NCBI RefSeq assembly: GCF_036226405.1
Contig: NZ_CP108464.1
Coordinates: 3,100,001 to 3,164,000, forward strand
DNA length: 64,000 nucleotides
Origin: Streptomyces sp. NBC_01260
Lineage (GTDB): Bacteria; Actinomycetota; Actinomycetes; Streptomycetales; Streptomycetaceae
Reading direction: 5' to 3'
A model generated the notes under the pieces. It had not been told where the DNA came from. It did no database searches and saw only the letters and a list, made by a program, of their open reading frames with translations. The position numbers and the translations under genes are program-made. Within the stretch, counting starts at the first letter, position 1. The number at the start of each line of letters is the position of its first letter. Of this stretch, positions 1 through 64,000 are shown one piece after another.

Positions 1-453
1 GTGGCGGAGCAGCTGCACGACACCCTGCGGGGTGCAGGGCAGCGGTCCCTTCTCGTTGAGCACGAGCCGGCCGAGACTCATCGGGTGCAGCCCGTCGGCG
101 TCCTTGGCCGGATCCATCAGTTCCAGAACGCGGTTGGTGTCGATCCCCTTGGGCAGGGGGAGCTGCACGATGTAACCCGTGCACTCGGGATCGGCGTTGA
201 GCTCCCGTACGACGTCCTCGATCTCCTCCTGGGTGGCGGTGTCGGGGAGTTCGCGCTGGATGGAACCGATGCCGACCTGCGCGCAGTCGCGGTGCTTGCC
301 GTTCACGTACCACCTGCTGCCCGGGTCGTCACCCACCAGCAGGGTTCCCAGGCCGGGGGTGATACCCCGGGCCTTGAGGGCCGCCACGCGGACGGTGAGA
401 TCGGACTTGATCGCGGCTGCGGTGGCTTTGCCATCGAGAATCTGGGCAGTCAT
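1..453 (-). CDS. folD: Bifunctional methylenetetrahydrofolate dehydrogenase/cyclohydrolase FolD (N-terminal part)
   Basis: Cytosolic enzyme interconverting 5,10-methylene-THF and 10-formyl-THF, the formyl donor used by PurN and PurH encoded nearby. The 151 visible codons start MTAQILDGK and include the substrate-binding stretch around YVNGKHRDC and the family motif [10 protein letters not shown]. The gene runs off the left edge, so the Rossmann domain is outside the window. The ATG has GGAGG-like purines just upstream, and the frame is open throughout. It is transcribed away from the RDD gene. The call is secure from the motifs; only completeness is unknown. Confidence 0.95.
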
Positions 454-546
454 GGAGGCATTCTCGCGGATGACCCACCCGGGGACCAATTACAGGTACC
501 GGCCGTGGACACAAGGTTGCACTTGGACAACTTCTCGTACCGCGGC

Positions 547-573
547 TGGACAAACTTACTTCCCGCTTATAAC
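547..573 (+). promoter_or_regulatory. Possible promoter of the RDD gene
   Basis: A TATAAC hexamer at 568-573 is the most AT-rich spot in the folD/RDD divergent gap, with TGGACA at 547-552 (15-nt spacer, shorter than ideal). It would give a leader of about 100 nt. This is seen by eye only; the spacing is imperfect. Confidence 0.3.
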
Positions 574-681
574 GATGAAGGCCGCAGTGCCGCAGAAGTA
601 CCCGGGGGGCGGACCGCTGATGTTTTCTTTCCTCCGCGCGGCCGCATTCGTCCCCGTATGTCCGTTGGAGGAAACGCCCAG

Positions 682-1461
682 ATGAGCTTCGGCGACCCGA
701 ACCCGAACAACCCTTACGGGCAGCAGCCCGGCCAGCAGCCCGGTCAGCCGCCGCAAGGTCAGCCGCCGCAGGGCCAGCCCGGCTACGGCTACCCGCAGCA
801 GGCGCCCCAGGGAGTGCCGCCGCAGGGCCAGCCCGGTTACGGCTACCCGCAGCAGCAGCCCGGCGTTCCGCCGCAGGGCCAGCCCGGCTACGGCTACCCG
901 CAGCAGGCGCCCGGCACGCTCCAGGCCAACAGCGGCTACATCAACATCCCGACGCTCGGCACGGTCGAGGTCGCCTCGATGGGCCGCCGCCTCGGCGCCC
1001 GTTGCATCGACGCCGTCGTCATCGGAGTGCTCTACGGCATCCTCAGCGCGATCGGCCTGGCGAGCGCCCTGGGCCTCGCGAAGAGCACCGACGACTGCGG
1101 CAGCAATCTGGACCCGGGCTACCAGTCCTGTGTCAACGACGCGAGCGTCAGCATCATCGCCACCATGTTCGGCGTGCTGGCCCTCTTCATCCTGATCACG
1201 CTGCTCTACGAGTGGCTGCTGATCTCGCTGATCGGCGCCACGCTGGGCAAGAAGGCGCTCGGCCTGAAGGTCGTCAAGGAGAACACCGGCATGGCCCCGG
1301 GTCTCGGTGCCGGCTTCATCCGCTGGATCATCCCGATCGTCGGCGCGTTCCTCTGCTACATCGGTGCCATCCTCACGTACCTGTCCCCGTTCTTCGACAA
1401 CTCCGGGAAGCTGCAGGGCTGGCACGACCGCGCTGCCGGCACCCTGGTGATCAAGCAGTAA
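682..1461 (+). CDS. RDD family integral membrane protein with Pro/Gln/Gly/Tyr-rich N-terminus
   Basis: 259 aa. Residues 1-80 are low complexity with three near-copies of a QPGYGYPQQ unit; the C-terminal half is an RDD domain (MGRRLGARCIDAVVIG, with the R and D of the first helix) with about three transmembrane helices and the RDD-typical ending GWHDRAAGTLVI. The ATG was chosen because GGAGG lies 12 nt upstream; the open frame extends further 5' but that part is antisense to folD. RDD proteins are poorly characterised (some are linked to transport), so the function is unknown. A hairpin follows the stop, shared with convergent purH. Confidence 0.88.
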   Translation: MSFGDPNPNNPYGQQPGQQPGQPPQGQPPQGQPGYGYPQQAPQGVPPQGQPGYGYPQQQPGVPPQGQPGYGYPQQAPGTLQANSGYINIPTLGTVEVASMGRRLGARCIDAVVIGVLYGILSAIGLASALGLAKSTDDCGSNLDPGYQSCVNDASVSIIATMFGVLALFILITLLYEWLLISLIGATLGKKALGLKVVKENTGMAPGLGAGFIRWIIPIVGAFLCYIGAILTYLSPFFDNSGKLQGWHDRAAGTLVIKQ

Positions 1462-1477
1462 CGCGGGCCGCACCACA

Positions 1478-1523
1478 CGAAGGGCCGGTCTCCCCGAACT
1501 CGTTCTCGGAGACCGGCCCTTCG
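1478..1523. terminator. Bidirectional terminator between RDD gene and purH
   Basis: Perfect 16-bp inverted repeat (CGAAGGGCCGGTCTCC at 1478-1493 and its complement at 1508-1523) with a 14-nt loop, between two convergent genes. No long T-run, as usual for Streptomyces. Confidence 0.8.
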
Positions 1524-1556
1524 TCGTGGCCATGAGGCGTCAGGAGACGCCGGGAA

Positions 1557-3096
<1,540 letters not shown>

Positions 3097-3110
<14 letters not shown>

Positions 3111-3753
3111 GATCGAGATGAACCTTTCGTCCCTCAATGCGATAGCCGTCACGGGCGAGCCGCCCCACGGCCTCGACGAGCAGCTTGCGCTCGACTTCCT
3201 TGATGCGTTCATGGAGAGCTGCTTCACCCTCCGGGGTGTCCTCTTCGGTCACCTCGACCACGCCCTGCGCGATGATCGGACCGGTGTCGACGCCGTCGTC
3301 GACGAAGTGGACGGTGCACCCGGTGACCTTCACGCCGTACGCGAGCGCGTCACGCACACCGTGGGCACCGGGAAAGCTGGGGAGCAGGGCGGGGTGGGTG
3401 TTGATGAACCGGCCGCCGAACCCGGCGAGGAACTCCTTGCCCACGATCTTCATGAACCCCGCGGACACGACGAGGTCCGGGCGGTGCGCGGCGGTGGCCG
3501 CGGCGAGCGCGGCGTCCCACTCCGCGCGTGACGCGTGGTCCTTGACCCGGCACACGAACGTGGGGATTGCGGCCCGTTCGGCCCGCTCCAGACCAGCGAT
3601 GCCGTCGCGGTCCGCACCGACCGCCACGACCTGTGCGCCGTACCCCTCGGGGTCGTCACCGATCGCGTCGAGCAGGGCTTGGAGGTTCGTACCGGAACCG
3701 GAGACCAGCACGACCAGTCGGGCCGGGGCGGCGGAGGAGAGCGGGGAGGCCAC
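3097..3753 (-). CDS. purN: Phosphoribosylglycinamide formyltransferase PurN
   Basis: 218 aa. It transfers formyl from 10-formyl-THF to GAR in de novo purine synthesis. Visible motifs are [15 protein letters not shown] (phosphate-binding loop), [16 protein letters not shown] with the catalytic N and H, and [11 protein letters not shown] with the catalytic D. The GTG start has AGAAAGGG upstream; an in-frame ATG 15 codons earlier lacks a clear Shine-Dalgarno. It is first in the purN-purH operon. The purN-purH pair beside a PerM-like gene and sucD matches mycobacterial gene order. Confidence 0.96.
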
Positions 3754-4119
3754 GGCTGGGCCCTTTCTCGCGTGTGGAGCAGTTCGAAGCGGCCGCACCG
3801 TCTGCCGCGTCTCGGGAGCAGCGGCACGGCGGCCATGCTGTTTGTGCGGTCGTACGAAAGAATCACGCCCCCCGATACGGGGAACTCTACGAACGAGCCG
3901 ACCGTCAGCAACGATACCGGCACCTCGCGAGGCCCCCGCGTGACGGGGGTGGGGGACCGGTGGCGCTCCGGCTCATACGGGAGCGGGCGCTCCGGGGCGG
4001 CAGCTGTCGGCCACCGCGCGCACGCCCAGCTTTCGGCCCCTCCTCGCCGGGAGGTAGCGTCAGGTGACAGCGAACCGTCCACAGGGCGGAAATGACGAGA
4101 TGGGGAAGACGTTCACCAT
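3754..4119. other. Divergent intergenic region upstream of purN
   Basis: 366 bp between purN (leftward) and a membrane-protein gene (rightward). It must hold both promoters. A short GC inverted repeat (CCCC-GATA-CGGGG, around 3870-3883) sits in the middle. I recognise no PurR-type operator, riboswitch or small gene. Confidence 0.5.
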
Positions 4120-5121
4120 ATGCCGGACCGACGCCGCCGCACCGCCTTCCGCCACCCGCTGCCCGAGCCGGCCCCCCTGCTGATGCGGGAGCGCCAGTCC
4201 CCCGCGCCGGGCTCCTCTTCTTCCCCTTCCTCCTCGTCGTCGGGGTCCTCCGGGTCCTCCGGGGCCCGTCCCGAGGACGACAACCCCTTCGCGCCGCCGC
4301 CGGAGAACCGCCCCGACCAGCCGTGGCAGCCGCGCCACCCGGCCAATGGCGGTACCAACGGCAACGGCGGCACCAATGGCAACGACGAGAACAACGGGGA
4401 CGGCGGGGACTCACCCGAGGGCGGCTCCCCCGACAACCGGCCCGTCTGGGGCAGCCAGTGGAGCAGCCACCAGCCCGGACGCCAGAGCGGCGGTTTCGGC
4501 GGGCAGCCCGCCGGACCGGCGGGACCGAACGGACAGGGGGGTGGCCGGGGCGGCCCGGAGGGCAAGTCCGGTGGCACCCGCTGGGACCCGACCGACCCCG
4601 TCCAGCGCCGGGCGCGCTACTCACTGCTCGCCGGTATGTGGGCCTTCTTCTTCGCGATCTTCGACCTCCCGGAGATCGCCCTGCTGCTGGGCGCGCTCGC
4701 GACCTACTGGTCGATCAGCGCGCTCCGGGCCAAGCCGAAGGACCCGTCAACGACCGGGGGGACGGCCGGATCGGCTGCGGCTCCGGGCGCGGCCGCCGGT
4801 GCGCATGCCGATGCCCAGGGGCAGGGCACCGGCCCCGGTACCGCTGCCGGCCCGGCCCACACGCCGGGGTCCGCAGCAGCGCCGGGTGCGCCGGGCACCG
4901 GCGTCCTTCAGCGGGGCAGCCGGCAGCAGACGACTGCCGCGGTCAGCGGTCTGGTGACGGCGCTGATCGCTCTGGCGATCGTCGCGACGTCGTTCACGGT
5001 GCAGCTGGTCTACCGGGACTACTACACCTGTGTGAACGACGCCCTCACCAAGTCGGGCCAGGTCGCCTGCAACGATCTGCTGCCGAAGCCGCTGGAACCC
5101 CTCTTCGGCGTCAAGAAGTAG
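4120..5121 (+). CDS. Ser/Gly/Asn-rich integral membrane protein, function unknown
   Basis: 333 aa. The N-terminal ~165 residues are disordered and rich in S, G, N and P (a run of serines near residue 34, NGGTNGN repeats). Two hydrophobic helices follow at about 170-210 (ending [10 protein letters not shown]), then an Ala/Gly/Pro linker and a third helix near 290-310. The C-terminal tail has two cysteines ([15 protein letters not shown]) that could pair outside the membrane. The ATG has GGGGAAG upstream. The last 11 nt overlap the end of the convergent PerM-like gene. No family function recognised. Confidence 0.8.
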
Positions 5122-6802
5122 CGTCCGGCGGGTGGACCGGTCCGGCCTCCGCCGGATGGTCCGCCCGCTCTCCGGCCGCCTTGGCGTGCCAGGGATCGGT
5201 CGGCAGGAAGTCGTACAGCTCGCCGTCCTCGTCGCCCTGGCCGGCCGGGCCGGGCGACGAGGGCCCGGGCGATCCGGATGCGGACACGGGCACGAGCGCC
5301 GACGCGGGCCGGGATGCCGGGCCGTGGGCGGGTACCGGGTCCGTTCCGGTCTCCGCCGCATCCTCCGTATCCGCCGCATCCGCGTCCGTCTTTCGGTGGC
5401 CCCATCGCGGCCCCCACCCGCGTCCGGTGGGCGTGGCCCCCTTCCCCGCCTCTGCGGACCCCCGCACCTCTTCCGTCTCTTGCGCCGTGCCCGGCCCGGT
5501 CGCCGCCTCGGCCGCCGGCGGCTCGGGCGCGGTGCGTCCACGCAGCCGCCAGGCCCGCAGCAACACCGCCATCGGGACGCCGAGCGCGGCCGTCCACGCC
5601 AGGGCCGCCGCCCCCGTGAGCCACCACACGGGGCCGAACTCCGCCAGTGCCCGGGTCCCGAGCGGTCCCCCGGCCGCCGCCGCCAGCAGCGCGGCGCCGA
5701 TCCCGCACCCCACCGCCCCCAGCGCGGCGGTGAACGCGGTCTCCCGCAGGCTCCACGCCTCCTCGCGCCCAGCGGCGGCGGGCGCGGCACGTCGTACGGT
5801 GAACCAGGCGACCGTCAGCGCCGCCGCGACCGGGACCGCCGCGGTCGCCCAGTTCAGCGGTGTTCCCGCGCCCTCGGCCGGCATCGCGGCCAGCAGCGGG
5901 AAGTCCGGCAGCGCCGGGCGGCCCGCGAAGGCGACCGGGCTGACCGTGGACGCCGTGCCGAGCGCGAACCCCGGCCCGAGCCCGTACGCGGCCCCCCACA
6001 CCGCCGCGTTCGGCACCAGCAGCAGCGCCAGGAACAGCACCGCGCACCGTCCGGCCCAGTCTCCGGAGAACCGCAGGAACGAGTCCTGGACCGGATCCGC
6101 GTGCCACACCAGCGCCGCCGCGACCACGAGCGCGCCACCACCCAGCAGGACCATCACCCCGGCCGCCGCGGACCGGCCCACCACCCGGGCCCGCCGGACG
6201 AACCGGGAGCGTGCCATCGCCTCGTGGAGCCGGACCGGCGCCCAGGAAGGCGGCGATCCGAGCCGTCGCCCGGAAGCCGCCCACACCCCGGCCGCCGCCG
6301 CGCCCGCCACCACAAGGACCGCCGGGAACAACAGGGACAGCGGTTCGGCGGACAGCGGGGCGCCGCGCGCGTAGAGCGCGACCGGCGCCCCGACCAGCAG
6401 GTACCCGCCCGTCACCAGGGCGAAGGCGCCCCCGGGCGAGGGGGCTCCGCGCCCTTCGTCGGGCTCCAGCACGTCCCTGGCCGCGCGGTGCACCAGCCAG
6501 ACCGGCAGGGCGGCGAACAGGAGGGGGACCACACCGACGGGGGCGGGGGCCCCGGTGAGGGTGTCGGTTCTGATCAGTTCGGCGCCATGGGCGAGCAGCC
6601 AGAGGCCGACGGCCGTGTGGACGGCCTCGCCGGGGCCGCTGTCGGCGCCGGGGGAACTGATCCAGAGGATCATGACGAGCACGGCCACGGAGCCCAGCCC
6701 GAGCCCCGCGGCCACGGCCCCGCGCAGCAGCGCCGAGGCCAGAACGGCGGGCCGTCCCCGCACTGCCGACAACGACGGGCTGCGTTCGGTCACTTGGGTC
6801 AC
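5111..6802 (-). CDS. DUF6350 / PerM-like cell-division-associated integral membrane protein
   Basis: 563 aa with about ten hydrophobic helices (from residue ~20 to ~440) followed by a long charged, Ala/Pro/Glu-rich cytoplasmic tail ending [12 protein letters not shown]. The position between sucD and purN matches mycobacterial perM (reported to stabilise the divisome component FtsB); assignment rests on synteny and architecture, so function is inferred. GTG at 6802 has GGGAG 8-9 nt upstream; an in-frame ATG further upstream lacks one. It ends 11 nt inside the 3' end of the facing gene, so both mRNAs overlap tail to tail. Confidence 0.8.
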
Positions 6803-6918
6803 ACCGCAATGCTCCCAACGACACGCGCTTATTCCATGTAACGGGCGAATGACCGCTGTGTCGCTCAATATGCGCTTATGTTCTTTTTCACCCAGCGCAG
6901 GCCGGGCGGGGAGCCCTC

Positions 6919-8151
6919 ATGACACAGAGCACGACCGGCACGGCAGATACCCATCCGCTCCCCCCGCCCAAGGAGCGTCGCAGGCTGCGGGAGGCGAAGT
7001 CACTGAGTGAGGAGCAGGTCGCGGCGGCTGTGGGGGTCACCCGGGCCACGGTCCGGGCCTGGGAGACGGGCCGCACCCGTCCACGCGGGCGCAAGCGCGA
7101 GGCGTACGCCAGGCTCATCGGAACGGGTGACGCACCGTCCACGCCACCCGCCGAGGGCATCAAGCCGGACACCCCGGACAAGTGGTCGAAGGATTCAGCC
7201 GAACGGGCGGCCCGCCCGACTGCCTCTGAGCCCGCCGAGGTCTCGGAGGCTTCCGAGCCTTCCGAGCCTTCCTGGGCAGTCTCCGCCGCCGGTTCCAGCG
7301 GCGGTGGCAGCGGTTCGGGGGCCGGGACCGGGCCTTCGCCCGCCGAGGCGTTCGACGCCCTGTACCGGCACACCGCCGCCGCGCTGTTCCGCCAGACCTA
7401 TCTGCTGACCGGCCGCCGCGGCCTGGCCCGCGAGGCCGTCGGCAAGGCCTTCGACCTCGCCTGGCAGCGCTGGCCGGAGGTCGCCGCGGACCGGGACCCG
7501 GTGGGCTGGGTACGCGCGGCCGCCTACGAACACGCGGTGTCGCCGTGGCACCGGCTGCGCCGCGCGCACCGCCGCCTCGATCCGCCGCCCGAGGCGCCCG
7601 GCCCCCGTGCGCTGCTCGACGCGCTGCTGGCCCTGCCGCCCTCGTACCGCCGCACGCTGCTGCTCCACGACGGAGTCGGGCTGGGGCTGCCGGAGACCGC
7701 GGCGGAGACGGAGGCGAGCACCCCGGCGGCGGCGGGGCGGCTGATGACCGCTCGGGCGGCCGTCGCCGAGAAGCTGCCCGAGCTCGCGAAGCCGTCGGCA
7801 CCGGCCGAGCAGTCCGCGCTGCTGCACGAGCGGCTCGGCGCGCTCGCCCTCGCCCAGCCCGCGCCCTCGCTGCCGGTCCCGGAGCTGATCCGTAGTGGCA
7901 GCGAACGCAAGGCGCAGCTCTGGACGCGGGCGGCCATCGGGTTCATCGTGCTGCTGATCGGCCTGACGCTGATCACGCTGGCCACCGCCCCGAGGAAGTA
8001 CGAGACACCCCAGTCGCCCGCGCAGAAGGTCAGCGGGGTGCCGCCGCTCGGCGGTCCGGAGAAGCTCACGCCGCAGGACAAGAAGCTGCGGAAGAAGTTC
8101 GGCAAGGAGCTCGTGCGCGGTCCGGCCCGGCTGGTTCCCGAAGTGGGCTGA
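6919..8151 (+). CDS. HTH (XRE) plus degenerate sigma-factor-like protein with C-terminal membrane anchor
   Basis: 410 aa. Residues ~15-65 form an XRE-type helix-turn-helix (LSEEQVAAAVGVTRATVRAWETGRTRP). After an acidic Ser/Pro linker, residues ~145-290 resemble an ECF sigma region 2 (AFDALYRHTAAALFRQTYLLTG) and a weak region 4 (LLALPPSYRRTLLLHDGVGL). A single transmembrane helix near 335-355 leaves a short Lys-rich extracellular tail. The region 4 recognition helix is poor, so this may not be an active sigma factor. The ATG is preceded by GGCGGGGAG. Location suggests a membrane-tethered regulator; target unknown. Confidence 0.75.
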   Translation: MTQSTTGTADTHPLPPPKERRRLREAKSLSEEQVAAAVGVTRATVRAWETGRTRPRGRKREAYARLIGTGDAPSTPPAEGIKPDTPDKWSKDSAERAARPTASEPAEVSEASEPSEPSWAVSAAGSSGGGSGSGAGTGPSPAEAFDALYRHTAAALFRQTYLLTGRRGLAREAVGKAFDLAWQRWPEVAADRDPVGWVRAAAYEHAVSPWHRLRRAHRRLDPPPEAPGPRALLDALLALPPSYRRTLLLHDGVGLGLPETAAETEASTPAAAGRLMTARAAVAEKLPELAKPSAPAEQSALLHERLGALALAQPAPSLPVPELIRSGSERKAQLWTRAAIGFIVLLIGLTLITLATAPRKYETPQSPAQKVSGVPPLGGPEKLTPQDKKLRKKFGKELVRGPARLVPEVG

Positions 8152-8159
8152 GTCCGGGG

Positions 8160-8223
8160 CCGTACGCAAGGACGCGGGCCCGCACCCCTGATCGGGGGTA
8201 CGGGCCCGCGTCCTTGCGTACGG
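8160..8223. terminator. Strong bidirectional terminator
   Basis: Perfect 23-bp inverted repeat (8160-8182 with 8201-8223, arms starting CCGTACGCAAGG) and an 18-nt loop, between the convergent HTH gene and sucD. Confidence 0.88.
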
Positions 8224-8262
8224 TGACGCGATCCTGCGGTGGTGCTCCGACGCGCTGAGGCG

Positions 8263-9147
8263 TCAGGCGCCGAGGATCTCGCGCGCCAGCTTGGCGGTCT
8301 CGGTCGGCGTCTTGCCGACCTTGACGCCGGCGGCCTCAAGGGCCTCCTTCTTCGCCTGCGCGGTGCCGGAGGAACCGGAGACGATGGCGCCGGCGTGGCC
8401 CATGGTCTTGCCCTCGGGGGCGGTGAAGCCCGCGACGTAACCGACGACCGGCTTGGTGACGCTCGATGCGATGAAGTCCGCCGCACGCTCCTCGGCGTCG
8501 CCGCCGATCTCGCCGATCATGACGATGAGGTCGGTCTCGGGGTCGGCCTCGAACGCCGCGAGGGCGTCGATGTGCGTCGTGCCGATGACCGGGTCGCCAC
8601 CGATGCCGACGGCCGACGAGAAGCCGATGTCACGGAGCTCGTACATCATCTGGTAGGTCAGCGTGCCCGACTTCGACACGAGACCGATACGGCCGGGCTT
8701 GGTGATGTCGCCCGGGATGATGCCGGCGTTGGACTGACCGGGGGTGATCAGGCCGGGGCAGTTCGGGCCGATGATCCGGGTCTTGTTGCCCTTCGCGCCG
8801 GCGTACGCCCAGAAGGCGGCCGAGTCGTGAACGGCGATGCCCTCGGTGATCACGACGGCGAGGGGGATCTCGGCGTCGATCGCCTCGACGACGGCGGCCT
8901 TCGAGAAGGCCGGCGGCACGAAGAGGACGGACACGTTCGCGCCGGTCTTCTCCATCGCTTCCTTGACGGAACCGAAGACCGGGATCTCGCTGCCGTCGAA
9001 GTCGACGGAGGTGCCGGCCTTGCGCGGGTTCACGCCGCCGACGATGTTGGTGCCGTCGGCGAGCATGAGCTTGGTGTGCTTCATGCCCGTCGCGCCGGTC
9101 ATCCCCTGGACGATGACCTTGCTGTCCTTGGTGAGGAAGATAGCCAT
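8263..9147 (-). CDS. sucD: Succinyl-CoA ligase alpha subunit SucD
   Basis: 294 aa, normal length. With SucC it makes succinate and nucleoside triphosphate from succinyl-CoA in the TCA cycle. It shows the CoA-binding Rossmann start ([15 protein letters not shown]), the NCPG motif ([10 protein letters not shown]) and the phosphohistidine region [15 protein letters not shown]. It starts 21 nt after sucC stops; a two-gene operon. Confidence 0.98.
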
Positions 9148-9168
9148 GGTGGTCTGAGTCCCTCTTCC

Positions 9169-10350
9169 TTACTTCGCAGCCGCGGCGAGCTCGGCGGCCT
9201 TGTCGGCCGCGCCGTCCATGGTGTCCACGCGCTGAACGAGCGGGTGGTTGGCGTCGGAGAGGATCTTGCGACCCAGCTCCGCGTTGTTGCCGTCGAGGCG
9301 CACGACGAGCGGCTTGGTGACCGCTTCGCCCTTGGTCTTGAGCAGCTCAAGCGCCTGGACGATGCCGTTGGCGACCTCGTCGCAGGCGGTGATGCCGCCG
9401 AAGACGTTGACGAAGACGGACTTGACGTCCGGGTCGCCGAGGATGATCTCAAGGCCGTTCGCCATGACCTCTGCGGAGGCGCCGCCACCGATGTCGAGGA
9501 AGTTGGCGGGCTTCACGTTGCCGTGGTTCTCACCGGCGTACGCGACGACGTCCAGGGTCGACATGACCAGACCGGCACCGTTACCGATGATGCCGACCTC
9601 GCCGTCGAGCTTGACGTAGTTGAGGTTCTTGGCCTTGGCGGCAGCCTCGAGCGGGTTGGCCGCGGCCTTGTCCTCGAGCGCCTCGTGGCCGGGCTGGCGG
9701 AAGTCGGCGTTCTCGTCGAGAGACACCTTTCCGTCCAGGGCCAGGATTCGCCCGTCCTTGGTCTTCACCAGCGGGTTGACCTCGACGAGGAGGGCGTCCT
9801 CGGCGACGAAGGTGTCCCACAGGGTCACCATGGCCTCGGCGACACCCTCGGCCACGTCGGCCGGGAACTTCGCCTGGGCCACGATCTCGCGGGCCTTGAC
9901 GATGTCCACGCCGTCCACGGCGTTGACCGGGACCTTCGCGAGGGCCTCGGGGGTCTTCTCCGCGACCTCCTCGATGTCCATGCCACCCTGCACCGAGGCC
10001 ATGGCCAGGAAGGTGCGGTTGGTGCGGTCCAGGAGGTACGAGACGTAGTACTCCGCCTCGATCTCCGGGGACAGCTCGGCGATCATCACCTTGTGGACCG
10101 TGTGGCCCTTGATGTCCATGCCGAGAATGTCGGTCGCCCGGGCGACCGCCTCGTCGGGGGTGGCGGCCAGCTTGACGCCACCGGCCTTGCCGCGGCCGCC
10201 GACCTTCACCTGCGCCTTGACGACGGACTTGCCGCCCAGCCGCTCGGTCGCCTCGCGGGCTGCCTCAGGCGTGTCGATGACTTCACCGGCCAGCACCGGT
10301 ACACCGTGCTTGGCGAAGAGGTCCCTCGCCTGGTACTCGAACAGGTCCAC
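9169..10350 (-). CDS. sucC: Succinyl-CoA ligase beta subunit SucC
   Basis: 393 aa. It carries an ATP-grasp domain ([20 protein letters not shown] at the start, [14 protein letters not shown], then VEVNPLV) and a C-terminal ligase domain with the phosphate loop ([14 protein letters not shown]). The GTG was chosen because AAGGGACGG lies upstream and family members start VDLFEYQ; an earlier in-frame start would add an unrelated Arg-rich stretch. The promoter lies in the 262-bp gap before the vWA gene. Confidence 0.97.
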
Positions 10351-10612
10351 GCGCGTCCGTCCCTTATCAAATGGTCTCGCGGTTGGTTTTCTGCGTGGGC
10401 GTGCCGCGAGGGGCAACGTGACTGCGACTGTCACCAGGAAGGCGCACACGGTGACCGAATACGCGGCATGTCCATCTCGCAGGTTATCCCCGCGCCCCGC
10501 AGGACCCTAAATCGCAGATCGCACCTGGGCGGTGATTACGGTCACAGGCCGCCCTGGTAGCCGGGTCGCAGTGGACAAAACGGCGCGGGCACACCGGTCG
10601 GGCGACCGCCCG

Positions 10613-11857
10613 TCATCCATGGGCCTCCTTGTCCGGCAGGGGCAGCGGCCGCTTCTCGATCGCCGCCGCCATCACTTCCGGAAAGAGGTCCGGCGTACAG
10701 GCGAAGGCCGGAGCGCCCAGCGCGGCGAGTGCGCTCGCGTGGTCGCGGTCGTAGGCGGGTGCGCCCTCGTCGGAGAGGGCGAGCAGGGTCACGAACTGCA
10801 CTCCGGACGCCTTCATCGCGGCGACCCGCTTCAGCATCTCGTTGCGGATGCCGCCCTCGTACAGGTCGCTGATGAGCACGACGACGGTGTCCGCGGGGCG
10901 GGTGATCCTGGACTGGCAGTAGGCGAGCGCCCGGTTGATGTCGGTGCCGCCGCCGAGCTGGGTGCCGAAGAGCACGTCCACCGGGTCGTCGAGCTGGTCG
11001 GTGAGGTCGACGACGGCCGTGTCGAAGACGACGAGCCTGGTCCGCAGGGCGCGCATGGAGGCGAGCACGGCGCCGAAGACCGAGGCGTACACCACGGAGG
11101 CCGCCATCGAGCCGGACTGGTCGATGCAGAGGATGACGTCCTTCTTCACGGACTGTGCCGCGCGGCCGTAGCCGATGAGCCGCTCGGGCACGATCGTGCC
11201 GGCCCCGTCCTCCCCGGGGAGGGTCAGGTAGTTCTTGAGGTTGGCCCGGATGGTCCGGTTCCAGTCGATGTCGTGGTGACGCGGCCGGCTGACCTTCGCC
11301 GAGCGGTCCAGCGCACCCGTGAGCGCCGCCCGGGTGCGGGTGGTGAGCCGGCTCTCCAGCTTCTCGACGACCTTGCGCACGACGGCTCTCGCGGTCTCCT
11401 TCGTCGTCTCGGGCATCACCTTGTTGAGCGAGAGCAGGGTGCCGACGAGATGGACGTCCGCCTCGACGGCCTCCAGCATCTCCGGTTCGAGCAGGAGCGC
11501 GGAGAGGCCGAGGCGGTCGATGGCGTCGCGCTGCATGACCTGGACGACGGAGCTGGGGAAGTACGTACGGATGTCCCCGAGCCAGCGGGCCACGGAGGGC
11601 GCGGAGGCGCCCAGTCCTGCCGAGCGGCCGCTGCCGCCCCGTCCGCCGGGCTGTCTCCCGCCCTCGTACAGCGCGGTCAGTGCGCCGTCCATCGCGGCGT
11701 CGCGTCCGGTGAGGGTGCAGCCCGTGCTCTGCGAGCTGTCCGCGCCGAGCACCATGCGCCAGCGCCGCAGCCGTTCACCGTCGTCCGCGCCCTGCACGCG
11801 AGCGGTCTCGTCCGTCCCGGCCGGCTTGTCCGCCCCGGCCGTCCTGGTCGTCGTCAT
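10613..11857 (-). CDS. vWA domain protein of a MoxR/YehL-type module
   Basis: 414 aa. The C-terminal vWA domain has a complete MIDAS: DQSGS, then the Thr in GGGTDINRA and the Asp in LISDLYEGG. The N-terminal part is helical. The start overlaps the DUF5682 stop as ATGA, so translation is coupled. Third gene of MoxR ATPase-DUF5682-vWA. MoxR ATPases commonly act with vWA partners in metal-ion or complex maturation; E. coli yehL-yehP is an analogous uncharacterised pair. The substrate is unknown. No metal-binding residue is missing. Confidence 0.9.
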   Translation of the reverse strand: MTTTRTAGADKPAGTDETARVQGADDGERLRRWRMVLGADSSQSTGCTLTGRDAAMDGALTALYEGGRQPGGRGGSGRSAGLGASAPSVARWLGDIRTYFPSSVVQVMQRDAIDRLGLSALLLEPEMLEAVEADVHLVGTLLSLNKVMPETTKETARAVVRKVVEKLESRLTTRTRAALTGALDRSAKVSRPRHHDIDWNRTIRANLKNYLTLPGEDGAGTIVPERLIGYGRAAQSVKKDVILCIDQSGSMAASVVYASVFGAVLASMRALRTRLVVFDTAVVDLTDQLDDPVDVLFGTQLGGGTDINRALAYCQSRITRPADTVVVLISDLYEGGIRNEMLKRVAAMKASGVQFVTLLALSDEGAPAYDRDHASALAALGAPAFACTPDLFPEVMAAAIEKRPLPLPDKEAHG

Positions 11858-14241
11858 CCCGTTGCCCCCAGCGGTTGCTCGGTGTGGTCGTGTCCCTCCG
11901 CGGCCCCGTCCCCATCCGCGTCCAGGCCCAGCAGCAGGCGCAGCACCGGCAGCACCGCGTCCGCCCGCGGTCCGTCGAGTACGGGGCCGAATCCGGGAGC
12001 CGTCGCCCCGCCGCCAGGGACCGTGCCCGCCCCCGCGGCCGCTCCCCCGGCAGCGGGGCCGCGCCGGACGAGCTCGCCCAGCGTGCGCCGGACACCTGAT
12101 TCGTACGCCGAGAAGGTGCGGCGCAGCAGCGGCAGCACGTCGGTGAAGGTGTCCGGGGAGACCCCGCACAGCCAGGAGTCGACCAGGGCGAGCAGCCGCT
12201 CGTCATGGACCAGGAGCATGCCGCCACCGGCCGCCCCGCCGACGAAGCCCTCGATCCACGCGGCGGCGTCGGCGGGCGGTGTGCCGGGCGAGAGGGCCAG
12301 GCCCATCAGCCGGGCCGCGTCGTCCTGTCCGAGGTGCCCGTCGTCGAGCAGCAACCGGGCGGCCCGGCCCCGGATCACGCCTGCGACCGTGTCGCGGGCG
12401 GCGAGCTTGCGCAGCACCGCCCTCCAGCGTTCGCGCAGCCCGTCCGCGTTCGCCGGTACGGCGCCGGCGAGCAGCCCGATCGCCGTGTGGACGCCGTCCA
12501 CCTGGCGGCGCAGCGCGGCGGCCCCGTCGTCGTCGAGTCCGGTGCAGGCGGGTGGCAGTCCGACGCAGATCCGCTCCGCCAGCCCGGCCGCGACCTCCCC
12601 GAGCGCCGCGGTGTCCGTGGACCGGACGTCCCCGTAGCGCAGCGTCCGGGCCAGGGACGGCAGGGCGTCGGCGAGGTGGCCGACGTCCGTGTCGAGGGCG
12701 GCACGGTCGGCGAGCACGCGCATCACGACGGGCAGCGCCTCGGGCAGTTCGGCCAGCAGGCACTGTTCGGCGAGCGCGGTGACCTCGGCGAGGGCGGTGG
12801 CCGCCACGGCGTCCGACTCGGCGCGGGCGGTCGCGGCGGAGAGCACGGTGGTGCCCCATACGCCCGCCTCCGCGACGCGTACGTACAACTCGGGCTCCCA
12901 GCGCAGCCGCCAGCTCTCCCGGAAGGTGCCGGTGCTCCCCCGGCCCTCGGTGGGTTCGCCCCAGCCGACGCCGAGGATCCGCAGCCGGTGCAGCAGCCGG
13001 CTGCGGGCCGCGTCGGTGTCCTTGCGGAGGTCGAGCTCCATGTCCCGTTCGGACGCCTCCGGTTTGAGCCGCAGGGTGCGCTGCAGGCGGGTGAGGTCGC
13101 GCTGGAGCGGCACGGCGGGGGCGGTGTCCGGTACCTCGCCGAGTGTCCCGCCGACGATCAGCCGGTCCCGGACGAGGGCGAGCGGTACGTCGGAGCCCTC
13201 GCACATCACGGCGCGGACGGCGTCGGTCGCCTCGCTCAGTCCGGCGAGCGGCCGGCCCCGCACGGCGGCGAGGGTCGCGGCGAGCCGGACGGCCTCGATG
13301 ACATGGGCGGACGACACGAACCGGTCCTCGTCGCGCAGGAGTCCGGCGACCTTGGTCATCCACCGTTCGACCGGGCGGTCCGGGGATGCGAAGAGGTGTG
13401 CGTACCAGCCGGGTGAATCGATCCCGGCCCCGTATCCGCTGTGCCGGGCGAGCCGGTGGTGGGTCCAGGGCACCCAGGTCAGCTCGGCCTTGACCTTGGG
13501 CAGTCCCTTGAGGAGGGCCCGGTCGGCGGCGAGCGTCGTCCTCGCTTCGAGCGCGGGTACGTGCCAGGCACCGCAGACCACGGCGAAGTCGTCGCCGAAC
13601 TCCTTGCGCGCCGTGCGCAACTGGATCCGCATGTACGCCTCGCGGACCGCGTCCCTGGGGTGGCCGCCGTCCCCGTACACCTCGCGCAGCGCGGTCATCG
13701 CCTCGCCGAGCGCGGCGAAGGCCGCCGACGGGTCGCCGGGGCCGCCGTCGTGGGCGCGGTGCTCGACGACGTCCTCCCACCAGCGCTCGGGGTCGTCGTA
13801 GCCCGCGGTCTCGGCCAGTACCCCGATGGGGTCGACCGGGACGGGCGGGGAGCCCGCTTCCCCGGCCTGTTCCGCCGGGCCCCGGCGCTCGTCCTCCTCC
13901 GTCATGGCCAGCGAGTGGGCGGCCGGCAGGTCGATGAAGCGGACCGGGACGCCGTGCGCGAGGGCCCAGCGGATCGCGACCCATTCGGGCGAGAACTCGG
14001 CGAGCGGCCAGAACGCCGCCCGTCCGGGATCATCCACCGCATGGGCGAGCAGTGCGACGGGCGGCCGCATCTGCTCGTCGGCGGCGAGCGGCAGCAGCGC
14101 GTCGCCCTCGGGCGGGCCCTCGATGAGCACCGCCCGCGGACGGGCGGCCTCCAGTGCGGCGCCGACGGCGCGGGCCGAGCCGGGGCCGTGGTGCCGCACC
14201 CCCAGCAGCAGCGGCCCGCCGGGGCGCGGGGCGCCGGTCAC
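11854..14241 (-). CDS. DUF5682 family protein, possible TIKI/TraB/EreA-like hydrolase
   Basis: 795 aa, soluble. The N-terminal ~235 residues show a first GxxH (GVRH, 14-17), conserved acids in IEGPPEGD (E41, E45), an REAYM segment near 200-204 and a second GxxH (GAWH, 224-227). That order resembles the TIKI/TraB/erythromycin-esterase fold; this is my inference, while DUF5682 itself has no established function. The rest is helical, Arg/Ala-rich and repeat-like. Both ends overlap neighbours by four bases (ATGA with MoxR upstream and vWA downstream), so the three are one tightly coupled operon. Confidence 0.85.
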   Translation of the reverse strand: MTGAPRPGGPLLLGVRHHGPGSARAVGAALEAARPRAVLIEGPPEGDALLPLAADEQMRPPVALLAHAVDDPGRAAFWPLAEFSPEWVAIRWALAHGVPVRFIDLPAAHSLAMTEEDERRGPAEQAGEAGSPPVPVDPIGVLAETAGYDDPERWWEDVVEHRAHDGGPGDPSAAFAALGEAMTALREVYGDGGHPRDAVREAYMRIQLRTARKEFGDDFAVVCGAWHVPALEARTTLAADRALLKGLPKVKAELTWVPWTHHRLARHSGYGAGIDSPGWYAHLFASPDRPVERWMTKVAGLLRDEDRFVSSAHVIEAVRLAATLAAVRGRPLAGLSEATDAVRAVMCEGSDVPLALVRDRLIVGGTLGEVPDTAPAVPLQRDLTRLQRTLRLKPEASERDMELDLRKDTDAARSRLLHRLRILGVGWGEPTEGRGSTGTFRESWRLRWEPELYVRVAEAGVWGTTVLSAATARAESDAVAATALAEVTALAEQCLLAELPEALPVVMRVLADRAALDTDVGHLADALPSLARTLRYGDVRSTDTAALGEVAAGLAERICVGLPPACTGLDDDGAAALRRQVDGVHTAIGLLAGAVPANADGLRERWRAVLRKLAARDTVAGVIRGRAARLLLDDGHLGQDDAARLMGLALSPGTPPADAAAWIEGFVGGAAGGGMLLVHDERLLALVDSWLCGVSPDTFTDVLPLLRRTFSAYESGVRRTLGELVRRGPAAGGAAAGAGTVPGGGATAPGFGPVLDGPRADAVLPVLRLLLGLDADGDGAAEGHDHTEQPLGATG

Positions 14242-15350
14242 AGGGAGGCCTCACGGCAGGCGCGGTAGAAGTCCTTCCAGCCGTCCCGCTCGCGCACCAC
14301 CGTCTCCAGGTACTCCTGCCAGACCACCCGGTCGGCGGCCGGGTCCCGGACGACCGCGCCGAGGATGCCGGCCGCGACGTCCCCGGCACGCAGCACCCCG
14401 TCGCCGAAGTGGGCGGCGAGGGCGAGGCCGTTGGTGACGACGGAGATGGCCTCGGCCGTGGACAGCGTCCCCGAGGGCGACTTGATCCTGGTGCGGCCGT
14501 CGGTGGTGACCCCGTCGCGCAGCTCGCGGAAGACGGTGACCACGCGGCGGATCTCCGCGAGGCCGTCGGGCGCGGGAGGCAGGTCGAGGGAGCGGCCGAC
14601 CTGGTCGACGCGCCGCGAGACGATGTCGACCTCGGCCTCGGGGGTGGCCGGCAGCGGCAGGACCACCGTGTTGAACCGGCGGCGCAGGGCACTGGACAGC
14701 TCGTTGACCCCGCGGTCGCGGTCGTTGGCCGTGGCGATGACGTTGAAGCCGCGGACGGCCTGGACCTCCTGGCCCAGTTCGGGCAGCGGCAGGGTCTTCT
14801 CGGACAGGATGGTGATCAGGGAGTCCTGCACATCGGCGGGGATGCGGGTGAGCTCCTCGATCCGCGCGGTCATGCCCTCGGACATGGCGCGCATCAGCGG
14901 GCTGGGCACCAGCGCGTCGCGGCTGGGGCCGTGCGCGAGCAGCTCCGCGTAGTTCCACCCGTAGCGGACCGCTTCCTCGGGTGTGCCCGCCGTGCCCTGG
15001 ACGAGGAGGGTCGAGTCGCCGCTGACGGCGGCCGCGAGATGCTCGGACACCCAGGTCTTGGCGGTGCCGGGCACACCGAGCAGCAGCAGCGCCCGGTCGG
15101 TGGCGAGCGTGGTGACGGCGACCTCCACGAGGCGGCGCGGGCCCACGTACTTGGGTGTGATCACGGTGCCGTCGGACAGGGTGCCGCCCAGCAGGTACGT
15201 GGCGACGGCCCAGGGCGACAGCCGCCAACGGGCGGGCCGCGGGCGGTCGTCGGCGGCCGCGAGTGCCTTCAGCTCATCGGCGAAGGCGTCCTCGGCGTGC
15301 GGGCGCAGCGCCTCGGCGCCCACGGCTGCGGTGGTTTCGGACACGGTCAT
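14238..15350 (-). CDS. MoxR-type AAA+ ATPase (YehL-like)
   Basis: 370 aa. Walker A is GVPGTAKT, the Walker B region is ARIEELTR with the catalytic Glu, sensor 1 is NVIATANDRDRG, and the arginine finger lies in SSALRRRFN. These are the hallmarks of a MoxR-group chaperone ATPase. The start MTVSETT follows a strong GGAGGGGG; a longer frame crosses the promoter. First gene of the leftward operon, with a TTGTCAGTG-type promoter about 50 nt upstream. The likely role is ATP-driven remodelling with the vWA partner; the client is unknown. Confidence 0.92.
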   Translation of the reverse strand: MTVSETTAAVGAEALRPHAEDAFADELKALAAADDRPRPARWRLSPWAVATYLLGGTLSDGTVITPKYVGPRRLVEVAVTTLATDRALLLLGVPGTAKTWVSEHLAAAVSGDSTLLVQGTAGTPEEAVRYGWNYAELLAHGPSRDALVPSPLMRAMSEGMTARIEELTRIPADVQDSLITILSEKTLPLPELGQEVQAVRGFNVIATANDRDRGVNELSSALRRRFNTVVLPLPATPEAEVDIVSRRVDQVGRSLDLPPAPDGLAEIRRVVTVFRELRDGVTTDGRTRIKSPSGTLSTAEAISVVTNGLALAAHFGDGVLRAGDVAAGILGAVVRDPAADRVVWQEYLETVVRERDGWKDFYRACREASL

Positions 15351-15388
15351 GGATCCCCCTCCAGATCGGTCGGCCCGATGTGGTTCCC

Positions 15389-15411
15389 ACCGTGCACCAT
15401 GGCACTGACAA
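15389..15411 (-). promoter_or_regulatory. PafBC-type (LexA-independent) DNA-damage promoter of the MoxR operon
   Basis: Reading leftward: TTGTCAGTG (15411-15403), 8-nt spacer, CACGGT (15394-15389). This matches the TTGTCRGTG-N8-TANNNT element of actinobacterial LexA/RecA-independent damage promoters except for the first base of the -10. Predicted start near 15382, about 32 nt before the MoxR ATG. Confidence 0.72.
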
Positions 15412-15437
15412 TCGGCTTTCCCGCAGGTCAAAGGCGG

Positions 15438-15460
15438 TTGTCAGTGGTGCGTCCTACCGT
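15438..15460 (+). promoter_or_regulatory. PafBC-type (LexA-independent) DNA-damage promoter of the SWIM gene, leaderless
   Basis: TTGTCAGTG (15438-15446), 8-nt spacer, TACCGT (15455-15460). The first base of the mRNA falls at or next to the ATG at 15468, so the transcript would be leaderless, which fits the missing Shine-Dalgarno. Confidence 0.78.
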
Positions 15461-15467
15461 CGTGTCC

Positions 15468-16910
15468 ATGCTGCTGACTGACGGGGGAGAACCCTTGCGC
15501 ACCGCCGCTCCGGCGGCGCGCTGGACGGTGGAGCAGGTCCTGGCCCTGGCTCCTGACGAAGCTTCACGCAAGGCGGGGAACAAGCTCGGTTCGGCCGGGC
15601 CGTGGTCGGACACCGGGTGGGACGGCCCGGGTGCGGTGTGGGGGCTGTGCAGGGGGAGCGGGAGCAAGCCGTACCGCACGGTGATCGATACCACCGGCCC
15701 CGCGTACAGGTGCAGTTGCCCCAGCCGGAAGTTCCCCTGCAAGCACGCGCTGGGCCTGTTGCTGCTCCGGGCGTCCGACGAGGGGGCCCTGCCCGCGGCC
15801 GATCCGCCCGACTGGGCCGGTGAGTGGCTGGCGGGCCGCCGCCGCCGCGCGGAGGCCGCGGAGGTGAAGGAGCGGCCGGAGGGGGGCGAGGGCGCCGCGG
15901 CCGGACCTGCCGATCCGGCGGCCGCCCGGCGGCGGGCCGAGCGCCGGGCCGGGCGGATCGGCGGCGGCGTGCGGGAGCTGGAACAGCGCCTGACCGACCT
16001 GGTGCGCGGCGGTCTGGCCGCGGCCGAGCAGTCGGGATACGGGCTGTGGGAGGAGACGGCGGCCCGCATGGTCGACGCCCAGGCGCCCGGTCTGGCGGGA
16101 CGGGTAAGGGAGTTGGGCGCGATCCCGGGTTCCGGACCGGGCTGGCCGGTGCGGCTGCTGGAGGAGTGTGCGCTGCTGCATCTGCTGGACACGGGCTGGC
16201 TGGGCATCGACCGGCTGCCGCCCCCACTGGCGGCCACGGTCCGTACCCGGGTCGGGCTGCCGGCCCCCGCCGAGGGTCCGCCGGTCCGTGATCACTGGCT
16301 GGTCCTCGCCCAGTACGACACCCCCGAGGGCAAGATCGTCGCCCGTCGTATCTGGCTGTACGGGAGGGAGTCGGGCCGGACCGCGCTGCTGCTGTCCTTC
16401 GGGGCCGCCGGCCGCTCCCCCGGACAGGCCCTGCCGGTGGGCGTCACGCTGGATGCCGAGCTCACGCCCCATCGGGGATCGGGACAGCTGAGGGCCGAAC
16501 TCGGGACGCGGTTCGGGACGCCGGCGCCGGCCGGGACGCCGCCGCCGGGCGTCACGGTCGCCGGGGCGGTCGCCGCGTACGGGCGGGCCCTGGGCGACGA
16601 CCCCTGGCTGGACTCCTGGCCGGTGACGCTGCGCGACGTCATACCCGTGCCGTCCGAGGACGGCTGGCAACTGGCGGACGCGGAAGGGGATTCGGCCCTG
16701 CCGATCGCCCCGGCCGCGCTCTCCCGGCCCGCGCTGTGGAAGCTCGTCGCGCTCTCCGGCGGCGGTCCGCTCACCGTCTTCGGCGAATGCGGCCACCGCG
16801 GTTTCGACCCGCTCGCGGCCTGGCCGCCCGTGCGCGAGGGCGGCGACGACGCGCCGGAGGCCGCCGCGCACACCCTGCCGGTCAACGCCGAGACCGTGCC
16901 GCTCATCTGA
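15468..16910 (+). CDS. SWIM zinc-finger protein (YehQ-like)
   Basis: 480 aa. The SWIM zinc finger is at residues 82-93 (CSC-x6-CKH; C82, C84, C91, H93), after a predicted N-terminal substrate-like strand region (KPYRTVIDTTGPAYRC). A helical Ala/Arg-rich middle and a C-terminal domain with several Trp residues follow. SWIM domains bind nucleic acid or protein. The ATG was chosen because the promoter -10 lies 7 nt upstream; upstream GTG codons would lie within the promoter. It is followed 17 nt later by the DUF5691 gene, making a two-gene operon divergent from MoxR-DUF5682-vWA. Confidence 0.87.
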   Translation: MLLTDGGEPLRTAAPAARWTVEQVLALAPDEASRKAGNKLGSAGPWSDTGWDGPGAVWGLCRGSGSKPYRTVIDTTGPAYRCSCPSRKFPCKHALGLLLLRASDEGALPAADPPDWAGEWLAGRRRRAEAAEVKERPEGGEGAAAGPADPAAARRRAERRAGRIGGGVRELEQRLTDLVRGGLAAAEQSGYGLWEETAARMVDAQAPGLAGRVRELGAIPGSGPGWPVRLLEECALLHLLDTGWLGIDRLPPPLAATVRTRVGLPAPAEGPPVRDHWLVLAQYDTPEGKIVARRIWLYGRESGRTALLLSFGAAGRSPGQALPVGVTLDAELTPHRGSGQLRAELGTRFGTPAPAGTPPPGVTVAGAVAAYGRALGDDPWLDSWPVTLRDVIPVPSEDGWQLADAEGDSALPIAPAALSRPALWKLVALSGGGPLTVFGECGHRGFDPLAAWPPVREGGDDAPEAAAHTLPVNAETVPLI

Positions 16911-16927
16911 CTCCTGGAGGAGGAGCG

Positions 16928-18646
16928 ATGCCCCGTACCGCCACACCCACCACATCCATCACCCCCGCCCCCACGGTCTCCGCAACCGACGACCCCACCG
17001 GCCCGCTCACCGCGACGCCGTGGGAGGAGCTCGTCACCTCGGCGCTGCTCGGCACGGACCGCCGCCCTCCCGCGGCGGCATCCGGCACCGGCCCGCACAG
17101 CCGGCCGGGCGGGGTAACGGGCTACGCGGGCCCGGACGGGGCGGCGGCCGCGCTGCTGAATGCCGCCGCCCTGCACACCGTGCGGCGCCGGGCGGGTCTG
17201 CTGCCCGCTCCCGCCGCGCCCCGGCCCGCTCCCGCGCCCGCCGACCCGCGGCCGCCCCTTCCGGGGGCTGCCCGGAGCCGGCTGGAGCGGCTGCTCGCGG
17301 ACCGGGCGGCACCGAGCGGTTCGGGCGGCAGACGCGGCACGGCTCCCGATCTGACGGAACTGATTCCGCAGTGGCTGGCCACCGCCAATCTGCACGGCTA
17401 CCGGGCACCGGACGCGGCGCTGCCCGCCGTGCTGGACGCGGCCCGGGCCCGGACCGATCTGCGGCCGCAGGCCCTGGCGTTCGCCGGACCGCGCGGCCTC
17501 TGGCTGGCCGGGCTGAACCCCGAGTGGAAGTTCGCGCTGCGCGGCTCGTCCGGCACCTCACTGCTGCCGGACGTGACCGACCCGGAAGCCGTCCACCGGC
17601 TCTGGGAGGAAGGCCTGTTCGCCGAACGGGTCGCGCTGCTCTCGGCGGTACGGGCGCACGAGGCGGGCGCCGCTCTCGCCCTGCTCGCCACCACCTGGGC
17701 CACCGAGCGGGCCGAGGACCGGCTGATGTTCATCGACTCCCTGCGTACCGGGCTCTCCGGCGCCGATGAGGCCTTCCTGGAGCAGGCCCTCGCCGACCGC
17801 AGCCGCAATGTCCGCGCGACGGCCGCCGAACTGCTTTCCGCACTTCCCGAATCGGCGCTCGCCCGCCGGATGGCGGACCGGGCCCTGTCCTGCGTGAGCC
17901 CCGGCCTCACCGGCAGCGGGCCGTCCGTGGCCGTGGAGGCCCCGCACGAATGCGATGCGGCGATGCAGCGCGACGGTGTGGTGGCGCTCCCGCCGTCCGG
18001 GCGGGGCGAGCGGTCCTGGTGGCTCGGCCAGCTGGTGGAGTCGTCCCCGCTCGCGATCTGGCCGACGCGGTTCGGCGGCCGCGAGGCGCGGGAGATCGTC
18101 GCGCTCCCCGTGGCCGACGGCTGGAGCGAGGAACTCCACGCGGCCTGGTGCCGGGCCGCCGTCCGGCAGCGGGACCCGAAATGGGCGCGGGCGCTGCTCG
18201 GCGCCCCCGCGACACCCCCGTCGAACGGCCCCGGTACGGCATCGCTCGCCGAGCGGTCGAAGCTCCTGATCGTGCTGCCCTCAGCCGAACGGGCCGGCTG
18301 GGTGGCCGGGTTCATCGCCGCGCACGGCCTGTCGGAGGCGTTCCAGCTGCTGGGGGTCTGCCCGACCCCCTGGGCGGAGCCGCTCGGCCGCTCCGTCGTC
18401 GACGCCCTCGACATCGCCCGGGACGCCGGCAGCTATCCGTGGAGCTTCAGCGGGGTGATGGGCCTCGCCGAACGCTGCCTGAATCCGGCCGAGGCCGACC
18501 GCCTGGAGGTCCTCACCACGACCCCCGACGAGCCGGCGGACGCCTCCCCCGGCGCGAACGGCTACTGGTCGGAGGCGTTCCAGCGCCTGGTCTCCACCCT
18601 GCGGCTGCGCGCGGCGATGGACGCGGAGCTGGCACCGGACCGGTGA
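16928..18646 (+). CDS. DUF5691 family protein
   Basis: 572 aa, soluble, no signal peptide. A conserved start of domain (WEELVTSALLGTDRR) leads into an Ala/Arg/Leu-rich helical body that looks like HEAT-type repeats (for example EAFLEQALADRSRNVRATAAELLSALP). The ATG follows GGAGGAGGAG. It is co-transcribed with the SWIM gene. DUF5691 has no known activity; its consistent company with MoxR, vWA, DUF5682 and SWIM genes suggests a scaffold or adaptor in that module (inference). Confidence 0.85.
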   Translation: MPRTATPTTSITPAPTVSATDDPTGPLTATPWEELVTSALLGTDRRPPAAASGTGPHSRPGGVTGYAGPDGAAAALLNAAALHTVRRRAGLLPAPAAPRPAPAPADPRPPLPGAARSRLERLLADRAAPSGSGGRRGTAPDLTELIPQWLATANLHGYRAPDAALPAVLDAARARTDLRPQALAFAGPRGLWLAGLNPEWKFALRGSSGTSLLPDVTDPEAVHRLWEEGLFAERVALLSAVRAHEAGAALALLATTWATERAEDRLMFIDSLRTGLSGADEAFLEQALADRSRNVRATAAELLSALPESALARRMADRALSCVSPGLTGSGPSVAVEAPHECDAAMQRDGVVALPPSGRGERSWWLGQLVESSPLAIWPTRFGGREAREIVALPVADGWSEELHAAWCRAAVRQRDPKWARALLGAPATPPSNGPGTASLAERSKLLIVLPSAERAGWVAGFIAAHGLSEAFQLLGVCPTPWAEPLGRSVVDALDIARDAGSYPWSFSGVMGLAERCLNPAEADRLEVLTTTPDEPADASPGANGYWSEAFQRLVSTLRLRAAMDAELAPDR

Positions 18647-18744
18647 GACGGACACGGGCCGGATCGGACGACGGCCGGGACCGGGCCTCGGGCCGGGTCA
18701 GCCGCCGCAGCGGCACCCGGAGCGGGACCGGCCCGCCCGTGGGA

Positions 18745-19158
18745 TCAGGCCTCCGCCGGCTGGCGGACGTTCGCGTTGACCCAGGCGACGATCTCGACCG
18801 TCGTCGCGCCCGGGGTGAAGATCTCCGCGACTCCCTGCTCCTTGAGCGGTGCGATGTCCGCCTCCGGAATGATGCCGCCGCCGAAGACCTTGATGTCCTC
18901 CGCGTCGCGCTCCTTCAGCAGGGCGATCACCTTCGCGAAGAGCGTGTTGTGCGCACCGGAGAGGATCGAGAGGCCGATCGCGTCGGCGTCCTCCTGGATC
19001 GCGGTGTCCACGATCTGCTCGGGCGTCTGGTGAAGCCCGGTGTAGATGACTTCCATACCGGCGTCGCGCAGGGCCCGCGCGATCACCTTGGCCCCGCGGT
19101 CATGGCCGTCGAGGCCCGGCTTGGCCACCACCACTCGGATCGGACCGGTCACACCCAT
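18745..19158 (-). CDS. icmB: Isobutyryl-CoA mutase small subunit IcmB (cobalamin-binding)
   Basis: 137 aa. Stand-alone B12-binding subunit that works with the large subunit IcmA (not in the window) to interconvert isobutyryl-CoA and n-butyryl-CoA, supplying polyketide and fatty-acid precursors. The base-off cobalamin motif DxHxxG is D17, H19, G22 (DGHDRG), followed by SILSGAH and FGGGIIP as in the family. The ATG (MGVTGPIRV) has GGAGG 6 nt upstream; a GTG four codons earlier overlaps that site. Length and sequence match the stand-alone S. coelicolor protein. A methylmalonyl-CoA mutase-type domain is the alternative name. Confidence 0.88.
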
Positions 19159-19563
19159 CACTGCCTCCACATGCGTCTCCCGTCCCTGAAGAGCCGGGGA
19201 TGTGAACGAACGTTATCCACAGCATCCCGCAAGCCGCTGTTTCGCGGTGGGCGGGGAGGGGGAAATCACACGTGGGACATGTTCACCGGGCGCCGTTTCC
19301 CGCAGCACGCGGCACACCTGCCGTGCGGGACCGACCGCCGGGGGAGCCGCACGAGGTCGTCGTACCACCGCGCCGTCAGCCGCACGGCACGGTGGTACGG
19401 CTCATCGACCGCCCACCGGACGGTCACCGAAGGTGATCCGGAAGGCACGGCGGGCGGCGGGTCCCGGACGGTGAGCTGCCGCCCGGACCTCCGACACGGC
19501 GCCCCATGAGGGCATACGGGGCAGGAGCCGCCTCTCCCCGGGTGCCGGAGCAGGAGGTCGACC
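19159..19563. other. Divergent gap with a possible minus-strand small ORF
   Basis: 405 bp between icmB and the lipase-like gene. A 99-codon open frame on the minus strand (19565 down to 19266) has strongly GC-biased third positions over its whole length and ends with a Cys pair (RCAACCGK) and VNMSHV, but lacks a convincing Shine-Dalgarno and overlaps the start of the facing gene. It is unclear whether it is a gene. No promoter could be fixed. Confidence 0.3.
19361..19399. repeat. 10-bp inverted repeat, possible operator or hairpin
   Basis: CGTACCACCG at 19361-19370 and CGGTGGTACG at 19390-19399, 19 nt apart, inside the icmB/lipase divergent gap. The arms' start-to-start distance of 29 nt is close to three helical turns. 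Function unknown. Confidence 0.45.
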
Positions 19564-20481
19564 ATGAAGGCCCCGCCCTTTCTTCCTCTACTGCCGCGTC
19601 GGCCCTGCCCGCGGGAGGCCTGGCTGTCGTCCGCACTGCTGAGAGCGACCGCGCTGGAACTCGTGGTGCTCGCCGGACACGCACTGCTGTATCCCACCGG
19701 CATCACCGGCGAGCGGAGCGCCCCGCCGCGCCCGGCGGCCGATCCGGCCCCCGCACCCTCCGGGACCACCGCCCTGCCCAGGGGAAACGCCAGGAACACC
19801 GAGCACACCGGACACACCGGGCACACCAGGCACACCGGACAGACCGACCGGCCGCCCGTCGTGCTCCTGCACGGCTTCATCGACAACCGCTCCGTCTTCG
19901 TCCTGCTGCGCCGCTCCCTCGCCCGGCACGGCTGGCGCCATCTGGAGTCGCTCAACTACTCCCCGCTGACCTGCGACATCCGCACCGCCGCCGAGCTGCT
20001 CGGCCGCCACATCGAGGAGATCTGCGCCCGCACCGGACACCGCGAGGTCGACATCGTCGGACACAGCCTGGGCGGCCTGATAGCGCGCTACTACGTACAG
20101 CGACTGGGCGGTGACCGACGGGTCCGCACCCTGGTCACTCTCGGCACACCGCACGCCGGCACCGCTGTCGCCCCGATGGCCAGCGCTCACCCGATCGTGC
20201 GCCAGATGCGCAGCGGATCGGCCCCGATCGAGGAGCTGCGGCTGCCCGCGCCCGGCTGCCGCACCCGGTTCGTCAGCTTCTGGAGCGAGCTGGACCAGGT
20301 GATCGTCCCCGCCGAGGCGGCCTGCATCGACCACCCGGACCTCGATGTGACGAACGTACGCGTCAGCGGGATCGGCCATCTCGCGCTGCCCGTGCACCCG
20401 GCCGTGGCTGCCGGGGTCCGCCAGGCGCTCGACGCGCAGGAGCCGGCAAGGGGGTCCGCCGGCGCCGCGTCCGTGGCCTGA
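19564..20481 (+). CDS. Alpha/beta-hydrolase, lipase/esterase-like (GHSLGG)
   Basis: 305 aa. The nucleophile elbow GHSLGG lies near residue 165 (VDIVGHSLGGLIARYY), the oxyanion strand is VVLLHGFID, and the candidate Asp and His of the triad lie in SELDQVI and GIGHLAL. The fold resembles triacylglycerol lipases with an N-terminal hydrophobic segment (res 20-45) that may anchor it. A tandem repeat of HTG units (about residues 80-95) precedes the catalytic domain and looks like an expandable His/Thr/Gly linker. The ATG follows CAGGAGG. Substrate unknown. Confidence 0.83.
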   Translation: MKAPPFLPLLPRRPCPREAWLSSALLRATALELVVLAGHALLYPTGITGERSAPPRPAADPAPAPSGTTALPRGNARNTEHTGHTGHTRHTGQTDRPPVVLLHGFIDNRSVFVLLRRSLARHGWRHLESLNYSPLTCDIRTAAELLGRHIEEICARTGHREVDIVGHSLGGLIARYYVQRLGGDRRVRTLVTLGTPHAGTAVAPMASAHPIVRQMRSGSAPIEELRLPAPGCRTRFVSFWSELDQVIVPAEAACIDHPDLDVTNVRVSGIGHLALPVHPAVAAGVRQALDAQEPARGSAGAASVA

Positions 20482-20761
20482 TCCCGCCGGATTCCGGGAG
20501 TCGTGCCCCGTCCGGCCGGCCCGGTCAACGGCCTTTCGTGCCCGGCCCTGCCCACAAATAGAACGAATTTCGAACATAGAGCCAAGGCTGTGTGAGCGGT
20601 CCGTCGAAAGACGGCCGATTGCCCGTTTCCTGTGCGCCCGCGGGCCGTGGACGATTGTCGGCGTCGCATACCGCCGGGTACAGTCGCGGCCACTGCTTTC
20701 CCCCCGGAGTCCCCCACGGGCCCCGGACACAGGTACTGCTGTCGAGGCGAGAGAGAAGTTG

Positions 20762-22315
20762 GTGAACGACCAGCACCCCCACGCCGGGCACGTCGGATAC
20801 GACAGCCAATCCACGGGCGGATTCGACAACGACCCGCTCTTCGGCTCCCTCCCCGGCGGCTACGGCGGTTCGTACGACGCCACGCCCGGTTACGCCGCCC
20901 CGTACGACAGCGGGCAGGCCGGTCACAGCGGCCAGTACGACGCCACCCAGTGGGACACGGGCGCACACCGGACCGCCGCGTACGACCACGCCGCCGACTA
21001 CGCGGCCTACACCCCCCACCCTCAGCAGCACCCCCCGTACGAGACGGCCCCGCAGTACGACGCGGCCCCGCAGTACGACACCACCGCGACCTGGGCGGCG
21101 CAGGACGGCTACGGCGCGAACATCCCGGCGCAGGGCGGCGCCCCGGACGCATCCGGCCAGTGGGACACCTCCGGCTGGTACGCGAACGGCCAATGGTCAA
21201 GCACCGACACGGCGGGATACGACTCCGGCGCGTACGACGCCACCGCCTGGAACACCGGCGCCACGCCCGAGCACGGACAGCGAACGCCGCACAATGTGAC
21301 GGAATCGCACGAGCCCGAACAGACCGCACAGCATCCGTACGAGACACACGAGACGTACGAGGTGCACGAGGCGTACGAGCCTTACGAAGACCGCTCCCAG
21401 GAGCAGGGCCAGGACCAGCGCCACGCCCCCGCCCATGAACAGGCCTCCTACGACGCGCAGGATTCGCACGAGCCCGGCGCCGGCCACGAAGCCGAGGCCC
21501 TGGACCAGGACCCGTCCCCGGCCCCTGCCGTGTCCCGTCGCCCCGCGAGCCATCCGGTCTCCCGCGGCAGCCGCAGCCGCAGGCGTTCGCCCGCCAAGCG
21601 CTCCGCTCTCCTCACCGTCGCCGTTCCCTCCGCCTGCGTGATGAGCGTGGCCGGTATCGCCGCCGCCTCCGTGGGCGGGATGGGCGGCGGCGAGGAGAAG
21701 AAGGACGACACCACGACGATGGCGGCCGCCGACCCCGGCACGGTCAAGCCGGTCGCCGCCAACAACAAGCTGGACACCCAGCTCGCCAACCTCAGCGCCG
21801 ACGCGGAGAACTTCGCCGACCGCGCGAGCCGCACCCAGGAGCGCATCGACCTGAAGGAGCGGCAGGCCGCCGAGAAGAAGAAGCGCATCGCGGAGGCCGC
21901 CCGCAAGGAGGCCCTGCGCCCCAAGTACGTCATGCCGGTCAAGGAGCACGGCCTCAGCGCGTACTTCGGCCAGGCGGGCGTCAACTGGATGTCCGTGCAC
22001 ACGGGCATCGACTTCCCCGTCCTGTACGGCACCCCGGTGATGGCCGCGACCGACGGCACCGTTCACACGCAGTTCAACACCGCCTACGGGAACATGGCCA
22101 TCGTCACGATGGCCGACGGCACCGAGACCTGGTACTGCCACCTCAGCAGCACCCGGATCCGCTCGGGCCCGGTCAAGGCCGGTGACGTCATCGCGTACTC
22201 CGGGGACTCCGGCAACTCGACCGGCCCGCACCTGCACTTCGAGGTGCGGCCCGGCGGCGGCGCGGCCATCGACCCGCTGCCCTGGCTCCGCAGCCACAAC
22301 GTCGACCCGACCTGA
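20762..22315 (+). CDS. M23 family peptidoglycan endopeptidase with long disordered N-terminus
   Basis: 517 aa. Residues 1-270 are a cytoplasmic low-complexity region rich in Y, D, H, Q and A (many YDA and YET units), then a basic patch (SRRRSPAKRS) and one membrane helix near 285-305, a coiled-coil (res ~320-385) and a C-terminal LytM/M23 domain with HTGIDFP and HLHFEV zinc ligands. It should cut peptide cross-links outside the membrane. The GTG was chosen over the adjacent TTG because GAGAGAGAAG is better spaced. The 280-bp gap upstream shows no riboswitch. Confidence 0.88.
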   Translation: MNDQHPHAGHVGYDSQSTGGFDNDPLFGSLPGGYGGSYDATPGYAAPYDSGQAGHSGQYDATQWDTGAHRTAAYDHAADYAAYTPHPQQHPPYETAPQYDAAPQYDTTATWAAQDGYGANIPAQGGAPDASGQWDTSGWYANGQWSSTDTAGYDSGAYDATAWNTGATPEHGQRTPHNVTESHEPEQTAQHPYETHETYEVHEAYEPYEDRSQEQGQDQRHAPAHEQASYDAQDSHEPGAGHEAEALDQDPSPAPAVSRRPASHPVSRGSRSRRRSPAKRSALLTVAVPSACVMSVAGIAAASVGGMGGGEEKKDDTTTMAAADPGTVKPVAANNKLDTQLANLSADAENFADRASRTQERIDLKERQAAEKKKRIAEAARKEALRPKYVMPVKEHGLSAYFGQAGVNWMSVHTGIDFPVLYGTPVMAATDGTVHTQFNTAYGNMAIVTMADGTETWYCHLSSTRIRSGPVKAGDVIAYSGDSGNSTGPHLHFEVRPGGGAAIDPLPWLRSHNVDPT

Positions 22316-22316
22316 G

Positions 22317-22344
22317 CCGGCGGACGGCCGCGCCCGTCCGCCGG
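22317..22344. terminator. Bidirectional terminator after M23 gene and pcrA
   Basis: CCGGCGGACG at 22317-22326 pairs with CGTCCGCCGG at 22335-22344 around an 8-nt loop, two bases after the M23 stop and just beyond the pcrA stop. Confidence 0.8.
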
Positions 22345-22356
22345 ACCGGACGGGCG

Positions 22357-24795
22357 CTACAGCTTCTGGACCGGCGCGTACCGCAGCAGCAGCTTCTTCG
22401 GCCGCTCGTCACCGAAGTCGACCGTGGCCTTCGCCTGGTCGCCGATGCCCTCGACCGCCGTCACCGTGCCCAGACCGAACTGGTCGTGGGTGACCCGGTC
22501 GCCGACCACCAGCGTGATCGTCGGCTTGTCCGAGGTCCGCCGGGTCGCGAAGCCCGAGGGCCCGGAGCGCGAGCGGGACGCGGACAGCGACGAGGTGATG
22601 CCCGACGTCGGTCCCGCCGGAGCCGCCATCGGGCCCTTCCGCTTCCACTCCAGGTGCTGGTCCGGGATCTCCTCCAGGAACCGTGACGGCGGGTTGTACG
22701 AGGGCTGGCCCCACGCGCTGCGCATCGCCGCCCGGGTCAGGTAGAGCCGCTCGCGGGCGCGGGTGATACCGACATACGCGAGCCGGCGCTCCTCCTCCAG
22801 CTCCTTGACCTGGCCCAGCGCCCGCATGTGCGGGAAGACGCCGTCCTCCATGCCGGTCAGGAAGACCACCGGGAATTCGAGGCCCTTCGCCGTGTGCAGG
22901 GTCATCAGCGTGACGACTCCGGAGCCGTCGGTGTCCTCGTCGGGGATCTGGTCGGAGTCGGCGACGAGCGCGACCCGCTCCAGGAACTCGGAGAGGGTGC
23001 CCGCACCCTCCTCCTCGCCGCGCTCCTGCTCGAATTCGAGCGCGACGGCGGCAAGCTCCTGGAGGTTCTCGATCCGGGTCTCGTCCTGCGGGTCGGTGGA
23101 GGCCTGGAGCTCGGCGAGGTAGCCGGTCCGTTCCATGACGGCCTCCAGCACCACCGCGGGGCCCGCGCCCGACTCGACGATCGTGCGCAACTCCTCCATC
23201 AGCGTGTTGAACCGCTTGACGGCGTTGGCGGAACGCGCGGCCATGCCGTACGCCTCGTCGACGCGGCGCAGCGCCTGCGGGAAGGTGATCTTCTCGCGTA
23301 GTGACAGGGCGTCGATCATCGCCTCGGCCCGGTCGCCGATGCCGCGCTTGGGCACGTTCAGGATGCGGCGCAGCGGGACCGTGTCCTCGGGGTTGGCGAG
23401 GACCCGGAGGTAGGCCAGGACGTCCCGGACCTCCTTGCGCTCGTAGAAGCGCACACCGCCGACGACCTTGTAGGGCAGGCCGACCCGGATGAAGATCTCC
23501 TCGAAGACACGGGACTGCGCGTTCGTCCGGTAGAAGATCGCGACATCTCCGGCCCTGGCGTCGCCCGCGTCGGTCAGCCGGTCGATCTCGTCGGCGACGA
23601 ACTGCGCCTCGTCGTGCTCGGTGTCCGCGACGTAGCCGGTGATCCGGGCTCCGGAGCCGGCGTTGGTCCAGAGGTTCTTCGGGCGGCGGCTCTCGTTGCG
23701 CTCGATGACGGCGTTGGCGGCGGACAGGATCGTCTGGGTGGAGCGGTAGTTCTGTTCCAGCAGGATCGTGGTCGCGTCCGGGTAGTCCTCCTCGAACTGG
23801 AGGATGTTGCGGATCGTGGCGCCGCGGAAGGCGTAGATCGACTGGTCCGCGTCACCGACGACGCACAGCTCGCCGGGGGCGTCGGCGGCACCGGCCGGGC
23901 CGACCAGTTCCCGTACGAGCGTGTACTGGGCGTGGTTGGTGTCCTGGTACTCGTCGACCAGGACGTGCCGGAAGCGGCGGCGGTAGTGCTCGGCGACGTC
24001 GGGGAAGGCCTGGAGCAGGTGCACCGTCGTCATGATGATGTCGTCGAAGTCCAGCGCGTTGGCCTCGCGCAGCCGGGCCTGGTACATCGCGTAGGCCTGG
24101 GCGAGCGTCTTCTCGAAACCGTCCGCCGCCTGGCCGGCGAAGGTCTCCTCGTCGATCAGCTCGTTCTTCAGGTTCGACACCTTCGCCGTGAACGACTTCG
24201 GCGGGAAGCGCTTCGGGTCGAGGTCGAGATCGCGGCAGACCAGGGCCATCAGCCGCTTGGAGTCCGCGGCGTCGTAGATCGAGAACGAGGAGGTGAAGCC
24301 GAGCTTCTTCGACTCGCGGCGCAGGATCCGTACGCACGCGCTGTGGAAGGTCATGACCCACATGGCGTTGGCGCGGGGGCCGACGAGCTGCTCGACGCGC
24401 TCCTTCATCTCGCCGGCGGCCTTGTTGGTGAAGGTGATCGCCAGGATCTGGCCGGGGTGCACCCCGCGCTCGGCCAGCAGGTGGGCGATGCGGTGGGTCA
24501 GCACCCGGGTCTTGCCCGAACCGGCCCCGGCGACGATGAGCAGCGGGGACCCCGCGTGCACCACGGCGGCACGCTGCTCGGTGTTCAGCCCGTCGAGCAG
24601 CGCGGCGGCGTCGATGACCGGGCGGTGGGCCCCGTCGCGGTAGTACGCGTCGCGGGGCGGCGGGGGCCCGTCGAACACGCCCCCGAAGAGGTCCTCCGGC
24701 ACCGCTTCGGGTGCGGAGTCCTCGGGGGGCGGCGGGGGCCCTTCCTCCGTGTGCTGGAGGCCGGCCAGGAAACTGTCGTCAAAGAGGCTGCTCAT
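22357..24795 (-). CDS. pcrA: ATP-dependent DNA helicase PcrA/UvrD
   Basis: 812 aa. Superfamily 1A 3'-5' helicase for nucleotide-excision repair and clearing of recombination intermediates. Motifs in order: GAGSGKT (Walker A), TFTNKAA, DEYQDTN (Walker B), GDADQSIYAFRGA, LEQNYRST, TLHTAKGLEFPVVF, VGITRA. The C-terminal Tudor-like tail (VGDRVTHDQFGLGTV) is typical of actinobacterial and Bacillus PcrA and binds RNA polymerase. A proline-rich N-terminal extension precedes residue 70. The ATG is preceded at 7-10 nt by the -10 of a damage-type promoter, so the mRNA is nearly leaderless. Confidence 0.97.
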   Translation of the reverse strand: MSSLFDDSFLAGLQHTEEGPPPPPEDSAPEAVPEDLFGGVFDGPPPPRDAYYRDGAHRPVIDAAALLDGLNTEQRAAVVHAGSPLLIVAGAGSGKTRVLTHRIAHLLAERGVHPGQILAITFTNKAAGEMKERVEQLVGPRANAMWVMTFHSACVRILRRESKKLGFTSSFSIYDAADSKRLMALVCRDLDLDPKRFPPKSFTAKVSNLKNELIDEETFAGQAADGFEKTLAQAYAMYQARLREANALDFDDIIMTTVHLLQAFPDVAEHYRRRFRHVLVDEYQDTNHAQYTLVRELVGPAGAADAPGELCVVGDADQSIYAFRGATIRNILQFEEDYPDATTILLEQNYRSTQTILSAANAVIERNESRRPKNLWTNAGSGARITGYVADTEHDEAQFVADEIDRLTDAGDARAGDVAIFYRTNAQSRVFEEIFIRVGLPYKVVGGVRFYERKEVRDVLAYLRVLANPEDTVPLRRILNVPKRGIGDRAEAMIDALSLREKITFPQALRRVDEAYGMAARSANAVKRFNTLMEELRTIVESGAGPAVVLEAVMERTGYLAELQASTDPQDETRIENLQELAAVALEFEQERGEEEGAGTLSEFLERVALVADSDQIPDEDTDGSGVVTLMTLHTAKGLEFPVVFLTGMEDGVFPHMRALGQVKELEEERRLAYVGITRARERLYLTRAAMRSAWGQPSYNPPSRFLEEIPDQHLEWKRKGPMAAPAGPTSGITSSLSASRSRSGPSGFATRRTSDKPTITLVVGDRVTHDQFGLGTVTAVEGIGDQAKATVDFGDERPKKLLLRYAPVQKL

Positions 24796-24804
24796 CGCTG
24801 TCCG

Positions 24805-24827
24805 AGTCTAGGCGGCCGCACTGACAC
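24805..24827 (-). promoter_or_regulatory. DNA-damage (PafBC-type) promoter of pcrA
   Basis: Reading leftward: GTGTCAGTG (24827-24819), 8-nt spacer, TAGACT (24810-24805), with the start codon 10 nt further on. Eight of nine bases of the TTGTCRGTG box match. Supports DNA-damage induction of pcrA. Confidence 0.72.
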
Positions 24828-24980
24828 CCCGGGGCCGCATCACGAACCGCGCACCACCGCGCGGCCACGGAAAGCGATGCCGCACCCACCCTGTGTGGAC
24901 GGACCCCGCACCTGACCTGCCCGCACCGCGTCCACTTCGGCAAGGTCACGAAAATGTATCGGGCATATCGAACATCAACC

Positions 24981-25010
24981 TTCACAGCGACACCATGAGT
25001 TGGCTAGCGT
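24981..25010 (+). promoter_or_regulatory. Probable promoter of the riboswitch-controlled NlpC/P60 gene
   Basis: TTCACA at 24981-24986 and TAGCGT at 25005-25010 with an 18-nt spacer, about 210 nt upstream of the coding start. The same TAGCGT-type -10 precedes two further genes (26471 and 28248). Confidence 0.45.
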
Positions 25011-25059
25011 GCTCGTTCGGGCGGCCCGTACCCCCAGAGGCGAACCACGCCGAGCGGGC

Positions 25060-25216
25060 GTCCACGCCGAATCCGGCCTGCCCGTACGGGGTCCGGAACC
25101 GGGGACCCACACGCAGCACCGGGGTGAATCGGTCCGAACCCCCACCAGGACCGTAGGGCAGCCTTCCGTTCCGCCCGAACCCGACAGCTAACCCGGTAGG
25201 CGGTCCACGGAAGGAG
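25060..25216 (+). ncRNA. ydaO-type cyclic di-AMP riboswitch
   Basis: The leader carries the ydaO conserved stretches in order: GGAACCGGGGACCCAC (near 25094), GGGGTGAAT (25120-25128), GTAGGGCAGCCTTCC (near 25153), CCGAACCCGACAGCTAACC (near 25173) and GGTAGGCGG (25195-25203) directly before the Shine-Dalgarno AAGGAG. In Streptomyces this class sits before cell-wall hydrolase genes such as rpfA and turns expression down when c-di-AMP is high. Boundaries are approximate. Confidence 0.9.
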
Positions 25217-25225
25217 ATGCCGGCC

Positions 25226-26386
25226 TTGGCATCGCATCGCAAACCGCGCCCCCGGGTGCGCAGCACCACCCCGGCCATCGGGTTCACGACGGCCGCACTC
25301 GCCTCGGTGACCCTGCTGTCCACGCAGAGCGCGCTGGCGGCCCCGGCCCCGAAGCCCAGCATCGAGGACGTCCAGAAGAAGGTCGACGGCCTCTACCGGC
25401 AGGCGGGCACCGCGACCCAGCACTACGACCAGGCGAAAGAGGCGTCCGCCAAGCAGCGCACCAAGGTGGACGCGCTGCTGGACGACATCGCCGAGCGCGC
25501 CGACAAGCTGAACGACGCCCGCCGGACGCTCGGGAACTACGCCGCCGCCCAGTACCGCGACGGCGCGCTCGCGCCGACCGCCACCTTCTTCCTGGCCAAC
25601 GACCCGCAGTCGTTCTTCGACCAGACCCACCTCATGAACCGGATGGCCGCGAACCAGCAGCAGGCCGTCACGGACTTCCGTACGAAGCAGGCCGAGGCGT
25701 CGAAGAAGCGTGCCGAGGCGGTGACGAGCCTGGAGACGCTCACCGCGTCGCAGACCAAGCTGCGTACCAGCAAGCAGAACGTGCAGAACAAGCTGACCGA
25801 GGCCCGCACGCTGCTGTCGAAGCTGACCGCCGAGGAGAAGGCGCGCCTCGCCGAGCTGGAGCGGAAGAAGCAGGCCGAGGCCAAGCGCAAGGCCGCGGAG
25901 CTGGCGGAGAAGCAGGCCGCCGCGAAGGCGGAGGCCGACCGCAAGGCCAAGGAGGCCGGAAGCGGGACCGGCACGGGGACGGGCTCGGGAACGGGCTCGG
26001 GCACCGGGACAGGCTCCGGCTCGGACAGCAGCGCCACGACGAAGGCCGGGAAGGTCCTCGCGTTCGCCCGGGCCCAGATCGGCAAGCCGTACGTCTGGGG
26101 GGCGACCGGCCCGGCCTCGTACGACTGCTCGGGGCTCACCCAGGCGGCCTGGAAGGCCGCGGGCGTCACCCTCCCGCGGACCACCTGGGACCAGGTGAAG
26201 GTCGGCACCCGGATCGCCACGGCGGATCTGCAGCCCGGGGACCTGGTCTTCTTCTACGACGACATCAGCCACGTCGGCATCTACAAGGGCGACGGCATGA
26301 TGATCCACGCGCCGAAGCCGGGGGCGGACGTGCGCGAGGAGTCGATCTACTACATGCCGATCTACGGGAGCGTGCGGCCCGGCTAG
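25226..26386 (+). CDS. Secreted NlpC/P60 peptidoglycan hydrolase (RipA-like)
   Basis: 386 aa. A signal peptide (RKPRPR then a hydrophobic run ending ALAAP near residue 40), a long alpha-helical coiled-coil (res 45-235), a Gly/Thr/Ser linker and a C-terminal NlpC/P60 domain with the catalytic Cys in YDCSGLTQ, His in DISHVGIY and a third residue near MIHAPKPG. Expected to cut peptide stems in the wall during growth or germination. I chose TTG at 25226, 9 nt after AAGGAG, because the ATG nine bases earlier abuts the Shine-Dalgarno and the paralogue at 28425 begins MAAHRKP as here MASHRKP. Controlled by the upstream riboswitch. Confidence 0.9.
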   Translation: MASHRKPRPRVRSTTPAIGFTTAALASVTLLSTQSALAAPAPKPSIEDVQKKVDGLYRQAGTATQHYDQAKEASAKQRTKVDALLDDIAERADKLNDARRTLGNYAAAQYRDGALAPTATFFLANDPQSFFDQTHLMNRMAANQQQAVTDFRTKQAEASKKRAEAVTSLETLTASQTKLRTSKQNVQNKLTEARTLLSKLTAEEKARLAELERKKQAEAKRKAAELAEKQAAAKAEADRKAKEAGSGTGTGTGSGTGSGTGTGSGSDSSATTKAGKVLAFARAQIGKPYVWGATGPASYDCSGLTQAAWKAAGVTLPRTTWDQVKVGTRIATADLQPGDLVFFYDDISHVGIYKGDGMMIHAPKPGADVREESIYYMPIYGSVRPG

Positions 26387-26482
26387 CGAGTGTCCGGCGC
26401 CCCCAGGGGCCTGCCGTACGGAGCACGCGTAGTGGGTCCGTGGCCCAATACGCGGGCTCCGTGGGACCGTTAGCGTGTTCTT

Positions 26483-26713
26483 ATGCCACTCATGGGGGAG
26501 TTGCGGCGCCGGCTAGGCCGGCGCGCTGTACCACGTACGGAAGCGCGGGTGCTGGGGTTACGCCGGCGGCGGGACCGGGGACAGGGCGCACTGGAGTGTC
26601 CCGGCCTGGTGGTCGTGGCGGTCATCGGGGCCCTGGTCGCGACCGGGATCGGCGCCGACCTGTCCGAGACGCGGGCACAGCGCGCAGAGCACCACAGGAG
26701 CGAGCGACCGTGA
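26483..26713 (+). CDS. Small single-helix membrane protein, leaderless
   Basis: 76 aa: an Arg-rich N-terminus (RRRLGRRAVPRTEARVLGLRRRRDR avoided in full) followed by one hydrophobic helix near 42-60 (LVVVAVIGALVATGIG). A TAGCGT -10 lies 7 nt before the ATG, which would make the mRNA leaderless. The stop overlaps the next gene's GTG start (GTGA), the usual sign of coupled translation. No family recognised. The coupling and the promoter support it, though it is short and arginine-rich. Confidence 0.55.
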   Translation: MPLMGELRRRLGRRAVPRTEARVLGLRRRRDRGQGALECPGLVVVAVIGALVATGIGADLSETRAQRAEHHRSERP

Positions 26714-27618
26714 AGATCTTGGAGAGCGTCCGGGGCATGGCCTTCCTGGGGACCTTCGGCCAGGCCAGGCTGTTCTCGGCAGCCTGCGCCGAGCGCACCG
26801 CCGGGGTACTCCTCCAGTACCTCGCCGACGAGGGGCGCCCGGCGGACCAGGACACCTGTGTGGCCGCGCTGGAGCTGCTGTGGGACACCGCGCCGCCGGA
26901 CGAGAACGTGGCCGCCGCCATGCACCGCAGGCTGAGCGCACTGCCGGAGCTCGGTCAGGAGTTCCGGCCGAGCGGCGTCCGGCAGTCGGCGGCGCTCGGG
27001 CTCAGAGCCCTGTTCGCCGGCATCGCGATGCTCATCGACCAGGGCCCGGACGGCGCGGTCGAACCGTCCGAATCGGCGCGGGCGCTCGCCCGGGAGCTGG
27101 ACGGGGAGGTCGGCGCGACGGCCGCCGAGGAGGACGCGATCCAGGACCGGGACGTCGAGCGGATCATGTCCTGGAGCCCGCAGGAGCGGACGCTGCACGT
27201 CCACGGGCTGCGCGCGGCGGCGGCGGAGACGGGCCGCGACCGGCTGGCGGCGGCCCGGACCCGCCACGGCCTCGGCGACGGGGCACCGGACGGAGCCTTC
27301 ACGCACCCGGGCTCGGTCTCGGTCACGGCCACCGCCGACCGCGGCGATGTCGCGGCGGCCGAACAGCGCGCCCGTTACGGGGTGGTGGGCCGGATCACGG
27401 CGGGCTCCGACGCGGGGGGCTACCTCCGTGTCGACCGGCTGGCCGACCTCGCCGAGTCGCCCGAGGAGCGGGCCTCCGCTGCCGGAGTGGACATCCTGGT
27501 GGCGGCCGACCCGGCGATGACGCGGGACTACGTGGGCGAGTGGGTCGAGGACTGGGCGGGTGTGGAGGAGGCGCTGCGGCGGGAGGGCCGGCAGGTCGAC
27601 TGGGACGCCGCGCCGTAG
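26710..27618 (+). CDS. Uncharacterised acidic protein, second gene of a coupled pair
   Basis: 302 aa, soluble, Ala/Glu/Arg-rich and helical, with no signal peptide. The GTG is inside the four-base overlap GTGA with the preceding small membrane protein. No catalytic motif seen; the C-terminus (YVGEWVEDWAGVEEALRREGRQVDWDAAP) is amphipathic. It may be the cytosolic partner of the small membrane protein. Not recognised. Confidence 0.75.
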   Translation: MKILESVRGMAFLGTFGQARLFSAACAERTAGVLLQYLADEGRPADQDTCVAALELLWDTAPPDENVAAAMHRRLSALPELGQEFRPSGVRQSAALGLRALFAGIAMLIDQGPDGAVEPSESARALARELDGEVGATAAEEDAIQDRDVERIMSWSPQERTLHVHGLRAAAAETGRDRLAAARTRHGLGDGAPDGAFTHPGSVSVTATADRGDVAAAEQRARYGVVGRITAGSDAGGYLRVDRLADLAESPEERASAAGVDILVAADPAMTRDYVGEWVEDWAGVEEALRREGRQVDWDAAP

Positions 27619-27712
27619 TCAGAAGCGCTCAGAGGTGGTCGACAGTGGTCAGCGGTGGTCAGCCACCGGTCGGTTGCGGACGGCCGCCGGCCACCCACCG
27701 GCCACCACCCGC

Positions 27713-28066
27713 TCAGGTCCAGAGCGTGGCGATGAAGATGTTGACGACCGTCAGTCCGCCCACCGCCGCGAAGAGGCCCTTCTCGACCTTCTCCTCGTCC
27801 CGCTTGACGTAGACGAGCGCGAGGATGACGACCAGGATCAGCAGCTTGATGCCGATCTTGACGTTGTTCACGGGGTGGTCGTCGGCCTGGTCGAGCCCGA
27901 CCAGCGCGACACCGGTGACCAGCATGGTCAGCGCGCCGTGCAGCATCCCGGGCACGAATCGCGCCGTCCCCGCCCCCATCGCCTTCATCTGGGTGAGGAA
28001 GCCTCCCAGCAGGGCGGCGATTCCGATGATGTGCAGGGCGACGAAGACATCGATGAGTACACGCAT
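27713..28066 (-). CDS. Integral membrane protein, 117 aa, function unknown
   Basis: Four predicted helices almost fill the protein (starting MRVLIDVFVALHIIG, then MLHGALTMLVTGVALVG and a final VGGLTVVNIFIATLW). A short charged loop with Lys/Glu (KRDEEKVEKG) sits before the last helix. The ATG follows a plausible leader in the gap shared with the divergent NlpC/P60 gene. It converges on the previous gene. No family function recognised. Confidence 0.8.
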   Translation of the reverse strand: MRVLIDVFVALHIIGIAALLGGFLTQMKAMGAGTARFVPGMLHGALTMLVTGVALVGLDQADDHPVNNVKIGIKLLILVVILALVYVKRDEEKVEKGLFAAVGGLTVVNIFIATLWT

Positions 28067-28140
28067 GGTTCCGCACCTTAGTCCTGGTCATATCAGCCTT
28101 CCGCAGCCAGGTGGGGCTTACTGAACGCTTGACCATTGAA

Positions 28141-28172
28141 TGCACCAATTGCCTGACTCTGGTGCAATTTTT
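28141..28172 (+). terminator. T-tailed hairpin in the divergent gap
   Basis: TGCACCA (28141-28147) pairs with TGGTGCA (28160-28166) followed by ATTTTT. An intrinsic-terminator shape that is rare in Streptomyces; with no gene ending here it may instead be an operator or a leader attenuator. Confidence 0.4.
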
Positions 28173-28323
28173 CCGGTCATCCAACAACAACGCAACGCCA
28201 AATTCAGACAATAGGCGTCATTACGACTCTTGTCCGTGCCCCGGGTTTAGCGTGCCTACCCAGGTGACCGGATCACCGCCGCTCCGCACCCGGACGGCAC
28301 CTTCCGCTCACCCCGCCGAGAGA

Positions 28324-28366
28324 TCCGGCGGCGGGCCGCTCCCCCTGTTGGTGACCCGCCGCCGGA
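28324..28366 (+). promoter_or_regulatory. 12-bp hairpin in the NlpC/P60 leader
   Basis: TCCGGCGGCGGG (28324-28335) and its exact complement at 28355-28366 with a 19-nt loop, 60 nt before the start codon. A second GC palindrome follows at about 28367-28383. A candidate structured leader unlike ydaO. Confidence 0.45.
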
Positions 28367-28424
28367 CCGGGCGGGCCCGCCGGTAGACCCCGACGGGCAG
28401 TCGACAGGAAGGACCCCCGCCCTC

Positions 28425-29471
28425 GTGGCCGCGCACCGGAAACCCAAGCAGCGCCCGTACACCGGCTCTGCTGCCCGCACCGCAGCGACCCTCGCCCTCG
28501 CAGGGGCCGCGACCGCTGCCGCGCTGCCGGGATCCGCGCACGCCGACCCGACGCCCACCGCCGCCCAGGTCAAGGCCGAGGTGGACCGGCTGTACCGGGA
28601 GGCCGAGGTCGCCACCGAGCGGTACAACGGCGCGAAGGCGAAGGCGGCCGCCACCGCCGAGTCCATCGACGCGATGCGCGACGAGGCCGCCCGCAGAACC
28701 GAGCGGCTCAACGCCTCGCGCGAGGCACTGGGTGCGTACGCGGCGGCGCAGTACCGCTCGGGCGGTCTCGACCCGTCCCTCCAGCTGGCACTCTCCTCGG
28801 ACCCCGACCAGTACCTGCAGCGCGCCTCGTACGTGGAGCGGGCCGCCGCCGGCCGGGCCGACGAGCTCCGCACCGTGCAGCGCCAGGTCGCGGACGTGGC
28901 CCAGTTGCGGTCCGAGGCCGCGGGGCAGCTGGCCGAGCTCACCGCCCGCCAGACCGACCTGAAGAGGCACAAGGCGACGGTCCGGGCCAAGCTGTCCGAG
29001 GCCCGCAAGCTGCTGGCCCGCCTCTCCCCCGCCCAGCGCGCCGCGTACGACGCCTCGGACGGCGGCCGCGGCGCGGGCCACGCCGACCGCAGCTCCCCGC
29101 GCGGCTCCGACCGGGCACCGAACGCCCGCGCCGCGGCAGCCGTCGCCTTCGCGTACGGGGCCCTCGGCAAGCCGTACGTCTGGGGCGCCACCGGCCCCTC
29201 CTCGTTCGACTGCTCCGGCCTCACCCAGGCCGCCTGGGGCTCCGCGGGTGTCTCGCTCCCCCGGACCACGTACACCCAGATCAACGCGGGGCAGCGTGTC
29301 CCGAGGTCCGAACTCGCTCCGGGGGACCTGGTGTTCTTCTACTCGGGCGTCAGCCACGTCGGCCTCTACATCGGCAACGGCCGGATGATCCACGCCCCGC
29401 GCCCGGGAGCCCCGGTCCGCATCGCGCCGATCGACGAAATGCCTTTCGCCGGAGCGGCCCGGGTGGCATAG
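28425..29471 (+). CDS. Secreted NlpC/P60 peptidoglycan hydrolase, paralogue
   Basis: 348 aa. Same layout as the protein at 25226: signal peptide (start MAAHRKPKQR, cleavage near AHA), helical coiled-coil, then the NlpC/P60 domain with FDCSGLTQ, GVSHVGLY and MIHAPRPG. The GTG has GGAAGGA about 11 nt upstream. It probably shares wall-remodelling work with the paralogue but has lost, or never had, the ydaO leader. A GNAT acetyltransferase gene follows after 41 bp, probably co-transcribed. Confidence 0.9.
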   Translation: MAAHRKPKQRPYTGSAARTAATLALAGAATAAALPGSAHADPTPTAAQVKAEVDRLYREAEVATERYNGAKAKAAATAESIDAMRDEAARRTERLNASREALGAYAAAQYRSGGLDPSLQLALSSDPDQYLQRASYVERAAAGRADELRTVQRQVADVAQLRSEAAGQLAELTARQTDLKRHKATVRAKLSEARKLLARLSPAQRAAYDASDGGRGAGHADRSSPRGSDRAPNARAAAAVAFAYGALGKPYVWGATGPSSFDCSGLTQAAWGSAGVSLPRTTYTQINAGQRVPRSELAPGDLVFFYSGVSHVGLYIGNGRMIHAPRPGAPVRIAPIDEMPFAGAARVA

Positions 29472-29512
29472 GCTCCCGTCCCTCCGACCACCGGACAGAG
29501 GGACACCCGCAC

Positions 29513-30286
29513 ATGCCCATGGACTTCGACGTCCAGACTCACGCCCATACGCTCGCACTCCGCTCCCCCGGCCATTACCGGGTCGGCCCGTTCACGGTGC
29601 GCCACAACGTGAACTGGTCGCTGAAGTACGCCAATTACGCGATCCCCGACCAGGGCGCCGAACCGACACCCGGCGAACTCGACGCCCTGGTCGCGGCCTT
29701 CCGCGAGCGGGACCGGATGCCGCGCCTGGAGTATCTGCCCGCCTGGGCACCCGCGGTCGAACCCGCTCTGCTCGCCGCCGGGTTCACCGCCGAGAACCGG
29801 GCCCCGATCCTGGCCTGCGCCCCCGGGGATCTGCTGCCGCCCAAGCCGGTGGACGCTCTGGTGACGGCAGAACCGGCCACGGACGCGGAGTTCGACGCCG
29901 CCGCCCTCGTACAGCACCTGGGATACGGCGGGACCGGCGAACCCGAGGGCGGCGAGGCGCGGTGGCTGCGCGAGGCGGCGGCGGGCGGCGGGGTCGCCGC
30001 GCTCGCCACCCTCGACGGCGTCCCGGCGGGGGCCGGCGGCTGCTCGGTCCCGGTCGACGGCCTCAGCGAGCTGGTGGGCCTGGCCGTCGCCGCGGAGTTC
30101 CGCCGCCGCGGCATCGGGGCCGACCTCTCCGCCCGGCTCACCGCGACCGCCTTCGAGCAGGGCTGCCGGGTGGTGTGGCTGGAGCCGGGCGACGCCGAGG
30201 TGGAACGGATCTACGCGTCCATCGGCTACCGCAGGATCGGCGAGAAGCTGAACATCTCGCTCGGTCCCGAGCGGCCGGCCGGCTGA
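29513..30286 (+). CDS. GNAT family N-acetyltransferase
   Basis: 257 aa. The acetyl-CoA motif A lies near residue 200 (ELVGLAVAAEFRRRGIGADLSARL, with the R/Q-x-x-G-x-G/A type RRRGIG loop), followed by the C-terminal YASIGYRRIGEKLNISL. The N-terminal half is a second, probably degenerate, GNAT-like domain. AGAGGGA precedes the ATG. The stop codon overlaps a hairpin shared with the convergent response regulator. Acceptor substrate unknown. Confidence 0.8.
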   Translation: MPMDFDVQTHAHTLALRSPGHYRVGPFTVRHNVNWSLKYANYAIPDQGAEPTPGELDALVAAFRERDRMPRLEYLPAWAPAVEPALLAAGFTAENRAPILACAPGDLLPPKPVDALVTAEPATDAEFDAAALVQHLGYGGTGEPEGGEARWLREAAAGGGVAALATLDGVPAGAGGCSVPVDGLSELVGLAVAAEFRRRGIGADLSARLTATAFEQGCRVVWLEPGDAEVERIYASIGYRRIGEKLNISLGPERPAG

Positions 30287-30304
30287 CCCGCGGCCGGCCG
30301 GCCG
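30272..30304. terminator. GC-rich bidirectional terminator overlapping the GNAT stop
   Basis: CGGCCGGCCGG at 30272-30282 pairs with CCGGCCGGCCG at 30294-30304 around an 11-nt loop. The arm lies inside the last codons (RPAG) and ends just before the response-regulator stop. Confidence 0.6.
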
Positions 30305-30307
30305 GAC

Positions 30308-31012
30308 TCAGACCAGCCGCCGGGCCGTCGCCCAGCGGGTCAGCTCGTGCCGGTTGGACAGCTGCAGCTTCCTCAGCACCGCCGAGACGTGCGACTCGAC
30401 CGTCTTCACCGAGATGAACAGCTGCTTGGCGATCTCCTTGTAGGCGTAGCCGCGGGCGATCAGCCGCAGCACCTCGCGCTCGCGCTGGGTCAGCCGGTCG
30501 AGGTCCTCGTCGACCGGCGGCGCGTCCGTCGAGGCGAAGGCGTCGAGTACGAAGCCGGCCAGCCGGGGCGAGAACACCGCGTCGCCGTCCTGGACCCGGA
30601 AGACCGAGTCGACCAGGTCGGCGCCGGTGATGGTCTTGGTGACATAGCCGCGGGCGCCGCCGCGGATGACCCCGATGACATCCTCGGCGGCGTCCGAGAC
30701 GGACAGCGCCAGGAAGCGCACCGGGTTCTCCACCGGGCCCATGAACGGGGCGCAGCGGCGCAGCACCTCGACGCCGCCGCCGCCCGGGAGGTGGACGTCC
30801 AGGAGGACGACCTCGGGGCGGGTCGCCGTGATGACGGTGACCGCCTGGTCGACGTCGGCGGCCTCGCCGACGACCTCGACCCCGGTCTCCTCGGTGCGGC
30901 CGATCTCGGCCTGTACGCCGGTGCGGAACATCCGGTGGTCGTCGACGAGCACGACTCGTACCCGGCGCTCCGGGCCCCCGTGGCCCCCGGTCGCCTCAGT
31001 GGTCCCGTTCAT
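30308..31012 (-). CDS. LuxR/NarL-type response regulator
   Basis: 234 aa. Receiver domain (VRVVLVDDHRMF, phospho-Asp in VVLLDVHLPG, Lys in YVTKTI) and a C-terminal LuxR HTH (LTQREREVLRLIARGYAYKEIAKQLFIS). It overlaps the 3' end of the sensor kinase by 17 nt and is co-transcribed with it. Expected to act on an envelope-stress regulon; targets are not visible. The start ATG (MNGTTEATGG) was preferred to longer frames, which run into kinase coding sequence. Confidence 0.92.
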   Translation of the reverse strand: MNGTTEATGGHGGPERRVRVVLVDDHRMFRTGVQAEIGRTEETGVEVVGEAADVDQAVTVITATRPEVVLLDVHLPGGGGVEVLRRCAPFMGPVENPVRFLALSVSDAAEDVIGVIRGGARGYVTKTITGADLVDSVFRVQDGDAVFSPRLAGFVLDAFASTDAPPVDEDLDRLTQREREVLRLIARGYAYKEIAKQLFISVKTVESHVSAVLRKLQLSNRHELTRWATARRLV

Positions 31013-32294
31013 CGCTCGTCCTCTCCATCTCCAGCTCGACTTCCGTGCCCCCGCCGGGCACCGAACGCAGCCGGGCGGTACCGCCGTTGCGCTGCATCCG
31101 GCCGATGATTGATTCTCGTACGCCCATTCTGTCCCCCGGTACGGAGTCCGGATCGAATCCGGGTCCCCGGTCGCGCACCGAGACGAAGACCGTGCGGCCC
31201 TCGACCTCCGCGTAGACCTGTACGGCGCCGCCCTCGCCACCGTACTTGGCGGCGTTGACCATCGCCTCGCGTGCGGCCTGCATCTGTGCGGTCAGCTTCT
31301 CGTCGAGCGGGCAGTCGCCGACGACGACGACCTCCAGCGGGACGCCGTGCTTGTCCTCGACCTCGGCGGCCGCGCGTTTGACGGCCTCGGCCAGGGTCTC
31401 GGGTTCGTCGTCCTCGTCCTTGCCGGTGCCCTCGGGGTTGTAGAGCCAGTTGCGCAGCTCGCGTTCCTGGGCGCGGGCCAGTCTGCGCACCTCGCCCGCG
31501 TCCTCCGCGTTGCGCTGGATCAGGGTGAGGGTGTGCAGGACGGAGTCGTGCACATGGGCGGCGACCTCGGCCCGCTCCTGGGCCCTGATGCGCATCAGGC
31601 GTTCCTCGGAGAGGTCCTGGGTCATCCGCACGAGATAGGGCCCGGCCAGCAGCGCGATGCCGGTGAGCACCGCGATGGCCGCGGTGAGGACGTTGCCGAG
31701 CTGGGCGGCGGAGCCGCGTACCACCATGAAGCCCGCGAGGCCGAGGCCGACCAGGGCGACTCCGGCGAGGCCCCGGGCCAGGTGCAGGACCCGGCGGCGG
31801 CTGCCGACCTCCATCCAGCGGGCGCGGCGGGCGTTGTCGGCCTGCCGCCACACCAGGACGGAGCCGGCACCGATCAGCAGGGTGGGCCAGATGTAGCGGT
31901 CGGCCTTGCCGCCCATGTCGACGTTGCCGACGAAGATCACGGCGCCGATGAGCAGCGCGACGAGGGCGAAGACCTGGCCCCGGTCGGGCTTGCGGAGCCG
32001 GCGCCTGCCGTCGGGGGCGGTCTCGAAGACGGACCTCGGGCTGTCCACGCCGCCGACGCCGAGCGGGACGACGATCCAGAACACGGCGTACAGGAGCGCG
32101 CCGAGGCCGTCCGCGAAGAACAGTCCGAGGAAGACGAACCGCACCCAGGCGACCGGCAGTCCGAGGTGTCCGGCGAGACCGCGTGCGACGCCGCCGAGCA
32201 GCCGTCCGTCGGCGCTGCGGTACAGCTTGCGCAGCGGTGGCTCCTCCGGGTCGGGGTTGAGGGAGCTGGCGGCTCGGGTGGTGGCGGCTGGCAT
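30996..32294 (-). CDS. PspC-domain sensor histidine kinase (HisKA_3)
   Basis: 432 aa. A PspC domain with its membrane helix at the N-terminus (LYRSADGRLLGGVARGLAGHLGL), about four further helices, then the HisKA_3 dimerisation helix with the phosphorylated His in EVAAHVHDSVLHTL and an HATPase with N-box AMVNAAKYGGE and GPGFDPDSVPG. The start at 32294 may be leaderless; MPPPVRT at 32330 is the alternative. It resembles PspC/LiaS-like envelope sensors and faces a PspC protein gene across a divergent promoter. Confidence 0.88.
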   Translation of the reverse strand: MPAATTRAASSLNPDPEEPPLRKLYRSADGRLLGGVARGLAGHLGLPVAWVRFVFLGLFFADGLGALLYAVFWIVVPLGVGGVDSPRSVFETAPDGRRRLRKPDRGQVFALVALLIGAVIFVGNVDMGGKADRYIWPTLLIGAGSVLVWRQADNARRARWMEVGSRRRVLHLARGLAGVALVGLGLAGFMVVRGSAAQLGNVLTAAIAVLTGIALLAGPYLVRMTQDLSEERLMRIRAQERAEVAAHVHDSVLHTLTLIQRNAEDAGEVRRLARAQERELRNWLYNPEGTGKDEDDEPETLAEAVKRAAAEVEDKHGVPLEVVVVGDCPLDEKLTAQMQAAREAMVNAAKYGGEGGAVQVYAEVEGRTVFVSVRDRGPGFDPDSVPGDRMGVRESIIGRMQRNGGTARLRSVPGGGTEVELEMERTSDERDH

Positions 32295-32495
32295 GACCCG
32301 ATCGTCACACGTGCGTACGGGTGGTGGCATCAGGGTCGGCCCCCACTTCGACCCTGAGAGCGTCCGGCCCGGAGAACCGGGGCGCCGGGGGCCGGGGCGC
32401 GGAACGGCCCCTTCAGGGTCAGGCGGGCCGATCTCAGGGTTCGGCCAGGGTCGGGGCGGGTGCCGGACGGGCCCCGCGCCCGTCACCATGGAGCC

Positions 32496-33812
32496 ATGAC
32501 CGTTCCCCAGGATGCGCCGCCCGGCGTCGTACCGCCCTCCGGGCCCGGCGCGCGGCTGCGGCGCAGCTCGCGGCAGAAGGTGGTGGCCGGGGTGTCCGGC
32601 GGCCTCGGCCGGTACTGCGACGTCGATCCGGTGATCTTCCGGATCGTGCTCGGCGTGCTCTCCGTGACCGGCGGCCTCGGACTGATCTTCTACGGCTTCG
32701 CGTGGCTGCTGATCCCGCTGGAGGGTGAGGACGAGAACGAGGCGCGCCGGCTGCTGTCGGGCCGGGTCGAGGGGGCGTCGCTGATCGCGGTGCTGCTCGC
32801 GCTGATCGGCTGCGGGCTGTTCCTGTCCATGCTGGGCAACGGCGGCACGCTGGCGTTCGCCGCGATGCTGTCCCTCGCGGTGCTCGGCTTCTCCGTCTGG
32901 ACGCAGCACCGCAGGACGGCCGATCCGCAGGGCCCGCTGCATCCGGCGGCCGCGCAGGCGGTGTCGGACGCGCCGCCCGAGGTGAAGGCGCCGCCGCGGC
33001 CGGGCAGCCCGTCCTGGTGGCGCGACCCGATCATCAAGGACGGCACCTCGGGGCCGGTGAGCTCCGGCTATCTGTGGGGGCCGCCGGACACGACGCTGGG
33101 CGGCCGGGCGGCCGGGCCGCGCGGGGCGACGGCCGATGCCCCGTTCCGGGCGCCGCGGCGGTCGCGGGAGAACCCGGAAGCGACCTCGATCGCCGGGACC
33201 GTCTTCCTGCTGGCCCTGCTGGCGGGCGTTCTGGCCGCGAGGGCGAACTGGGACTCCCAGCCGCTGGGTACGAGTCTGCAGAACGGCCTGGCCGCCGCGC
33301 TCGCGGTGTTCGGGGCGGGGATGCTGGTCAGTGCCTTCATCGGCCGGACCGGCTTCGGTACGGTGCTGCTCTCGGTGATCACCGCGGGCCTGCTGGCGGG
33401 CGCGTCCGTGCTCCCCTCCGACATCACCGCGCACTGGGTGCGCGAGGAGTGGCGGCCGGCCTCGGTCTCCGCGGTGCAACCACGTTACGAAGTGGGCTCC
33501 GGGGTGGCGGATCTGGACCTCACCCGGGTCGCCGTGCCGAAGGGCGAGACCGTCAGGACCCGGGTGGAGGTCGGTGCGGGCCGGGTCGTCGTGCACGTGC
33601 CGAAGGCGGTCACCGTGCGGCTGAGCGCGCGGGCCGGTCTCGGTGACATCACCTTGCCGGGCGAGTGGCGAAAGGGCGACGTGGACATCAGGGTCTCGCA
33701 GAACGAACACCGGACGCTGCGCCCTCCGTCGGGCGCCGTCCCGGCCGGCACCGTGGAACTCGATCTGGAAGTCGGCGTCGGACAGGTGGAGGTCGCCCGT
33801 GCTGCGTCATGA
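32496..33812 (+). CDS. PspC-domain membrane protein with C-terminal toast_rack-like domain
   Basis: 438 aa. The N-terminal PspC domain (RQKVVAGVSGGLGRYCDVDP, then one helix), a further transmembrane block near 95-135 and 230-310, and an extracellular beta-rich end (VADLDLTRVAVPKGETVRTRVEVGAGRVVVHVPK). Resembles the LiaF/PspC group, likely a partner of the divergent PspC kinase/regulator. The ATG gives MTVPQDAPP. It overlaps the following small membrane gene by 14 nt. Confidence 0.85.
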   Translation: MTVPQDAPPGVVPPSGPGARLRRSSRQKVVAGVSGGLGRYCDVDPVIFRIVLGVLSVTGGLGLIFYGFAWLLIPLEGEDENEARRLLSGRVEGASLIAVLLALIGCGLFLSMLGNGGTLAFAAMLSLAVLGFSVWTQHRRTADPQGPLHPAAAQAVSDAPPEVKAPPRPGSPSWWRDPIIKDGTSGPVSSGYLWGPPDTTLGGRAAGPRGATADAPFRAPRRSRENPEATSIAGTVFLLALLAGVLAARANWDSQPLGTSLQNGLAAALAVFGAGMLVSAFIGRTGFGTVLLSVITAGLLAGASVLPSDITAHWVREEWRPASVSAVQPRYEVGSGVADLDLTRVAVPKGETVRTRVEVGAGRVVVHVPKAVTVRLSARAGLGDITLPGEWRKGDVDIRVSQNEHRTLRPPSGAVPAGTVELDLEVGVGQVEVARAAS

Positions 33813-34062
33813 GATCCGGCCCGGTCGGGCCGTGGCGGGCCTGGTGATGCTGGGCCTGGCGGCCGGATACGCGGCGGATGCCGCCGGCCTCTGGAGCGTT
33901 CCGTGGACGTTCTTCGTCGCGCTCTTCACCGGCGGGCTCTGGATCGCCGTCCTGACCACCTGGGTGGCCTACAGGATCCGGCGCCGCCGCGACGCGAGAA
34001 GGGCGTCCACGGAGAAGGACGCGGCCCCGCCCAGCAGCAGCGGCAGCCAGGCCATGAGGTAG
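33799..34062 (+). CDS. Small two-helix membrane protein
   Basis: 87 aa. The GTG overlaps the end of the PspC gene and follows GGAGG 6 nt upstream. Two helices (VAGLVMLGLAAGYAADAAG, FFVALFTGGLWIAVLTTWVAY) end in a basic tail RIRRRRDARRA. Its last 94 bases overlap the convergent DoxX gene, so the C-terminus is the least sure part. Function unknown; likely part of the PspC operon. Confidence 0.65.
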   Translation: MLRHEIRPGRAVAGLVMLGLAAGYAADAAGLWSVPWTFFVALFTGGLWIAVLTTWVAYRIRRRRDARRASTEKDAAPPSSSGSQAMR

Positions 34063-34475
34063 GCCAGGTCGTTGCCGAGGTAGTACGGCTCGACCTGCCA
34101 GCTGACGGTCAGCCACAGGCTCAGCGAGATCAGCGCACCGCCGAGCGCGGCGACCCTGGTCCACAGGCCGAGGAGCGTGCCGATCCCGACGGCGAGTTCG
34201 CCGATCGCGATGGCGTGGCCGAAGCCGGACGGGCTCTTGAGCGCGAGGTCGACGAGGGCCGGGATCGCTGAGGAGTCCCGGACCGCGTTCATCGTCTCGC
34301 CGATGGAGCCGTTGCCGGTGGTGCGGAAGAAGGCGCTGTCGGTCAGCTTGTCGAGCCCTGCGTAGATGAAGGTGACCCCGAGGAAGATCCGCAGCGGCAG
34401 CAGGGCGTGCTCCCGCGCCAGCTCCCGCAGGCTCCTGGCCTCGCCCAGACCCCGTCCGTTCATGCCGTAGTGCAT
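33969..34475 (-). CDS. DoxX family membrane protein
   Basis: 168 aa, four helices. Typical start of the domain LPLRIFLGVTFIYAGLDKLTD, then SGFGHAIAIGELAVGIGTLLGLWTRVAA. DoxX proteins are linked to thiol or redox stress at the membrane, but no partner is visible here. The ATG (MHYGMNGRG) follows GGCGGGAG. The 3' end overlaps the convergent small membrane gene. Confidence 0.85.
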   Translation of the reverse strand: MHYGMNGRGLGEARSLRELAREHALLPLRIFLGVTFIYAGLDKLTDSAFFRTTGNGSIGETMNAVRDSSAIPALVDLALKSPSGFGHAIAIGELAVGIGTLLGLWTRVAALGGALISLSLWLTVSWQVEPYYLGNDLAYLMAWLPLLLGGAASFSVDALLASRRRRIL

Positions 34476-34674
34476 GGTTCTCCCGCCTTCCGCAGCCCCG
34501 CGGCGGACCACCGGGTCCCGCCCACAGGGCCATTCGATCCTCGCCGGACCGTTTCGACCCGTCACCAGACCTTACGTACGCGGGGATGGCGCTGCTCACC
34601 GGACGCCCGACGAGTTCGCCGGACGGGCGCCGGACGGGACGTCACACACGGTCGGGTCCCGGGCCCGGAAGGCC

Positions 34675-35952
34675 TCAGTCGGTCACGTCGATCTCGACCC
34701 GGTTCGACTCCGTCCCCGCGGCCGTGACCACCTGCACCTCGACCACCCCCGGCTCCACCTCCACCGGCACCGGCACGGTCAGCACCGTGTCGGTCGGGTT
34801 GGCGAAGCCGCCGGGGACCGGGATCAGCGGGACATGGACGTGGACCGGGCCGATCCGGACGACCACGCGGGCCAGCCGGTCGGGGGCCCCGGCGCCGGGC
34901 GGGACGAAACCCGCGCCGCGGATCTCGATGTCGTCGCCGGTACGGATCGGGGCGTCCAGATCACCGGCCTCCCGGGCCCTGACCACCGACAGCACCACCG
35001 GCCGGCCGGACTCGGTGTACTTCCCGGCGAAGTACGCCGCCGCGGAGACGGCCACCAGCAGGGCCAGCCCCCAGGGCAGGTCGGGCAGCTGCTCGGGCCG
35101 CCGGGCCAGCCGGACCGCGGCGAAGACCACGGCGACGGTGCTCACCAGCACGTACTGCACATCGGTGAAGCCGCCCCGCCCGGAGTCGTCGGTCAGCAGA
35201 TCGGCGGCGCGCGGCCGGTCGGCCCGCAGCTTCTGGAGCCGCCCGGAGACCACCCGTACGCTCACCACCCGGCGTACCACCACGGCGATGGCGCACACCA
35301 GCGCCAGCACGCTCACCACCCCGGCACCGCGCGCCAGGTCCAGGCCCTCGATCAGCGCGTCGCGCTGTGCGTGGCCGGAGGCGCCCGCCAGCTGGAGCGC
35401 GAGGACGAGTACGGAGAAGACCGCGAGCAGCACCCAGGACGCGGCGACCGCGCGGGAGGTGGAGAGCCGGTTGTCCTCGCCGATCAGCGGGGCGAGGAGG
35501 CCGCCGCGCGCCCGGTGGACGTGGGCGGCCGTGGTCAGCAGCCCGGCGGTGACCAGTCCGGCGACCAGGCCCGCGGTACGGGCGTGGGTCCAGCCCGCCC
35601 CGATCGCGGTGGCGGCCTCGGCGACCGCGAGCACGGCGACGGCGCCCCACACGATGACCAGGGTGCGCTGCCACACCCGGTACAGCCAGGCGTCGCCCGC
35701 CTCCCTGCCCCGGTCGGCGACGGTGCGCGCGGACTGGGTCAGCTCGTCCGAGACCCACTGCCGGGTCGCGGAGGCGGACTGGGCGACCCCGGCGGGCAGG
35801 CCCTGGCCTGCGGCGAGTTCGTCCCGCTTGGCCAGAAAGGCGGCCACCGCGCGCCGGTGTCCCTCGCGCGCTCCGTGCGGGCAGTCGCCGCACGTACAGC
35901 CACCGCCGTGCGCGCCTTGTCGTGCCTCGTCCAACGCCACGGAGAACGCCAC
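34675..35952 (-). CDS. Membrane protein with N-terminal Cys motif and C-terminal IPT-like region
   Basis: 425 aa. N-terminal CTCGDCPHG, which could bind a metal or form disulfides, a helical region (res 25-85), about six transmembrane helices (95-320), and a beta-rich C-terminal domain (DDIEIRGAGFVPPG...VEIDVTD) that resembles an IPT/TIG or Ig-like fold. I used the GTG at 35952 with GGCGGG 5 nt upstream; GTG at 35940 is the alternative. Not recognised. Confidence 0.75.
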   Translation of the reverse strand: MAFSVALDEARQGAHGGGCTCGDCPHGAREGHRRAVAAFLAKRDELAAGQGLPAGVAQSASATRQWVSDELTQSARTVADRGREAGDAWLYRVWQRTLVIVWGAVAVLAVAEAATAIGAGWTHARTAGLVAGLVTAGLLTTAAHVHRARGGLLAPLIGEDNRLSTSRAVAASWVLLAVFSVLVLALQLAGASGHAQRDALIEGLDLARGAGVVSVLALVCAIAVVVRRVVSVRVVSGRLQKLRADRPRAADLLTDDSGRGGFTDVQYVLVSTVAVVFAAVRLARRPEQLPDLPWGLALLVAVSAAAYFAGKYTESGRPVVLSVVRAREAGDLDAPIRTGDDIEIRGAGFVPPGAGAPDRLARVVVRIGPVHVHVPLIPVPGGFANPTDTVLTVPVPVEVEPGVVEVQVVTAAGTESNRVEIDVTD

Positions 35953-36066
35953 CCTTTCCCGCCCCGGTACAGCTGTGGCTCAATCCAACTCAGCTGTGAT
36001 TGCTGCGAATTGTGCCGTACCGGACGGGCTGCTCCCGCATCGGGGCGCATCGGGCGGGTGGGATCG

Positions 36067-36837
36067 TCAGAACGTTCGAGCGATGCGCCGCCACTGCGGC
36101 TGGTAGTTGATCCAGGCGACCAGGTCGCTGCCGAGCTGTTCCCGGGTGGTGACCGCGTCCCGGTGCTCGATCAGCACCGGCTTCCCGGCCGCCCGCGCGG
36201 CCAGCTGCACCTGGCAGGACCGCTCCAGCGTGAGGAACCACCAAGCGGCCGCGTCCACCGAGTCGCCCACGGTCAGCAGTCCGTGGTTGCGCAGGATGAC
36301 CGCCTTGCGGGTGCCGAGGGCGGCCGCGATCCGGCGCCCCTCGTCCTCGTCGACGACGACCCCCGTGTACGCGTCGTAGAGGGCGTGGTCCTCGTAGAAG
36401 GCGCAGGACTCCTGGGTGATCGGTTCGATGAGCTCCCCCAGCGAGGCCAGCGCGCGGCCGTGCACCGAGTGGGTGTGCGCGACGGCGACGACGTCCGGGC
36501 GGGCCCGGTGGACCTGGGCGTGGACGGCGAACGCCGCCTGGTTGACGTGGTGGCTCCCCTCGACGACCTGGCCCTCCCCGTTGACCAGGATCAGCTCGTC
36601 CGGCCGCAGCCCCTCGAAGGGCGCGCCGAAGGGGTTGACCCAGAAGCAGTCGGTGAACTCCGGGTCGCGCGCCGTGATGTGCCCGGAGACGCCGTCCTCG
36701 TACCCGTACTCGCCGAACAGCCGCAGCGCCCCGGCCAGCCGTTCCTTGCGGTGGGCGCGCTCGTCACCGGCGGAGGCGTGCACGGGCGGCATCGCGAAGC
36801 GCAGCTGCTCCACGGGTATGGGTGCGGGCTCGGGCAT
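36067..36837 (-). CDS. Class II aldolase/adducin-like protein
   Basis: 256 aa. The zinc ligands and fold of class II aldolases are visible: VAHTHSVHGRALASLGE, SHHVNQAAFAVHAQVH and LRNHGLLTVGDS. Members cleave or epimerise sugar phosphates such as L-fuculose or L-ribulose phosphate, but the substrate cannot be read here. The ATG (MPEPAPIPV) follows GAGGAG. It sits between guaA and a membrane protein with no sugar operon, so the pathway is unclear. Confidence 0.88.
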   Translation of the reverse strand: MPEPAPIPVEQLRFAMPPVHASAGDERAHRKERLAGALRLFGEYGYEDGVSGHITARDPEFTDCFWVNPFGAPFEGLRPDELILVNGEGQVVEGSHHVNQAAFAVHAQVHRARPDVVAVAHTHSVHGRALASLGELIEPITQESCAFYEDHALYDAYTGVVVDEDEGRRIAAALGTRKAVILRNHGLLTVGDSVDAAAWWFLTLERSCQVQLAARAAGKPVLIEHRDAVTTREQLGSDLVAWINYQPQWRRIARTF

Positions 36838-37009
36838 AGCGGCTCCTCGGGGCTCCCAGGCGTACGGGATCAGTCGTACGGGATCGGAAGTTACCGCCGG
36901 TTGCCGCAGGTGACCAGAGGCATGGGGCATCGATTCGGGGCGGGGAGCGGCGATGCCGCCGACCGTGGGAACGGGCGACGGCATCGGTACCGGCATGTGC
37001 CGGGCGCTC

Positions 37010-38605
37010 CTACTCCCACTCGATGGTGCCCGGCGGCTTGCTCGTCACGTCGAGGACCACGCGGTTGACCTCCGCGACCTCGTTGGTGATGCGGGTGGAG
37101 ATCTTGGCGAGGGTCTCGTACGGCAGCCGGGACCAGTCCGCCGTCATGGCGTCCTCGGAGGAGACCGGGCGCAGCACGATCGGGTGGCCGTAGGTGCGGC
37201 CGTCGCCCTGGACGCCGACGCTGCGGACGTCCGCGAGCAGGACCACCGGGCACTGCCAGATGTCACGGTCCAGGCCGGCCGCGGTCAGCTCCTCGCGGGC
37301 GATGGCGTCGGCCTGGCGCAGCAGGTCGAGCCGATCCTTGGTGACCTCGCCGACGATGCGGATACCGAGGCCGGGGCCGGGGAAGGGCTGGCGCTGGACG
37401 ATCTCCTCGGGCAGGCCGAGCTCCTGGCCGACCATCCGGACCTCGTCCTTGAACAGCTGGCGCAGCGGCTCGACGAGCTGGAACTCGATGTCGTCGGGGA
37501 GCCCGCCCACGTTGTGGTGGGACTTGATGTTGGCGGTGCCGGTGCCGCCGCCGGACTCGACGACGTCCGGGTAGAGCGTGCCCTGGACGAGGAAGGCGAC
37601 GTCCTCGCCGGCCGCGCCCGCCTCGGCGACGAGCTCGGCCTGGGCCTGCTCGAAGACGCGGATGAACTCGCGGCCGATGATCTTCCGCTTCTGCTCCGGG
37701 TCGGAGACACCGGCCAGCGCGGTCAGGAAGCGCTCCTCGGCGTCGACGACCTTCAGCTGGACGCCGGTGGCGGCCACGAAGTCCTTCTCGACCTGCTCGG
37801 TCTCGCCCTGGCGCATCAGACCGTGGTCGACGTAGACGCAGGTCAGCTGGGAGCCGATGGCCTTCTGCACGAGGGCCGCGGCGACCGCCGAGTCCACCCC
37901 GCCGGAGAGTCCGCAGATGGCGCGCTTGGTGCCGACCTGCTCGCGGATGAGCGCGATCTGCTCCTCGACGACGTTGGTGGTCGTCCAGTTCGGCTCGATG
38001 CCCGCGCCGCGGTACAGGAAGTGCTCCAGCACCTGCTGGCCGTGCGTGGAGTGCAGGACCTCCGGGTGGTACTGGACGCCGTAGAGCCTCTTCTCGTCGT
38101 TCTCGAAGGCGGCGACCGGTACGACGTCGGTGGACGCGGTGACGGTGAAGCCCTCGGGGGCGGCGGAGCAGGCGTCGCCGTGCGACATCCACACCGGCTG
38201 CTCGGCCGGGGTGCCCTCGAAGAGGGTCGAGCCGGTCTTGGAGACGGCGAGCGCGGTACGGCCGTACTCACGGGCACCGTTGTCGTCGACGGTGCCGCCG
38301 AGCGTGGTGGCCATCAGCTGGAAGCCGTAGCACATGCCGAAGACGGGGACCCCGGCCTCGAACAGCGCGCGGTCGAGCGAGGGCGCGCCCTCGGCGTACA
38401 CGGAGGACGGTCCGCCGGACAGGATGATCGCCCGGGGGTTCTTGGCCAGCATCTCGGCCACCGGCATCGTGGAGGGCACGATCTCGCTGTAGACCCGGGC
38501 CTCACGGACGCGGCGGGCGATGAGCTGGGCGTACTGCGCGCCGAAGTCGACAACGAGGACCACGTCGGTGGTGGTGTCGGGGGCGGCGGGGGGTGCTGCT
38601 GGCAC
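37010..38605 (-). CDS. guaA: GMP synthase (glutamine-hydrolysing) GuaA
   Basis: 531 aa. It aminates XMP to GMP using ATP and glutamine. The N-terminal class I amidotransferase has the nucleophile Cys in [11 protein letters not shown] and the His in YHPEVLH; the ATP pyrophosphatase domain has [10 protein letters not shown] (PP-loop) and the C-terminal dimerisation domain ends PPGTIEWE. The GTG has GGAAGG about 9 nt upstream. It completes the guanine branch started by guaB. Its promoter lies against a 30-bp palindrome. Confidence 0.97.
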
Positions 38606-38645
38606 GGGGCGGCCTTCCGGCGGTGGAGGGGGGTCGGTCCTTCCG

Positions 38646-38674
38646 ATTCTACCGGCGGCCGACGGCACTCCTCG
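38646..38674 (-). promoter_or_regulatory. guaA promoter
   Basis: A TAGAAT -10 (38651-38646 read leftward) with a 17-nt spacer to a -35 position at 38674-38669 (CGAGGA, poor). The poor -35 lies inside the palindrome at 38665-38694, suggesting that a bound activator or repressor decides this promoter. Confidence 0.55.
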
Positions 38675-38694
38675 TCGGCGCCGACGAGGAGTGC
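38665..38694. repeat. 30-bp perfect palindrome in the guaA promoter region
   Basis: GCACTCCTCGTCGGC followed directly by its complement GCCGACGAGGAGTGC, no loop. It overlaps the -35 of guaA and lies about 105 nt upstream of the chorismate-mutase promoter on the other strand. Operator-like; a zero-loop hairpin would be a poor terminator. Confidence 0.75.
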
Positions 38695-38796
38695 GGACCC
38701 GGCGCCCTCGCGCCGTACGGATCCGCACACGGCGCCGCCCGGCAGCCCAGTGGCCAGGGCACGGGCGCCGGGCCGTCTCAGCATCCGGGCCACGCG

Positions 38797-38826
38797 TTGG
38801 CTCCCGCCCGCCGCCGGGTCCATACT
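38797..38826 (+). promoter_or_regulatory. Promoter of the chorismate mutase leader
   Basis: TTGGCT at 38797-38802 and CATACT at 38821-38826 (18-nt spacer). The start falls near the ATG of the leader peptide at 38834, giving a leaderless leader. Confidence 0.55.
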
Positions 38827-38833
38827 GAACCCC

Positions 38834-38905
38834 ATGCGTCAGCACACGACCTTCGTCTTTACCTATGGCAACCGGCCCGCCGGCTGCCATGGTCGTGCTG
38901 CTTGA
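38834..38905 (+). CDS. Leader peptide of a Phe/Tyr-type attenuator
   Basis: 23 codons: [13 protein letters not shown] then [10 protein letters not shown]. Two Phe and one Tyr within five residues form a regulatory codon cluster, as expected for a gene of Phe/Tyr synthesis. The ATG lies just after the promoter start. A GC-rich hairpin follows 25 nt after the stop and the chorismate mutase gene follows that. Stalling of the ribosome at Phe or Tyr codons would control hairpin formation. No Shine-Dalgarno, fitting leaderless translation. Confidence 0.65.
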
Positions 38906-38929
38906 GCAACTGACAAGCAACGTTCCAGG

Positions 38930-38955
38930 CGCCCCGGGCCGACAGGCCCGGGGCG
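38930..38955 (+). terminator. Attenuator hairpin before chorismate mutase
   Basis: CGCCCCGGGCC (38930-38940) pairs with GGCCCGGGGCG (38945-38955) around GACA; CCAG/CTGG can extend the stem past small bulges. It is followed by TTCTGGCGTT. Confidence 0.65.
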
Positions 38956-39011
38956 TTCTGGCGTTCCGGACCGGTCGGCCCCGGGGAGCCGCACCCCACC
39001 GGGAGACCACC

Positions 39012-39329
39012 ATGAGCAGCACCTCGACCGACCGGCCCGCAGCCGTCCGCACCGCCACCGAGGAGACCGGCGCGCACACGGCCGAGGCCGCGTCCCTGAT
39101 CGGCGACGCCCGGTCGCGCATCGACGCCCTCGACGGCCGGATCATCGGACTCGTCCAGGAACGGATGGCCGTCTCCTCGGTCATCCAGGAGGCCCGGATC
39201 ACCTCCGGGGGCCGCCGGGTGAACCTCTCCCGGGAGATGGAGATCCTCGGCCAGTACCGGGACGCGCTCGGCAAGCCCGGCACCTCCCTCGCGATGACGC
39301 TGCTGGAGCTGTGCCGCGGCCGCGTGTGA
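39012..39329 (+). CDS. Chorismate mutase (AroQ class)
   Basis: 105 aa, mostly helical. Family residues are visible in [31 protein letters not shown] (first helix with R, D and the second helix K/R). Converts chorismate to prephenate, the first step to phenylalanine and tyrosine. The ATG sits 106 nt after the leader peptide stop. It has its own terminator. No fusion to prephenate dehydratase or dehydrogenase. Confidence 0.88.
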
Positions 39330-39332
39330 CGC

Positions 39333-39356
39333 GCCGCGGGCCGGAGGGCCCGTGGC
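39333..39356 (+). terminator. Terminator after chorismate mutase
   Basis: A 10-bp stem, GCCGCGGGCC (39333-39342) against GGCCCGTGGC (39347-39356), one G-U pair, loop GGAG, directly after the stop. Confidence 0.6.
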
Positions 39357-39625
39357 ACCGCTGGGCTGTAGGGGCGTATCCCAGTTCGGGCGGACTCTCA
39401 CCCGTACGGCGCGTGACCGGGCCCGGCGCGGCTTCGTTGGTCCCGGTGTCCGTGCCAGCCAGGGGCGGCTGTGGAAGGAAACCACGCGTGGCTCCGCCGG
39501 GGCGTGTGGCGTACTGCGTGTACGCCGTGGGACCGCGCACCGGCGTGCGTGACCGGTAGGCAGGGGACAGCAGCCCGGTCACCCGAGTACGGCCGCTTCC
39601 GGGGACGCCTGGAAGCAGCCGTGCT

Positions 39626-39667
39626 CCAGGGCTCGTGGACCGGTGTCTTCCGGCTCACGAGCCCTGG
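39626..39667 (-). terminator. Terminator of the surface-protein gene
   Basis: CCAGGGCTCGTG (39626-39637) and CACGAGCCCTGG (39656-39667), a perfect 12-bp stem with an 18-nt loop, just past the stop of the minus-strand gene. Confidence 0.7.
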
Positions 39668-39684
39668 TGCTTCGCCCACTCCCG

Positions 39685-41430
39685 CTAACGGGCGGCGCGG
39701 CGCCGGGTCGTCACGTGCAGCACACCGCCGGCCAGCAGCGCGACCGCCGCCGCGAACGCGACCGTCAGCGCGGTGGAGCCGGTGGCGGCCAGGCCGCCAC
39801 CCGTACCGCCCGTGCCGGAACCCGATCCGGTCGAGCCCGTCGAACCCGTGGAGCCGGTCGCGGCCGCGCCGCCGGACGTGGCGCCGCCGTCGCCGGTGGA
39901 GCCGCCCGCCGCGCCGCCCGTGGTGGACGAGCCGCCGGTGGAACCCGACGTCGCGGCTCCCGTGCTCCCGGTCCCGGAGTCCCCGGAGTCGTCGGCGTTC
40001 AGGACGAAGGACGCGGTGTTGTTCTCCCGCTTCGGGTCGAACGGCAGCTGCGGGTCCTGCGTCCGCACGTTGCGGACGACGACCGCGCCCGAGGCCCCGG
40101 CGACGACCTCGGCGACCTTCATGTCGAAGTGCAGCGAGAAGTACTGGTCCTCCCCGAAGGCCGTCGCCGCCTCGCACAGATAGCGCGGTGCGCCGGTCTG
40201 CTCCTTGCGGTACTGCCCGTCGGCCGTCACGCCCCGGCAGTCGTCGGGCCATTCGGTGACCGAGGCGCCCTCGGGGACGGTGAAGTCGAGGGTGGCGACG
40301 GACTCGCCCGAGCGCAGGTTGGCGATCCAGGCCGGTCCCTCGTTGTGGAAGCCGATATTGGCCTCGACGGTGCTGCCCCGCACGCCCCGCGCCGAATCGC
40401 CGTCGGCCACGAAGTCGGCGGTGTTCGCCGTGCTGAAGTCGGCCTCCTGCTGGTTGTCACGCGGGTTGAGGTCGGCGGACCGGGCGACGGGGAGCTCCTT
40501 GAGGGTGAGCACGTTCCCCTTGGCGCCCGGGGTGAACCGCGCACCGGCCCGCTGGGCGTCGAGCGCCGCTGAGCCGCCCTCGTTGACCCGGTAGACGAAG
40601 GTGTCGCGGTAGGCGCGCTGGGTGGCCCGGAGCATCAGCGGTTCGGCGAGCTCATAGGTGGCGCCCGCTTCGTAGCTGCCCTCGACCGAGCAGAGTGCGG
40701 TGGTCCGGACGGGGAAGCCCTGGCCGGCGTCGCCCTCCTTGTACTCGCAGTTCCGGTACCGCTCGGTGAACTCGATGCCGTGCGTGTACATGAGGGTGAG
40801 CAGTACGCCGTCGGCGGCGCGGGTGCCGTTGTTGGAGAAGGCGAGCGGGACCGGCTGGGTCTCGCCCGGCTTGAGCTCCGTCTTCAGCGGGGCCTGCTTC
40901 ATCACCAGGTCGGGGCCGCCGACCCCGATCCGGGTGGAGAACGCCGTGAAGGTCGCGCCGTCCGCCTCGCCGGTGACCCGGACGGTGCCGAAGTCCCCGT
41001 CCTCGCTGCCCTTGGCGGCGGTGACGCGGAGTTCGGGCAGCGGGCTCGTACCGGGCGGGATGCCCGCGTCGTGGCAGACGCCGGTGGTGCCGGTGATCGC
41101 GCAGTCGGCGCCGCCCTGCTTGCTGAAGACCGCGTCGGCGACGCCCGCGATCCCGCTGAGGTCGAAGGTCACGGTGTACTCGCCCTCGAAGCCGCCGTGC
41201 TCCTCGTCCTGGGACGGGTTGTCGACGGTGATCGCGACGGAGGCCTGCTGCGGCGCCCCGCTCGCCGGATACGGGTGCAGTGCCGTCTCGGCGGGACCGC
41301 CGAAGCGCAGGACGGGGCCGTCGGCGTGCGCCGGGGCGGCCAGGGCGAGCGATCCGGCGGCCAGCAGGCCGACGGCGGCGAGGCTGCCCGCGGCGCGGCG
41401 CAGCGCTGCTCTCGGGGTCGTGCGTCTCAT
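39685..41430 (-). CDS. Secreted, sortase-anchored surface protein (LAATG sorting signal)
   Basis: 581 aa. An N-terminal signal peptide ends near AHADGP; the body has beta-rich repeats of Ig/CNA-like type (FDLSGIAGVADAVFS, PVPLAFSNNGTRAADGVLLTL). A Ser/Thr/Gly-rich stalk precedes the sorting signal LAATGSTALT, a hydrophobic helix and RRRAAR. LAxTG is the motif used by class E sortases in Streptomyces. The ATG has AGAAGG upstream. Ligand or role unknown; wall localisation is inferred. Confidence 0.87.
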   Translation of the reverse strand: MRRTTPRAALRRAAGSLAAVGLLAAGSLALAAPAHADGPVLRFGGPAETALHPYPASGAPQQASVAITVDNPSQDEEHGGFEGEYTVTFDLSGIAGVADAVFSKQGGADCAITGTTGVCHDAGIPPGTSPLPELRVTAAKGSEDGDFGTVRVTGEADGATFTAFSTRIGVGGPDLVMKQAPLKTELKPGETQPVPLAFSNNGTRAADGVLLTLMYTHGIEFTERYRNCEYKEGDAGQGFPVRTTALCSVEGSYEAGATYELAEPLMLRATQRAYRDTFVYRVNEGGSAALDAQRAGARFTPGAKGNVLTLKELPVARSADLNPRDNQQEADFSTANTADFVADGDSARGVRGSTVEANIGFHNEGPAWIANLRSGESVATLDFTVPEGASVTEWPDDCRGVTADGQYRKEQTGAPRYLCEAATAFGEDQYFSLHFDMKVAEVVAGASGAVVVRNVRTQDPQLPFDPKRENNTASFVLNADDSGDSGTGSTGAATSGSTGGSSTTGGAAGGSTGDGGATSGGAAATGSTGSTGSTGSGSGTGGTGGGLAATGSTALTVAFAAAVALLAGGVLHVTTRRRAAR

Positions 41431-41552
41431 CGCGGGACCTTCTGGGGGTCGGTGGGAACTGTGCGGCTGCTGTGGCAGCGGTACGAGTTCGACCCCGGGA
41501 CCCTGCGAACAGTTGCGCGGGCACAGGTCACGGATTGAGCACGGAAGCAAAC

Positions 41553-41566
41553 GTGAGTGACATCAC
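41553..41566. promoter_or_regulatory. Possible Crp-like site
   Basis: GTGA (41553-41556), N6, TCAC (41563-41566), 123-136 nt upstream of the surface-protein start. It fits the E. coli CRP core; the Streptomyces Crp consensus (GTG-N6-GNCAC) is met only in part. Confidence 0.35.
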
Positions 41567-41669
41567 ATAAGGATTCTGTGAATTCCGGGACAACCATCGG
41601 GACACCTTGCAGGTCATGCATGCGGAACCACCGGTCACATCCGTAACTCGGCTTCACCGGTAGAGCATG

Positions 41670-41701
41670 AGGGGCTGCACTCGGAGGGGGGTGCAGCCCC
41701 T
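41670..41701 (-). terminator. Terminator of the GMC oxidoreductase gene
   Basis: An 11-bp stem (AGGGGCTGCAC at 41670-41680 with its complement at 41691-41701) and a 10-nt loop, 78 nt past the GMC stop. Confidence 0.7.
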
Positions 41702-41778
41702 TGTGCTGTCCTCTTCTGCTCCTCTTCTGCTGTCCTCGGTCCTCTGCCCGTGCGCTCCCCGGCCGCGGCCGGAGCCGG

Positions 41779-43611
41779 TCAGGCCTGCCCGGCCTTCTTC
41801 GGCGGCACCGCGGGCATCCCCAGGAACGGCAGCCTCAGCGCGCCGAACGCCTCCTCCGGAACGGCCGGCGCCTGCGGCTCGACCGCCGCCAGCCGCTCGT
41901 ACGCCTCGCCCGCCGCCGGGCGGGGGTCCTGCTCGCCCTTGTTCGGCCAGAAGGACATGGCCCGTTCGGCCTGCGCGGTGATCGTCAGCGACGGGTTGAC
42001 GCCGAGGTTGGCGGAGACCGCCGAACCGTCGACCACCGAGATGCCCGGGTGCCCGTACAGCCGGTGGTACGCGTCGATCACCCCGTCCTGCGCGCTCGCG
42101 CCGATCGGGCAGCCGCCGAGGAAGTGCGCGGTGAGCGGGGTGCCCATCAGCTCGCCGATGTTGGAGCCCGCGAAACCGTTGATCTCGTCGGCGAGCAGCG
42201 TCGCGCTCCGGGTCGCCTCGGCGATCTGCGTCGGGTTGGGCGCGCCATGGCCCTGCCGGGCGGTGAGCAGGCCCTTCCCGATGCCGCCGGGCTTGCGGTA
42301 CGCGGTCAGCGAGTTGTCCAGCGACTGCATGACGAGCCCGATGATGGTCCGCTCCGACCAGCGCCGGTTGGAGAGCGAGCGCACGGCGAGCGCCGGGTGC
42401 TTGGCCATGTTGCCGAGCCAGCCCAGCACCCGGTGGGTGCCGTAGGGGACCTGGAGGATGGTCATCCCCCCCATCGCGTTGGATCCCTTGCCGTAGCGGA
42501 CCGGCTCGATGTGGGTGTTCTCGTCGGGGTGGATCGACGAGGTGATGGCGACGCCCCTGGTGAAGTCGGCCCTGGCGCCGTGCTTCTTGCGGTACCGCCG
42601 GTCGGAGGTCTGTGCTCCCACGAGCCCTTCGGAGTTGGTCCGGGTCAGCTCGCCGAGCCGGGACGAGATACGGGGCAGCAGCCCCCGGTCCTTCATCGTG
42701 TGCAGCAGCGTCTGGGTGCCGTACGTGCCCGCCGCCACGACCACCTTGCGGGCGCGCAGCCGCGTCGGCCTGCCCTTCCTGCGGCGGTCGGTCGGGACGG
42801 TGGTGACGTGGAAGCCGCCCTCCGGGTCCTCCGTGACCGCGACGACGGAGGTCATCGGGTGGATGACCGCTCCGGCCTTCTCGGCGAGGTGGAGGTAGTT
42901 CTCGTTGAGGGTGTTCTTCGCACCGTGCCGGCAGCCCGTCATGCATTCGCCGCACTCCGTGCAGGCCTTGCGGGCGGGGCCCGCACCGCCGAAGTACGGG
43001 TCGGCGACCGTGCCGCCGGGCTTGGCCCTCGCCGTGCCGTCGGCGTCCTTGCCGTCGCCGAAGAAGACGCCGACGGGGGCGAGATGGAAGGTGTCGCCGA
43101 CACCCATGGCCTCGGCGGCCGCCTTGAGGTGGACGTCCGAGGGGGTCGTCGTCGGGTTGAGCCGGACCCCGAGCATCCGCGTGGCCTGGTCGTAGTACGG
43201 CTTCAGCTCGTCCTGCCAGTCCGTGATGTGCGCCCACTGCCGGTCCTCGAAGAACGGCGCCGGGGGCACGTACAGCGTGTTGGCGTAGTTCAGCGAGCCG
43301 CCACCCACCCCCGCACCGGCCAGCACCATCACCTTGCCGAGCAGGTGCACCCGCTGGATGCCGAAGAGGCCGAGGGCGGGAGCCCAGAGGTAGTTCTTCA
43401 GGTCCCAGGAGTTCTTGGGCAGGGTGCCTGGGCTGAACCGCCGGCCCGCCTCCAGGACACCGACCCGGTACCCCTTCTCGCTCAGCCGCAGAGCCGACAC
43501 CGCACCGCCGAAGCCCGATCCGACGACCAGTACGTCGTAGTCGTACGCGGCGTCGTCGTCGCCCGCACCGGCCGGTCCGGCCTGATTGTGGGCAGGGCTG
43601 TCCTGGGACAT
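41779..43611 (-). CDS. GMC family FAD-dependent oxidoreductase (cholesterol-oxidase-like)
   Basis: 610 aa. The FAD-binding start is YDVLVVGSGFGGAVSALRL; GMC signature and C-terminal HFLGGCPIGASAQDGVIDAYHRLYGHPGISVVDGS are clear. A four-Cys stretch CTECGECMTGC in the middle is like that of the cholesterol/sterol and glucose-methanol-choline subgroup, and could bind a cluster. Substrate not readable. Followed on the same strand by the gene's upstream neighbour gabD2, 49 nt away. The ATG has GAGGAG upstream. Confidence 0.87.
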   Translation of the reverse strand: MSQDSPAHNQAGPAGAGDDDAAYDYDVLVVGSGFGGAVSALRLSEKGYRVGVLEAGRRFSPGTLPKNSWDLKNYLWAPALGLFGIQRVHLLGKVMVLAGAGVGGGSLNYANTLYVPPAPFFEDRQWAHITDWQDELKPYYDQATRMLGVRLNPTTTPSDVHLKAAAEAMGVGDTFHLAPVGVFFGDGKDADGTARAKPGGTVADPYFGGAGPARKACTECGECMTGCRHGAKNTLNENYLHLAEKAGAVIHPMTSVVAVTEDPEGGFHVTTVPTDRRRKGRPTRLRARKVVVAAGTYGTQTLLHTMKDRGLLPRISSRLGELTRTNSEGLVGAQTSDRRYRKKHGARADFTRGVAITSSIHPDENTHIEPVRYGKGSNAMGGMTILQVPYGTHRVLGWLGNMAKHPALAVRSLSNRRWSERTIIGLVMQSLDNSLTAYRKPGGIGKGLLTARQGHGAPNPTQIAEATRSATLLADEINGFAGSNIGELMGTPLTAHFLGGCPIGASAQDGVIDAYHRLYGHPGISVVDGSAVSANLGVNPSLTITAQAERAMSFWPNKGEQDPRPAAGEAYERLAAVEPQAPAVPEEAFGALRLPFLGMPAVPPKKAGQA

Positions 43612-43660
43612 GGCACTCCTCGGTACGAAAAGGACAGGGATGCTGCGGTGGCGCGGCGGG

Positions 43661-45289
43661 TCAGCGCAGGCGGAACGCCTTCATCGCCTTCAGGCTGCGG
43701 CTCATGAAGGCCGCGTACTTCTCGTCGTCCATCCCGAAGGACGGGGCGAGCGGGATCAGCCGCTGCTGGGCGACGGTCTGCGCCTCGGTGTACTTGAGGA
43801 TGCCCTCGGAGCCGTGCCGGCGGCCGAGACCGGACTCCTTCATGCCGCCCATCGGGGACTGCACACTGCCGTACGCGGGGGCGTAGCCCTCGTTGATGTT
43901 GACCGTGCCGGTCCGCAGCCGGGCGGCGACCCGGTGGCCGCGCCTGCCGTCCTTGGTCCAGACACTTGAGTTGAGTCCGTACGGGGTGGCGTTGGCGAGG
44001 CCGATGACCTCGTCCTCGTCGCTGAAGCGGTAGATCGACACGACCGGTCCGAAGGTCTCCTCGGTGCAGACGGCCATCGGCGCCTCGACGCCGTCGAGGA
44101 TGGTCGGCTCGTAGAAGAGCGGGCCGATGTCGGGACGCGCGACCCCGCCCGCGACGAGCGTGGCGCCCTTCTCGACGGCCTCCGCGACATGCCGGCTGAC
44201 CGTCTCCAGCTGGCGCTCGCCCACCAGGGAGCCCATGTCGGCCCCGTAGGCCAGGGAGTTGCCGAGCCGCATGGCCTTCGTACGGGCGGCGAACCGCTCC
44301 ACGAAGTCGTCGGCGACCGACTCGTGGACGTACAGCCGCTCGATGGAGATGCAGAGCTGACCGGCGGAGGAGAAGCAGGCCCGGACGGCGCCCGCGGCGG
44401 CCTTCTCCACGTCGGCGTCCTTCAGGACCAGCATGGCGTTCTTGCCGCCGAGCTCCAGCGAGACCCCGACGAGCCGGGCCGCGGCGCCCTGGGCGACCTC
44501 GCGGCCGGTGCGGGTGGAGCCGGTGAACGAGACGTAGTCGGCGTGCTTGACGACCTCGGGGCCGACCACGGGTCCGTCGCCGAGCACGATCTGGAACACC
44601 TCGGCCGGAAGCCCGGCCTCGATCAGCAGGTCACGGGCCCAGAGCGCGGTCAGCGCGGTCTCCGTGTCGGGCTTCATCACCACGGCGTTGCCGGAGACGA
44701 ACGCGGGCAGGGCGTCGCCGACGGACAGCTCGAACGGGTAGTTCCACGGCGCGATCTGGCCGATGACGCCGCGCGGCTGGCGCAGCTCGGTGACCTTGGT
44801 GAGGGTCGGGACGACACCGGTGTGCCGCTTCGGCTTCAGATACGAACCGGCCTTGCGGCCGTAGTGCCGGGCGGCGACGGCGACCGCCTGCACCTCCTCA
44901 TGGGCGTGCAGACGGGCCTTGCCGGTCTCCAGCTGGATGAGGTCGAGGACCTCGGACTGGCGGCTGAGCACGAGGTCGTGGAAGCGCAGCAGCACGGCGG
45001 CCCTGGCCCGCACGGGCGTCGCGGCCCAGACCGACTGGGCGGCACGGGCCCGCTCGAAGGCGGCCGCCACGTCCTCGGGGGTGGACTCGGGCAGGTCGGC
45101 CAGCTTCTCCCCGGTGAAGGGGGTGTGGTTGGCGGTACGCCCGGAGCCGACGACGCCGCGGGTCAGCTGGGCGATCACCTCGGGGGTCACGACATCGGCG
45201 GCCGTGCGCACGCCCGCGGGCGCGGCGGCCACCGGGTTGGTGCCGACACCGGCGGCGGAGGTGGGCGTGGAGGCCTGCGAGTCCGTCAT
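43661..45289 (-). CDS. gabD2: Succinic-semialdehyde dehydrogenase (GabD2 type)
   Basis: 542 aa, close to mycobacterial GabD2 over its whole length. NAD(P)-dependent oxidation of succinic semialdehyde to succinate. Motifs: PWNYPFELS, catalytic Glu in VSLELGGKNAM, catalytic Cys in SSAGQLCISIERL, and PMGGMKESGLGRRHGSEGILKYTE. An N-terminal extension of about 35 residues precedes the domain. The stop lies 49 nt before the GMC start. It connects GABA or succinate-semialdehyde with sucCD. Confidence 0.92.
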   Translation of the reverse strand: MTDSQASTPTSAAGVGTNPVAAAPAGVRTAADVVTPEVIAQLTRGVVGSGRTANHTPFTGEKLADLPESTPEDVAAAFERARAAQSVWAATPVRARAAVLLRFHDLVLSRQSEVLDLIQLETGKARLHAHEEVQAVAVAARHYGRKAGSYLKPKRHTGVVPTLTKVTELRQPRGVIGQIAPWNYPFELSVGDALPAFVSGNAVVMKPDTETALTALWARDLLIEAGLPAEVFQIVLGDGPVVGPEVVKHADYVSFTGSTRTGREVAQGAAARLVGVSLELGGKNAMLVLKDADVEKAAAGAVRACFSSAGQLCISIERLYVHESVADDFVERFAARTKAMRLGNSLAYGADMGSLVGERQLETVSRHVAEAVEKGATLVAGGVARPDIGPLFYEPTILDGVEAPMAVCTEETFGPVVSIYRFSDEDEVIGLANATPYGLNSSVWTKDGRRGHRVAARLRTGTVNINEGYAPAYGSVQSPMGGMKESGLGRRHGSEGILKYTEAQTVAQQRLIPLAPSFGMDDEKYAAFMSRSLKAMKAFRLR

Positions 45290-45385
45290 GAGGGCGAGAG
45301 TACGTCCAGCCGGATGCTTTGGGTACCCGTGGGTAACGGCTTTTCACAGTCCCCACAACAGCGCTCCGCGAGCACCCGTTGATCG

Positions 45386-45403
45386 AGCCAGTGACTACTG
45401 GCT
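45386..45403. repeat. 7-bp hairpin in the gap upstream of gabD2
   Basis: AGCCAGT (45386-45392), GACT, ACTGGCT (45397-45403). It could terminate the small ORF or act as an operator for gabD2. Confidence 0.4.
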
Positions 45404-45442
45404 ACGTAAGTGCTGATCAGGGGCTATCTCCACGGGTCGCGC

Positions 45443-45584
45443 TCAGGAGGCGTGAATCTTCAGCCCCTCGGCCACCGGCTGGCAAATCTTCTCCCCGTCC
45501 TTGAGCGCCTGGCCCGCCGCGGGCTCGCGGCCCGGGCCTCCCAGTACGCCGCTCCTCTCCTCCTGGATCTCTGTCCCCCGTCAT
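45443..45584 (-). pseudogene. Small ORF disrupted by one extra base, or out-of-frame
   Basis: An ATG at 45584 behind a strong Shine-Dalgarno (AGGAGGT) opens a frame with poor codon bias. The adjacent frame has strong Streptomyces third-position GC bias and reads ...GQALKDGEKICQPVAEGLKIHAS, stopping at 45443. Joining the two needs the run of five G after ATGAC to be four; the product would be 46 aa. Either a sequencing error, a true frameshift, or a chance reading. No family recognised. Confidence 0.35.
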
Positions 45585-45589
45585 CCGTA

Positions 45590-45603
45590 CCTCCTGTCGG
45601 AGG
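45590..45603 (-). promoter_or_regulatory. Hairpin masking a Shine-Dalgarno
   Basis: On the minus strand CCTCC-GACA-GGAGG pairs the ribosome-binding site of the small ORF with its own upstream sequence. It could tune translation. Confidence 0.4.
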
Positions 45604-45656
45604 ACAAGTGCGGTGAACACCGGCCGGCTGAGCGATGACAGAGGCGGATTCCGGCG

Positions 45657-47312
45657 TCAGTCGGTGTCCCCCGGAGCGCGCCAGCCGCGCAGCATGGTGT
45701 CGAACTGGTCGCGGGTGGTGTCCCAGTCCGCCGCCGGACCCGTCATGTACAGCGCGTACTCCGGCCCGGCGTCGCCCCCGTAGTACATCTGGTCGATGGC
45801 GTGCCTCGACTCGCCGTTCTTCTCGGTCCAGGTGAACTCCCAGAGCGATCCGGGATGGTCACGGTAGAAGTTGGGTTCCAGGCCCAGACCCTGGTAGGCC
45901 GGCAGCCGCTCCCGCAGGCTCAACTCCATGTTCTTCATGTGCAGGTAAGAACTCTCGAAGTCGGGCTGCTGGTCGATGCTGATGCGCAGGTAGTGCTTGC
46001 CGTTGTCCGGGGTGTAGTCGATGTTCGTCTTGGTCTGTCGACGCTGCCAGCCGTTCGGCACCAGAAGGCTGAACCCCTCCCGGTCGTGGACCCGCTGCCA
46101 GCCGTCCGGTACGCCCTTCAGCGTCGGATCGGGCTTGGGGGAGGACTTCGGCGAGGACTTGTGGGGGGCCGGGTCCGGTGACCGGGCGCCAGGGGTTCCG
46201 GTGCCGCCGCTCGCGCTGCTGCTCCCCGGGTGGTCCCGGTACTTCATCGCGGCGATCCCCGCGCCGCCGCCGAGCAGCGCCGCCAGGGCGACGACCAGCA
46301 TCGCCGTGCGCCACCGGCCGCGGCCGCGCCGGGTCACCGGCGCGGACCCGGGGGCCGGGGCGGCGGCGGGGTGGGGCAGCTGGGCCGTACCGCCCGACGT
46401 TCCGCCCGAGCCCATCGCGTGCAGCATCTCCTGCGGCACCTGCTGCGTCGGGACGTACGCCTGGGCCGCCCGGGGCCGGCGCCCCTCCATGGCCTCCAGC
46501 AGCATCCGTTCCGTCTCCTCGGCCGAGGGCCGGTCCGCCGGGTCCTTGCGGAGCAGCGCGGTGATGACGGGGGTGAGGGCACCGGCCCGGGTGGGCGCCG
46601 ACGGTTCCTCGGCCACGACGGCCTGCATGGTGGATATCGGGGAGGTGCGGCGGAACGGTGATCTGCCCTCGACCGCGGTGTACAGCGTGGCACCGAGCGA
46701 CCACAGGTCGGATGCGGGGCCCGGGTCGCCCCCGCGTACCCGCTCGGGTGCCAAGTAGTCTATGGAGCCGACCAGTTCACCGGTCCTGGTGATGGTCGAG
46801 TCGCCCTCTATCGCCGCTATCCCGAAGTCGGTGAGCAGCACCCGGCCGTCCCGGGCGAGCAGCACGTTGCCCGGCTTCACATCGCGGTGCAGCACCCCGG
46901 CGCTGTGTGCGGCGCGCAGCGCGCCCAGCACATGGAGGCCGATCCTGGCGGCCTCGCGCGGCTCCAGCTCGCCGGATTCCTTGGCAGCGTCGGCGAGTGA
47001 CGGGCCGTCGACGTACTGCATGACGATCCACGGCCGGTTGTCGTGCTCGATGACGTCATGGACGGTGACCACGCCCGGGTGTGTGATGCGGGCGGCGGCG
47101 CGGGCCTCCTTCTGCGTGCGGGCGTGCAGCACCACCCGGTCCGCCTCGGCGACGTACAGCCCCGCTGTCAGCTCCTTGACGGCGACGGTGCGGTGCAGCA
47201 CCTCGTCGTGCGCCTGCCAGACCTTGCCCATGCCGCCGCGCCCGAGGACTTCGCCGAGCCGGTATCGCCCGGCCAGCACCAGTCCCGCGTCCGTGCCCTG
47301 TGATCGATCCAC
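45657..47312 (-). CDS. Transmembrane Ser/Thr protein kinase
   Basis: 551 aa. Complete kinase: glycine loop GRGGMGKV, VAIK lysine K46 in AVKEL, HRDVKPGN, DFG (LLTDFGIAA), APE. A Pro/Ala-rich linker, one helix near 348-368 and an extracytoplasmic domain (res ~410-551) whose start GFSLLVPNGWQR is shared with its two neighbours. The GTG (MDRSQG) was chosen at a GGCAGG site; a longer frame is also open. Ligand unknown. Confidence 0.92.
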   Translation of the reverse strand: MDRSQGTDAGLVLAGRYRLGEVLGRGGMGKVWQAHDEVLHRTVAVKELTAGLYVAEADRVVLHARTQKEARAAARITHPGVVTVHDVIEHDNRPWIVMQYVDGPSLADAAKESGELEPREAARIGLHVLGALRAAHSAGVLHRDVKPGNVLLARDGRVLLTDFGIAAIEGDSTITRTGELVGSIDYLAPERVRGGDPGPASDLWSLGATLYTAVEGRSPFRRTSPISTMQAVVAEEPSAPTRAGALTPVITALLRKDPADRPSAEETERMLLEAMEGRRPRAAQAYVPTQQVPQEMLHAMGSGGTSGGTAQLPHPAAAPAPGSAPVTRRGRGRWRTAMLVVALAALLGGGAGIAAMKYRDHPGSSSASGGTGTPGARSPDPAPHKSSPKSSPKPDPTLKGVPDGWQRVHDREGFSLLVPNGWQRRQTKTNIDYTPDNGKHYLRISIDQQPDFESSYLHMKNMELSLRERLPAYQGLGLEPNFYRDHPGSLWEFTWTEKNGESRHAIDQMYYGGDAGPEYALYMTGPAADWDTTRDQFDTMLRGWRAPGDTD

Positions 47313-47442
47313 GTGTACCTGCCCCGTTCCTTCGGATGACAGGTTACGGAGGGGAGGTGCGGCCACGGAACCTCGCACCGCCCATGAAATCGCACTGTGA
47401 TGCTTGTCGCTCCGGCCCGTCGCTCTGGGGTCCCCGTGTATA

Positions 47443-50388
47443 TCAGGGCGTCACACGGTAGGAGGCGATGGCTTGTTGGTAGATGTCCGACACCTTGTCA
47501 CGCTGGTCCTCCGGACCGATGACCTGGAGGATGTGGTAGCGGCCCGCGACGATCATCGCCAGGTTGCGTACGTACACCTCCCGTCCGGAACCGTCCTGCC
47601 AGGTGAACTGGCCCTCCGCCATGGCCTGTCGGCCGACGTCGATCCGGCGCAGTCCGCTCGCCGAGGACCAGCTGGAGTCCCGGAAGGGCTTCAACTCGGG
47701 TTCCTTGTCGCGCTGGTAGTCGAGCGGGTCGGCCCCGTTCGCCTTGACGGTGTCGCGGCCGGGGACGATCAGCAGGGTGAAGCCGTCGCTGCCGTAGCGG
47801 ATCTGGCGGTCCGTGTTGGCGGGGCTGCGCTGCCACCCCTTGGACACCCCGACCTCGAAGCCCTCGTCGTCCTTGCGCAGCACGTAGCCGGGCGCGAGTG
47901 CGACGGCGGAGCGGCTGGTCTGCGGCTTCTGCGCGCCGCTCGACCCGGACGGCGACGGCCCGCCGGAGCTGCCGGAGCCCGGACCGGGCGCTCCGGTCGC
48001 CGTACGGGACGGACTGGCGCCCGCACCGGACTGCGTACCGGACTTGGGCATGAACATCACGGCGTACACGATCGCCGCGACCAGCACCAGCAGTATCAGG
48101 ACGAGCAGCAGCCGGCCGAGCCGTCGCGGCGCGCGCTGCCCGTCCTGCTGCGGGCGCGGCGGGGTGCGCAGCGCCTTGGGGCCCTTGGGCTCGCGTGGCG
48201 GCTTGACGGCTCTGGGCTCGCGCGGTTCGGCGAGTACCGGCTCCGCCTCCAGCCGTCCCTTGGTGTGGCGGTGACGGCCGTGCGCCGGGCCGTTGCGGCG
48301 GCCGCGGCGCTTGCGGACGAGCTCGCCCCGGCGGCGCACGACGGGCAGCCGGGTGTCGTCCACGGACGGCAGCGGCACGACGTCGAAACCGGCCTCGGGC
48401 TCGGGCGCCGCCCGTACGAGGGAGCGCAGCCAGCCGCGCAGCTCCTCGAAGTCCGGTCGCTCGGTGGGGTCCTGGCGCAGCAGCGACTCGACGACGGGCC
48501 GCAGCGCACCGCACTCCTCGGCGAAGGCGGGCGGCTCACCGCAGACCATCTGGACGAGCTCGGCGGCATTGTCCTCGGGGTACGGGGCGTGGCCCTGGAC
48601 GGCGCGGTAGAGCAGCGCGCCCAGCGCCCAGAGGTCGGTGGAGGGGCCGATGGGCGGTGCCAGCTGCCAGTTCTCGTGGACCGGCCCGGCCTGCTCGGGC
48701 GCCCAGCGCTCGGTGACCGCGCCGACGACCGCGATCCGGGCCTGCCGCGCGCGCTCGGCGGCCAGCGTGGTGGCGGGGCCCCGGTAGGCCGAGGTGTCGC
48801 GGTTCCCGGCGACGATCTCGTCCCAGCGGCCCGGGGCGGTCTCCCGGTTCTCCGCGGGCGGCTGCGGGCGGGCGGGCGCCGGGGCGGCACCCTGGCGCCG
48901 GGAGTCGGCCCGCAGGGCGTCCTCGCTGGAGCCGCCGGCGGGGACCGGACGCCCGGCGCCCGGGCCGTCGTCCCAGGAACCGGTCAGATGCAGCCGCCGG
49001 GGCGGCGCCTGACCGCCACCGTCGCTGCCACCGTCCTCGTCGTCCTCGTCGTCGTACGGGTCGTCGTCGTTGTCGTAGGCGTATGCCTGGGGGGCCGGCA
49101 GGCCGGGCGCGGAGGACCGGCCGCCGGGCTGCTGCGGCCCGGCGGCACCTTCGCGCTGGACCGGCAGGATGCCGGTGTCCCGCGCCTCGTCCGTACCGGC
49201 CCGACGCTCCTCCTCGCTGATGCGCGCGGCGGCGCGGGCACCCGCGCGGTACGCGGCGATGGCGCCCGCGCGCGTGGCACGCGCCTGGGCGGCACTGCCG
49301 GGCTCGGGGGCGGGGACGGGCGGCGGCGGACGGCGTACGGATTCCAGCTCGCCGGCGCCGTACGGGCTCTCGGAGCCACCCGCGGACGACGCGGACTCGA
49401 TCGCCGCGGGACCGCGGGAACCGGGCAACCGCGCGGGCGGCGACAGCGCGGGCGGCCGGAAGGGCGCGTGCGGGTCGGACGGCTCGTGCGGGTCGGACGG
49501 CTCGTGCGGGTCGGCAGGGCCGGTCTCGTACTCGGAGTCGTACTCGGACTCGTACTCGGCGTCGGCGTCGGCGTCGGAGTCGGAGTCGGAGTCGGAGTCG
49601 GAGTCGGAGTCGGAGTCGGCCATCGGCAGCGCGTACGGGTCATCGGACCCGGAGTCGTACGGGGAGTCGTACTCGGCCATCGGCAGCGCATACGGGTCAT
49701 CGGGCCCCGCCCCGGCCGTCGGCGGCACGTACGGGCCGGTGGGGCCCGACTCCACCGCGGGGCGGCCGTACTCCCCGTCGTCCTCGGCGTCGTCCGGGCG
49801 CGGCACCGGCACGTACCCGCAGAGGGCCTCCTCCGCCGCCCCGGCCGCCAGGCCGGTCAGCACGACGCGTCCGTCGTCGCAGATGAGCACCGTGCGCACG
49901 GTGATGTTGCGATGGGTCCAGCCGTGGGCGTGCAGGACGCGCAGCGCCGTCAGGACGTCGGAGCCGATCTCCGCGGCCCGGTACGGATTGAGCGGGCGCT
50001 CCGCGAGCAGGGCCGCCAGCGGGCGGGCCGCGACCAGTTCACTCACTATCCAGAGCGATCCCGCCTCGGCGAACACGTCGAAGACCTGGTCGAGCCGCGG
50101 GTGGTCGGGCACCTGGGCCGCCGCCTGGGCGGCCTCGATGGCGCGCCGGACCGCCGGATCGGTGGACCGCCGCACCGTGCGTCCGCTCGTGCGCCGGGCC
50201 GGCGTGGGCTGGCCGTCGGCGTCGAGCACCTCCGCGTCCACGACCTCCGGCAACGGCACCTGCCGGACCAGGACTTCCTGTCCGCTGTATGTGTCAAACG
50301 CCCGGGTCTCGACCAGTTCGTACGCATCGGACGGGGGCAGCGGAAGGCGGTAGCGGTCGGCAAGCACCCGACCCGCATAGTCGTCCAC
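47443..50388 (-). CDS. Predicted transmembrane pseudokinase with long acidic insert
   Basis: 981 aa. A kinase fold in two parts. The N-lobe has R42 where the VAIK lysine should be; the catalytic loop reads HRN (159-161) not HRD; DFG is replaced by TGL (178-180). A large low-complexity insert (about 190-540) with Asp-Ser repeats, DPHEPS repeats and two DDPYALPMA copies separates this from the C-lobe (STDLWALGALLYRAVQGHAPY). One membrane helix near 755 leads to an extracytoplasmic domain similar to that of the neighbouring kinases (EGFEVGVSKGWQR). The GTG has GGGGAGG upstream. Confidence 0.88.
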   Translation of the reverse strand: MDDYAGRVLADRYRLPLPPSDAYELVETRAFDTYSGQEVLVRQVPLPEVVDAEVLDADGQPTPARRTSGRTVRRSTDPAVRRAIEAAQAAAQVPDHPRLDQVFDVFAEAGSLWIVSELVAARPLAALLAERPLNPYRAAEIGSDVLTALRVLHAHGWTHRNITVRTVLICDDGRVVLTGLAAGAAEEALCGYVPVPRPDDAEDDGEYGRPAVESGPTGPYVPPTAGAGPDDPYALPMAEYDSPYDSGSDDPYALPMADSDSDSDSDSDSDSDADADAEYESEYDSEYETGPADPHEPSDPHEPSDPHAPFRPPALSPPARLPGSRGPAAIESASSAGGSESPYGAGELESVRRPPPPVPAPEPGSAAQARATRAGAIAAYRAGARAAARISEEERRAGTDEARDTGILPVQREGAAGPQQPGGRSSAPGLPAPQAYAYDNDDDPYDDEDDEDGGSDGGGQAPPRRLHLTGSWDDGPGAGRPVPAGGSSEDALRADSRRQGAAPAPARPQPPAENRETAPGRWDEIVAGNRDTSAYRGPATTLAAERARQARIAVVGAVTERWAPEQAGPVHENWQLAPPIGPSTDLWALGALLYRAVQGHAPYPEDNAAELVQMVCGEPPAFAEECGALRPVVESLLRQDPTERPDFEELRGWLRSLVRAAPEPEAGFDVVPLPSVDDTRLPVVRRRGELVRKRRGRRNGPAHGRHRHTKGRLEAEPVLAEPREPRAVKPPREPKGPKALRTPPRPQQDGQRAPRRLGRLLLVLILLVLVAAIVYAVMFMPKSGTQSGAGASPSRTATGAPGPGSGSSGGPSPSGSSGAQKPQTSRSAVALAPGYVLRKDDEGFEVGVSKGWQRSPANTDRQIRYGSDGFTLLIVPGRDTVKANGADPLDYQRDKEPELKPFRDSSWSSASGLRRIDVGRQAMAEGQFTWQDGSGREVYVRNLAMIVAGRYHILQVIGPEDQRDKVSDIYQQAIASYRVTP
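49561..49620 (-). repeat. Hexanucleotide tandem repeat coding for Asp-Ser
   Basis: Six-base units (GTCGGA on the plus strand, about seven consecutive copies, with three GTCGGC copies next to them). They encode an alternating Asp-Ser run in the pseudokinase insert. Liable to expand or contract. Confidence 0.85.
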
Positions 50389-50442
50389 GACGCCTCCCCA
50401 GAGCGCGCTGTCCCTCGGTCACGTAGACCGCACGAATCCCAC

Positions 50443-50469
50443 CAATTGCGGTCACTTACCGTGCAATTG
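50443..50469. repeat. Inverted repeat, possible operator of the pseudokinase gene
   Basis: CAATTGC (50443-50449) and GCAATTG (50463-50469), with centres 20 nt apart. A direct repeat TTGCGGTC (50447 and 50472) overlaps. It lies 55-80 nt before the pseudokinase start. Confidence 0.45.
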
Positions 50470-50569
50470 ACTTGCGGTCCCGGCTGCGTACGGTCTTCGA
50501 GCTCTCACAATACGTGGCAACCGGCGGCCGCGCGGAAGGTCGCCGCAACCCGGTCCGCCGGCCGCACCC

Positions 50570-52525
50570 TCAGCCGAGCGGCTTGAACGTGTCGAACGCC
50601 GTCTCGCGCAGCGTCTTGCACGCCTCGCCGTCCCACTCGTCGACCTTGCAGCTGATCATGATCGAGTAGCCGCGCTTGGCGTCGACCTTGAAGCCCCGGT
50701 TCAGAATCCGGCTGCGCTGCCCGTGCTCGTTGCGCTCGAACTGCCAGTCGGCGACGGTCGGGTACCCGTTGTACTCGACCTTCTCTATACCCAGGTGCTG
50801 GTATCCGCTGCTGCTGCCGGCGACCGCGCCCTTCAGCCCGTTCCAGGCGGCGGCCGCGTCATCTCCGGGCGAGCTGTTGTAGTCGATCTGGACGCGCGGG
50901 AAGCCCTTGTCGATGTTGTAGATGCCGCCGGAGTTGCTGCCCGCGATCGAATTGCGCTCGAATCCCTTGGGCATCGCCATGGTGAAGTGGAACCGCTTGT
51001 CGGTGACCCACTTGTACCCGGCGGGCAGCGCGTCCTTGCCGTCCGCGTCGTCGTCGGAGCTGTCCGATCCCTTGCCGGAGTCGTCCTTGCCCTTGTCCTG
51101 GTCCTGGCCGTCGTTCCCGTCCTGGCCCTTGCCCGGGTCCTTGCCCTGCTCCTTGCCGCTGCCGCCCTGTTCCGTACCGGCGGTACCGGCGGAGCCGCCG
51201 CCCGTCGACGAACCGGCCGAGGCGGAGGTGTCGTCCTTGCCCTTGCCCGCGTTGTCTGCGCCCTTGTCCCCGCCCAGCGTGAGCGCGAGGACCGTGCCGA
51301 GCACGGCGAGCACGATGACGGCCGCGATGACCGCCAGGGTGCGGCGCGGCACCACGTCCGTGAGCGACGCCCGGGGCGGGGTACTCGGAGAGGTGGCCGG
51401 ACGCGGCGACGGTACGGCCCCGGAGGCGGCGGCCGTCGCGGGAGCCTTGGCGGGCCGGGCCGGTGCGGACGGTGCCGCGGTGGCGGTGCCCGCCGCGGCG
51501 ACGGGCGCCGCCTTGGCGTTCCGCGCGGAGCGCAGTGCACCCCGCAGCCGGTCGCGGGTGCCCTCGCCCGCTTCACCGGACTTGGACGCCGGCTTGGCGG
51601 GGGCGGGCACCTTGGGCAGCGCCATCACCTGGGTGGCGTCGGCCGGTGGCGGTACCGGGACGTCCGGCTGCTCGGGGGCGTCGATCACGTCGCTGAGCAG
51701 GGCGCGCGCGCCCGCGTCGTCGAGCCGCTGCTCGGGGTCCCGGGCGAGCAGACCGTAGATGACCTCTTCCAGCGGGCCCGCGTTCTTCGGCGGGTCGAGC
51801 GGTTCGGTCATCACCGCGGTCAGGGTCGCGATCGCGGAGCCCTTGTCGTACGGCGGGCAGCCCTCGACGCTCGCGTACAGCAGTCCGCCGAGCGACCACA
51901 GGTCGGCCGGCGGGCCGGGCTTGTGCCCGCGGGCCCGCTCCGGCGAGATGTACGAGGGTGCGCCGACGAGCATGCCCGTGGAGGTGACGGAGGGGTCGCC
52001 CTCGACCTGGGCGATCCCGAAGTCGGTCAGCACGACCCGGCCGTCCTCGGCGATCAGCACGTTGGACGGCTTCACGTCACGGTGCAGAATGCCCTCGCGG
52101 TGCGCCGAACGCAGCACGTCGAGGATGGCCAGGCCTACCTCGGCCGCCCGTCTCGGTGTCAGGACACCGTCCTCGCGCACCGCCTCGGCCAGCGACTTGC
52201 CCTCGATGAGTTCCATGACGATCCACGGCCGGTCGTCCTCGTCGACCACGTCGTAGACCGTGACCGCGCCGTTGTTGCGGATCCGGGCGATCGCCTTCGC
52301 CTCGCGCAGCGTACGCGTGATGAGACGGCGCTTCTCGTCGTCGTCGATGGCTGTCGGGAACCGCAGCTCCTTGACCGCGACCGTGCGGCCCAGCGTCTCG
52401 TCCACGGCGCGCCAGACCGTGCCCATACCGCCCCGGCCGAGCACCTCCCCGAGCCGGTACCGCCCCGCAAGGAGACGTCCGTCCTTGTCCCGTTGGGGCT
52501 CCCGTGCCTGCTCCGCCTCCGACAT
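50570..52525 (-). CDS. Transmembrane Ser/Thr protein kinase
   Basis: 651 aa. Complete kinase: GRGGMGTV, K in VAVKEL, HRDVKPSN, DFG, SPERAR. A long Ala/Pro linker, a helix near 400-420, a Gly/Asp/Lys-rich linker (GKGQDGNDGQDQDKGKDD) and an extracytoplasmic domain starting FHFTMAMPKGFER. It is the third of three related genes in tandem. The ATG has AGAGGGGA upstream. Confidence 0.93.
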   Translation of the reverse strand: MSEAEQAREPQRDKDGRLLAGRYRLGEVLGRGGMGTVWRAVDETLGRTVAVKELRFPTAIDDDEKRRLITRTLREAKAIARIRNNGAVTVYDVVDEDDRPWIVMELIEGKSLAEAVREDGVLTPRRAAEVGLAILDVLRSAHREGILHRDVKPSNVLIAEDGRVVLTDFGIAQVEGDPSVTSTGMLVGAPSYISPERARGHKPGPPADLWSLGGLLYASVEGCPPYDKGSAIATLTAVMTEPLDPPKNAGPLEEVIYGLLARDPEQRLDDAGARALLSDVIDAPEQPDVPVPPPADATQVMALPKVPAPAKPASKSGEAGEGTRDRLRGALRSARNAKAAPVAAAGTATAAPSAPARPAKAPATAAASGAVPSPRPATSPSTPPRASLTDVVPRRTLAVIAAVIVLAVLGTVLALTLGGDKGADNAGKGKDDTSASAGSSTGGGSAGTAGTEQGGSGKEQGKDPGKGQDGNDGQDQDKGKDDSGKGSDSSDDDADGKDALPAGYKWVTDKRFHFTMAMPKGFERNSIAGSNSGGIYNIDKGFPRVQIDYNSSPGDDAAAAWNGLKGAVAGSSSGYQHLGIEKVEYNGYPTVADWQFERNEHGQRSRILNRGFKVDAKRGYSIMISCKVDEWDGEACKTLRETAFDTFKPLG

Positions 52526-52644
52526 GCGTCCCCTCTGCGATCAACCCGCCCTGGCAGAGCGTTCATTGTCCCCTACCCCGGGACCGGTCCTGGTGCCGGG
52601 GCCCGGGTCCGCCATGATGTGGCCGGAGGAAGGGACTCCCTGCC

Positions 52645-53748
52645 ATGCCGACTCTAAGGGCACCGCTCGTCACCCTGTTGGCGACAGCGCTGCTCTGTCC
52701 CGGAACAGCGAGCCTGCCCAGCGAACCACACCTCACGCCCGCAGCCTCCTACCTGCCACCGCTCCTGCTCCAGGGCGAAGCCCCCACTGCCGCACTCCTG
52801 ATACGCGCCCCCTCCGCCGCCGGCTCCGGCATCTACCGGTCAACGGGTCCCGGCATCCGGTACGCGGACCGCTTCCGGGCGGGCAGCATCACCAAGACCT
52901 TCGTCGCCACCGTCGTGCTCCAACTCGCCCATGAGGGACGACTGCGGCTGTCGGACCCGGTCGAGCGCTTTCTGCCCGGACTGATCCGCGGCCACGGGAA
53001 CGACGGCCGCCGCATCACCCTGCGCGCCCTGCTCAGCCACACCAGCGGACTCTACGACTACACAGACGACAGGTCCGCGCATCCGGTCTCCGCCACCGCC
53101 GCGATCCGTACGGCGACGAGCCACCGCCCCACGACCCGCCCCGGCGTGTTCGCCTACTCCAATACCGATTACGCCGTACTGGGCCTGGTCGTTCGGCGCG
53201 TCACCGGCCACGATTACGCCACCGAGATCCGGCGCCGCATCATCGTTCCCCTCCGCCTCACCGGCACCTCCCTGCCCGGGGCCCGCACCACCCTGCCCGC
53301 ACCGCACGGCCGCGGCTACTCCCGCGATCCGGCGGGCGGCGGCCTGATCGACGCCACCGAACTCGACCCGCGCACCGCGGGCGCGGCCGGTGAGCTGATC
53401 TCCACGCTCTCCGATCTGAACCGCTTCTTCGCGGCCCTGCTGGGCGGACGGCTGCTCCCGCCCGCACAGCTGGCCGGGATGCTGAACACCGCTGCGGCGC
53501 AAGGGAACCACGGCCTGGGGATCTACCCGGAGCGACTCTCCTGCGGAGTCACCGTCTGGGGTCACAACGGCCGTATAGCGGGCAGTTACGTCCGTACCGC
53601 CGCAAGCCGCGACGGTGGCCACATCATGACGTACCGCATCGACACGGACATCCTGACCGGCACGGAGACGCTCGAACCCGCACTCCTGGAAGCGGAGTTC
53701 TGCCCGGGCCGGGCCGGCCGACGCGCCGGCCCGAACGACAGGCCCTGA
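52645..53748 (+). CDS. Secreted serine hydrolase, beta-lactamase/D-Ala-D-Ala carboxypeptidase family
   Basis: 367 aa. A signal peptide (LLATALLCPGTAS), then the SxxK motif SITK near residue 81, YSN (FAYSNTDY) and the HNG (WGHNGRIAG) motifs of class C-like penicillin-recognising hydrolases. It could trim peptidoglycan or cleave esters; the substrate is unclear. Start by position: GGAGGAAGG lies 13 nt upstream. Convergent with a transposase remnant. Confidence 0.88.
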   Translation: MPTLRAPLVTLLATALLCPGTASLPSEPHLTPAASYLPPLLLQGEAPTAALLIRAPSAAGSGIYRSTGPGIRYADRFRAGSITKTFVATVVLQLAHEGRLRLSDPVERFLPGLIRGHGNDGRRITLRALLSHTSGLYDYTDDRSAHPVSATAAIRTATSHRPTTRPGVFAYSNTDYAVLGLVVRRVTGHDYATEIRRRIIVPLRLTGTSLPGARTTLPAPHGRGYSRDPAGGGLIDATELDPRTAGAAGELISTLSDLNRFFAALLGGRLLPPAQLAGMLNTAAAQGNHGLGIYPERLSCGVTVWGHNGRIAGSYVRTAASRDGGHIMTYRIDTDILTGTETLEPALLEAEFCPGRAGRRAGPNDRP

Positions 53749-53749
53749 A

Positions 53750-53943
53750 CTCTCGGGCCCGGCAAAGCGGAACTTCGTGTCGCGCTTCGAGGGACGGCCA
53801 CCCTGCGGCGTCGAGATCCACGGAGGCGGGACGGGATTGCGCATCACCCGATCCGACCGCAGCCGCCCGAGCACCTCCACCGGCGGACCACCGAGCAAAT
53901 GGGCCATGCGCGGGGCGTCGAGTACAGCCGCTCCGCGCCGCAT
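53750..53943 (-). pseudogene. Decayed transposase remnant (DDE, IS701-like/NF041680)
   Basis: The minus strand reads LDAPRMAHLLGG-PPVEVLGRLRSDRV, then PVPPPW and GGRPSKRDTKFRFAGPE in one frame. This order (DxxRxAxLL, P-V-E-V-GR-RSDRV, GGRPxKHG-FxF) is the conserved core of a common Streptomyces transposase family, as I recall it. No start, no ends and no terminal repeats remain, and a frameshift lies upstream. About 65 codons are left. Confidence 0.6.
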
Positions 53944-54028
53944 TCCGCAGGGCCGTCGCCGGCCCGGTGGCTACGGCGGTGACCATGACGGGCGCAGCGG
54001 AAACACCAGCTCGTATGCACCGTCGGTG

Positions 54029-54044
54029 GAGACACGAGTGTCTC
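54029..54044. repeat. Short hairpin near the remnant
   Basis: GAGACAC-GA-GTGTCTC, perfect 7-bp dyad; 20 nt further the terminator begins. Confidence 0.4.
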
Positions 54045-54064
54045 GATTCGCTCTTCCCGCAGGA

Positions 54065-54096
54065 GACAGGCCCGCGCGACGCCGCGCGGGCCTGTC
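54065..54096. terminator. Strong GC terminator beside glpD
   Basis: GACAGGCCCGCGCG (54065-54078) pairs with CGCGCGGGCCTGTC (54083-54096) over a 4-nt loop; CCTGTTTGTCTC follows on the plus strand. It lies 167 nt beyond the glpD stop. Confidence 0.75.
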
Positions 54097-54262
54097 CTGT
54101 TTGTCTCGGCCTCAGCCTCCCCTGGTGGCATTACCGGCGAGCGTCCGTGTCGGTGTTCTCCCGGATCGAGGCCCCCTCAGCAGCACGTAGGCGACTTGAC
54201 CGCCCGGCGCACGGCACTGAACCGTTGTTCTGCACTCCTGAGGTTCAGAATCAGGTACTCAG

Positions 54263-55969
54263 CTAAATGGGCACGATGTCCGGCGCCCCGAGCCGTGCCG
54301 CGTCCGCCGTCAGGTCGTCGGGCTGGCGCTGCGACTCCCGCTCCGCCTCCACCCGCTTCTCGTAGTGCGCGACCTCCCGCCCGATCTGGCTCTTGTCCCA
54401 GCCGAGCACCGGAGCCATCAGCTCCGCGCAGAGCTGCGCGGAACGCGTGCCCCGGTCGAAGGTCTCGATGGAGATCCGGGTCCGCCGGGTCAGCACGTCG
54501 TCGAGGTGGCGGGCCCCTTCGTGCGAGGCCGCGTAGACGATCTCGGCCTTCAGGTAGTCGTCGGCGGACGGCAGCGGTTCGCCCATCACCGGATCGGCGA
54601 CGATCAGCTCCAGGATCTCCTCGGTCATGGCGCCGTACCGGTTCAGCAGATGCTCCACCCGGGCGACGTGCAGTCCGGTCCGGGCGGCGATCCTGGCCCG
54701 CGCGTTCCACAGGGCGCGGTAGCCCTCGGCGCCCAGCAGCGGAATGTCCTCGGTGACGCATTCGGCCACCCGCTGGTCGAGGCCGTGCACCGCCTCGTCC
54801 ACGGCGTCCTTGGCCATCACCCGGTACGTGGTGTACTTCCCGCCCGCGACGACGACGAGGCCCGGCAGCGGATGCGCCACCGTGTGCTCGCGCGAGAGCT
54901 TGCTGGTCGCGTCCGACTCGCCGGCCAGCAGCGGCCGCAGCCCCGCATAGACTCCCTCGACGTCGTCCCTGGTCAGCGGCGTGGCCAGGACCGAATTGAC
55001 GTGCTCCAGCAGATAGTCGATATCCGCGCTGGACGCCGCGGGATGCGCCTTGTCCAGGTCCCAGTCGGTGTCCGTCGTGCCGACGATCCAGTGCCGCCCC
55101 CACGGGATGACGAAGAGCACGGACTTCTCGGTGCGCAGGATCAGGCCGGTGGAGGAGTGGATGCGGTCCTTCGGGACGACCAGGTGGATGCCCTTGGACG
55201 CCCGGACGTGGAACTGGCCGCGCTCACCGATCAGCGCCTGGGTGTCATCCGTCCAGACGCCGGTGGCGTTGACCACCTGTTTGGCCCTGACCTCGTACTC
55301 ACCGCCCGCCTCGACGTCCTCCACCCGGGCGCCGACGACCCGCTCGCCCTCCCGCAGGAAGCCGACCACCCGGGCCCGGTTCGCCACGTGCGCGCCGTAG
55401 CCGGCGGCGGTCCGTACCAGCGTCGCCACATAGCGGGCGTCGTCCATCTGGGCGTCGTAGTACTGCAGGGCCCCCACCAGGGCGTCCCGCTTCAGCGCGG
55501 GCGCGACGCGCAGGGCCTGGCTGCGGGAGAGGTGCCGGTGCACGGGCAGTCCGCGGCCGTGCCCGGACGACACCGACATCGCGTCGTACAGCGCGACGCC
55601 CGAGCCCGCGTACAGCCGCTCCCAGCCCTTGTGCTGCAACGGATAGAGGAACGGCACCGGCTTCACCAGATGCGGGGCCAGCCGCTCCAGCAGCAGCCCG
55701 CGCTCCTTCAGCGCCTCCCGGACGAGCGCGAAGTCGAGCATCTCCAGATAGCGCAGCCCGCCGTGGATCAGCTTGCTCGACCTGCTCGACGTGCCGGACG
55801 CCCAGTCGCGAGCCTCGACCAGACCGGTGGCGAGCCCTCTCGTGGCCGCGTCGAGCGCCGTTCCGGCGCCGACCACGCCCGCCCCCACGACCAGCACGTC
55901 CAGTTCACGCTCGGCCATCGCTGCGAGCGCCTCGCCGCGCTCCGCGGGTCCCAGTGTCGCTGTCCTCAC
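54263..55969 (-). CDS. glpD: Aerobic glycerol-3-phosphate dehydrogenase GlpD
   Basis: 568 aa. Flavoenzyme oxidising glycerol-3-phosphate to dihydroxyacetone phosphate at the membrane. FAD-binding VLVVGAGVVGAGTALDAATRG, SGTSSRSSKLIHGGLRYLE, and C-terminal regions TTYRVMAKDAVD. The GTG has GGGAGG 5 nt upstream. Promoter in the AT-rich gap shared with the nucleotide-sugar dehydrogenase. Not beside a glycerol kinase or facilitator, so it is probably not part of a glycerol operon here. Confidence 0.93.
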   Translation of the reverse strand: MRTATLGPAERGEALAAMAERELDVLVVGAGVVGAGTALDAATRGLATGLVEARDWASGTSSRSSKLIHGGLRYLEMLDFALVREALKERGLLLERLAPHLVKPVPFLYPLQHKGWERLYAGSGVALYDAMSVSSGHGRGLPVHRHLSRSQALRVAPALKRDALVGALQYYDAQMDDARYVATLVRTAAGYGAHVANRARVVGFLREGERVVGARVEDVEAGGEYEVRAKQVVNATGVWTDDTQALIGERGQFHVRASKGIHLVVPKDRIHSSTGLILRTEKSVLFVIPWGRHWIVGTTDTDWDLDKAHPAASSADIDYLLEHVNSVLATPLTRDDVEGVYAGLRPLLAGESDATSKLSREHTVAHPLPGLVVVAGGKYTTYRVMAKDAVDEAVHGLDQRVAECVTEDIPLLGAEGYRALWNARARIAARTGLHVARVEHLLNRYGAMTEEILELIVADPVMGEPLPSADDYLKAEIVYAASHEGARHLDDVLTRRTRISIETFDRGTRSAQLCAELMAPVLGWDKSQIGREVAHYEKRVEAERESQRQPDDLTADAARLGAPDIVPI

Positions 55970-56218
55970 TACTGCCTCCCGGTAGATCGGGGTGGTCCGG
56001 GCACGGGGGTGCGGTCCGACCGTGGGGTCGAATGCCCGTGCCCACCCCTCGATTCTGTCCGCGCTCCGCGACTTCAGCCACCGCCTGTGGACAACACCCG
56101 GACAACCGGGACCACACAATGCGACATATAGGTCATATTTACGCCTAGTCTGACATTGCGCTGTCCCCAGCGGTTGCGCTTTCTGTCTTCATGGTCTTAG
56201 GGAAGGACGGCCACCCAC

Positions 56219-57481
56219 GTGCCTGCAGACCTCGCCGTCATCGGACTCGGTCACCTCGGCCTGCCCCTCGCCCAAGCCGCCGTCGCAGCCGGTATCCAGA
56301 CCGTCGGCTACGACACCGACCCCCGGGCCTTCGCCGAGCTCTCCGCGGGCCGCACCCCCGTCGAGGGTCCGCTCACCGCGTCCGACGTCCGCCGCATGCT
56401 CTCCGGGGGCTTCCGCCCCACCACCAACGAGGCCGAGCTGGGCCGGGTCCGTACCGCCGTGATCTGCGCGCCCACCCCGCTCGGCCCCGACCGCACCCTG
56501 GACCTCGGTGCCATCGGCGACGCGGCCCGCGCCCTCGCCGCCCGGCTGCGACCGCACACCACGGTGCTGCTGGAATCGGCCGTGCCCCCCGGCACCACCG
56601 AGAACTTCCTGCTCCCCCTCCTCGAAAAGGGCTCCGGGCTGCGCGGCGGACGCGACTTCCACCTCGCCTACTCCCCGACCCGGCTCGACCCCGGCAACCG
56701 CACCCACGTCTACGCCAACACCCCCAAGGTCATCGGCGGCCTCACCCCCGCCTGCACCGAATCGGCCGCGGCCTTCTACAGCCGGCTCACCGACAAGGTC
56801 GTACGCGCCCGCGGCCCGCGCGAGGCCGAGATGACGAAGGTCCTGGAGACCAACTTCCGGCACGTCAACATCGCCCTGGTCAACGAGATGGCCGTGCTCT
56901 GCCACGACATCGGCGTCGACCTGTGGGACGTCATCAGGTGCGCCGAGACCAAACCCTTCGGCTTCCAGCCCTTCCGCCCCGGCCCCGGCGTCGGCGGCCA
57001 CGGAGCCCCGGTCGACCCGGGCTACCTCCCGTACAGCAGCCGCACCCCCGGCCACCCGCTGCGGATGGTCTCGCTCGCGCAGGAGATCAACGACCGGATG
57101 CCGCAGTACGTGATCCAGCGTTGCGCCACCCTCCTCAACGAACACGGGAAATCCGTGCGCGGCGCCCGGGTGCTGCTGCTCGGTGTCACCTACAAGCCGG
57201 ACCTCGCCGACCAGGAGGCCTCCCCCGCCCGCGAGATCGCCACCCGGCTGATGGACATGGGGGCCCAGATCGGCTACCACGATCCGCACGTCCTGGACTG
57301 GCGGGTACGTGAACTCCCGGTCCCCCGGGCCGATTCGCTGTACGAGGCGGCCTCCAGCGCCGATCTCACGGTGCTGCTCCAGCACCACCGTACGTACGAC
57401 CTCCAGGGCCTCGCCGTGAAGGCGCAACTGCTCCTCGACACCCGGGGCGCGACGCCCGCCGGAGCCGCGCACCGGCTCTGA
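56219..57481 (+). CDS. Nucleotide-sugar dehydrogenase-like protein lacking the catalytic Cys
   Basis: 420 aa. UDP-glucose/UDP-ManNAc dehydrogenase fold: Rossmann IGLGHLGLPLA, Lys207 and Asn212 (EMTKVLETNFRHVNIAL), and GPGVGGHGAPVDPGYL. The usual GGHC cysteine is Gly262 and the SPER glutamate is Thr154. So full two-step oxidation is unlikely. The GTG follows AAGGACGG. Family called from the fold; activity may be lost, altered or limited to one step. Confidence 0.85.
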   Translation: MPADLAVIGLGHLGLPLAQAAVAAGIQTVGYDTDPRAFAELSAGRTPVEGPLTASDVRRMLSGGFRPTTNEAELGRVRTAVICAPTPLGPDRTLDLGAIGDAARALAARLRPHTTVLLESAVPPGTTENFLLPLLEKGSGLRGGRDFHLAYSPTRLDPGNRTHVYANTPKVIGGLTPACTESAAAFYSRLTDKVVRARGPREAEMTKVLETNFRHVNIALVNEMAVLCHDIGVDLWDVIRCAETKPFGFQPFRPGPGVGGHGAPVDPGYLPYSSRTPGHPLRMVSLAQEINDRMPQYVIQRCATLLNEHGKSVRGARVLLLGVTYKPDLADQEASPAREIATRLMDMGAQIGYHDPHVLDWRVRELPVPRADSLYEAASSADLTVLLQHHRTYDLQGLAVKAQLLLDTRGATPAGAAHRL

Positions 57482-57585
57482 CCCCAGTCCCCCCAAGGAA
57501 TTTCTGGGCCGATGTCCGAGGTGACTGCTAGCCCGCGGCGTCACTTCTCGCACAGTCGTGCGTATCCGTCCAGGGGGGAACCCGA

Positions 57586-58176
57586 ATGAGCCAGCCCGTA
57601 CCACCGCCGAACCAGCCGCAGCACCCCCAGGACGGCAACCCGTACGCCGGCCAGCAGCCCGCCGCCCCGACCGGCAACCCGTTCGCGGGCCAGCAGCCGG
57701 GTCCGTACGGCCAGCCGGGCCAGCCGGGCGTCCAGTTCGGCGGCGGCACACCGTTCGCCCCGGTGGCACCGGCGCGTGACAACGTCGGGCTCGGAATCCT
57801 TGCCGCAGTCGTCGCAGCCGTCGTCGCGGGGGCCGTCTACGGCGCGATCATCGGCGCCACCAAGCACGACATCGGCTACGCGGCCGTGGGTGTCGGCTTC
57901 GTCGTCGGCTTCGCGTCGGGCAAGGTCGGCGGCCGGAATCCGGCGCTTCCGGTCCTCAGCGCCGTCTTCGCGCTGATCGCCGTCTACTTCGGCCAGCTGC
58001 TCGGCGAGGCGATGATCGTGGCCAAGGACTACCCGGTCACGGTCTCCGAACTGTTCTTCGACCACTTCGGTGCGCTGAACGAGATGTGGAAGGCCGACTC
58101 GAACTTCATCTCGTACCTCTTCTTCGCCGTCGCGGCGGTCGCCGCGTTCTCCGGCGCGAAGAAGGCCGCCGACTAG
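57586..58176 (+). CDS. Proline-rich membrane protein, function unknown
   Basis: 196 aa. An N-terminal Pro/Gln/Gly region (NPYAGQQP, NPFAGQQP), then about four helices (VGLGILAAVVAAVVAGAVYG, AAVGVGFVVGFASG, VLSAVFALIAVYFGQ, ISYLFFAVAAVAAFSG). Similar in build to the RDD gene at the other end of the window, but without its RDD residues. Terminator follows. Confidence 0.85.
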   Translation: MSQPVPPPNQPQHPQDGNPYAGQQPAAPTGNPFAGQQPGPYGQPGQPGVQFGGGTPFAPVAPARDNVGLGILAAVVAAVVAGAVYGAIIGATKHDIGYAAVGVGFVVGFASGKVGGRNPALPVLSAVFALIAVYFGQLLGEAMIVAKDYPVTVSELFFDHFGALNEMWKADSNFISYLFFAVAAVAAFSGAKKAAD

Positions 58177-58195
58177 TCGCGGTCGCGACACACGG

Positions 58196-58237
58196 AAGGG
58201 GCCGGACGGCGATCGCGCGATCGCCGTCCGGCCCCTT
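58196..58237. terminator. Bidirectional terminator
   Basis: AAGGGGCCGGACGGCGATCG (58196-58215) and its full complement at 58218-58237, 2 nt apart: a 20-bp stem between the convergent membrane gene and guaB3. Confidence 0.9.
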
Positions 58238-58254
58238 TGCCGTACTACGCGTAC

Positions 58255-59379
58255 TCAGCGGCGGTGCTGCGAGTCCGCCACCGTCACCTCGACGCGCTGG
58301 AACTCCTTGAGGTCGCTGTAGCCCGTGGTCGCCATCGCCCGGCGCAGTGCGCCGAAGATGTTCATCGAGCCGTCGGGGGTGTGCGAAGGACCGGTGAGGA
58401 CCTCCTCCGTCGTCCCGACCGAGCCGAGGTCGACCAGCTTGCCGCGCGGCACGTCCTCGTGGACGGCCTCCATGCCCCAGTGACGGCCGCGGCCCGGCGC
58501 GTCCGTCGCGCGGGCGAGCGGGGAGCCCATCATCACGGCGTCCGCACCGCAGGCGATGGCCTTCGGCAGGTCGCCGGACCAGCCGACGCCGCCGTCCGCG
58601 ATCACGTGCACGTACCGGCCGCCGGACTCGTCCATGTAGTCGCGGCGGGCACCGGCCACATCGGCGACCGCGGTCGCCATCGGGACCTGGATGCCGAAGA
58701 CGTTGCGCGTGGTGTGCGCGGCGCCGCCGCCGAAGCCGACGAGGACACCGGCCGCACCGGTGCGCATCAGGTGCAGGGCGGCGGTGTACGTGGCACAGCC
58801 GCCGACGATCACCGGGACGTCCAGCTCGTAGATGAACTGCTTCAGGTTGAGCGGCTCGGCCGCGCCCGAGACGTGCTCGGCGGAGACCGTCGTACCGCGG
58901 ATGACGAAGATGTCCACACCCGCGTCGACGACGGCCTTGGAGAACTGGGCGGTGCGCTGCGGGGAGAGCGCGGCGGCGGTGACGACACCGGAGTCGCGCA
59001 CCTCCTTGATGCGCCGGCCGATCAGCTCCTCCTGGATGGGGGCGGAGTAGATCTCCTGGAGCCGGCGGGTGGCCGACTCGACGGGCATCTCGGCGATCTC
59101 GTCGAGCAGCGGCTGCGGGTCGGCGTGCCGGGTCCACAGGCCTTCCAGGTTGAGCACGCCGAGGCCGCCGAGCTCACCGATGCGAATGGCGTGCTGCGGG
59201 GAGACGACGGAGTCCATGGGAGCGGCCAGGAACGGCAGCTCGAAGCGGTAGGCGTCGATCTGCCAGGCGATCGAGACCTCCTTCGGGTCGCGGGTCCGGC
59301 GGCTCGGGACGACGGCGATGTCGTCGAATGCGTATGCCCGGCGGCCGCGCTTGCCGCGCCCGATCTCGATCTCAGTCAC
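58255..59379 (-). CDS. guaB3: IMP dehydrogenase-related protein GuaB3
   Basis: 374 aa, no CBS domains. TIM barrel with the cofactor and phosphate motifs VGGCATYTAALHLM (Cys loop), VIADGGVGWSGDLPKA. Actinobacterial GuaB3 proteins are close to IMPDH but their reaction is not settled. The GTG has AAAGG upstream. It follows guaB after a hairpin. Confidence 0.9.
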   Translation of the reverse strand: MTEIEIGRGKRGRRAYAFDDIAVVPSRRTRDPKEVSIAWQIDAYRFELPFLAAPMDSVVSPQHAIRIGELGGLGVLNLEGLWTRHADPQPLLDEIAEMPVESATRRLQEIYSAPIQEELIGRRIKEVRDSGVVTAAALSPQRTAQFSKAVVDAGVDIFVIRGTTVSAEHVSGAAEPLNLKQFIYELDVPVIVGGCATYTAALHLMRTGAAGVLVGFGGGAAHTTRNVFGIQVPMATAVADVAGARRDYMDESGGRYVHVIADGGVGWSGDLPKAIACGADAVMMGSPLARATDAPGRGRHWGMEAVHEDVPRGKLVDLGSVGTTEEVLTGPSHTPDGSMNIFGALRRAMATTGYSDLKEFQRVEVTVADSQHRR

Positions 59380-59433
59380 GATGGTGTGGCCTTTCCCTCT
59401 ACGTCTGCGCTGTCCAGTATCCCCGACACGCGC

Positions 59434-59471
59434 GTGAGGGGCGGTCCCGGGAACCCCGGTCCGCCCCTCAC
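59434..59471 (-). terminator. Terminator between guaB and guaB3
   Basis: GTGAGGGGCGG (59434-59444) with CCGCCCCTCAC (59461-59471), 16-nt loop; just past the guaB stop. Promoter readthrough to guaB3 may still occur. Confidence 0.75.
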
Positions 59472-59484
59472 CTGCGTTGTTGCG

Positions 59485-61029
<1,545 letters not shown>

Positions 61030-61116
61030 CTAACGGCCTCCGTGCGTGTCTCATTCCACGAGCAAGATCACCCGGAGGTTCTGTACCTTCCTACGGGACC
61101 CGCGACGGGCCCGGGC

Positions 61117-61782
61117 TCACTGCTCCGCGAGGGCCCGCAGCCGGCTCAGCGCACGGTGCTGGGCGACCCGGACCGCGCCCGGCGACATGCCCAGCAGCTG
61201 TCCGGTCTCCTCGGCGGTCAGTCCGACCGCGACGCGAAGAACCAGCAGCTCACGCTGGTTCTCCGGGAGGTTGGCGAGGAGCCTCTTGGCCCAGGCGGCG
61301 TCGCTGCTGAGCAGCGCGCGCTCCTCGGGTCCGAGCGAATCGTCCGGCCGCTCCGGCATCTCGTCGGAGGGCACCGCGGTCGATCCCGGGTGCCGCATCG
61401 CGGCCCGCTGGAGATCGGCCACCTTGTGGCCGGCGATGGCGAAGACGAAGGCTTCGAAGGGCCTGCCGGTGTCCTTGTACCGCGGCAGCGCCATCAGCAC
61501 CGCGACACAGACCTCCTGCGCCAGGTCCTCCACGAAGTGGCGGGCATCACCGGGCAGCCGGTTCAGCCGGGACCTGCAGTAGCGCAGCGCGAGGGGGTGG
61601 ACATGGGCCAGCAGATCATGGGTGGCCTGCGCGTCGCCCTCGACGGCTCGGTGCACCAGGGCACCGATCACCGTCGTTCCGTCGTCGCGCATCGAACCAT
61701 GGTGCCTCGGTGCCGCGTCATCCGCGGCACCGCGTCCGTAGTTGTGCACCGAAGCGTTATGAGCGGGTGCGCCGGAAGTCAT
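61117..61782 (-). CDS. shbA: ECF-type RNA polymerase sigma factor (ShbA-like)
   Basis: 221 aa. Region 2 ([23 protein letters not shown]) and region 4 ([41 protein letters not shown]). Position beside bldM and guaB matches the sigma factor reported to drive expression of the principal sigma factor hrdB in S. griseus. I used the ATG at 61782 with GGGGAGGG upstream; an internal ATG at 61692 (MRDDGT) may be the true start. Confidence 0.8.
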
Positions 61783-62020
61783 GTCCTGCGCCCTCCCCTT
61801 CCGCTCGACCGAATCGTTCCCAAGGAACTCCACATCTCAAGGATGCGTCATCCGCCGGGAAGCGTCACATACCGGGAAGGGGCCACCGGGAATTCGACGA
61901 CACCGCGAGCGTGTACGCCGGACGCCGCCCGGCGGGCGGAGTCTCGGAACAGACCCTGGTGCGCCCCGGCCCGGACCGCCCCGCCCGCCGCGAGGCAGAC
62001 GGGACTTCTCAGCACACGGC

Positions 62021-62632
62021 CTAGCGGACCAGGCCCCAGCGGAAGCCGAGCGCGACCGCGTGCGCCCGGTCCGAGGCGCCGAGCTTCTTGAACAGGCGCC
62101 TGGCGTGCGTCTTCACCGTGTCCTCGGAGAGGAACAGCTCACGGCCGATCTCCGCGTTGGAGCGGCCGTGGCTCATCCCTTCGAGCACCTGGATCTCACG
62201 CGCCGTGAGCGTGGGCGCCGCACCCATCTCGGCCGACCGCAGCCGGCGCGGGGCCAGCCGCCACGTCGGATCGGCGAGTGCCTGGGTGACGGTCGCCCGG
62301 AGCTCCGCCCGGGAGGCGTCCTTGTGCAGATACCCGCGGGCCCCGGCGGCGACCGCGAGGGCGACGCCGTCCAGATCCTCGGCGACGGTCAGCATGATGA
62401 TCCTCGCCCCGGGGTCGGCGGAGAGCAGTCGGCGGACGGTCTCCACACCTCCCAGACCGGGCATGCGTACGTCCATCAGAATCAGATCCGAACGGTCGGC
62501 ACCCCAGCGGCGGAGGACTTCCTCGCCGTTGGCCGCCGTCGTCACACGCTCGACGCCGGGCACGGTCGCGACCGCGCGACGGAGCGCCTCTCGGGCAAGC
62601 GGGGAGTCGTCGCAGACGAGGACGGATGTCAT
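62021..62632 (-). CDS. bldM: Orphan response regulator BldM
   Basis: 203 aa, same as the S. coelicolor protein. Receiver with D54 (LILMDVRMPG) and a C-terminal LuxR HTH (EIQVLEGMSHGRSNAEIGRELFLS). Drives aerial growth genes as a homodimer and, with WhiI, later genes; no cognate kinase. The ATG has GGAGGG. Transcribed from the BldN-type promoter at 62756-62783, divergent from whiD. Confidence 0.95.
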   Translation of the reverse strand: MTSVLVCDDSPLAREALRRAVATVPGVERVTTAANGEEVLRRWGADRSDLILMDVRMPGLGGVETVRRLLSADPGARIIMLTVAEDLDGVALAVAAGARGYLHKDASRAELRATVTQALADPTWRLAPRRLRSAEMGAAPTLTAREIQVLEGMSHGRSNAEIGRELFLSEDTVKTHARRLFKKLGASDRAHAVALGFRWGLVR

Positions 62633-62755
62633 GACCGCCCTCCGAAGCTGATGCGCGTCACCTTGAGCCTCCAGGCTGTTACAAGTCGTCACCTGTGCGG
62701 TTGACGCTCTCGGACATCTGCCCGATCGCTTTTTCTGCCAACCGCCTCCGCACTC

Positions 62756-62783
62756 TCAACGATGGTCACTCGAAAGAGTTACG
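62756..62783 (-). promoter_or_regulatory. BldN-dependent promoter of bldM
   Basis: Read leftward: CGTAAC (62783-62778), exactly 16 nt, CGTTGA (62761-62756). Matches the known sigma-BldN consensus CGTAAC-N16-CGTTGA at every base. Predicted start about 115 nt upstream of the ATG. Confidence 0.93.
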
Positions 62784-62948
62784 GGTCGGACAGCCGAGTT
62801 CGGCACTCTACGTGAGGGAGCGCACACGGAAGAGAGCGCCACGGATCGTCCAGTCTTCAACTGAACCTTCACGGGAACTTATGCCCCATTTGGCGGGTTT
62901 TCTTCCCTTTTACTGGTGTCTGTGACTAGATTCGCAATCAGTCATATT

Positions 62949-62973
62949 TACATCTACTAACACCGTAGATGTA
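62949..62973. repeat. 9-bp inverted repeat upstream of whiD
   Basis: TACATCTAC, 7-nt centre, GTAGATGTA. It lies about 72-96 nt before whiD; possible operator for a developmental regulator. Confidence 0.55.
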
Positions 62974-63044
62974 CGGTCATGAACACGGTCAAAGATGGAT
63001 GACAACGACTTTTCCGACTCAGCATGGTTTCGAGGGGACAAGCA

Positions 63045-63383
63045 ATGGCAGATTTCTCCCGCCTTCCCGGCCCCAACGCCGATCTGTGGGACTGGCAGCT
63101 GCTGGCCGCCTGCCGCGGGGTCGACAGCTCGCTGTTCTTCCACCCCGAGGGGGAACGAGGCGCCGCCCGGAGCGCCCGCGAGACCTCCGCGAAGGAGGTC
63201 TGTATGCGGTGCCCGGTACGCGCCGAGTGCGCGGCGCACGCACTCGCGGTACGAGAGCCCTACGGAGTGTGGGGCGGACTGACCGAGGACGAGCGCGAGG
63301 AGCTCATGGGACGGGCCCGCAACCGGCTGATCGCCGCGACGGCGCCCTCGGGCGGCCCCGCTTCACCCCCCGGGCACGGCTGA
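63045..63383 (+). CDS. whiD: WhiB-like iron-sulfur protein WhiD
   Basis: 112 aa, same length as S. coelicolor WhiD. The four cluster ligands are C23, C53, C56 and C62 (CMRC, AEC), and the Wbl G[VI]WGG turn is GVWGGL. Needed for spore maturation; binds a [4Fe-4S] cluster and the sigma factor. The start MADFSRLPG has AGGGG 8 nt upstream. Confidence 0.95.
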   Translation: MADFSRLPGPNADLWDWQLLAACRGVDSSLFFHPEGERGAARSARETSAKEVCMRCPVRAECAAHALAVREPYGVWGGLTEDEREELMGRARNRLIAATAPSGGPASPPGHG

Positions 63384-63472
63384 CCCCAGCCGCACGGCAG
63401 AGACTCGCACGGCAGAAACGTTTCTCCGCGTGCGGCGCACGCGCTACGCACGCTGCACGCGCCGCGGTCCGC

Positions 63473-64000
63473 TCAACGGGCGGCCGCCAGCGCCAGCTGG
63501 TCCAGAGTGGCCGCCACCGCCGGGACCTGCGCCAGATCGGGCAGGGTCAGCGCGACGATCTCGCGCTCGATGGCCGGCTCCACGGTGACGGTCCGGGCGC
63601 CCCGGGGGCGCACCGACTCGATCGCCAGCTCCGGCAGCACAGCCACCCCCAGTCCCGCGCCGACCAGGCCGATCACCGCCGGGTAGTCGTCGGTCGCGAA
63701 GTCGATCCGGGGGGTGAAGCCGGACTCCTCGCAGACCTCCACCAGCTGCCGGCGGCAGCGCGGGCAGCCCGCGATCCACGATTCACCGGCGAGTTCGGCG
63801 ATGTCCACCGCCGGCCGGTCCGCCAGGAGGTGGACGTCGGGGAGCAGGCCGATCAGTCGGTCGGTGAGCAGCGGGCGCACCACCAGGTCGTCCCACTCGG
63901 CGCCCTGCGTGCCGTACCGGAAGGCCAGGGCGATGTCGCAGTCGCCGTCACGCAGCATCTCCACCGAGTGGGGCGGCTCGGCCTCGACCAGGGAGACCCG
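63473..64000 (-). CDS. LysR-family transcriptional regulator (C-terminal part)
   Basis: The 175 visible residues are the LysR effector-binding domain (DIALAFRYG, RPLLTDRLIGLLPDVHLLAD, IGLVGAGLGVAVLPEL). The N-terminal HTH lies beyond the right edge. Cysteine pair GCPRCRR in the ligand domain. Regulated genes are not visible. Confidence 0.87.
   Translation of the reverse strand, partial: RVSLVEAEPPHSVEMLRDGDCDIALAFRYGTQGAEWDDLVVRPLLTDRLIGLLPDVHLLADRPAVDIAELAGESWIAGCPRCRRQLVEVCEESGFTPRIDFATDDYPAVIGLVGAGLGVAVLPELAIESVRPRGARTVTVEPAIEREIVALTLPDLAQVPAVAATLDQLALAAAR

Follow-up and report, generated by a model that had tools for sequence, protein, structure and literature searches.

In Escherichia coli, the closest described gene set is yehLMPQ, in which homologues of a MoxR ATPase, a DUF5682 protein, a vWA protein and a SWIM protein are encoded in adjoining genes and in this order. 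The DUF4132 gene yehI and the PF05406 gene yehF are located upstream of yehL, and no paper was found that gives modules of this type a role. The RavA-ViaA system of E. coli likewise consists of a MoxR ATPase and a vWA partner; an excerpt of PMC3893208 lists RavA and YehL as separate MoxR subfamilies. A MoxR-vWA core is also shared with the proposed ternary conflict systems (VMAP, iSTAND, FtsH, beta-propeller), whose third component is different (PMC7159879).

Within Streptomyces, the related genes of S. coelicolor are sco4801 to sco4805, of which sco4804 has been studied. There, sco4803 to sco4806 were upregulated about eightfold upon depletion of TopA, and the activity of the topA promoter was lowered by a Tn5 insertion in sco4804 and raised by its overexpression. 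6His-SCO4804 bound DNA, albeit non-specifically, no contact with TopA was observed, and overexpression left the supercoiling of a reporter plasmid unchanged (PMC8120823). SCO4804 was presented as a hypothetical topA regulator working together with SCO4805, and neither MoxR nor vWA is mentioned in the main text of that study. Work by others in S. coelicolor showed an indirect effect on topA and gyrB.

Gene layout and kinship of the module

The DNA analyzed here is a 64,000-nucleotide stretch of Streptomyces sp. NBC_01260 (the window), in which five genes are arranged as two divergent operons (Table 1). The genes for MoxR, DUF5682 and vWA run leftward, each start overlapping the preceding stop by four bases (GTGA at the MoxR stop, ATGA at the DUF5682 stop). 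The genes for SWIM and DUF5691 run rightward with a gap of 17 bases, and 117 bases separate the MoxR and SWIM starts. The divergent layout and the four-base overlaps had been described in the first-pass annotation, and re-reading of the starts together with Pfam matches bore them out. The promoter motifs in the gap, the B12-binding gene and the one-operon arrangement of other taxa go beyond that annotation. A sigma-70 scan returned no promoters, and a terminator scan returned one terminator-like site, which corresponds to chance level.

Table 1. Positions of the module genes, a neighboring gene and the promoter motif sites in the window.
Feature	Position	Strand	Length	Start	Family match or motif
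vWA (CoxE-type) protein	10613..11857	-	414 aa	ATG 11857	Pfam VWA_CoxE, 207 bits
DUF5682 protein	11854..14241	-	795 aa	GTG 14241	Pfam DUF5682, 989 bits
YehL-type MoxR AAA+ ATPase	14238..15350	-	370 aa	ATG 15350, preceded by GGAGG	Pfam AAA_5, 131 bits
RecA-NDp-type site facing MoxR	15389..15411	-			TTGTCAGTG-N8-CACGGT; 1 mismatch
RecA-NDp-type site facing SWIM	15438..15460	+			TTGTCAGTG-N8-TACCGT; perfect
SWIM zinc-finger protein	15468..16910	+	480 aa	ATG 15468; in-frame TTG also at 15495	Pfam SWIM, 25 bits (cut-off 19.6)
DUF5691 protein	16928..18646	+	572 aa	ATG 16928, GGAGGAGGAG upstream	Pfam, about 581-582 bits
B12-binding gene, beyond DUF5691	18745-19170

When the E. coli proteins were compared with the open reading frames of the window by phmmer, matches of 224 bits (YehL), 111 bits (YehM) and 215 bits (YehP) were obtained. 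SWIM matches opposite MoxR in this comparison were artefacts of a SWIM query with extra upstream sequence antisense to MoxR. The MoxR protein is closest to YehL by phmmer score, and its only NCBIfam matches lay far below the cut-offs (MadB 46.5 of 475, GvpN 35.7 of 266.8); with the adjoining DUF5682, vWA and SWIM genes, the module is, as judged from its sequence, a YehL-type MoxR system. The resemblance to yehLMPQ proposed earlier holds as kinship, but the sets are not identical, as the E. coli control genome gave no match to DUF5691 and yehI lies upstream there. An E. coli-like form is also present in some Streptomyces (three loci), with a perfect RecA-NDp-type site at its head. RavA-ViaA differs, the ViaA model matching the vWA protein of the window with only 22 bits (cut-off 500).

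Comparison with homologues showed that the vWA protein retains the MIDAS motif D246-x-S-x-S, and conservation also supports the SWIM zinc finger C82-x-C-x6-C-x-H93. In DUF5682, the residues R16-H17-H18, E41, D104, R200-E201 and H227 are invariant across 42 sequences. As to the possible hydrolase that had been suspected in this set, an hhalign comparison of DUF5682 with the single E. coli protein YbaP (TraB family) aligned 21 columns around VVCGAWH / VVAVGALH with a probability of 0.65% (E 0.088); the unrelated control UshA gave 0.12% (E 0.46). At thresholds up to E = 10, DUF5682 was the sole Pfam family matched by the window protein, and no PDB sequence relative was found up to E = 1.

Distribution of the unit and its neighbors

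Among 198 actinobacterial genomes, DUF5682 occurred in 17 and DUF5691 above cut-off in 16, all of them within those 17 (hypergeometric 1.2e-22, a statistic that takes no account of shared ancestry). Below its cut-off, DUF5691 was matched in three more genomes, all without DUF5682. The first-pass annotation had named a lack of co-occurrence beyond chance as a finding that would speak against its grouping, and the grouping withstood this comparison. A single operon in the order SWIM-DUF5691-MoxR-DUF5682-vWA was present in all 20 additional actinomycete loci, which were picked for having DUF5691, and the same order was found in Deinococcus, Hymenobacter, Rhizobium and Methylobacterium. As all five genes form one operon elsewhere, they constitute a real unit, as had been proposed. 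In addition, DUF5682 and vWA are joined in a single chain in paralogues, and SWIM and DUF5691 in a Hymenobacter. Paralogue and other actinomycete loci were surveyed by stop-to-stop frames, so that gene edges there are rough. Among the 120 matches listed for SWIM, all were close relatives and every named one was from Streptomyces.

The distribution bears on whether the module serves in conflict, either defending against phage or stress or acting as a self-killing effector, once armed by DNA damage. MoxR-vWA pairs form the cores of the proposed conflict systems (PMC7159879), Streptomyces genomes carry several differently built copies of the module (up to four versions in one genome), and copies were found on 29 of 72,556 plasmid records, five of them typed as conjugative or mobilizable. 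However, the form in the window is near-core and syntenic in Streptomyces, where 37 of 41 genomes contain a close MoxR and the neighbors are fixed, and no variable effector was seen. None of the five proteins matched a known defence model in PADLOC, 12 stretches of viral contigs matched without any being confirmed, and phages yielded one unverified phage-labelled record. We consider a conflict role very unlikely, and a defence or phage origin as the main reading was rejected. The membership in the ternary systems that had been suggested earlier likewise found no support: bpMoxR reached 22.2 bits, below its cut-off of 27, VMAP, iSTAND and FtsH were absent among the Pfam matches of the five proteins, and a term search of the main text of PMC7159879 found neither SWIM nor YehL.

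The B12-binding gene adjoins the module in 66 of 80 Streptomycetaceae loci. This neighborhood, the CoxE-like vWA protein and the resemblance of MoxR to NorQ would be in line with a chaperone of the CoxDE/NorQ kind that inserts a metal or cofactor, perhaps serving the neighboring B12-dependent mutase subunit. However, the B12-binding gene lacks the promoter motif described below (0/66), and no B12 gene is annotated beside the operon in the stretches from Deinococcus, Rhizobium, Hymenobacter and E. coli, the plasmid tables being incomplete. The gene was rejected as a part of the unit on these grounds, and such an insertion role appears highly improbable.

Promoter motifs in the divergent gap

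The 117-base gap contains two outward-facing motifs of the RecA-NDp/PafBC DNA-damage promoter type. The search used TTGTCRGTG-N8-TAnnnT, which we take to be the RecA-NDp consensus and which fits the perfect site at recA of this genome. The site on the SWIM side has no mismatch and ends 7 bases before the SWIM start; the one on the MoxR side has one mismatch. In the 64-kb window, three matches with at most one mismatch occurred versus 0.07 expected. The mismatch on the MoxR side is a CA in place of TA in the -10 element, which recurs in 72 of 72 relatives, and this site may be weaker or differently used.

The sites on both sides were conserved in 30 of 30 loci of relatives, six of which have a spacer of 0.6-0.7 kb and needed a wider upstream read. 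Among 80 named Streptomycetaceae loci, a site preceded SWIM in 74/76 and MoxR in 72/78, whereas the control genes of the same loci had one in 1/352 (DUF5691 1/68, DUF5682 0/78, vWA 0/73, icmB 0/66, sucC 0/67). Across 1.57 Mb of loci, 145 of 154 sites with at most one mismatch lay no more than 450 bases from the MoxR start. Paralogous modules of three other architectures carried a site at the operon head in 26 of 29 cases, 23 of them perfect; two had none with at most one mismatch and one had two mismatches. In a second actinomycete family (six loci), TTGTCGG[CG]G-N8-TAG[CT][CG]T was followed by 7 bases and a GTG start.

Genome-wide, 21 perfect sites were found, and the reversed control gave none. 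Apart from the one at the module, 20 perfect sites remain, and eight of these lie ahead of genes of DNA repair or replication, namely recA, thyX, a dnaN paralogue, ruvC and genes for an O6-methylguanine methyltransferase, a UvrB_inter helicase, a RecD2-type and a uracil-DNA-glycosylase-type protein. The remaining 12 precede genes without a clear tie to these processes, eight of them without a family match. The module shares its promoter motif type with the PafBC / RecA-NDp regulon of actinobacteria and, in this genome, with recA, suggesting that it very probably belongs to a damage regulon. No paper was found that names it as a member. The link to mitomycin and UV considered earlier is strengthened by these promoters.

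As a candidate activator, the genome contains a pafA-type gene, followed some 2.4 kb downstream by two WYL genes in tandem, which we infer from their position to be PafB/PafC. PafBC is a probable rather than an established activator in Streptomyces, since an initial search suggested that S. venezuelae does not conserve the PafBC motif of M. smegmatis, and the accessible sections of that work describe the Streptomyces regulon as not yet shown (PMC9380542). According to an extract of another study, SCO6735 of S. coelicolor is UV-inducible and has a promoter of the RecA-NDp type (PMC5087735).

Outside Streptomyces, 13 of 20 actinomycete loci had no site with at most one mismatch and one site was doubtful; eight further loci had none, and eight of nine operon-bearing genomes of other genera lacked any perfect site genome-wide. 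Eight patterns, of which the RDRM-half pattern as written could match nothing, were run against the 300 bases ahead of seven genes; the six records used came from Deinococcus, Hymenobacter, Methylosinus, Rhizobium, E. coli (including yeh) and A. vitis. No LexA-type, RDRM or NDp match was obtained. As no LexA-type box was found in these records, damage control of the module is not general, and its presence outside actinobacteria was rejected. As far as the scanned motifs indicate, this control is lineage-specific.

TopA depletion, proposed mechanism and meaning

By synteny, SCO4803, SCO4804 and SCO4805 correspond to MoxR, DUF5682 and vWA; the DUF5682 protein has 814 aa in S. coelicoflavus compared to 815 aa. 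A gap of 171 bases follows sco4804 in S. coelicolor, in contrast to an overlap in S. coelicoflavus, which is perhaps a start-site difference. With the DUF5682 orthologue mapped in this way, the published TopA-depletion data fit membership in a damage regulon; recA, dnaE2, uvrA and lexA also rise when topA is down (PMC6637917). The study of SCO4804 was not among the literature found that joins two of the terms PafBC, RecA-NDp and Streptomyces.

TopA depletion may, however, act via supercoiling and not damage. The module would then sense or answer DNA topology and adjust topA and gyrase, damage induction being secondary, which extends the published SCO4804 proposal and accords with the dependence of topA promoter activity on sco4804 dosage and with the induction of sco4803-4806. 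However, the non-specific DNA binding, the missing TopA contact and the unchanged plasmid supercoiling (PMC8120823) do not point to such a regulator, the module promoters share their type with the recA promoter, and a MoxR-vWA motor would hardly be expected to work as a transcription factor. We regard this explanation as unlikely.

The module is instead probably a YehL-type MoxR/vWA protein-remodelling machine of a kind widespread in bacteria, in its Streptomyces form and placed within the DNA-damage regulon. In response to DNA damage or severe over-winding, the two outward promoters would switch on both halves; the enzyme reading them is most likely RNA polymerase together with the activator PafBC, whose binding is predicted. 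The MoxR ring would act as the motor and the MIDAS-containing vWA protein as its adaptor, with DUF5682, given its fusion to vWA in paralogues, as their close partner; a physical complex of the three is likely. The SWIM-DUF5691 pair would form a second subunit that probably recruits, guiding the motor to a target on, or close to, DNA that is damaged or under topological stress. By remodelling or removing this target, the motor would allow replication, transcription and topoisomerase balance to recover. Such recruitment and remodelling at DNA is a tentative proposal. A more specific version seems unlikely, in which DUF5682 serves as the catalytic or clamp subunit of a damage-induced machine whose motor, steered by a SWIM-DUF5691 arm, strips stalled or cross-linked proteins, e.g., topoisomerase complexes, from DNA; if true, bacteria of several phyla would have a counterpart of the AAA+ extraction machines of eukaryotes.

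The new result is a regulatory one, in that the module appears tied to DNA-damage promoters. It offers an explanation for the puzzle of a 'topA regulator' that lacks specific DNA binding and is yet induced by TopA depletion, and it argues for a working RecA-NDp-type regulon in Streptomyces, a point left open in the available part of PMC9380542. Modules of the yehLMPQ type span several phyla and include that of E. coli K-12, and for the Streptomyces versions the damage regulon would provide a concrete physiological context.

Composition of the five-gene unit

The first-pass annotation had proposed that MoxR, vWA, DUF5682, SWIM and DUF5691 genes form a module resembling E. coli yehLMPQ. Pfam bore out all five families at the locus, and the two divergent operons were confirmed together with the four-base leftward overlaps, which read GTGA (MoxR/DUF5682) and ATGA (DUF5682/vWA). 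Residues kept at 90% or more comprise G92, P94-G-T-A-K98 and E165-E166 in MoxR, D246-x-S-x-S, T305 and D331 in vWA, and C82-x-C-x6-C-x-H93 in SWIM. Solved relatives of the MoxR protein are NorQ and Midasin, and a homologue search found DUF5682 to be 98% identical to that of S. laculatispora.

Features of the module and its surroundings in the window
Feature	Position	Strand	Remark
Two succinyl-CoA-ligase-type genes	8263-10449		module neighbours
vWA	10613-11857	-	Pfam
DUF5682	11854-14241	-	Pfam
MoxR	14238-15350	-	Pfam
MoxR-side site	15389-15411	-	1 mismatch
SWIM-side site	15438-15460	+	perfect
SWIM	15468-16910	+	Pfam
DUF5691	16928-18646	+	Pfam
B12-binding protein	18745-19170	-	module neighbour
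pcrA/uvrD	22357-24795		module neighbour; start 24795
RecA-NDp-type site	24805-24827	-	1 mismatch; directly ahead of pcrA/uvrD

Among 198 actinobacterial genomes, DUF5682 was detected in 17 and DUF5691 over the cut-off in 16, all of which were among the 17, so that the co-occurrence proposed as a check was indeed found; in five of the 16 (one family, f26) the DUF5691 match is confined to the initial third of the model. The sole DUF5682 genome lacking DUF5691 carries an E. coli-like form with DUF4132. The order SWIM-DUF5691-MoxR-DUF5682-vWA on one strand occurs in eight other actinobacterial loci and in 20/20 further actinomycete loci (L254-L273), the latter being 20 of 36 matching genomes outside the genus, selected for the presence of DUF5691. 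Annotation shows this order on two Rhizobium plasmids as well, and in Deinococcus taeanensis with a single small additional gene. Methylosinus and Hymenobacter radiodurans lack an annotated vWA gene, yet vWA similarity lies downstream, in Methylosinus split into three pieces. Profiles also found the five families in Methylobacterium, Nocardia and Nonomuraea. As SWIM and DUF5691 form a single 3,030-base gene in Hymenobacter sp. HDW8, and DUF5682 and vWA one 1,243-aa protein in a paralogous Streptomyces module (L034; PF18934 683 bits, PF05762 219 bits), two physical sub-assemblies, MoxR/DUF5682/vWA and SWIM/DUF5691, are suggested.

Several soil bacteria, Deinococcus included, have the five-gene operon on plasmids or secondary replicons (L214, L217, L226, L223, L215); in Hymenobacter radiodurans (L215) the annotation breaks the DUF5682 gene into three pieces. 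MoxR-DUF5682-vWA is also held by an unverified 'Bacteriophage sp.' faecal scaffold (MT835988.1), probably a bacterial fragment.

Damage-type promoters of the module and its paralogues

The 117-base gap between the operons contains two outward-facing motifs of the RecA-NDp/PafBC type (TTGTCRGTG-N8-TAnnnT). A close MoxR is present in 37/41 Streptomyces genomes, and in the best 30 matches, own locus included, the MoxR-side site was found in every case. In 24 of them the SWIM-side site (23 perfect) is no more than 450 bases away from MoxR, and the remaining six have a 0.6-0.7 kb spacer with both sites kept; with as many as two mismatches allowed, the background of 75,754 bases contained no site. 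Among 80 named Streptomycetaceae loci, kept out of at least 588 confirmed relatives, a site with at most one mismatch precedes SWIM in 74/76 and MoxR in 72/78, and the eight loci without a site on one side all have it on the other. The MoxR-side -10 element starts with CA in 72/72, a consistent deviation. At the same threshold, the control genes gave 1/68 (DUF5691), 0/78 (DUF5682), 0/73 (vWA), 0/67 (sucC) and 0/66 for the icmB-like B12-binding gene, which adjoins the module in 66 of the 80 loci.

Further modules in Streptomyces genomes fall into class B (DUF4132-MoxR-DUF5682-vWA-SWIM, the E. coli form), class C (headed by a giant gene that has no Pfam hit, then MoxR and DUF5682::vWA) and class D (vWA-MoxR-DUF5682). 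The 29 examined comprised 23 of 28 weaker MoxR matches (20 + 3) and six additional ones from the actinobacterial survey genomes. In 26 of these a site heads the operon, perfect in 23 and one base off in three; the 445,503 bases of the 26 stretches scanned contain no additional perfect site. There is one extra near-site (L038:7116), and two further sites (L037:12448 and 12683) fall outside the segment analysed for one of the modules. The head site of L034 has two mismatches, and none was found at up to one mismatch in L198 or in L195, whose locus is truncated at a contig end. Taken alone, the batch of 20 weaker matches contributed 16 perfect and two near-perfect sites; the chance of at least 16 perfect ones is about 7e-16 at the densest genome's rate, kinship ignored. 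The giant class C gene, 1,962 aa in L035 (1573-7461) and also present in L034 and L039, has a damage-type site ahead of it in most cases.

Outside the genus, six of 15 loci examined in another actinomycete family (f68) have a head TTGTCGG[CG]G-N8-TAG[CT][CG]T followed by 7 bases and GTG; the frame from this GTG resembles the SWIM start of the window in four and is more divergent in L259 and L261. In three of those genomes, TTGTCRGNG-N8-TAGNNT occurs 3, 5 and 6 times, once at the module, and controls 0 times. Such a site is absent from 13 of the 20 loci L254-L273, that in L260 misfits the start, and 8/9 operon-bearing genomes of other genera contain no perfect site anywhere. With the site missing from most other-genus loci and genomes, the damage-control link is, judged by sequence, lineage-specific.

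Beyond the module, a site (at most one mismatch) lies a short way ahead of pcrA in 6/6 loci compared (L205-L210). In the genome of the window, thyX and a dnaN-like sliding-clamp gene have perfect motifs, suggesting a damage-induced replication set. The same perfect site also occurs near both chromosome ends (about 10768 and 9113565), each accompanied by an open frame of unknown family.

Published observations on sco4804 and a possible role

From gene order and size in S. coelicoflavus, SCO4804 (815 aa; PMC8120823) would be the DUF5682 orthologue. According to the sections consulted of that study, topA promoter activity was lowered by a Tn5 insertion in sco4804 and raised by its overexpression, and TopA depletion resulted in an eightfold rise of sco4804 and adjacent genes, the figure spanning sco4803-sco4806. 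SCO4804 bound DNA non-specifically, direct TopA interaction was excluded, and the authors concluded an indirect effect (PMC8120823). Lowered topA also increased recA, recX, dnaE2, dinP, uvrA and lexA, credited to LexA by the authors (PMC6637917); a term search did not find 'sco48' in the main text. Damage signalling via the promoters found here may be the cause of the sco480x induction.

SCO6735 is assigned a RecA-NDp promoter under the heading UV-inducible (PMC5087735), and PMC9380542 leaves it open if a response of this kind exists in Streptomyces. DUF4132- and WGR-containing genes of Deinococcus are up on DdrO depletion (PMC8533742), which parallels the class B partner. In M. smegmatis, ΔpafBC has reduced levels of MoxR1 and MoxR2 (PMC5656591), which may be of another MoxR subfamily. 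Our literature search found no papers on DUF5682 or DUF5691 and, in the texts consulted, none joining the five-gene module to the damage response.

Chaperoning the maturation of specific complexes is the role generally proposed for MoxR-type ATPases (PMC3893208). Given the damage-type promoters, the zinc-finger arm and the reported influence on topoisomerase genes, the module is most economically read as a remodeller that would clear or repair a DNA-associated target. The regulatory half of this explanation is strong, and the biochemical half is inferred.
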